In this document: in pieces, positions 1-33,891 of the stretch
Position numbering within the stretch: the first letter of the stretch is position 1
How the letters are laid out: each line of letters begins with the position of its first letter
Assembly: GCF_900129175.1 (NCBI RefSeq)
Contig: NZ_FQUI01000024.1
Coordinates: 1-33,891 of the forward strand
Source of the DNA: Marinitoga hydrogenitolerans DSM 16785
Lineage (GTDB): Bacteria; Thermotogota; Thermotogae; Petrotogales; Petrotogaceae
DNA: 33,891 nt
Direction: 5' to 3'
Translations under genes and position numbers: made by a program
Notes under the pieces: model-generated
Told to the model about the DNA's origin: nothing
The model's input: only the letters and a program-made list of their open reading frames with translations
Databases searched by the model: none

Positions 1-260
1 AAATAGGATATTTGCCAATTGATACAGATGCTTCAAACTTATTTTTTCAATTAATATCAAAAAGATACGAAAAACACAGTACAATAATTACAACAAATAT
101 GCCATTTTCAAGTTGGGGTGAAATATTTGGTTCTCCAGTTTTAGCTCAAGCTATATTAGACAGATTATTACATCATTCTCATGTTATTTCAATTAAAGGT
201 GAATCTTACAGACTAAAAGAAAAAATGGATTTTTTTGCTAATTCTGTTTCTAATTCTTAA
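1..260 (+). CDS. istB: IstB-like ATP-binding transposition helper, C-terminal part
   Basis: This is the AAA+ helper ATPase of IS21-type transposition, which works with the IstA transposase in target selection. Only the C-terminal 86 or so codons are visible. The frame is open to the left edge, reading I-G-Y-L-P-I-D-T-D, which is the segment just after the Walker B Asp-Glu in IstB proteins. The rest, TTNMPFSSWGEIFG and LDRLLHHSHVISIKGESYR, is a very typical IstB C-terminus with the sensor and arginine-finger region. The gene ends in TAA at 258-260, directly before the terminal repeats of the element. A TTG at position 12 could be mistaken for a start, but the family match continues upstream of it. 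The visible part looks intact. Confidence 0.9.
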   Translation, partial: IGYLPIDTDASNLFFQLISKRYEKHSTIITTNMPFSSWGEIFGSPVLAQAILDRLLHHSHVISIKGESYRLKEKMDFFANSVSNS

Positions 261-304
261 TCCCTTTTTTGTACATTTTTATTTTCCCTTTTTTTAACAT
301 TTTT
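261..304 (+). repeat. Tandem 20-bp terminal repeats of the IS21-like element
   Basis: Positions 261-280 and 285-304 match at 18 of 20 bases: TCCC, a T run, a variable pair, then ACATTTTT. Multiple direct repeats inside the ends are a known trait of IS21-family elements, where IstA binds them. They begin at the base after the istB stop codon. Confidence 0.75.
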
Positions 305-314
305 GTAGTTGTTT

Positions 315-716
315 TTACAACCACCCATTTTTATCTTTGTAAAGATATAAAGGTAAATCCCAATGATATAACGTAATAAATGGTTCTATATTATTTTCTA
401 GCAAATTATCTATAAGTTTACTGTAAAAATCTAACCCTTTTTGATTCGGTTTAACCCCATCTTTCATTACTCGTGGCCAAGATATAGAAAACCTATATGC
501 ATTTACTCCTAAATTTTTCATTATCTCAATATCTTCATTATATTTATGATAATGATCACATGCAATATCTCCAGTATCACCATTTAATACTTTTCCAGGT
601 GTATGCGAGAATTCATCCCATATTGATAAACTTCTCTCGTCTTTTCCACCTTCAATCTGATATGCTGCTGTTGCTGTTCCAAAAACAAAATCTTTAGGAA
701 AATCCATCCTTTTCAT
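315..716 (-). pseudogene. GH1 beta-glucosidase, truncated by the IS21-like insertion
   Basis: The product starts [20 protein letters not shown], the standard opening of glycoside hydrolase family 1 enzymes, and contains [11 protein letters not shown] and TLYHWDLP, which belong to the substrate-binding half of the barrel. GH1 enzymes are about 440-460 residues long; this one stops after about 132. The acid/base (T-x-N-E-P) and nucleophile (x-E-N-G) motifs are missing, so the visible part cannot be catalytic. The last native codons are N-G-W, and the following TTG-TAA comes from the IS end, so the element itself supplies the stop codon. The start has a good ribosome binding site (GAGGGG, 5 bases upstream) and lies 1 base after the transporter ATPase gene, so it was the last gene of that operon. 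The remainder may survive on the far side of the IS, outside the window. Confidence 0.85.
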
Positions 717-717
717 T

Positions 718-1641
718 CTATCCCCTCACTTTTACAATATGGTCTTTTTCTATTTCTTTGCATCCATTTATTAAATCTGAATATTTTAAATATTTATTTT
801 CAAAATAAAATCTTTCTATTTCTTTAATAATAGCTTCAGGTATAAATTCCTCATTAAGATTCCATTTTTTATTTATTTCTGGGACAGAATTTAATAACAT
901 TTTAGTGTATGGATGTTGGGGGTTTTTATATACTTTTTCTGTATCACCATGTTCAACTATTTCACCTTTATACATAATTAATGTTCTATCACTTAAATAA
1001 TATCCAAGAGAAAGATCGTGAGTAATAAAAACAATTGCCATTCCGGTTTCTTTTCTTATACTTTCTAATAAATTTAAAACATCTATTCTTGTTGAAGCAT
1101 CTAACATACTAATTAGTTCATCTGCCACCAATATTTTAACGTCCATTAATAAAGCTCTTGCTATTAATAGCCTTTGTAGTTGTCCTCCACTTAATTGATG
1201 TGGATATTTTCCAAGTATATTTTTCGGATTCATGCCAACCTGAGTAATAGTCTTTTCTATTTTTTCCAATCTATTTTTTTCTGCGGGGAAAAAATTATCA
1301 AAAATCATTTTAAATACTCTGTCAACTTTAAATAAAGTATTAAAAGATGAGAAAGGATCTTGGAAAATAGCCTGAACATATCTATAATATGATTTAGTAT
1401 TTTTTATTTCCCATATATTTTTATCATTAAATAATATGTGACCAGATGTTGGTTTTATTAATCTTAAAATCATCTTTCCAATAGTTGTTTTTCCACTTCC
1501 ACTTTCTCCTATTAAAGATAAAATTTCACCTTTTTTTATATCAAAAGACACATTATTTACAGCTTTAAATTTGTTTTTTCCAAAAAAATCAGTTCCAAAT
1601 TCTTTAGTTACATTATTTAATTTCATATAAATTTCACTCAT
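718..1641 (-). CDS. Oligopeptide/oligosaccharide ABC transporter ATPase, DppF/OppF type
   Basis: This is the second nucleotide-binding subunit of a cytoplasmic-side ATPase pair that powers the permeases encoded upstream. It has Walker A GESGSGKT near residue 50, a Q-loop ([10 protein letters not shown]), the signature LSGGQLQR, a Walker B followed by Asp-Glu ([11 protein letters not shown], where the usual Pro after Glu is Leu), and the H-loop ITHD. The C-terminus carries the OppF-type [13 protein letters not shown] segment plus about 50 further residues. A GTG at 1650 and an ATG at 1647 are possible starts, but the ATG at 1641 is best spaced from GGAAGGTGA (1659-1651). The start region overlaps the end of the upstream gene's former frame, so translation was probably coupled. 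Opp/Dpp-type transporters of Thermotogota often carry oligosaccharides, and the adjacent beta-glucosidase supports a beta-glucoside substrate. That substrate is inferred. Confidence 0.9.
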
Positions 1642-1732
1642 AATCATCACTCACCTTCCAACAAGCAACTTGATGACCATCTTTAAAAGTTTTTATAGGT
1701 GGATTTTCCAAACATTTTTTATTAGCTAATGG
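1634..1732 (-). other. Orphaned C-terminal coding tail of the dppD-like gene
   Basis: After the TGA at 1735-1733 the same reading frame stays open for another 32 codons to a TGA at 1636-1634. It encodes PLANKKC followed by PPIKTFKDGHQVACW, which is the normal C-terminal end of OppD/DppD proteins. There is no frameshift, only the single stop codon. The conserved family pattern here is R-C-P with further cysteines downstream, so the TGA sits on the first Cys codon of that set. With readthrough the protein would be 323 residues. Confidence 0.8.
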
Positions 1733-1737
1733 TCATC
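1672..1737. repeat. Perfect 9-bp inverted repeat spanning the premature TGA of the dppD-like gene
   Basis: GATGACCAT at 1672-1680 is the exact reverse complement of ATGGTCATC at 1729-1737, with 48 bases between. The right arm contains the premature stop codon (TCA at 1733-1735, TGA on the coding strand). With the expected Cys codon TGT in place of TGA, the arms would mismatch at one position. Confidence 0.7.
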
Positions 1738-2605
1738 TAAATCTAAATCTACAGCCTTCTTCAATATTCAAAAGGTTTGGAGGAGTTCCATCTATACTTT
1801 CTAATTTTTCTTTTTTTATTCTAATATTACTTTTGGGAATTGAATTAATTAAAGCTTTAGTATAAGGATGTTTGGGATGGTTCAGAATGTTTTCTGTTTT
1901 TCCTATTTCGGCTATTTTTCCAGCATACATTATCATTATTCTATCTGCTATTTGATATAGGACACCAATGTCATGTGTTATAAAAATCATAGATTTAACT
2001 ATATTCATATTTCTAAATTTAATTAACATATCGCAGACAAATCTTTGAGAGCTTACATCTAAAGCTGAAGTTACTTCATCAGCTATTAAAAGATCTGGAT
2101 CTAATAGTGTAGAAATAACCATAATAACTCTTTGTTTCATTCCTCCAGATAATTCAACAGAATATTTTTCTATAACATTTGGATTAAGATTGACCAATTC
2201 CAATCTTTTTTTTACCTTATTAAAAAAATTTTCATCTGGTGTTATACCATGTTCTTTTACCAAATCTGATATAAAAGTCTTAATTTTTTTTGTTGGACTA
2301 AAAGCATCCATAGCATATTGAGGTATGATTGATATTTTTTCATATCTAATTTTTTTCATTTCTTTTTTAGGTAAATTTATTATATTTTTATTATTTAAAA
2401 GTACTTTACCAGATATATAATTCATAGGAGGTTTTAATAAAATTAAACTATTTCCCAATGTACTTTTTCCACACCCTGATTCTCCGGCTATTCCTAATAT
2501 TTCACCTTTGTTTATATCAAAAGATACATCATCAATAGCTTTTACATAACCTTTTAAAGTTTTATAATATATTTTTAGATTTTTAACATTTAATATCTTT
2601 TCCAC
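1733..2605 (-). CDS. Oligopeptide/oligosaccharide ABC transporter ATPase, DppD/OppD type, ending early at an in-frame TGA
   Basis: This is the first ATPase of the importer. It has Walker A GESGCGKST near residue 43, the signature LSGGMKQR, Walker B LLIADEVTSALD, the H-loop ITHD, and the OppD-type KHPYTKALINSIPKS segment. The ATPase core looks complete. The protein stops after GCRFRFR, where relatives continue with Cys-Pro and a roughly 30-residue Cys-containing tail; that tail is still present downstream in frame (1634-1732). In DppD-type subunits these cysteines bind an iron-sulfur cluster, so losing them could impair assembly. Translation starts at GTG 2605, 5 bases after the upstream permease gene, behind GGAGATGTGA. 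Either this is a nonsense mutation (TGT or TGC to TGA), a sequencing error, or a readthrough/selenocysteine site; the mutation is the simplest reading. Confidence 0.85.
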   Translation of the reverse strand: MEKILNVKNLKIYYKTLKGYVKAIDDVSFDINKGEILGIAGESGCGKSTLGNSLILLKPPMNYISGKVLLNNKNIINLPKKEMKKIRYEKISIIPQYAMDAFSPTKKIKTFISDLVKEHGITPDENFFNKVKKRLELVNLNPNVIEKYSVELSGGMKQRVIMVISTLLDPDLLIADEVTSALDVSSQRFVCDMLIKFRNMNIVKSMIFITHDIGVLYQIADRIMIMYAGKIAEIGKTENILNHPKHPYTKALINSIPKSNIRIKKEKLESIDGTPPNLLNIEEGCRFRFR

Positions 2606-2610
2606 TTAAA

Positions 2611-3468
2611 TCACATCTCCCGTAATTTAGGATTGAATACTTCATCTAAACCAGTATTTATAAAATATAGTGAGGTTACTAATAATGTGATTATCAAACC
2701 TGGTATAATAGCCCACCACCACATACCTAATTGAATAGCATTCCAATCTCTAGCAATTTGCATGATTAGTCCCAATGAAATTCCTTTTGTTGGACCTAAT
2801 CCTATAAAATCAAGAGTTACCGCAGATAAAACTGCTCCACCGAATTGAAGTATATATACCATAAATATATATGAAAACATATTGGATGCAATATCTTCTA
2901 AAATTATTTTTCTTGTCGGTAATGCAGATATTTTAGATAGATTAACAAACTCTTTATTTTTTATAGACATTGTTAACGATCTTATTGCACGTGCTGTCCA
3001 AGGCCAGTTAGTTAGACCAATAATAATGCTTTCAAAAACCATTCCTCTAAAAGATAAATATGCAGAAATTATTATTAGAATAGCTAAAGTAGGGATTACC
3101 AACATAATGTTTGTAATCATCATTAATCCTTCATCTATCCATTTGCCTTTATAACCAGATAAAAATCCTATAAATAAACCTATAATAGTTGCTATAGTTC
3201 CTCCAAAAAAACCTACAAAATATGAACTTCTTAAACCATATACAATTTGTGTATATAAGTCTTGTCCAAATATATTTGTTCCCAACCAATAATCTTTATT
3301 TGGTGGCATATATCCTGGACCAGCATAATCTAAAGGATTATATTTAGAAAAATATGGACCAATTATACCTAACATAAGTAAAATTGTAAAAACAAATATA
3401 CCAAAAATTACTTTTTTATTTTTTAAAGCAAAATATAAATAATCATATTTTTTTAAATCGAATTTCAT
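2611..3468 (-). CDS. ABC transporter permease, DppC/OppC type
   Basis: This inner-membrane channel subunit is 285 residues, normal for the family. It has an N-terminal membrane segment (about residues 21-42), the DppC-type sequence NPLDYAGPGYMPPNKDYWLGTN with the following G-Q-D, and about five more hydrophobic segments. The EAA-type loop that couples to the ATPases is around FVNLSKISALPTRKIILEDI. The ATG at 3468 follows GGAGGGAAC with good spacing. It starts 2 bases after the DppB-type gene and ends 5 bases before the DppD-type gene, so the operon is tightly packed. The substrate cannot be told from the permease alone. Confidence 0.93.
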   Translation of the reverse strand: MKFDLKKYDYLYFALKNKKVIFGIFVFTILLMLGIIGPYFSKYNPLDYAGPGYMPPNKDYWLGTNIFGQDLYTQIVYGLRSSYFVGFFGGTIATIIGLFIGFLSGYKGKWIDEGLMMITNIMLVIPTLAILIIISAYLSFRGMVFESIIIGLTNWPWTARAIRSLTMSIKNKEFVNLSKISALPTRKIILEDIASNMFSYIFMVYILQFGGAVLSAVTLDFIGLGPTKGISLGLIMQIARDWNAIQLGMWWWAIIPGLIITLLVTSLYFINTGLDEVFNPKLREM

Positions 3469-3469
3469 A

Positions 3470-4459
3470 TTATGTTCCCTCCGTATATGAATACCTTATT
3501 CTTGGATCAACAAAGACATAAATTATATCCACAATAAAATTACCTATTAACACCATAATAACAATTACTAAAAAAATCCCTTGGATTAAGAAATAATCTT
3601 GATTTTGAATAGCCTGCAATAACAAAAATCCTAATCCAGGATATGAAAAAACACTTTGTGTGGTTAAAGAACCTAAAATTATAGTACCTAATTGCAAAGC
3701 TAATCCTGTTATTTGAGGCAATATAGCATTCCTAAAAGCATATTTTCGTATTAATTTATCTGAAGCGCCTAATGCTTCCATATATTTAGAATAATTTGAT
3801 CCCATTTCATATATAATCATATTTCTCATTCCGATTGCCCAACCACCCATCATGACCAAAAATAAAGATATAAAAGGAAGAATTAAATGATATAGAAAAT
3901 CTAAAATGAATTTAATAGTAAAAGAAGGCGTTAATGTATAACTATACGCACCTGATAAAGGAAATATTGGAATGACAAATCCTAAAAACCATGCCATTAA
4001 CATAGCCATCCAAAAATATGGAGAAGAAGTTAAAAAGAAAAATATTGGTATAATTGAATTATCAGTCTTTTTATTTATTGCAGATAAAGCACCTAATTTA
4101 TTCCCAACAATCCAGCTTGATATTATCGCTGGAACTAATAGTAGAATATCATAAATAATAGAACTCTTTATTATGTCAACAACTTTTTTTGGATACAGAA
4201 AAACACTAACCCCTAAATCTCCTTTAAATAAGGAGATCCAAAAATTTATATATTGTTTCCAGAGAGGTTGATCAAAACCAAAAGCTTTGGTAAAATAAGA
4301 ATTTAATTTTTCTGTTGCTTCTGGAAGCCCGGAAAATCTGGATAGCGATAATGATATAGGATTACCTGGCATGAATCTTGGTATAGCCCAATCAATAGAC
4401 ACAGCAACAAAAAAAGTTATTAGATAAATAATAATTTTTTTCTTCAAATATTTTGCCAT
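3470..4459 (-). CDS. ABC transporter permease, DppB/OppB type
   Basis: This is the partner inner-membrane channel subunit, 329 residues. It opens with one membrane helix and the DppB-type R-F-M-P-G-N-P motif, then a long extracytoplasmic segment and about five further helices. The coupling loop is clear: YMEALGASDKLIRKYAFRNA followed by LPQITG. The C-terminus (F-V-D-P-R-I-R-Y) is typical of DppB. The start ATG is preceded by AGGAGGTTTAAA. A hairpin (4482-4510) separates it from the upstream binding-protein gene, which would allow less transcript for the membrane subunits than for the binding protein. Confidence 0.93.
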   Translation of the reverse strand: MAKYLKKKIIIYLITFFVAVSIDWAIPRFMPGNPISLSLSRFSGLPEATEKLNSYFTKAFGFDQPLWKQYINFWISLFKGDLGVSVFLYPKKVVDIIKSSIIYDILLLVPAIISSWIVGNKLGALSAINKKTDNSIIPIFFFLTSSPYFWMAMLMAWFLGFVIPIFPLSGAYSYTLTPSFTIKFILDFLYHLILPFISLFLVMMGGWAIGMRNMIIYEMGSNYSKYMEALGASDKLIRKYAFRNAILPQITGLALQLGTIILGSLTTQSVFSYPGLGFLLLQAIQNQDYFLIQGIFLVIVIMVLIGNFIVDIIYVFVDPRIRYSYTEGT

Positions 4460-4481
4460 TTTAAACCTCCTGATTATCTAT

Positions 4482-4510
4482 TATGCTCCAACTCTTAGAG
4501 TTGGAGCATA
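4482..4510 (-). promoter_or_regulatory. Intercistronic hairpin between the binding-protein and permease genes
   Basis: TATGCTCCAACTCT (4482-4495) pairs with AGAGTTGGAGCATA (4497-4510), up to 14 bp around a minimal loop. It starts 7 bases after the binding-protein stop codon. In the transcribed direction the sequence after it is ATAGATAATCAGGAGG with no U run, so it is a weak terminator at best. It more likely protects the upstream mRNA or limits downstream expression, as is common after binding-protein genes. Confidence 0.75.
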
Positions 4511-4517
4511 TATATGT

Positions 4518-6203
4518 TTATTTTGCAGGTTTTATATTTAGTAACAACATATTACCTCCTACCTGCCATCTTCCACCCCACAATGATGGCCATGCATACG
4601 GATTATTTTCATCAGGATAATTTGTCCAATATTTTTCACTTGCTTGGAACCACATTCCGTTATACCAAAGAGGAATAACAGGCATCTCTTCTAAAAATAT
4701 TTTTTCAATTTTTGATGCAATTTTTTTCGCTTTCTCTTCATCTTTAGTTTTATTAAATTCTTTAATTAAACTAAATAGTTCTTGATTTTTATACCTTCCC
4801 CAATTACCACCATATGCTTTTTCATTATCAATTTGTGTTGATTCAAATAACCAGTTAAAATATGTCCATGGTGTTGAAGAAACATTACTATTAAAATTAT
4901 TTATTAACATATCAAAAGTAGCTGAATTCATATCTTCCATATATTTACCGAAGTCAGGAAATTTTGGTTCGACTTTAATACCAACTTTTTCAAAATCAGA
5001 AGAAATATTTTTAATTGATTCCATCCAATCAGTCCAACCAAATGGAACGATAATAGTTAAATCAATTTTTTTCCCATCTAGAGTTTCTCTGAAACCATCG
5101 TTATCTATATCTTTGTACCCAGCTTCATCTAATATTTTTTTTGCCATAGCAGGACTATAACTAAATCCATAGTTTTCTACAATATCTTTATCATAATATT
5201 TCATCCATGAATCAACAGGTAAAAAGCCTAAAGGATTTGCGGGCTCAACTTGAAATTCAAAAACTCTTCTAATTATTGGAGATACGTTTATAGCGTAAGA
5301 TAAAGCTTTTCTAAATTTAGGATCATTCATATGCTCCTTCTTTGTATTTAAAAACAATAATGCTGTATTGTCTGATAACATATATGGAGCTTTTTCAAAC
5401 CATGTTTTTATTTTGTAAATATTTTTTACAGAGGGTATTCCAGGTAAGAAGAAATTACTTACATCTAATTCACCTTTCATAAGCATTCCTAAAGCAACAT
5501 TATTAGAGAATATTTTTAGTTCTATTAGATATTTTGGAGCTGGTAATCCAAAAATATTTTTTCCCCACCATTTATCATTTCTTTTGAAAATCATTCTATC
5601 ATCAGTTTTATCATAAGCTAAATACATTCCAGAACCTATAGGATTTTCATTTGATAAAGATACTACGCTATCTATAGGGTACTTACTCCATATATGTTTT
5701 GGTATTATTGCTATCTGATATAATTGGAAATCCCATTCATGATATCTTGGATCGGAAAATTCGAACAACAATTCAGTATTACTTAATTTTTTAATACTTG
5801 ACATCCAATTCCATATAGTTGAATAAGAAATACCTTTATTTTTCTTTGCAATTTCAAAAGTAAAAATAACATCATCAGCATTCATAGGATTTCCATCAGT
5901 CCACTTTAAATCATTTCTTAACTTTAGATAGTAATGATTATCATCTTTCCAATAACCTTTTTCAGCTAGCCATGGAATAAATTTATTGGTTAAAGGATCA
6001 TATGTAAATAAAGTTTCATAAACACCTCCAATAGTTCCTGGAACAGCAGCCCATGGTGTCAACGGGTTCCAATTAGATGGTGCGCTCCATAATCCTCCTC
6101 CGAAAAAGAATGTTTCATCTCTCTTAAATGTTTCACCAAACATGGAAACAAATAACATACTGAATACTAAAATTACTAAAAAATACTTCAATCTGAATTT
6201 CAT
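4518..6203 (-). CDS. Extracellular solute-binding protein, family 5 (oligosaccharide/peptide ABC transporter)
   Basis: This is the substrate receptor of the importer, 561 residues from the preferred start. A signal peptide is clear: M-K-F-R-L-K-Y followed by a hydrophobic stretch ending near residue 24 (F-G-E), with no lipobox Cys. The mature part has family-5 features: an N-P-L-T-P-W start, LRNDLKWTDGNPMNADDVIF, FRKALSYAIN, and a C-terminal IPLWYNG segment. The ATG at 6203 is chosen because GGGAGGAAG lies 4 bases before it; the ATG at 6218 would place that ribosome binding site inside the coding region. The family binds peptides or oligosaccharides. The family-5 proteins of Thermotoga that bind cellobiose or laminaribiose, and the GH1 gene at the operon end, favour a beta-glucan oligosaccharide here. 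That is inference. Confidence 0.92.
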   Translation of the reverse strand: MKFRLKYFLVILVFSMLFVSMFGETFKRDETFFFGGGLWSAPSNWNPLTPWAAVPGTIGGVYETLFTYDPLTNKFIPWLAEKGYWKDDNHYYLKLRNDLKWTDGNPMNADDVIFTFEIAKKNKGISYSTIWNWMSSIKKLSNTELLFEFSDPRYHEWDFQLYQIAIIPKHIWSKYPIDSVVSLSNENPIGSGMYLAYDKTDDRMIFKRNDKWWGKNIFGLPAPKYLIELKIFSNNVALGMLMKGELDVSNFFLPGIPSVKNIYKIKTWFEKAPYMLSDNTALLFLNTKKEHMNDPKFRKALSYAINVSPIIRRVFEFQVEPANPLGFLPVDSWMKYYDKDIVENYGFSYSPAMAKKILDEAGYKDIDNDGFRETLDGKKIDLTIIVPFGWTDWMESIKNISSDFEKVGIKVEPKFPDFGKYMEDMNSATFDMLINNFNSNVSSTPWTYFNWLFESTQIDNEKAYGGNWGRYKNQELFSLIKEFNKTKDEEKAKKIASKIEKIFLEEMPVIPLWYNGMWFQASEKYWTNYPDENNPYAWPSLWGGRWQVGGNMLLLNIKPAK

Positions 6204-6220
6204 GTTCTTCCCTCCCATAA

Positions 6221-6263
6221 ATTATATTCACATAAATATTATCATGTAAAATGTTTCATGAAA
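6221..6263 (-). promoter_or_regulatory. Candidate promoter and palindrome upstream of the transporter operon
   Basis: On the minus strand TTTACA (6250-6245) and TATAAT (6226-6221) are 18 bases apart. Next to the -35 lies a perfect 10-bp palindrome TTTCATGAAA (6254-6263), and a related TTGTTTCATCAA lies at about 6287-6298, which could be operator copies. A caution: the start site would fall almost at the ribosome binding site, leaving a leader of only about 10 bases, so the real promoter may be further upstream. Confidence 0.35.
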
Positions 6264-6429
6264 AATGAATATTATGTCTCATATATTGTTTCATCAATGA
6301 TTATAATGAACTATAACAAAAATTCTTTTTTTTCTTAATAAATCTAAATATTGTTTTAATATAAATTAATTTCATTAAACTCAATTTATTATTGAATTTA
6401 GAGAGTGCGTATAAACTTAGAGTAAAATA

Positions 6430-6458
6430 TTGACAAAAATGAAAAAAGATGCTATAAT
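6430..6458 (+). promoter_or_regulatory. Consensus vegetative promoter of the tetR gene
   Basis: TTGACA (6430-6435) and TATAAT (6453-6458) are separated by 17 bases, a perfect match to the main sigma factor consensus, with an added extended -10 TGC before the TATAAT. The predicted start is near 6465, just before the operator at 6475-6487. Confidence 0.9.
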
Positions 6459-6474
6459 CATAAAAAAAGAAAAA

Positions 6475-6487
6475 TGACCCACGGTCA
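6475..6487. promoter_or_regulatory. TetR-type operator, TGACC-CAC-GGTCA, before tetR
   Basis: An inverted repeat with 5-bp arms and a 3-base centre lies about 10 bases after the predicted transcription start and just before the ribosome binding site. The same arms recur at 7165-7177 before fabK. The placement suggests that the TetR protein represses its own gene by blocking transcription. Binding is inferred from the repeat and position. Confidence 0.75.
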
Positions 6488-6499
6488 GAAGGTGAATCT

Positions 6500-7138
6500 A
6501 TGTCAAGGCAAAATTATGATGAAGAGAAAATTCTTGAAAAGAAAAAGAAAATAATGGATATTGCTAAAAATATATTTTTTGAAAAAGGGTATGAAAATAC
6601 AACAATGAATGAAATTGCCAGAACAGCTAATATGGCAAAAGGGACTTTGTATTTATACTTTTCAAGTAAGAAGGATTTGTTTTTTTCATTGGTATATGAA
6701 GGTCTTGAGATATTAGAAAATTTAATTAAAAGCAAAATCAAGTCATCAAAAACAGGTTTGGAAAAGGTTTTAGATATGGGTAGAGTTTATATACAATTTT
6801 ATAGAGAATATCCTGAATATTATAGTTTTATTATTAAATATGAATCTGAAAAAGCGGATTTAGATGCAAATGAACCTTTGGTTATTAATTCTTATGAAAA
6901 AAGTGAAGAAATATATGATATTTTAAGATTATTAATTTTAAAAGGAATCAATGACGGATCTATAAGAGAAGATATTGATGTAAATAAAATTGCTATGATA
7001 TTATGGCTACAAACTATAGGTGTTGTTCAGCAATTTGAATTAAGAAAAAAGTTATATGAAAATTGGGATGAAGATTTTCCTGCATCAGCTATATTGGATT
7101 TTTATATAGATTTTATGGAAAAAAGTCTAAAAAAATAA
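6500..7138 (+). CDS. TetR/AcrR-family transcriptional regulator, probable fatty-acid gene regulator
   Basis: This is a DNA-binding repressor of 212 residues, standard for the family. The N-terminal helix-turn-helix is clear, about residues 12-55: A-K-N-I-F-F-E-K-G-Y, then TTMNEIARTANMAKGTLYLY with F-S-S-K-K-D-L-F. The rest is a helical ligand-binding domain that differs widely between TetR proteins, so the ligand cannot be read from it. The gene has a consensus promoter, an operator overlapping its leader, and a GAAGGTGA ribosome binding site. It is followed after 56 bases by fabK-acpP, with a matching operator before fabK. The likely role is to sense an acyl-CoA or acyl-ACP type signal and control these genes and itself. 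The family call is firm; the effector is a guess. Confidence 0.92.
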   Translation: MSRQNYDEEKILEKKKKIMDIAKNIFFEKGYENTTMNEIARTANMAKGTLYLYFSSKKDLFFSLVYEGLEILENLIKSKIKSSKTGLEKVLDMGRVYIQFYREYPEYYSFIIKYESEKADLDANEPLVINSYEKSEEIYDILRLLILKGINDGSIREDIDVNKIAMILWLQTIGVVQQFELRKKLYENWDEDFPASAILDFYIDFMEKSLKK

Positions 7139-7164
7139 TATAATATTTTATTTTTGCTTTAAAC

Positions 7165-7177
7165 TGACCAATGGTCA
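7165..7177. promoter_or_regulatory. TetR-type operator, TGACC-AAT-GGTCA, before fabK
   Basis: A perfect palindrome around a central A (TGACCA-A-TGGTCA) with the same arms as the tetR operator. A plausible fabK promoter, TTTAAA (7158-7163) and TATGAT (7181-7186) with a 17-base gap, would place this operator in the spacer, where a bound repressor excludes RNA polymerase. The two sites together are the best evidence that the TetR protein acts locally. Confidence 0.8.
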
Positions 7178-7194
7178 TTTTATGATATAGTGAG

Positions 7195-8253
7195 GTGGTA
7201 CAAATTATAAAGAAATTAAAAATTGGGAATTTAGAACCAAAATATCCAATTGTTCAAGGAGGAATGGCAGTTGGCATTTCATTGGATGGATTATCATCCG
7301 CTGTAGCAAATGCCGGAGGAATTGGGGTTATTGGAACAGCGGGAATAGGATTTTTTTCTAATATAAGAAATTATAAGGAAGCTAGTATAGAAAGTTTAAG
7401 AAAATACATTAGAAATGCTAGAGAAAAAACAAGTGGTATTATTGGAGTAAATATTATGGTAGCTCTTACAAATTATGCTGACATGGTAAAAACAGCTATT
7501 GATGAAGGGATAGACATTATTTTTTCTGGAGCTGGTTTACCATTAAATCTACCTTCTTTTATAACTGATAATAGTAAGACAAAGTTAGTTCCAATAATTT
7601 CCTCTCTTAAAGCAGCTCAAATAATTGTAAAAAGGTGGTTTTCAAAATATAAATATATTCCAGATGCTTTTGTTTTAGAAGGTCCATTGGCAGGCGGCCA
7701 TCTTGGCTATAAAAATAATGAAATATTTTTAGAAAATAAAAAGTTGGAAAATAATATACCAATTGTGAAGGAATACTTATTAGAAGTAGAAAAAAAATAT
7801 GGTAAAAGGATACCACTTATTGCAGGTGGAGGATTGTTTTCAAAAGAAGATGTGGAAAAAGTATTAAATCTTGGTGCCGATGGTGTTCAATTAGGAACAA
7901 GATTTATAGCTACTGAGGAATGCGATGCAGATATTAATTTTAAAGAAGTAATAATAAATGCGAAAGAAGAGAATATAACTATAATAAAAAGTCCTGTGGG
8001 ATTACCAGGACGAGCTCTGAAAAATTCTTTTATTGAATCTGTAGAAAAAGGTGAAAAAAAACCGTATGAATGTAGATATCATTGTATTAAAACATGTGAT
8101 TTTAAAAATGCACCTTATTGTATTGCAAAAGCATTATATAATGCAGCTATTGGAGATATAGAAAACGGTTTTGTATTTTGTGGTGCAGCTGTTTCAAAAG
8201 TAAATAAAATTCAAAAAGTTGAAGAAATTATAAATGAATTATTTGAAATTTAA
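7195..8253 (+). CDS. FabK / nitronate monooxygenase family flavoprotein, probable enoyl-ACP reductase
   Basis: This is an FMN-dependent TIM-barrel enzyme of the nitronate monooxygenase/FabK family. Visible motifs are PIVQGGMAVG at the N-terminus, the glycine-rich ANAGGIGVIG, LEGPLAGGHLG in the middle, and PLIAGGGLFSKEDV followed by L-G-A-D-G-V-Q-L-G-T-R-F, the FMN phosphate site. The C-terminus carries a Cys cluster (Y-E-C-R-Y-H-C-I-K-T-C, then A-P-Y-C), as in long anaerobe-type members. Family membership alone does not separate nitronate oxidation from enoyl-ACP reduction. The ACP gene 14 bases downstream and the shared TetR control favour fatty-acid synthesis. The GTG at 7195 lies inside the ribosome binding site; ATT at 7204, 5-6 bases after GAGGTGG, gives the family-like start M-I-K-K-L-K-I-G and may be the true initiation codon. 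Confidence 0.85.
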   Translation: MVQIIKKLKIGNLEPKYPIVQGGMAVGISLDGLSSAVANAGGIGVIGTAGIGFFSNIRNYKEASIESLRKYIRNAREKTSGIIGVNIMVALTNYADMVKTAIDEGIDIIFSGAGLPLNLPSFITDNSKTKLVPIISSLKAAQIIVKRWFSKYKYIPDAFVLEGPLAGGHLGYKNNEIFLENKKLENNIPIVKEYLLEVEKKYGKRIPLIAGGGLFSKEDVEKVLNLGADGVQLGTRFIATEECDADINFKEVIINAKEENITIIKSPVGLPGRALKNSFIESVEKGEKKPYECRYHCIKTCDFKNAPYCIAKALYNAAIGDIENGFVFCGAAVSKVNKIQKVEEIINELFEI

Positions 8254-8267
8254 GGAGGTCGAAAAAT

Positions 8268-8507
8268 ATGGATAAAAAAGAATTATTTGAAAAAGTTGTG
8301 GAAATTATGGCTGAAAGTTTGAGTGTAGAAAAAGAAAAAATAACCGAAGATGCTAATTTAACTGATGATTTAGAATTAGATTCTTTGGAATTGGTAGATT
8401 TAACGATGGATTTTGAAAATGAGCTCGGTGTTTCAATTGATGATTCAGAATTGGAAAAAATTAAAACAGTTGGAGATATAGTAGAAATTTTATCAAGCAA
8501 AGAGTAA
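8268..8507 (+). CDS. acpP: Acyl carrier protein
   Basis: A 79-residue, strongly acidic protein with the ACP signature D-S-L-E-L-V. Ser39 is the site for the 4'-phosphopantetheine arm, which carries growing acyl chains in fatty-acid synthesis. The family usually has D-S-L-D; Glu here is a common conservative change. It follows fabK by 14 bases behind a strong AAGGAGG site, so the two are cotranscribed and share the TetR operator. The holo-ACP synthase needed to activate it is encoded at 11225-11584 in a different operon. A bidirectional terminator follows. Confidence 0.95.
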   Translation: MDKKELFEKVVEIMAESLSVEKEKITEDANLTDDLELDSLELVDLTMDFENELGVSIDDSELEKIKTVGDIVEILSSKE

Positions 8508-8534
8508 CCTTCACTTAAACCCTCTTTTTTTGGA

Positions 8535-8561
8535 AAAATGAGAGCGTATTTCGCTCTCATT

Positions 8562-8563
<2 letters not shown>
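8535..8563. terminator. Bidirectional terminator between acpP and ligA
   Basis: AAAATGAGAGCG (8535-8546) pairs with CGCTCTCATTTT (8552-8563) around a 5-base loop: a 12-bp stem with T runs on both strands. It ends the tetR-fabK-acpP unit on the plus strand and the long minus-strand cluster after ligA, whose stop codon it overlaps. Confidence 0.85.
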
Positions 8564-10577
<2,014 letters not shown>

Positions 10578-10580
10578 TCA

Positions 10581-11228
10581 TTAATTATCATCAATTATAT
10601 TTATATTTTCAATATTCTCTATATACATCAATTCTTTTTGGATTTTAGATATTTCCATATAACCTGGTTTTTCCAGAACAAAATATAATATTCCATCATC
10701 TTTTTGTGAAAAGTCGATATTTTTTAATATTATATTATTATGTTTTGAGAATATATCCAATATTTTTTTAATATCTTTTTTATCTTTTAAAGTTATTTCA
10801 ATAGTTCTTTCAATATTTAAATGTTTTGAAAATTTATTTATATATAAAATAATTAGCGTTATTATTAAAGCGCTAATCCCTACGAAATATGCGCCTGCAC
10901 CAAATGTCATACCTATTGATGCAGATACCCATAATGTTGCAGCGGTGGTTAATCCTTTAACTTTATTACCATTCTTTAATATTGTACCTGCACCTAAAAA
11001 TCCTATTCCTGAAACAATCTGAGCTGCAATTCTTCCTGGGTCTCCAACTTTTGTTACAGGGTCATAAAATGATGTTATCGATATAATTGTCAATATGCTC
11101 GCACCTAAAGACAACAGTGCATGAGTTCTGATTCCAGCTGGTCTATTTATTTTTTCTCTATTATATCCAATTAAGGCACCGGATATTGAAGATAATATTA
11201 TTTTTATTATTATTTCATAATATGTCAT
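10581..11228 (-). CDS. MgtC/SapB family membrane protein
   Basis: A 215-residue inner-membrane protein. The N-terminal 130 residues hold four to five hydrophobic segments with the family signature: SGALIGYNREKINRPAGIRT with the following A-L-L-S-L-G, then AAQIVSGIGFLGAGTILK and LTTAATLWVSASIGMTFGAG. The remaining 85 residues form a soluble domain with an ACT-like alternation of strands and helices. MgtC relatives are linked to magnesium stress and ATP synthase modulation in some pathogens; here the role is unknown. Its ATG overlaps the acpS stop codon (ATGA), so the two are translationally coupled. Confidence 0.9.
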   Translation of the reverse strand: MTYYEIIIKIILSSISGALIGYNREKINRPAGIRTHALLSLGASILTIISITSFYDPVTKVGDPGRIAAQIVSGIGFLGAGTILKNGNKVKGLTTAATLWVSASIGMTFGAGAYFVGISALIITLIILYINKFSKHLNIERTIEITLKDKKDIKKILDIFSKHNNIILKNIDFSQKDDGILYFVLEKPGYMEISKIQKELMYIENIENINIIDDN

Positions 11229-11584
11229 CGTTCTCCCCCTTCGATTATTACCATTGAAACAGCATAATTTTTCTCATGAGAAATAGAAATATGAATGTTA
11301 TAATTTCCAAATGTATTTTTTAAAAAATCTAAAGATTTTTCATCTAAATAAGGCTTGCCTTTTGCATCATTGAGAATACTTATTTTATTATAAGGAATAA
11401 AAGTTCCAAATGATTTTATCAAAGCCTCTTTAACGGCAAATCTTCCGGCTATAAATTCTTTTTTTCTATTTTCCCCTTTGAATTTATTTAATAATTTCAT
11501 TTCTTTTTCACTTAAAATTTTCTTTTCAATACCACATGAAATTCTTTTTATTTCAACAATATCAATTCCAATCCCCTTAATCAT
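11225..11584 (-). CDS. acpS: Holo-[acyl-carrier-protein] synthase
   Basis: This enzyme moves the 4'-phosphopantetheine group from CoA to the conserved Ser of acyl carrier protein. The 119-residue length is typical. The motifs GIGIDIVEI (Asp8 binds magnesium), FIAGRFAVKEALIKSFG and HISISHEKNYAVSMVI are all present. Its ATG overlaps the stop of the FtsA-like gene (ATGA), and its own stop overlaps the mgtC-like start, so three genes are stitched together. Its substrate is probably the ACP encoded at 8268. Confidence 0.96.
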   Translation of the reverse strand: MIKGIGIDIVEIKRISCGIEKKILSEKEMKLLNKFKGENRKKEFIAGRFAVKEALIKSFGTFIPYNKISILNDAKGKPYLDEKSLDFLKNTFGNYNIHISISHEKNYAVSMVIIEGGER

Positions 11585-13650
11585 TCAAATTCCATCCTTA
11601 TAATATCGCCATTGTTTATTTTTTCATTAAAACTAAAAATCTCTTTATTATTTATGAAAATTTTATATTTAGTGAAATTTGATATGTCAAAATCTATATG
11701 TAAAAATAAGTCTAATAAACGAATATCTTTTTCTATTTTTTCGACTTTTAAATGCATGTCATTATATATTTTATTATTTATACTGATTTTGTTATTTTTA
11801 TCCTTTACAATTATTTCTTCAATTGGAATTTCGATATTATTCCCATTTAAAGTTACAGTAATATATTTTTCTGGTTTAATATCAATAAATTCTCTGATAC
11901 TTGGTAGATTGAGAATTTTTGTATTTAATTTATCTCCATCATATAATTCATCAAATTCATTTAATATTTCATCATTTCGTAAAAGAATTTTTCCCGCTGG
12001 AATTTCATAGAATTTATTATTTATTGAAAATTTTATTATATTAGATTCTAAAGAAATGTCTTTTACAATAGGATTTTTTAAAGTAATCTTATCTCCATCA
12101 TGTAATTCAGTATCTAAAGACACTTTTTTGCCATTTTTAAATATTCTTGGAAATATTTTAATAAGATTTCCATCTATAAATATCTTATATGGTTTGATGA
12201 TTTCTTTAAGAAAAACTTTTCTTATTTTTCCATCCTCTGGTTTTCCGATTTCTATAATATCTCCAGGTTTAATTGGAGATTTTAAATCTGCAGGTAATCC
12301 ATTTACTTTTATTTGAGCTTCTTTTCCTTTTTCACCAGGAATAAATTTTAATTCTCCGTTTAGTTCATATGATAGAGCAGGAGCAGGTTTTCCAACTAAA
12401 TCATTAATTGTAAAACCTGCTTGTAATAAAACTTGCATTACAGATATATTTCCACCAACAAGCATCATATTTATAGCTCTGTTATTTACCATGACTCTTG
12501 CAAAAACGTTGCCTTCATTTTTATGAGCAACATATGCAATTCCTATAGGTGTAATGAATTCACTACCTTCTATATTTGAATTGTTATTTTCAAATTTAAC
12601 ATAATTAATATTTTTAATATCTTTTAATGTAATTCTATTTCTTGAGAGATTTAACTTTAATGATAGTTTATCTATAAATTTTGGAACTTTACCGCCACCA
12701 CCAACAACCATTACGGCTATAGGAGGTTTTCCATTAAGTTCAAGAATTTTTTCTGCAATTTTACTTGTGATTTCATCAATTACTGGTTCGATTATTTCAA
12801 GGATTTTATTTTTTGAGATTTCATGTTCAAAATCAAGAATATCTTTATATTTAAAAGTATCACTTTTATTGTTATTTAAACTTCTTTTTAATTGTTCAGC
12901 TGTTTTAAAATCAACTAATAATTCTTTTGAAATTGCTTCTGAAATTTCGTCACCAGCCATAGGAACCATTCCATATCCAATAATAGTTCCGTCTTTAGAG
13001 ATTGCAATATCACTTGTTCCAGCACCAATATCAACCATTGCAATATTTAATGTTCTTAAATCTTCAGGAACAATTAAATTCATAGCAGCAATAGGTTCAA
13101 GAGTTATATGAATAGGTTCTAAATTATTTAATTCTAAGACTGCTAACATGGCATCAACAACATTTCTTGGTAGAAAAGCTGCTATCACTTTAACTTTTGC
13201 GATATTACCTTTTTGACCTTCCAATTTTTTTATCCATTCACCATCTAATTCGTAATATAAAACAGAATATCCAACACAATAGAAATTTTTTTCTATTTCC
13301 AAATTTTCGACAGCATTTTTAACAGCTTCTATTTCTAAATTTTTTACTTCATTATAATCGACATATTTAATTTCAGAAATGTTTTTTTCATATTCACCGG
13401 TTATGGTGACTAAAAACCTACCAGCTAAAGCAACAGCAACATTTTTTATATTATTATTTTTGTTTTTTAAATTTTTGATAACTTTTTCAACACCTTTGGC
13501 AACTTTTGTAACATCATGAATTTGACCGTCTAGCATAGCCCTATTTTCGTGTTCATTAATAGAAATGTCTTTTATCAAAATTTCATTGTCATCATTCATT
13601 TCAGATACAACACCAACAATAAATCGTGTACCAATGTCTAAAGCAAACAT
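11581..13650 (-). CDS. FtsA/PilM-like ATPase with C-terminal beta-grasp modules
   Basis: A 689-residue protein of the actin/Hsp70 ATPase superfamily. The N-terminal 380 residues match FtsA-like proteins: a phosphate-1 motif (FALDIGTRFI), an inserted SHS2-type domain (VALAGRFLVTITGEY), a phosphate-2 motif (IAMVDIGAGTSDIAI), and an adenosine motif (VMVVGGGGKVPKFI). The last 300 residues look like several tandem beta-grasp modules, each ending in a G-D turn: SPIKPGDIIEI (about 458), TELHDGDKITL (about 515), DELYDGDKLNT (about 568) and EKINNGDIIRM at the end. Related long FtsA-domain proteins occur in Firmicutes; to my knowledge their function is not settled. There is no obvious C-terminal amphipathic membrane anchor like that of true FtsA. 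The ATG at 13650 has GGAGG 7 bases upstream and is preferred over the GTG at 13656. Confidence 0.85.
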   Translation of the reverse strand: MFALDIGTRFIVGVVSEMNDDNEILIKDISINEHENRAMLDGQIHDVTKVAKGVEKVIKNLKNKNNNIKNVAVALAGRFLVTITGEYEKNISEIKYVDYNEVKNLEIEAVKNAVENLEIEKNFYCVGYSVLYYELDGEWIKKLEGQKGNIAKVKVIAAFLPRNVVDAMLAVLELNNLEPIHITLEPIAAMNLIVPEDLRTLNIAMVDIGAGTSDIAISKDGTIIGYGMVPMAGDEISEAISKELLVDFKTAEQLKRSLNNNKSDTFKYKDILDFEHEISKNKILEIIEPVIDEITSKIAEKILELNGKPPIAVMVVGGGGKVPKFIDKLSLKLNLSRNRITLKDIKNINYVKFENNNSNIEGSEFITPIGIAYVAHKNEGNVFARVMVNNRAINMMLVGGNISVMQVLLQAGFTINDLVGKPAPALSYELNGELKFIPGEKGKEAQIKVNGLPADLKSPIKPGDIIEIGKPEDGKIRKVFLKEIIKPYKIFIDGNLIKIFPRIFKNGKKVSLDTELHDGDKITLKNPIVKDISLESNIIKFSINNKFYEIPAGKILLRNDEILNEFDELYDGDKLNTKILNLPSIREFIDIKPEKYITVTLNGNNIEIPIEEIIVKDKNNKISINNKIYNDMHLKVEKIEKDIRLLDLFLHIDFDISNFTKYKIFINNKEIFSFNEKINNGDIIRMEFE

Positions 13651-13683
13651 ACACACACCTCCGATGAGGAACGGAAATTGTAT

Positions 13684-15999
13684 CTATTTAACTTCAATAA
13701 AAGTTACACCTGTTCCCCCTTCTTTATCATTACCCAATCTAAAAGACTTTACTCTTTTATTATTTCTTAAGAAATTCCATATGCCTAAAGCTAATTTTCC
13801 TGTACCTTTTCCATGAATAATATAACCTCCATTTGAATTAGATGCAGATAAATCAGATATAAATTTTTCAACATCTGGCAAAGCTTCTTCAACAGTCATT
13901 CCTCTTATATCAATTTCATTTTTTACATTTTTTATTATAGGAATTTGATTAATTGAAGTAATGCTATTTTTTAATCGTTCTTTTTCAAATTTAATATCAT
14001 TTATTGAGACGCTCAATTCAAAAGGTTTATTAATAAATTTTACTAATATCTTTTCTCCTTTTATGTTAACAATTTTGGCTTTTTCACCAGAAATATTTAC
14101 AATATCCCCAATTTTTATATCTTTTTTCGGAGTGTTTTTAATATTAATTTTTAATTCATTTAATTCGGATTTTTTATTTTCAATTTTTTTGCTTAGATCT
14201 CTAATTTTATTTAAATCTTTCTCTTTTTTTAAAGTATTAATATACAGATCTATATCTTTCTTTAGTTTTCTCAAATAATCTTTATATTTTTTTATTTCAT
14301 TATCAATCTTTTCAATTTCTTTTTTTCTCAATAATTCTAATTTTTTTTCTAAATCCTGTTTCAGGATAACAACTTCTTTATGTTTTGTTTTATGCGCCTC
14401 TTTTTCTTTTTCTAATTCTTCGTAAATTTGGGTTAGATTTTCCAATATTTTTTCATCAAAAACTTGTTCTTTACTCAAAAAATTACTTGCTTTAAGTAAA
14501 ACATCTTCAGGAAGTCCTAATTTTTCTGCAATATCAATAGCATGGGAAGCTCCGGGAACACCAACTAATAATTTATAAGTGGGAGATAATGTTTCTTTAT
14601 CAAATCCCATGGAAGCTGAGAGTAAATTTGTATTTTCTATTGAAAAAATTTTTACAGCAGATAAATGCGATGTAATAAAAAAAGTTGATTTTAATTCAAT
14701 CAATTTTTCAATAATTGCAAGAGCCAACGCAGAGCCTTCTATTGGATCTGTTCCTGTACCTAATTCATCAATTAAAACTAAGGAATTTTCATTAGCGTTA
14801 TCAAGAATGTATTTAACATTATTTAAATGTGCAGAAAATGTACTTAATGTCTGTTCAATACTTTGTTCATCGCCTATATCGGTAAAAACATTTTTAAAAA
14901 AAGGAATTTTTGCGCTATAGACTGGAATTGGAAGTAAAGCATGAGAGAGGACAATACTAAGACCTACAGATTTTAATACAACTGTTTTTCCGCCAGTATT
15001 AGGTCCTGTAATAATCATTCCTAATTTATTTTCTGGTAATTTTAAGTTAACAGGAATAACTTTTTCTTTTTCTATTAATGGATGTCTAATCCCATCTAAG
15101 TAAATAATATGGTTATTTTTATCTGGTAAAGAAAAAACATATCCCATTTTTTTAGAATATCTAAATTTTGCATTTAAACCATCAATATACTCTATGGTAT
15201 TAATAGTTTTAGTTATATTATATAAGTTTTTTGTTGTTTCTAAAAAAATTTGACCCAATATTCTTGTAATTTCAGCTTTTTCTGAAGCTATTAAATCAGA
15301 TAATTCAGAGTTTAATTTTCCAATTTCATATGGTTCTATATAAACAGAAACACCAGTATCAGAATAAGCAATTATATTCCCATCAATTTTATTTTTATGT
15401 TCCGAACGAATGACGATACAATATCTATTATTTTTTAATGTTGGTTGTTCTAATGATATGTATTTATGATATTTTGAAATTATTTTTTTTAAGGATGAAT
15501 ATAAATTCTTTTTAGTATTTTCAATTTTTTTTCTTAGTTTCCTTAAATTATCACTAGCAGTATCTTTTATATTGCCATCTTGGTCAATAGACTTTTCTAT
15601 GAGTTTTACCAGATTTGAAGTATTAGGTATAGAGTAAATTATTTTTTCTAATTTATTATAACCATTCAAAAGTTTTTTGTTTTCTTCTAATATATTTATA
15701 GATTGAGATAAAAAATCTGATATTTTTTTATATTCTATAGAAGATAAGTAAATATTGTTTTTTAATTTATCAATTTCAGTATAAATAGAAGGTATACCTC
15801 TCAAATCAAATTCGCCATTTTTTGTTGTAAAATTTATAAATTCTTCTAAAATTTCATATTCAGTTTTTAATAAATCATAATCTTTTATATACTTGAAATT
15901 ATTTACAATATAATTTTTTCCATATTCGGAAATAGCAAATTTTGAAATGTTTTCTAAGATTTTTTTTATTTCCAAATCTTTATATGTTTTTTGATTCAT
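13684..15999 (-). CDS. mutS2: MutS2 protein (recombination suppressor / ribosome-associated ATPase)
   Basis: A 771-residue MutS2. It lacks the mismatch-recognition domain of MutS and starts with the core/lever helices. The ATPase has Walker A (GPNTGGKTVVLKSVGL) near residue 332, a signature region (DIGDEQSIEQTLSTFSAHL) and Walker B (LVLIDELGTGTDP). A long Lys/Glu-rich coiled coil follows (about 520-640), then a KOW-like strand region (GDIVNISGEKAKIV), then the C-terminal Smr nuclease domain (DIRGMTVEEAL, IIHGKGTGKLALGIW). MutS2 is known to suppress recombination and, in Bacillus, to split collided ribosomes. It lies between the envelope protein gene and the FtsA-like gene in the same direction, and is separate from the true mutS at 21069. 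Confidence 0.95.
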   Translation of the reverse strand: MNQKTYKDLEIKKILENISKFAISEYGKNYIVNNFKYIKDYDLLKTEYEILEEFINFTTKNGEFDLRGIPSIYTEIDKLKNNIYLSSIEYKKISDFLSQSINILEENKKLLNGYNKLEKIIYSIPNTSNLVKLIEKSIDQDGNIKDTASDNLRKLRKKIENTKKNLYSSLKKIISKYHKYISLEQPTLKNNRYCIVIRSEHKNKIDGNIIAYSDTGVSVYIEPYEIGKLNSELSDLIASEKAEITRILGQIFLETTKNLYNITKTINTIEYIDGLNAKFRYSKKMGYVFSLPDKNNHIIYLDGIRHPLIEKEKVIPVNLKLPENKLGMIITGPNTGGKTVVLKSVGLSIVLSHALLPIPVYSAKIPFFKNVFTDIGDEQSIEQTLSTFSAHLNNVKYILDNANENSLVLIDELGTGTDPIEGSALALAIIEKLIELKSTFFITSHLSAVKIFSIENTNLLSASMGFDKETLSPTYKLLVGVPGASHAIDIAEKLGLPEDVLLKASNFLSKEQVFDEKILENLTQIYEELEKEKEAHKTKHKEVVILKQDLEKKLELLRKKEIEKIDNEIKKYKDYLRKLKKDIDLYINTLKKEKDLNKIRDLSKKIENKKSELNELKINIKNTPKKDIKIGDIVNISGEKAKIVNIKGEKILVKFINKPFELSVSINDIKFEKERLKNSITSINQIPIIKNVKNEIDIRGMTVEEALPDVEKFISDLSASNSNGGYIIHGKGTGKLALGIWNFLRNNKRVKSFRLGNDKEGGTGVTFIEVK

Positions 16000-16002
16000 T
16001 AA

Positions 16003-16563
16003 TTAAAAAAGCACCTCCACTCCTAAAGAAACGGGAATATAATTAATTGTTACCATTTGATTATCTGTAGTAAAGTATCTTGATTCATATCCTCCAAAAA
16101 AGAAAATATTAAAGGATGTAATTTTATATGACAAACCAATATTAATATTTATTAAGGAAGAAAGAGATTTAAATTGATCTTCAGTATGAATACCGCCTAA
16201 TGCTAATACATTAAATTTTGTATTAAATAAAAACTCTGTGTTATAAATAGTCATAATTCCTAATTCATATCCAATATTTTCAATAATTGAATTTAACTCT
16301 TTTAATTGTGATTGAGTAATATTGTCATAAATTGTATATCCAAAATATGGACCAAATAGCATTTCAGGAGAATCTTCAGCTGGATACATAATTCCTATTT
16401 TTAAAGAATAATAATCAAATTTTTTAAAACTATCATCCCAATTTGCAATGTCTAAAGAGGTGGAAGATGATGTAATACCATATGTACCAATAGTCATTAA
16501 ATTAAAAGAAAAACCAAAAGATAGAAGCAAAATTATAAATAAAAAAATTAATTTTTTCTTCAT
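16003..16563 (-). CDS. Small secreted beta-barrel-like envelope protein, function unknown
   Basis: 186 residues with a clear signal peptide (M-K-K-K-L, then hydrophobic to F-G-F-S-F at about residue 20). The mature part alternates polar and hydrophobic residues in short strands with many aromatics (SYKITSFNIFFFGGYESRYF) and ends in G-V-E-V-L-F. A C-terminal Phe after a strand is typical of outer-membrane barrels, which would suit the toga of Thermotogota. This is a structural guess from the pattern; I do not recognise the family. The ATG at 16563 is chosen because GGGGAGAAGG directly precedes it. It sits between dxs and mutS2, 22 bases after dxs, and its 3' end carries the GGAGGTG ribosome binding site for mutS2. 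Confidence 0.75.
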   Translation of the reverse strand: MKKKLIFLFIILLLSFGFSFNLMTIGTYGITSSSTSLDIANWDDSFKKFDYYSLKIGIMYPAEDSPEMLFGPYFGYTIYDNITQSQLKELNSIIENIGYELGIMTIYNTEFLFNTKFNVLALGGIHTEDQFKSLSSLININIGLSYKITSFNIFFFGGYESRYFTTDNQMVTINYIPVSLGVEVLF

Positions 16564-16585
16564 TTCCTTCTCCCCTTTCAAACAA

Positions 16586-18421
16586 TTATTTTACTTTTTC
16601 CGAAGATAAAATAATATTTTTTAATTTTTCAGGTTTTACAACAAATTCATCAAGAAGTTCTTTTCTAGTTCCTTGCGGGATGAAAAAGTCATCAATACCA
16701 AAAGTAAATAAATTACAACTAATATTATTTTTTAGTATATAAGTTTTTATTTCTTCATTAAAACCACCTTTTAAGCTGTTTTCTTCTATTGTAATTACAT
16801 TAACATCATTTTTTATATATAAATTCAATATATGATTATCAATATTTTTAATAGATCTAATTCCAATAATTGTAGCATTTAACTCTTTCCATAAATCTTT
16901 ATACTCTTCTATTAATTGACCTACAACCAATAAGATATTTTTATTATTTGCTTTTTTTATTAACTTCCAGTTATAATCTACAATTTTTAAATTTTCAATA
17001 ATATTATCAATATTTATATTCTCTCCACCTCGTGGAAATCTTATAAATGTAGGTTTATCTAACCCTTTTTTAAAAGAAGTATAAATCATATTAGCTAAAT
17101 CTTGAGCATTTAATGGTGTGTAGATTTCAATATCAGGAATTAAACGCAAATAAGAAATATCAAAAACTCCATGATGTGTAGGGCCATCTTCACCGACTAT
17201 TCCAGCTCTATCTAATAAAAATAAGACAGGAATTTTTTGTAAAGCAATATCATGTACAATAGAGTCAAAAGCTCTTTGCATGAATGTGGAGTATATATCA
17301 ACCACGCTAAATATTCCAGACAATCTTACGGCACCTGCAGCTGTAACAATTGAAGGTTCAGTAATACCTAAGTCTATCACTTTTTCTGGAAAATTATCTT
17401 TTAGTATATTTAAACCGGTTCCGTTTTCCATAGCAGCAGTAAAGGTTATAAAATTATGATTTTTAGCTAAAAAATTTAATGTATGTCCAACAACTTTAGA
17501 ATAAGAAATATTTTTTTCTATTTTATTGCTAATACCATGAAACTTTGTTGGATTTTCTTCAGCAAAAGACAATCCTTTCCCCTTTATTGTTTTAAGATGT
17601 AAAATACAAGGGCCATCATTATAATTTTTTATAAACTCCAAATAATGTTCTAATTTTTTTATATTATGGCCATCGACAGGTCCATAATATTTTATACCCA
17701 TATCTTCAAAAATTCCTAATGTGTTATTATATACAGTATGTTTAATTCCATCTTTTAATTTTTTCAAAACACCTTCAATATCTTGACCAACTTCTGTAAC
17801 TTCTAAGGATTCTTTTAGTTTTTCCTTAAAATTGTAGTAATCATAAGAAATTCTAACTTTGTTTAGTAATTTTGCTAATGCACCAACATTTGGTGAAATA
17901 GACATTTCATTATTTAATAAAATTATTTTCATATTTGAATTAATGGATTTTAATTGATTTAATGATTCTAAAACCATTCCACTTGTCATAGCGCCATCGC
18001 CAAGTATTGCGATAACATTTTTTTCAATATGTTGTTTTTTAAATCCTAATTCATAACCCAGAGCTACAGCAATAGATGTTCCGGCATGCCCTGCGCCAAA
18101 ATAATCATATTTACTTTCGAAAATATTTGTAAAACCACTAATTCCATTTTTTTGCCTTAAAGTTTTAAAACTCCCCCAACGACCTGTTAAGAGTTTGTGC
18201 GTATAAGCTTGATGACTCGTATCCCATATAATAATATCTTCTTCCGGGTCAAAAATTCTATATAAAGCTAAAGTTAATTCCACAGTTCCTAAATTCGAAG
18301 CCAAATGCCCCGTGTTTTTTGTTACGGTATTGTATATATATTCTCTAATTCTTTTTGAAAATTTTTCTAATTGATTATAATCCATTTTACGAATCGCATT
18401 ATACAATGGTTTTTCATTCAT
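16586..18421 (-). CDS. dxs: 1-deoxy-D-xylulose-5-phosphate synthase
   Basis: This is the thiamine-diphosphate enzyme that joins pyruvate and glyceraldehyde-3-phosphate in the first step of the MEP isoprenoid pathway. It has the family motifs GHLASNLGTVELTLAL, W-D-T-S-H-Q-A-Y, FGAGHAGTSIA, the ThDP motif (I-L-G-D-G-A-M-T-S-G ending with the N-N-E-M stretch), KTIKGKGLSFAEENPTKFHG and DRAGIVGEDGPTHHG. The open frame extends to 18535, but that would overlap nusB; the ATG at 18421 (M-N-E-K-P-L-Y) has GAGGTGA 5 bases upstream and gives 611 residues, normal for the family. It follows nusB by 10 bases, a common arrangement. Confidence 0.96.
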   Translation of the reverse strand: MNEKPLYNAIRKMDYNQLEKFSKRIREYIYNTVTKNTGHLASNLGTVELTLALYRIFDPEEDIIIWDTSHQAYTHKLLTGRWGSFKTLRQKNGISGFTNIFESKYDYFGAGHAGTSIAVALGYELGFKKQHIEKNVIAILGDGAMTSGMVLESLNQLKSINSNMKIILLNNEMSISPNVGALAKLLNKVRISYDYYNFKEKLKESLEVTEVGQDIEGVLKKLKDGIKHTVYNNTLGIFEDMGIKYYGPVDGHNIKKLEHYLEFIKNYNDGPCILHLKTIKGKGLSFAEENPTKFHGISNKIEKNISYSKVVGHTLNFLAKNHNFITFTAAMENGTGLNILKDNFPEKVIDLGITEPSIVTAAGAVRLSGIFSVVDIYSTFMQRAFDSIVHDIALQKIPVLFLLDRAGIVGEDGPTHHGVFDISYLRLIPDIEIYTPLNAQDLANMIYTSFKKGLDKPTFIRFPRGGENINIDNIIENLKIVDYNWKLIKKANNKNILLVVGQLIEEYKDLWKELNATIIGIRSIKNIDNHILNLYIKNDVNVITIEENSLKGGFNEEIKTYILKNNISCNLFTFGIDDFFIPQGTRKELLDEFVVKPEKLKNIILSSEKVK

Positions 18422-18431
18422 TAAATCACCT

Positions 18432-18860
18432 CTATAAACGTTTAAACTCTTTTTTAGCAATTCTATCAAGAATACCATTAATAAATTTTGCGCTACTTTT
18501 ATTTGAATATTTTTTAGCCAATTCAACAGCTTCATCCAAAATTACTTTTGGCGGTATATCTTGCCTGTTTTTTAATTCAAAAATAGATAATCTTAAAATT
18601 GATTTTTCTATATTAGCAATTCTATCAAATTCCCAATTTAATAAATATTTTTTTATTAAATTGTCATATTCTTCTTTGTTATTATATATATTTTGTAAAT
18701 ATATTTCAGCTTCCTCAATGAGGTTTTGAGGGACCTTTTTGTTGCTTAAAAGGTCCCTCAATAAATTTAATATTTCTTCATAAGATATGTTTTCATTAAA
18801 TTCTAATTGAAAAATACTTTTTAATACAGATTCCCTAACTTTTCTTCTTGATGAAATCAA
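18432..18860 (-). CDS. nusB: Transcription antitermination protein NusB
   Basis: This 142-residue all-helical protein binds boxA RNA with NusE (S10) to allow complete transcription of rRNA operons. It has the typical start with basic residues (RRKVRESVLKSIFQLEF), the W-E-F-D-R-I-A-N-I-E-K-S-I-L-R motif, and P-P-K-V-I-L-D-E-A-V-E-L-A-K-K-Y with FINGILDRIAKK at the end. The start is TTG, whose last two bases are shared with the stop codon of the Asp23-like gene (TTGA), so translation is coupled. Confidence 0.95.
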   Translation of the reverse strand: MISSRRKVRESVLKSIFQLEFNENISYEEILNLLRDLLSNKKVPQNLIEEAEIYLQNIYNNKEEYDNLIKKYLLNWEFDRIANIEKSILRLSIFELKNRQDIPPKVILDEAVELAKKYSNKSSAKFINGILDRIAKKEFKRL

Positions 18861-19306
18861 TTTTCAACACTCCCATTGTCATCTTCAATAATTTTGTTTT
18901 CTTCTTCATCGATTATAATATTGTTTTCTTCTATAACTTCAGGTATTTTTTCAATTTCTTCAATATTTTCTTCGGAAGAAGAGACAATTAAACCATCCAA
19001 AACAATGTCAATATTTCTTACAGGCACTTCAGTCATTTTTTCAACTTCTGATTTTAAAAAATTTTGTAAATCTTTTGCGAATTTTATTATGCTAGCTCCA
19101 TATTTTGCTTTTGTTTTAATGTAAACAGAAATTGTTTCATCATCATTTTCAACAATTTTAATCATTTTAGAAATATCTTTTTCATTTAAATCAATTTCAG
19201 GCACCTGTTCTTTAAAAAAAAGTTGATAAGATTTCATGGCCAATTCCTTTAAAGCGTTATCTGAAAAAGAAAGTTCGCCAAATTGATTATTTTCATTAAT
19301 GGCCAT
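18857..19306 (-). CDS. Asp23/Gls24 family protein
   Basis: A 149-residue cytoplasmic protein of the alkaline-shock Asp23/Gls24 family. The core (FGELSFSDNALKELA, YIKTKAKYGASIIKFAKDL, EVPVRNIDIVLDGLIV) matches the family; the last 30 residues are a Glu/Asn/Ile-rich acidic tail with little complexity. The ATG at 19306 is preceded by AGGAGGGGAAAT and is preferred over the longer frame to 19384, which overlaps efp. An Asp23-type gene between efp and nusB is a widespread arrangement in Firmicutes. Asp23 in staphylococci is membrane-linked and affects envelope stress; the role here is not known. Confidence 0.88.
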   Translation of the reverse strand: MAINENNQFGELSFSDNALKELAMKSYQLFFKEQVPEIDLNEKDISKMIKIVENDDETISVYIKTKAKYGASIIKFAKDLQNFLKSEVEKMTEVPVRNIDIVLDGLIVSSSEENIEEIEKIPEVIEENNIIIDEEENKIIEDDNGSVEN

Positions 19307-19319
19307 ATTTCCCCTCCTT

Positions 19320-19877
19320 TCAGGCTCTTTCAATATATTCCCCGGTTCTTGTATCAATCTTAACTTTTTGCCCAACTTCAACAAAGAATGGAACTGTTGT
19401 TTTTAATCCTGTTTCCAATTTTGCAGGTTTTCCACCACCGGAAGCAGTATCTCCTTTGAAATTAGGCTCTGTTTCTACAACTTCTAATATAACTACTGTA
19501 GGCAACACTATTCCAACAGGTTTTTCATCATAGAATGTTAAAGTTACTTCCAGATTATCAATTAAAAAATCTTTAGCGTCTGAAACATCTTCTTCTGATA
19601 GTAAATATTGTTCATAAGTATTTAAGTCCATAAAAACATAATTATCTCCATCATGATATAGATATTCCGCTGGTCTATAATCTAAAGCAGCTTCTTCAAC
19701 TTTTTCACCAGAATTGAAATTTTTGTCTATTACGTAACCAGTTTTTAAATTTTTTAATTTAGTTTTAATTATTCCACTACCTCTACCAGTAAAGTGTTTT
19801 TGCATACCTAAAACTCTATATAATTCACCGTCTATTAAAATAATCATACCTTTTTTTAAATCGCCAACCACTACCAT
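19320..19877 (-). CDS. efp: Translation elongation factor P
   Basis: EF-P rescues ribosomes stalled on proline stretches by entering between the P and E sites. The 185-residue protein has the KOW-like N-terminal domain ([20 protein letters not shown]) and two OB domains ending in [14 protein letters not shown]. The tip loop, which carries the modified Lys in E. coli, reads K-H-F-T-G-R-G-S-G, so the tip residue is Arg32. The ATG at 19877 is chosen over 19886 because AGGAGG lies 9-10 bases upstream of it and only 1 base from the other. It is followed by Asp23-like and nusB in the same operon. Confidence 0.95.
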
Positions 19878-19923
19878 ATTTTTCATTCCTCCTACTTCAA
19901 TAATTAAGAAATATATGTAATAT

Positions 19924-21009
19924 TTACGAAATAATAATTAGATTCTTATCAAATGATGTTAAAACTTCACATCCATCTTCAGTAATTAAAATATCATCTT
20001 CTATTCTTACACCAAATTCACCAGGTAAATAGATTCCAGGTTCTATTGTTATAACATCTCCTACTTTAGAAACAGCTTCAGATATCTTAGAAACTCTTGG
20101 ATTTTCATGAACTTCTAATCCTAAACCATGTCCTAAACTATGTGTAAAATATTCACCATATCCACCTTTAGAAATTATATCACGAGCAATTTTATCTAAA
20201 TCACTATATTTCATTCCAGCTTTAGCAGCATCAATAGCAGCTTTTTGTGCTTTTAAAACTAATTCATATATTTCTCTTTGTTTTGGTGATATTTTGTTTA
20301 CAGCTACCGTTCTTGTGATATCTGAATTATAACCATAAGCATAAGCTCCGAAATCTATAACGATTAATTCACCTTCAAATATTTTTTTATTTGAAGCTAT
20401 GCCATGAGGCAAAGCACCACGTGGTCCAGAAGCAACTATTGTTTCAAAAGCATAATTATCAGCGCCAATTAATTTCATATTATATTCTAACTTCGCAGCA
20501 AATTCTTTTTCTGTCATTCCTATATAAAAAGAATCTAATGTTTCTTCTAAAGCTCTTTCCGCAATTTCTGCCGCATTTTTAATAAAAGTAACTTCTTTTT
20601 TTGATTTTATCCTTCTCATCTCAATAATTAACTCTTCTGCTGGAATAAATTCATAATCTTCAAAGCTTTTTAGTACCTTTAAATATATATTTGTGGAAAC
20701 ATTATTTGATTCAAATCCAATTTTGGATCCTTTTTTTACATCGAAAATATCTTTTAATGCTTCAGATAATTTGCTCTTAAAAAGAAGTGGTTTTATTCCT
20801 GTTTCTTTTTCGGCTTGTTCTAAATATCTCCCATCGGTTAAAAAAGATATATGGTCGTGAGTAATATAAATTACGGAAAATGAACCTGTAAAACCAGTTA
20901 AATAATAGGAAGATGGCTTTGAAGAACCCTCGATGTTAATAACTAAATAAGCATCTAGACCCTTTGACAACATTTTTCTTCTTAATTCTTTTATTCTGTT
21001 TTCAAACAT
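19924..21009 (-). CDS. pepP: Xaa-Pro aminopeptidase (M24 family)
   Basis: This cytoplasmic metallopeptidase removes N-terminal residues preceding proline. Its 361 residues are normal. The N-terminal creatinase-like domain spans about 1-125. The pita-bread domain shows all five metal ligands: two Asp in [19 protein letters not shown], His in [13 protein letters not shown], and two Glu in [18 protein letters not shown]. Its neighbour efp handles proline-rich translation, and the pepP-efp pair is common. An extended -10 promoter (21055-21063) lies between it and mutS, so this gene may start a sub-operon. Confidence 0.94.
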
Positions 21010-21054
21010 TCGGAAATCCCCTTTCTAAAATTTTTTAGGTACATCACCCAGATT

Positions 21055-21063
21055 ATTATACCA
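21055..21063 (-). promoter_or_regulatory. Extended -10 promoter before pepP
   Basis: On the minus strand TGG-TATAAT (TATAAT at 21060-21055) lies between the mutS stop and the pepP start. There is no good -35 at the right distance, which is tolerated with an extended -10. It would let pepP, efp, Asp23-like, nusB and dxs be transcribed independently of mutS. Confidence 0.6.
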
Positions 21064-21068
21064 TAGAA

Positions 21069-23495
21069 TTAAAAAAGTTTTAATTGATTTTTATTTTTAC
21101 TAAATTTTTTTTGTTTAATTTTTTTCATACTTTTTAATTTTTCTTCAAAAGCTGTTTTATTAGAAATCTCATTCATAACTTCTTTTGCTCTTAATACAAC
21201 TTCATTTGGAATTCCAGCTAATTTAGCAACTTCAATACCATAGCTCTTATCACTAATACCATCTTCAATTTTATGTAAAAATATTATACCAGATTCAGTT
21301 TCTAAAACCTTTACTCTTTTATTAATAATTCCATCATAAAAATCATTTAACATAGTCAATTCCATATAATGTGTAGCGAAAATAGTATAAGATTTTAAAA
21401 CTTGATAAATGTATTCGGATGTTGCCCAAGCGACACTAATACCATCTATAGTTCCAGTACCTCTTCCAACCTCATCCAGAAGTATCAAACTATTCTCATC
21501 TGCATTATTTAATATTGTAGAAACTTCTGCCATTTCAACTAAAAAAGTTGATTTTCCACTAACAACATCATCTTTAGCCCCAATTCTTGTAAAAATATTT
21601 TTTAAAATAGGTAATTCAACATATTCTGCGGGGACATAAGAACCTATTTGTGCCATTATAGAAATAATTCCAATTTGTCTTAGATATGTAGATTTTCCAC
21701 TCATATTAGGACCTGTTAAGATTACAAATCTTTTTTTTCTATCAAGTTTAATATTATTCGGTATAAAATTGTCTGTAAATTGTTCAACAACAGGGTGTCT
21801 TCCATTAATAATTACTAAATTTTCATTATTAAACTGTGGTTTAATATAGTTATTTTTTATAGATGCTTCAGCAAACCCTCTTAATATATCTATTTCTGCA
21901 ATTTTTGAGGATAATATTTTTAAATCTTTCACATAATTTTGTAATTCAACAATCAAATCATTGTAAATTTTCTTTTCTAATTCTTCAATCTTTTTTTCTG
22001 CTATAGAATATTGTTCTTCTAAATTTCTTAATTCTTCGGTAATAAAGCGTTCTGAATTTACTAAAGTTTGTTTTCTGATATAATTTGGAGGTACTTTATT
22101 AATATTAGTTTTTGTAACTTCTATATAAAAACCATAAATCTTATTCCTTGCAACTTTTAAATTTGATATTCCTGTTTTTTGTTTTTCTTTTAATTCAATC
22201 TCTTTTAAAATCTCGGAGGAATTTTCAAAAATCTTTTTATATCGATCCAATTCTAAATTAAATCCTTTTTTTATAACTTTTCCAGTTCCCACCTGTGTAG
22301 TAGGTTCTTCTAATATAGCATTTGATAACAATTGTTTTAAATCATTAAATTCTTCCAGTGTGTTTAGACCGATTAAGTTCAATAATTCGTTTATATAAGG
22401 TAAAACTTCTAAAGAAATCCTTAAAGCGGTTAAATCTCTTGGAGTAGCTCGAAAAAGAGAAATTCTTGAAGATATCCTTTCAATATCTCTTACTGAACTT
22501 AAATATTCTTTTAATTCTTCCATAATTAAAACATCATTTCTAAAAGTTTCTATAATATTTAATCTTTTTTCAATATTCTCTTTTTTTATTAATGGTTTTG
22601 AGATCCAATGTTGTAAAGTTCTTGACCCCATAGATGTTTTTGTGAACTTTAATATATCATATAAAGTTTTTCCTTTGTTTTCTTGATTTGGTAATAATCC
22701 TAAATTTAAAATAGTTGTTGAATCTAACATCATATTATTAGAACTTTTAAAACGCTTTGGGAAAGAAAAATGATTAATCTTTTGTTTTTGTGTAATTTCC
22801 AAATATTTAAAGACGGCACCTAACGCCAATAACTCATTCTTGTTTAATTTTAATACATCAATATCTAAAATTTCATAACTTTCTTTAATAACGTCTTCAA
22901 AATTTTTGTTAAAATACCATTCATCTAAATCCTCTATATATAATGAAGGATAAATATTTTTAATTTTGCTTTTTAAAGTCTTTAAATTTTTTGATAATAA
23001 AATTTGAACAAATGAGAAGGATGAGATAAAATCTATGATTTCATTTTCCGAAAATTCAAACGAGTCAATGTATATTTCTCCCGTGCTAAAATCAAATATA
23101 ACAAATATAAAATGTTCATTATCATATGAATAAATCAACAATGAATATCGATTATTTTCATCAATCATATTTTCTTCAACGACAGTTCCAGGTGTGAGAA
23201 TTTTTGTAACTTCTCTTTTAACTATCCCTTTAGCTGTAGTAGGATCTTCAACTTGGTCACAAATTGCGACTTTAAAACCTTGTTCAAGAAGTTTTTTTAG
23301 ATAATTATCTAAAGCATGATGTGGAATGCCAGCCATTGGATGACCATTTCTGTGAGTTAGGGTGATTTGAAGTGCTTCGCTGGTAATTTTTGCATCTTCA
23401 AAAAATGTTTCATAAAAATCACCCAATCTAAAAAGCAAAATACAATCTTGATATTGATTTTTTATTTCTAAGTATTGTCTTATCATAGGCGTCAT
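21069..23495 (-). CDS. mutS: DNA mismatch repair protein MutS
   Basis: This 808-residue protein recognises mismatches and starts repair. It has the mismatch-binding F-x-E within LLFRLGDFYETFFEDA, HPMAGIPHHALDNYLKKLLE, the core and clamp domains, and an ATPase with Walker A GPNMSGKSTYLRQ (about residue 595), a signature loop (RIGAKDDVVSGKSTFLVEM), Walker B (LILLDEVGRGT) and a switch His in IFATHYMEL. The ATG at 23495 is 13 bases from the ribosome binding site GGAAGGTGA, too far; an ATT at 23504 is 4 bases from it and gives M-S-N-M-T-P-M, a more usual MutS start. No mutL is in the window. The clpP-mutS gap carries two hairpins. Confidence 0.96.
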   Translation of the reverse strand: MTPMIRQYLEIKNQYQDCILLFRLGDFYETFFEDAKITSEALQITLTHRNGHPMAGIPHHALDNYLKKLLEQGFKVAICDQVEDPTTAKGIVKREVTKILTPGTVVEENMIDENNRYSLLIYSYDNEHFIFVIFDFSTGEIYIDSFEFSENEIIDFISSFSFVQILLSKNLKTLKSKIKNIYPSLYIEDLDEWYFNKNFEDVIKESYEILDIDVLKLNKNELLALGAVFKYLEITQKQKINHFSFPKRFKSSNNMMLDSTTILNLGLLPNQENKGKTLYDILKFTKTSMGSRTLQHWISKPLIKKENIEKRLNIIETFRNDVLIMEELKEYLSSVRDIERISSRISLFRATPRDLTALRISLEVLPYINELLNLIGLNTLEEFNDLKQLLSNAILEEPTTQVGTGKVIKKGFNLELDRYKKIFENSSEILKEIELKEKQKTGISNLKVARNKIYGFYIEVTKTNINKVPPNYIRKQTLVNSERFITEELRNLEEQYSIAEKKIEELEKKIYNDLIVELQNYVKDLKILSSKIAEIDILRGFAEASIKNNYIKPQFNNENLVIINGRHPVVEQFTDNFIPNNIKLDRKKRFVILTGPNMSGKSTYLRQIGIISIMAQIGSYVPAEYVELPILKNIFTRIGAKDDVVSGKSTFLVEMAEVSTILNNADENSLILLDEVGRGTGTIDGISVAWATSEYIYQVLKSYTIFATHYMELTMLNDFYDGIINKRVKVLETESGIIFLHKIEDGISDKSYGIEVAKLAGIPNEVVLRAKEVMNEISNKTAFEEKLKSMKKIKQKKFSKNKNQLKLF

Positions 23496-23523
23496 ATTGC
23501 TAATGTTATCACCTTCCCGTTAC

Positions 23524-23547
23524 ATCAGGGTGCTTTCGCACCCTGAT
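23524..23547 (-). promoter_or_regulatory. Leader hairpin just upstream of mutS
   Basis: ATCAGGGTGC (23524-23533) pairs with GCACCCTGAT (23538-23547); on the transcribed strand the loop is GAAA, a stable GNRA tetraloop. It lies 6 bases before the mutS ribosome binding site and has no U run in the transcribed direction, so it may act on mRNA stability or translation instead of termination. Confidence 0.65.
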
Positions 23548-23568
23548 TATGAAACTCTTATTATATTT

Positions 23569-23599
23569 ATATTTCAGGGCGCTTAGCGCCCTGAAATAT
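23569..23599 (-). terminator. Hairpin after clpP, possible terminator
   Basis: ATATTTCAGGGCGC (23569-23582) pairs with GCGCCCTGAAATAT (23586-23599) with a 3-base loop: a 14-bp stem with a GC-rich top, overlapping the clpP stop codon. After it the transcript reads AUAAAUAUAAUAAG, AU-rich but without a continuous U run, so termination may be partial and some transcripts may reach mutS. Confidence 0.6.
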
Positions 23600-24191
23600 T
23601 ACTTTATTTCTTTTCGGCTTTTAATAACTTTATCAATTAAACCGTATTCCAAAGCTTCTTCGGCAGACATAAAATAATCTCTATCTGTATCTTTTTCTAT
23701 TGTCGCTAAATCTTGACCTGTATGATCACTTAATATTTTATTTAACATTTTTTTAATTCTTAATAATTCTTGAACTTGTATTTCTACATCTTTAGCCGTT
23801 CCTTGAGCACCGCCCCAAGGTTGATGAATCATGATTCTGGAATTTGGTAAAGCAAACCTTTTTCCTTTTGTGCCTGCTGCTAACAACACAGCTCCCATTG
23901 AAGCAGCTTGACCTATACAAATTGTTGCAACATCTGGTTTGATATATTGCATAGTATCATACATAGCCAATCCGGCAGTAACAGACCCCCCTGGGCTGTT
24001 TATATAAAGATAAATATCCTTTTCAGGATCTTGTGCTTCTAAAAATAGTAACTGTGCTACGACTAAGTTTGATACATAATCATTCACATCTGAACCTAAA
24101 AATATAATTCTATCTTTTAATAATCTTGAGTATATATCATAAGCTCTTTCATATCTTCCTGTGGATTCAACAACTACAGGTATTGGCATAC

Positions 24192-24195
<4 letters not shown>
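23599..24195 (-). CDS. clpP: ATP-dependent Clp protease proteolytic subunit
   Basis: This is the serine-protease barrel that works with Clp ATPases to degrade unfolded or tagged proteins. At 198 residues it is full length with the catalytic triad Ser99 ([10 protein letters not shown]), His124 (IMIHQPWGG) and Asp173 (D-R-D-Y-F-M-S). [14 protein letters not shown] is the oxyanion region. The GTG start at 24195 is well spaced from AAGGTGA and overlaps the stop of the remA-like gene (GTGA); the ATG two codons later is too far from the site. No clpX follows; mutS is next. Confidence 0.96.
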
Positions 24196-25831
<1,636 letters not shown>

Positions 25832-25836
25832 TTTAT

Positions 25837-26403
25837 ATGATTGTAATTTTCGGAGGTACATATAACCCACCACATATTGGACATAGAATTATAGCAGAAT
25901 ATGCATATGATTATTTAAAACCAGACAAATTTTTAATAATTCCAGCAGTTGTACCGCCACACAAAATAGAAAATACTAGTATTTTGGATTTTGAAACTAG
26001 AAAATTATGGTGTGAAAAGACTTTTCCTGAAGAACGTTTTATAGTTAGTGATATCGAAAAAAAATTATCTATACCTTCTTATACATATCAAACAGTATTA
26101 TTTCTAAAAAAAGAAATGAAAGAAGAAATATATTTATTGATTGGAGAAGACTCTTTAATTAATTTTCATACATGGTATAAATGGAAAGATTTATTAAAAG
26201 AAGTAACATTAGTTGTATATAAAAGATATTCGGAAAAATTAAAATTTGATAATTATCAAATTCCTCATATATTCTTAAATTCACCATTAATAGAAATATC
26301 TGCGACAGAAATTAGAAATAGAATAAAAAAGAATTTAAGTATATATGGAATGGTTTCTGATAATATAGTTGAGGATGTAATAATAAAATACAGGCATGAA
26401 TAA
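25837..26403 (+). CDS. nadD: Nicotinate-nucleotide adenylyltransferase
   Basis: This enzyme makes deamido-NAD from nicotinate mononucleotide and ATP in NAD synthesis. The nucleotidyltransferase motif (VIFGGTYNPPHIGH) is at the very N-terminus and the I-S-A-T-E-I-R motif near the C-terminus. The ATG at 25837 is preferred: GGAGTGA, which also contains the obg stop codon, is 5 bases upstream. Product length is 188 residues. The obg-nadD pair is common in bacteria. NAD made here also feeds the NAD-dependent ligase of this window, though that is only a pathway link. Confidence 0.94.
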   Translation: MIVIFGGTYNPPHIGHRIIAEYAYDYLKPDKFLIIPAVVPPHKIENTSILDFETRKLWCEKTFPEERFIVSDIEKKLSIPSYTYQTVLFLKKEMKEEIYLLIGEDSLINFHTWYKWKDLLKEVTLVVYKRYSEKLKFDNYQIPHIFLNSPLIEISATEIRNRIKKNLSIYGMVSDNIVEDVIIKYRHE

Positions 26404-26418
26404 TCATGCCTGTATTTT
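26385..26418. terminator. Bidirectional terminator between nadD and the TIGR00266 gene
   Basis: AAAATACAGGCATGA (26385-26399) pairs with TCATGCCTGTATTTT (26404-26418), a 15-bp stem with a 4-base loop. The nadD stop codon lies in the loop, and T or A runs on both flanks suit termination in both directions. The convergent gene ends 2 bases further on. Confidence 0.88.
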
Positions 26419-26419
26419 A

Positions 26420-27193
26420 TTAAAACTTAGTGTCTCCACCAAATAATCCACCTAAAAGATTCCCTCCTATGCCATCTATGCCTTTTGTTTCTCCTTTGTT
26501 GGAAAATCTTGCAGCAGAATATATTCTATCAGCAAGTCTGGAAAATGGAAGGCTTTGTAAATAAACTATTCCTGGTCCTGTTACTCTTGTTAAGAACATT
26601 CCTTCGCCACCAAAAAGGGCATTTTTAAAACCTCCAACAAATTGAATATCATAATTTACAGTATTAGAGAAGCCAACAATACACCCTGTATCCACCCTTA
26701 ACGATTCCCCAGGCATAAGATTTTTCTCAATTATCATGCCACCTGCATGGATAAAAACCATTCCATCCCCAACTAATCTTTCTAAAATAAAACCTTCACC
26801 ACCAAATAATCCTGCACCAATTTTTTTAGTAAATGCTATTTCTATTTCTATACCAGCTGCGGAACATAAATAACTATCTTTTTGACATATAAATTCACCA
26901 TTAAATCTTTTTAAATCTATTGGAATAACTTTCCCAGGATATGGAGCACCAAACGCAACATGTTTTTTACCAAGAGAGGTATTGAAAAAATTAGTCACAA
27001 AAAAAATTTCGCCAACGAACATTCTTTTTAATCCTTTAAAAAAGCCACCTCCTGTGTTGGTCTGCATTTCAATTCCATCATCCATATACATCATAGCTCC
27101 AGCTTCAGCTCTAACTCCCTCGCCTGGATCAAGTTCAATTTCCACAAGTTGCATATCATCTCCAATAATTTTATAATCGATAATATCAGCCAT
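26420..27193 (-). CDS. TIGR00266/AIM24 family protein
   Basis: A 257-residue all-beta protein of the TIGR00266 family, related to the mitochondrial AIM24 domain. Repeated glycine-rich strands are visible: VRAEAGAMMYMDDGIEMQT, KKIGAGLFGGEGFILERLVG and KNALFGGEGMFLTRVTGPG, i.e. two similar GLFGGEG/ALFGGEG units, consistent with an internal duplication. The C-terminus is glycine-rich and low in complexity (GGNLLGGLFGGD). The function in bacteria is not known to me. The ATG at 27193 is 7 bases from AGGAGG and preferred over 27199. An extended -10 promoter lies at 27225-27233. Confidence 0.88.
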   Translation of the reverse strand: MADIIDYKIIGDDMQLVEIELDPGEGVRAEAGAMMYMDDGIEMQTNTGGGFFKGLKRMFVGEIFFVTNFFNTSLGKKHVAFGAPYPGKVIPIDLKRFNGEFICQKDSYLCSAAGIEIEIAFTKKIGAGLFGGEGFILERLVGDGMVFIHAGGMIIEKNLMPGESLRVDTGCIVGFSNTVNYDIQFVGGFKNALFGGEGMFLTRVTGPGIVYLQSLPFSRLADRIYSAARFSNKGETKGIDGIGGNLLGGLFGGDTKF

Positions 27194-27224
27194 AACCATT
27201 CCTCCTGTTTTTTGTATATTAATA

Positions 27225-27233
27225 ATTATACCA
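27225..27233 (-). promoter_or_regulatory. Extended -10 promoter of the TIGR00266 gene
   Basis: TGG-TATAAT on the minus strand (TATAAT at 27230-27225), about 30 bases before the start codon, with no convincing -35. It is divergent from the promoter at 27271-27279. Confidence 0.6.
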
Positions 27234-27270
27234 TATGAAGATATTTTTTAAGTTTTCTTTAAGAATCGCG

Positions 27271-27279
27271 TGATATAAT
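27271..27279 (+). promoter_or_regulatory. Extended -10 promoter, probably the original promoter of the iron-sulfur protein gene
   Basis: TGA-TATAAT (27271-27279) on the plus strand, without a clear -35. It lies directly before the left copy of the 14-bp flanking repeat of the insertion sequence. If the element and one repeat are removed in thought, this promoter sits about 30 bases from the ribosome binding site at 29000-29005, a normal leader. Confidence 0.6.
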
Positions 27280-27280
27280 A

Positions 27281-27294
27281 TGTTTATATTCAAC
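27281..27294. repeat. Left copy of the 14-bp target-site duplication
   Basis: TGTTTATATTCAAC is identical to 28981-28994 and directly abuts the left end of the insertion sequence. Confidence 0.85.
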
Positions 27295-28980
27295 GAGTGA
27301 ATTCAATTTAGAGAGAGGCTGCCCAGAAAACAAAGTAAAAAATAAACCAGAGGAAAGAAAAGGGGACAAAAAAGTAGAAAGTAAAGATTAAAAGTAAGAT
27401 AAAAACAAAAGTAATCAGTAATAATCTGTGAAAAAGCACAAAAGGAAGAGTATACTTAAAAAAGTATATTAAGAAAATACGTATATATCAAAAAAAGAAA
27501 CAATTCAAGAAAAGAAAAACTAAAAAGAACAAAAGAACTGAGAAGTCTTAATTTTAACAAATTTGGACGACTTAAAAATATAAATAAAAGGTTTTGGAAA
27601 ATAAAAAGAACAAAAAAAAGAATGAATAGAAATATTTGAATCAAACCAAAAGTGTTTAAAAAGAAAAGAAGAAAGTTTAATTTCAAATTTAAGCAAAAGG
27701 TCAAAGTTTTTAAAATAAAAGGTATTTCTAAAAGAGAATTTATTCGAATTAATAGCGTTAATATTCTCAATACGTTTTCTAAATCGATAAACAAATTTGA
27801 AAATAAAAGAAGAAGGTATTTTTAAACGTAACAGGTTAAAATTAAAAGACTGATAATATTGGATATTTGGAATAATAGGAACCCAAACTCTACCAGAACA
27901 GTTAGGATTTAAATTACAGGTTTTTCTGAGTGGGCAAATAAAACGGTGACGATTTCTGGAATAATCACTACCATCAGACTGTAAAAAATGATTAGAAAGA
28001 GAACAAAAAAGCCTATTATTTTTAATTTTAATATGACCTAATTTAGAAAAAGAAGAAGATTTTTTTAAAGGAATAAAGGGTATAGCACCAGCAGAAATAA
28101 TATTATAAAAACAGAAAAAGAATCATACCCTTTATCCAGAGTAAAAAACACATAAAAGCCTTTAGAAGAGCAAAAACGAATAAACGATTTAATATTATCA
28201 AAAATTAAATTCTGAAAAATAGTATTATCGTGATAATTAGCAGGGCGAAAAACAGAAAAAAGATTAAAATAAAAAGGAAAAACAATATCAACATGATGAA
28301 AACGAATACCCAATTTTTTGTTATAAAATTTATTATGAGAATGAATAACGCCTTTAGGAACATTACCATCGACAAGAATAGGTTGAGAATCAACAGAAAG
28401 AACAATAAAACCAAGTTTTTTAAAAATAAAAGAAAAACGATTTAAATAAGATTTAGCAAGAGCAAGTTTAAATGAATTCAAAAGACATAACAAATTAGAT
28501 AGACCAATACGCCTTTTAAAGTAAAAATAAGTAGTATAACACGGAACTGAATCACGAAAACCACAAAGTTGTAAATATTCCGGAGGAACAACAGATAAAA
28601 TATCTCTAGACGAAGTAAAAGCGTCTTCAGAAAAAATAGAATTAAGAAGGAAAAATAATCGTAAAAGAGAAGTAGGATCATAAGGAGAATTCTTATTGGG
28701 TTTATGAGAATAAAAAGAAATAAGAAAATTAAAAAGTTTGTTCATATCGAGGGAATTAAAAGCGTCAGAAGTTATACTAAAAAGTTTATCCTTTAAATTG
28801 TCCAAAACAAAAACATTTCTAGAACTTCTGAACATGGTATCACCTCCAATATGTTTTTGGTACAATACAATAATACTACAAAATAATAATATTACAAAAA
28901 TAAATCTGCATCAAATAGTAGGGGTGATGCCCTTTTTAGAAATAGCTTATAATCAGTTTTCTGTAAATTGAATTTACACT
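27295..28980 (-). mobile_element. Complete insertion sequence of about 1.69 kb with terminal inverted repeats
   Basis: The ends match: left AGTGAATTCAATTTAGAGA (27296-27314) and right, read inward from 28980, AGTGTAAATTCAATTTACAG, the same apart from a 2-base indel and one mismatch. Identical 14-bp direct repeats flank it. It carries one transposase gene on the minus strand (27520-28835, frameshifted) and a noncoding tail of about 225 bases at the left, which holds an AT hairpin around 27450-27470 and is otherwise purine-rich without features. The plus strand of the whole element is strongly purine-rich, unlike the host genes. The family was not identified; the 14-bp duplication is long for most IS groups. 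Confidence 0.85.
27520..28835 (-). pseudogene. DDE-type transposase with a single frameshift
   Basis: The first part (ATG 28835, preceded by GGAGGTGATACC) reads MFRSSRNVFVLDNLKDKLFS and contains likely catalytic Asp residues in IVLSVDSQPILVDG and FTLDKGYDSF. The frame then runs off at an A5 run on the plus strand (28107-28111) and ends at 28065. The other frame continues without a stop to TAG at 27522-27520 with IPFIPLKKSSSFSKLGH, a Cys motif (CPLRKTCNLNPNC) and F-R-K-R-I-E-N-I-N, which may hold the catalytic Glu. Adding one base gives about 438 residues, a usual transposase size. A -1 slip on G-UUU-UU is possible, but there is no classic slippery heptamer, so a mutation is more likely. Residue roles are inferred from the pattern. 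Confidence 0.8.
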
Positions 28981-28994
28981 TGTTTATATTCAAC
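28981..28994. repeat. Right copy of the 14-bp target-site duplication
   Basis: TGTTTATATTCAAC, identical to 27281-27294, directly after the right end of the insertion sequence and 5 bases before the ribosome binding site of the downstream gene. Confidence 0.85.
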
Positions 28995-29011
28995 ATTTGG
29001 AGGTGAATAGG

Positions 29012-30613
29012 ATGAAAAAAACTAGTCCTTTGCAAAATTTTCGGCTTTTTGTGCAAATAGTTTTTGTAATATTTGTTATTTATGTAAGTGTTGGACATTA
29101 CCTTGTTGAAAACAATCCTGGATTAGAATTATTTGGTGTTGCGAGTCTCCATACATTATGTCCATACGGTGGAGTAGTAAATCTATATACTTTTTTCTCA
29201 ACAGGTAATTATGTAAGTAAGTTGCATCAATCTGTATTTATTATGTTATTTGCTTTATTTGGACTGTTGTTATTTACCGGAGCTTCTTTCTGTGGATGGC
29301 TATGTCCTTTAGGATCTGTTCAAGAATGGTTTGGAAAGCTAGGAAAAAAAATATTTAAAGATAAATATAATAAAATTCCAATTAAAGTTGACAGAGTTTT
29401 AAGATATTTAAAATATGCTGTTTTAGCAATAGTTATTATTCAAACTGCGCGAACAAGCAAATTAATTTTTGAACCTTATGATCCATATTATAATCTTTTC
29501 AATATTTGGACAGATGAAATTGCTATTACAGGATATTTGTCAGTTTTTTTAACTCTTGGACTTTCATTATTTATTGAAAGACCATTTTGTAGATATGCAT
29601 GTCCCTTAGGTGCTATAAATGGATTATTCAACTCTTTTAGTATATTTAATATTAAAAGAAAGAAAAACACCTGTATTGATTGTTCATTATGTGATAAAGC
29701 ATGTCCAATTGGTATAGTTGTATCGAAAAAAGATGCTATAAATAGTCCTCAATGTATACGATGTATGAAATGTGTTGAAGTTTGTCCGGCAAATGAGATT
29801 GAAAAATCTACATTAAAAGTAAGACCAATATTGGCAAAACCAGAAAAAAGCAAAAAAACAATTAGTAATTGGACATATGTATTTACTGTATTAGTAATAT
29901 TTTTAGGCATAATATTAGTTGCCAATATTACTGGTAATTTTATCACCGAAAGAATAAAAACGTATGAAAGCATAAATGATATAAGAGGCTCTTCAACAGT
30001 ACAAGAAATTATAGATAATTATCCTATATCTAAAGAAGAATTGTATAGAGCATTTAATATACCAAGAACAATAATAACAACTGCAAAATTAAAAGACTTA
30101 TCTGAAATGATGGGATTAAATGAAGAATTAGAAATAGTTTCTCCAGAAAGCATCAGAACATTTATAGAATATATAGACAAAAATATATTAGAATTTGTTA
30201 ATTATTTAAGGAAAAATTTTGAAGAATTTGAGGAATTTGAAACTATCAATGGAATAGAAGATATGACTGTTAGAGAAGTGGTAAAAAAGTCAAAACCTGG
30301 ATTTATAGCATATTTAATTAGTGGATACTGGCCAATTCAAAATGAATCAATTGAAAACAAAAATATTTCAAATGTAGCTACTGAAGTTCACGAAGAAAAT
30401 ATTAAAGAAGGATATAATAATGTAGAATTTGTAGTTCGTGGAAAAACAACTTTGCGGGAAATAAAGGATAATATTGATGATTTTGATAAATTTTTAAAAG
30501 AATTTAATATTACTGAAAATGAGAGTTTATCTATTAGCTTGAAGGATTTGGTTGATAAATATGGAATATATATGGGAGATATTAAAACATATGTTGAGGA
30601 ACATTTAAAATAA
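29012..30613 (+). CDS. Membrane-bound 4Fe-4S ferredoxin-like protein (NapH/CcoG-like) with C-terminal helical repeats
   Basis: A 533-residue membrane electron-transfer protein. About five membrane segments lie in residues 1-200, interleaved with FCGWLCPLGSVQEWFGKLGK and FCRYACPLGAINGLF, the Cys-Pro motifs typical of NapH/RnfH-type proteins. Two 4Fe-4S sites follow: TCIDCSLCDKACPIG (about 220) and QCIRCMKCVEVCPAN (about 246). Another membrane helix lies near 290-312. The last 215 residues hold three similar units (starting at about 320, 408 and 472) around I-x-G-x-x-T-x-x-E-I, followed by helices. The electron donor and acceptor are unknown. The ATG at 29012 follows GGAGGTGAATAGG. An insertion sequence now separates the gene from its likely promoter. 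Confidence 0.88.
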   Translation: MKKTSPLQNFRLFVQIVFVIFVIYVSVGHYLVENNPGLELFGVASLHTLCPYGGVVNLYTFFSTGNYVSKLHQSVFIMLFALFGLLLFTGASFCGWLCPLGSVQEWFGKLGKKIFKDKYNKIPIKVDRVLRYLKYAVLAIVIIQTARTSKLIFEPYDPYYNLFNIWTDEIAITGYLSVFLTLGLSLFIERPFCRYACPLGAINGLFNSFSIFNIKRKKNTCIDCSLCDKACPIGIVVSKKDAINSPQCIRCMKCVEVCPANEIEKSTLKVRPILAKPEKSKKTISNWTYVFTVLVIFLGIILVANITGNFITERIKTYESINDIRGSSTVQEIIDNYPISKEELYRAFNIPRTIITTAKLKDLSEMMGLNEELEIVSPESIRTFIEYIDKNILEFVNYLRKNFEEFEEFETINGIEDMTVREVVKKSKPGFIAYLISGYWPIQNESIENKNISNVATEVHEENIKEGYNNVEFVVRGKTTLREIKDNIDDFDKFLKEFNITENESLSISLKDLVDKYGIYMGDIKTYVEEHLK

Positions 30614-30619
30614 CTATTA

Positions 30620-30661
30620 ATTATACCACAAATTGCTAAATTAAGCGATTTGTGGTATAAT
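30620..30661 (+). promoter_or_regulatory. Inverted repeat containing the sfsA promoter
   Basis: ATTATACCACAAAT (30620-30633) and ATTTGTGGTATAAT (30648-30661) are perfect 14-bp inverted arms; pairing extends inward by a wobble and two GC pairs to a loop of TAAATTAA. A promoter is built into it: TTGCTA (30633-30638) and TATAAT (30656-30661), 17 bases apart. The stem could end transcription of the upstream gene, though no U run follows, and its DNA palindrome could also be an operator for sfsA. A mirror -10 on the other strand lies in the left arm. Confidence 0.75.
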
Positions 30662-30677
30662 TATTTAAGGTGATATT

Positions 30678-31346
30678 ATGAAAGTTTTCGAAATAGCTAA
30701 TACGATAAAAGGAGTTTTTATAAACAGATCAAATAGATATTTAGCTAAAGTTCTAATAAATGATAAAATAGAAGATGTTCATGTTCACGATCCTGGTAGA
30801 TTGAAAGAGCTTCTATATAAAAATAATAGTGTTTTAATTAAAAGAGTATATAATCCTAAAAGAAAAACAAAATATGATTTAATTGCTGCAAAAAAATCTA
30901 AAGAATTTGTTTTGGTAAATTCAATGTATCATAGATATATAGCTGAAAATATATTGAGGAAAAAATACAAAAATTTAAATCCTGAAGTAAAATATAATAA
31001 TAGTAGAATAGATTTTTTAGCAGAAAATCAAATATGGATAGAGATAAAAGGATGTACTTTATCTGAAAATAATATTGCTAAGTTTCCTGATGCTCCAACT
31101 AAAAGAGGCTTAAAACATTTAAATGAATTAATAGAACTTAAAGAAAAAGGATATGAAAGTCATATTTATTTTTTAATTTTTTCAACAGCAGAATATTTTT
31201 CACCTAATTATGAAACGGATCCGAAATTTTCAAAAAAACTTATTGAAGCATATAAAAAAGGTGTAAAAATATTTCCATTATTATTTTCTTTTAAGGAAGG
31301 AATAATTTATTTTGAAAGATATTTGGATATATTAATGAAAGGATAA
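30678..31346 (+). CDS. sfsA: SfsA family protein (sugar fermentation stimulation homologue)
   Basis: 222 residues, full length. The N-terminal OB-like part (FINRSNRYLAKVLI, HVHDPGRLKELL) and the nuclease-like core (RIDFLAENQIWIEIKGCTL, then FPDAPTKRGLKHLNELIEL) match SfsA, with Asp and Glu-x-Lys residues arranged as in restriction-type nucleases. SfsA was named for an effect on maltose metabolism in E. coli and may bind nucleic acid; its true activity is unsettled. It has its own promoter in the inverted repeat upstream and an AAGGTGATATT ribosome binding site. The next gene follows by 5 bases. Confidence 0.93.
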   Translation: MKVFEIANTIKGVFINRSNRYLAKVLINDKIEDVHVHDPGRLKELLYKNNSVLIKRVYNPKRKTKYDLIAAKKSKEFVLVNSMYHRYIAENILRKKYKNLNPEVKYNNSRIDFLAENQIWIEIKGCTLSENNIAKFPDAPTKRGLKHLNELIELKEKGYESHIYFLIFSTAEYFSPNYETDPKFSKKLIEAYKKGVKIFPLLFSFKEGIIYFERYLDILMKG

Positions 31347-31351
31347 AAAGT

Positions 31352-31756
31352 ATGACCGATTACAATATATTCTTTAATGATTTAGAATATGATTATTTAA
31401 AAATAATAAAATTTTTAGAACAATATAAAAGTGATGAAAAAAAACTTATAGAAGAAGCAAAAAAACTTATTAATGTAAAAGAAAATATAATTTCTGAAAT
31501 AAAATTAATTAGTGATATATGCAAAGTTTCTAATAATGAAGCGATTAAATATGCAATATTACTCGCTTCAATAGAAAATGTGTTTGATTTAATTAAAAAT
31601 AATTATAGTAATAAAGATATTAATAAATTAATTCAATTATTATTGTATATAGAAAATTATGTTTATTCTGAGTTTGAAAACACTCATTATATTGATAATC
31701 TTCTTGAAAAAGTATATGATATTTCAAACAGACTTCAAAAAATCATATCAAAATAA
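31352..31756 (+). CDS. Unrecognised helical protein, 134 residues
   Basis: I do not recognise this gene. The product is rich in Lys, Glu, Ile, Asn and Leu, has no Trp, one Cys, no signal peptide and no membrane segment, and reads as a bundle of four or five long helices (about residues 10-45, 45-60, 65-85, 88-112, 114-132). The first helix has heptad-like spacing and could be a coiled coil. It starts 5 bases after sfsA with AAAGGATAAAAAG upstream, so it is cotranscribed with sfsA. Codon usage resembles its neighbours, so a real host gene is likely. Confidence 0.7.
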   Translation: MTDYNIFFNDLEYDYLKIIKFLEQYKSDEKKLIEEAKKLINVKENIISEIKLISDICKVSNNEAIKYAILLASIENVFDLIKNNYSNKDINKLIQLLLYIENYVYSEFENTHYIDNLLEKVYDISNRLQKIISK

Positions 31757-31954
31757 TATTTTTTCTAAATAAGCTTTAACTAAGATTATCATTTCTCTCC
31801 CCGCAACGGTGAATCTGTATTTTATTTTCGATTCATCGAAAGAAAAAATTTGTGGATTATAATTATTAATTATAATAAAAGATATAACCTTAGTGAAAAG
31901 AATTATAGAGGATTATATAAATTGAGAAAATAAATTTACGAACGATAAATTTAT
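31757..31954. other. Intergenic stretch without a recognisable gene
   Basis: About 200 bases between the helical protein and the terminator. I see no tRNA or open frame of note. It contains a 16-base near-palindrome TTTCGATTCATCGAAA (about 31826-31841), an AT palindrome TTATAATTA-T-TAATTATAA (31857-31875), and a short GC-richer patch (CTCCCCGCAACGG, 31797-31809) that stands out in this AT-rich setting. A small RNA cannot be excluded. Confidence 0.4.
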
Positions 31955-31992
31955 AAAAGTACAGCCAAAGTATTTGCCCTGGCTGTACTTTT
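31955..31992. terminator. Bidirectional terminator at the end of the P5C dehydrogenase gene
   Basis: AAAAGTACAGCCA (31955-31967) pairs with TGGCTGTACTTTT (31980-31992), a 13-bp stem with a 12-base loop and T-rich sequence following on both strands. It lies 3 bases after the stop codon of the minus-strand gene and also closes the sfsA unit. Confidence 0.85.
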
Positions 31993-31994
31993 GT

Positions 31995-33614
31995 TTATTT
32001 CATAAATGGATAGGTATAATTTTCAGGTGGATTAAAATTTTCCTTAATAGATCTGGCAGATGTCCATCGTAAAAGATTGAGATAACTACCAGCTTTATCA
32101 TTAGTTCCCGATCCTCTTGATCCACCAAACGGTTGTTGGTCGACAACAGCACCTGTAGGTTTGTCATTTATATAAAAATTACCCGCAGCATGTACCAATA
32201 TTCTTTCAGCCATTTGAATTGCTTTTCTATCCTGTGCAAAAATAGAGCCTGTTAAACCATAGGGTGATGTTTGATCACAAAGTTTTAAAATATCTTCATA
32301 TTTATCATCATCATATATATATACTGTTAATACAGGTCCAAATATTTCTTCTTCCATTGTTTTGAAATGAGGATCATCTGTTAAAATAATTGTAGGATCT
32401 ATAAAATAACCTATAGAATCATCATACTTTCCACCTACTAATATCTCGGCATTTTTCCGTGCGTATTCAATATAATCAGTTATTTTTTTGAATGCAGCCT
32501 TGTCTATTACAGCATTAACAAAATTTGAAAAATCTGTTGGAGATCCAATTTTTAAATTTCTCGTAGTTTCTATTAATTCATCTTTTATATTATTCCAAAC
32601 ACTTTTTGAAATATATGTTCTGGAGGCGGCTGAACATTTTTGCCCCTGGTATTCAAAAGCACCTCTTATCAATGCTGTTATCAATGCTTTTCTATTTGCG
32701 GTATGATGAGCGATTACAAAGTCTTTTCCTCCAGTTTCTCCTACAATTCTTGGATAAGATTTATAATTTCTAATATTCTTTCCTATCATTTCCCACATTG
32801 AATCAAATGTATTAACAGATCCAGTAAAGTGTACACCTCCAAAGTCTGAATTTGAAAAAATTATTTCTCCAACTTTGGAACCTGGGCCTGGAATAAAATT
32901 AATAACTCCATCTGGTAAACCAGCTTCTTGTAGTAATTTCATTATGTAATAAGCAGTATAAACTGCAGATGAAGCAGGTTTCCATAATACAACATTGCCC
33001 ATTATTGCAGGTGCTGTTGGTAAATTTCCTGAAATTGACGCAAAATTAAATGGTGGAACTGCAAAAATAAATCCATCTAAAGCTCTATATTCCATTCTAT
33101 TAAGAATACCCTTGGAAGATTGAGGTTGTCCAGTATAAATCTTTGTTGCATAATATGAATTGAATCTAAAGAAATCAATTAATTCACAAGCAGAGTCTAT
33201 TTCTGCTTGATATACATTTTTATCTAAATCTAGCATTGCTGCAGCATTTAAAGTGCTTCTCCAAGTTGTAGATAACAATTCAGCGGCTTTTAAAAATATG
33301 GATATTCTATCAATATAAGAATAATTTTCCCACTCTTCTTTTGCTTTCAATGCACTTTCTATAGCCATCTTAATTTCCTTTTCTCCAGCCATATGATAAT
33401 GAGCTAATACATGCTTGTGATTATGAGGCATTATACATTTTCCTAAATTGCCAGTTTTTATTTCCTTTCCTCCAATTATTAAGGGAATTTCAATTTCTTT
33501 TGAAGATAATTCTTTTAATTTTTCTTTTAATTCTTCCCTTTCTTTTGTTCCTGGCGCATAAGATAAAATAGGTTCATTTTTTGGTCTTTCTAAAATAAAG
33601 ATACTATTAAGCAT
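31995..33614 (-). CDS. pruA: Delta-1-pyrroline-5-carboxylate dehydrogenase (L-glutamate gamma-semialdehyde dehydrogenase)
   Basis: This NAD-dependent aldehyde dehydrogenase oxidises glutamate semialdehyde to glutamate in proline (and arginine) breakdown. Its 539 residues match the single-domain type. The cofactor region has VVLWKPASSAVYTAYYIMK and VHFTGSVNTFDSMW; the catalytic Glu is in IVGETGGKDFVIAHHTAN and the nucleophile Cys in FEYQGQKCSAASRTYI; QQPFGGSRGSGTNDKAGS near the C-terminus is typical of this subfamily. The ATG has GGAGGGATAGC upstream. The usual partner proline dehydrogenase is not in the window. It ends at a bidirectional terminator. Confidence 0.94.
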   Translation of the reverse strand: MLNSIFILERPKNEPILSYAPGTKEREELKEKLKELSSKEIEIPLIIGGKEIKTGNLGKCIMPHNHKHVLAHYHMAGEKEIKMAIESALKAKEEWENYSYIDRISIFLKAAELLSTTWRSTLNAAAMLDLDKNVYQAEIDSACELIDFFRFNSYYATKIYTGQPQSSKGILNRMEYRALDGFIFAVPPFNFASISGNLPTAPAIMGNVVLWKPASSAVYTAYYIMKLLQEAGLPDGVINFIPGPGSKVGEIIFSNSDFGGVHFTGSVNTFDSMWEMIGKNIRNYKSYPRIVGETGGKDFVIAHHTANRKALITALIRGAFEYQGQKCSAASRTYISKSVWNNIKDELIETTRNLKIGSPTDFSNFVNAVIDKAAFKKITDYIEYARKNAEILVGGKYDDSIGYFIDPTIILTDDPHFKTMEEEIFGPVLTVYIYDDDKYEDILKLCDQTSPYGLTGSIFAQDRKAIQMAERILVHAAGNFYINDKPTGAVVDQQPFGGSRGSGTNDKAGSYLNLLRWTSARSIKENFNPPENYTYPFMK

Positions 33615-33763
33615 TCCGCTATCCCTCCTCGTATAATTAGTATAGAATAATTATATTATTGTTATTGATTATTATTATTATTTATATGCTCTTTGAAAAG
33701 TAAATATATTTTATTTATATTGATTTATGTGTTTTTAGTTATATGTTTTATATTAGTAGTTTT

Positions 33764-33891
33764 CTATTGAGCATCTTTTTCAGTATTTATTTTTTGCTTG
33801 TTTTTAAGTTTTACCTCTGGTAAAATAGTTTTAGATAACATCCCCCTGAGACTTGTTCTCTTAAAAAAGATTTCTAAACTAGAGTATAGTT
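33764..33891 (-). CDS. Possible 3' end of an upstream gene, cut by the window edge
   Basis: On the minus strand a frame is open from the right edge to TAG at 33766-33764, giving 41 codons ending in a Lys-rich tail (VKLKNKQKINTEKDAQ). In this AT-rich sequence a 41-codon open stretch is uncommon by chance but not rare, and the family is not recognised. If real it would be a gene in the same direction as pruA, 149 bases upstream. The gap between (33615-33763) is AT-rich with TATAAT-like elements near 33650 but no clear promoter. Confidence 0.4.
   Translation of the reverse strand, partial: LYSSLEIFFKRTSLRGMLSKTILPEVKLKNKQKINTEKDAQ

Follow-up and report, generated by a model that had tools for sequence, protein, structure and literature searches.

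The oppD/dppD-type ATPase gene in an uptake operon of Marinitoga hydrogenitolerans DSM 16785 carries an in-frame TGA where its relatives have a cysteine codon, and the best reading, which we consider probable, is a recent nonsense mutation at this codon in a dispensable operon that is decaying. The window analysed was the whole 33,891-nucleotide contig C24 of the draft genome (2.31 Mb in 87 contigs, 100% complete).

Results

An in-frame TGA at a cluster cysteine

The minus-strand frame from 2605 to 1634 was translated and contained a sole internal TGA (1735..1733), followed after 32 in-frame codons by the natural oppD stop, itself a TGA (1636..1634). Both PF00005 (ABC ATPase) and PF08352 (oligo_HPY) were found above their cut-offs in the read-through protein. 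Four cluster cysteine positions can be recognized in the read-through frame, at 285, 291, 298 and 315, and all four C-terminal cysteines are present in the OppD proteins of close relatives. An earlier reading made from the sequence only (the sequence-only reading) had placed the TGA at the first cysteine of the R-C-P motif; the motif is as described, but among the four cluster cysteines the residue comes second.

The iron-sulfur role that had been ascribed to this residue is confirmed by the literature. In the cryo-EM structure of E. coli DppBCDF, DppD residues Cys284, Cys290, Cys297 and Cys315 bind a [4Fe-4S] cluster, Cys290 being the equivalent of the interrupted position, and replacement of the four cluster cysteines by Ser abolished pull-down of the complex (PMC12136057). 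Only C285 precedes the TGA in the Marinitoga frame, and C298 and C315 lie beyond it, so the predicted product lacks the set of four cysteines expected of a [4Fe-4S] site. The OppF protein of the operon has no Fe-S tail, either here or in relatives, and OppD would therefore carry the sole cluster.

A point mutation from a Cys codon to TGA would end the ATPase after 290 residues, and this truncation would remove the last stretch of the C-terminal region and, with it, three of the four [4Fe-4S] ligands. Judging from E. coli DppD, assembly of the importer would then fail, which suggests loss of transporter function. Termination at the TGA also leaves approximately 80–90 bases untranslated ahead of oppF, whose translation may be lowered as a result.

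Table 1. Features of the window around the interrupted ATPase gene.
Feature	Position	Strand	Remarks
IS21-type IstB, C-terminal part, at contig end	3..260	+	PF01695, E 2.9e-32
Family 1 glycosidase (beta-glucosidase type), N-terminal 132 codons, broken off	315..716	-	
oppF-type ATPase, intact	718..1650	-	start overlaps natural end of oppD; no Fe-S tail
oppD/dppD-type ATPase gene, one in-frame TGA	1634..2605	-	complete frame of 323 codons
32-codon tail 3' of the TGA	1637..1732	-	third and fourth cluster cysteines; divergence like that of the gene body
Inverted repeat GATGACCAT...ATGGTCATC enclosing the TGA	1672..1737	-	not a SECIS element
In-frame TGA, codon 291	1733..1735	-	TGT or TGC in 15/15 aligned homologues
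oppC permease, intact	2611..3468	-	own stop is TGA
oppB permease, intact	3470..4459	-	
oppA-type solute-binding protein (SBP_bac_5), intact	4518..6218	-	

The TGA is private to one genome

The read-through protein was searched against 40 relative genomes, and the codon at the site was compared in 15 aligned homologues. This alignment, which the sequence-only reading had proposed as a check, agreed with the translation that the TGA replaces a conserved Cys codon: every homologue had one, TGT in G006, G002, G007 and G011, for example, and TGC in G004 and G001. Among the matches listed from the 40 relatives, a stop was seen in the genome's own copy only, and a TGA at the site in no other species. 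The three same-genus orthologues, 82–83% identical to the read-through protein, align over residues 1–323 with no stop, in keeping with the earlier description of an intact 32-codon family tail after the TGA. Sister species with intact orthologues and a lesion private to one genome are the pattern of a pseudogene formed by a recent nonsense mutation. Two further genomes, G005 (99% complete) and G003 (87% complete), gave as best match only a paralogue of 42–43% identity; that both are without a close copy of the ATPase argues that the gene is dispensable within the genus.

Compared with G004, 17 of 96 bases differ in the tail and 154 of 870 in the body, 17.7% in each case, and by codon position the differences number 6:1:10 for the tail against 40:13:101 for the body. 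These counts imply about equal constraint on tail and body over almost the whole period since divergence from G004. Because the tail resembles the body in both divergence and codon-position bias, the TGA is either very recent or an assembly error. For oppD relative to the sister species, dN is approximately 0.09 and dS approximately 0.9, both of which fall inside the spread seen for the remaining genes of the operon. Constraint still seems to act on those genes and on oppD apart from the TGA, so the inactivation, if real, would be very young.

A second lesion in the operon

The operon has the order oppA-oppB-oppC-oppD-oppF-glycosidase. In G001 and G004, oppF is followed by an undamaged glycosidase gene, a frame of 440 codons. 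The genome studied here keeps the first 132 codons of this gene next to oppF, as far as about position 319, with the IstB fragment lying beyond, up to the contig end, while the codons from approximately 208 on were located on a second contig of the same genome (C58, positions 1–987); approximately 75 glycosidase codons are in neither C24 nor C58. We infer that the two contigs adjoin; the glycosidase gene was probably broken by a mobile element, with a probable deletion. A glycosidase that is also broken, and beside a mobile element, points to decay of the operon, which would be an accessory peptide or oligosaccharide uptake system decaying in the sequenced strain. Elsewhere in the window, a minus-strand frame at 28065–28865 resembles part of a transposase; it matched no Pfam family at E 0.001 and is possibly a mobile element remnant.

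Mutation or base error

The strongest competitor of a nonsense mutation is a base-call or assembly error, in which case the organism's own DNA would have a Cys codon here, in an intact gene. We regard an error as unlikely, while giving it a substantial minority share of the probability. The assembly is a draft of many contigs; a single base separates the TGA at codon 291 from a Cys codon; the tail is otherwise undamaged and matches the body in divergence; and oppA, oppB, oppC and oppF are all intact, each of which fits an error. Against this, the 26 other genes of the window, amounting to approximately 9,500 codons, contain no such break, and the break sits in an operon with a second, independent lesion. 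That the operon is damaged at a second point favours mutation over a base error, without proving it, and we infer that the TGA base is real.

Decoding of the TGA

Partial read-through of the TGA, yielding small amounts of full-length protein in which near-cognate tRNA-Trp would probably have placed a Trp, appears improbable. The TGA is followed by C at this site, TGA-C being a leaky stop context in E. coli, and the 32-codon tail is open. However, the cluster cysteine is not replaceable by Trp, and the only candidate decoder was the tRNA-Trp itself, with anticodon CCA (that of tRNA-Cys is GCA); none of the scanned tRNA loci carries a UCA anticodon, in a set that is not fully complete, as tRNA-Ile is missing from it. 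Nor does anything point to regulation of such read-through, since the listed homologues from relatives have no stop. Reassignment of TGA or a suppressor tRNA was rejected, as TGA ends six of the 26 window genes and is also the natural stop of oppD, RF2 is present in the genome, and a tRNA with a UCA anticodon was not found among those loci.

We consider it more doubtful still that the 290-residue ATPase is produced and functions with no iron-sulfur cluster, which would make the importer of this strain cluster-independent. The nucleotide-binding domain is kept in the predicted product.

Selenocysteine

Replacement of the Cys ligand by selenocysteine has a negligible probability, although the usual signature of a selenocysteine codon, a TGA exactly where a Cys is conserved, is present. 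Profile searches of the 100%-complete genome gave no match above curated cut-offs for selA, selB or selD, the weak matches belonging to SufS, EF-Tu and PurL; the identical selA search did find E. coli. The best matches of the tRNA-Sec model in the genome were ordinary tRNA-Ser, tRNA-Leu and tRNA-Tyr. The machinery search that had been suggested at the outset thus recovered neither selA, selB and selD nor tRNA-Sec in this genome, and selA was absent from all seven genomes of the genus. The Thermotogae are among the clades reported to be without SelD in two surveys (PMC5029168, PMC5322559). The sequence-only reading had seen no SECIS hairpin, and this holds: for the 46 bases from the TGA onward, folding gave -2.1 kcal/mol (z -0.04), no better than shuffled sequence. 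With machinery, SECIS element and phylogeny all negative, selenocysteine is ruled out to the extent that the assembly is complete. That reading had offered nonsense mutation, sequencing error and, less likely, selenocysteine; its ranking is supported, and the last option can now be dropped. A search of Rfam at the site gave no match above the gathering score, and a functional RNA was rejected, the sole hit being a chance match to mir-84 far below cut-off.

An inverted repeat around the TGA

The 9-bp stem that had been described round the TGA does exist, the arm GATGACCAT at the TGA pairing with ATGGTCATC, 48 bases further on, but its fold is not better than those of shuffled sequences (z approximately -1.0 to -1.2). 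Relatives with a Cys codon also possess most of the stem, and G006, whose codon is TGT, has the same arms paired. At the site, the pair is T-A in G006 and A-T in the window, with mismatches in G004 and G001; these mismatches and the non-significant z-score rule out a conserved stem. The TGA makes the inverted repeat a perfect 9-bp match. It is possible that the other arm served as template for the nonsense base, through template switching, although the match concerns a single base and has no statistical support.

Discussion

The verdict is most likely an ordinary one, a recent nonsense mutation or an assembly error, and neither recoding nor a new kind of coding. The gene offers a clean example that, without Sec machinery, finding TGA in place of a conserved Cys codon is no evidence of selenocysteine. 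The operon should be marked as probably non-functional in the sequenced strain; the case has little significance beyond annotation.

The likeness to bacterial selenoprotein genes extends to a TGA at a conserved Cys position and a conserved downstream frame. They differ in that here there is no Sec machinery, no SECIS element and no second species with the TGA. From recent strain-specific nonsense pseudogenes, on the other hand, no difference was seen: a single lesion, a functional-looking tail, intact sister orthologues and a broken neighbour are common to both. Among known OppD/DppD ATPases (E. coli DppD, M. tuberculosis OppD Rv1281c, PDB 4fwi), the read-through frame aligns end to end. The Cys spacing of the Marinitoga frame is near that of E. 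coli DppD (284/290/297/315), and the ABC domain and oligo_HPY tail are likewise shared. The difference from these ATPases is that the codon for the second cluster Cys is here a TGA, with a predicted stop before three of the four ligands.
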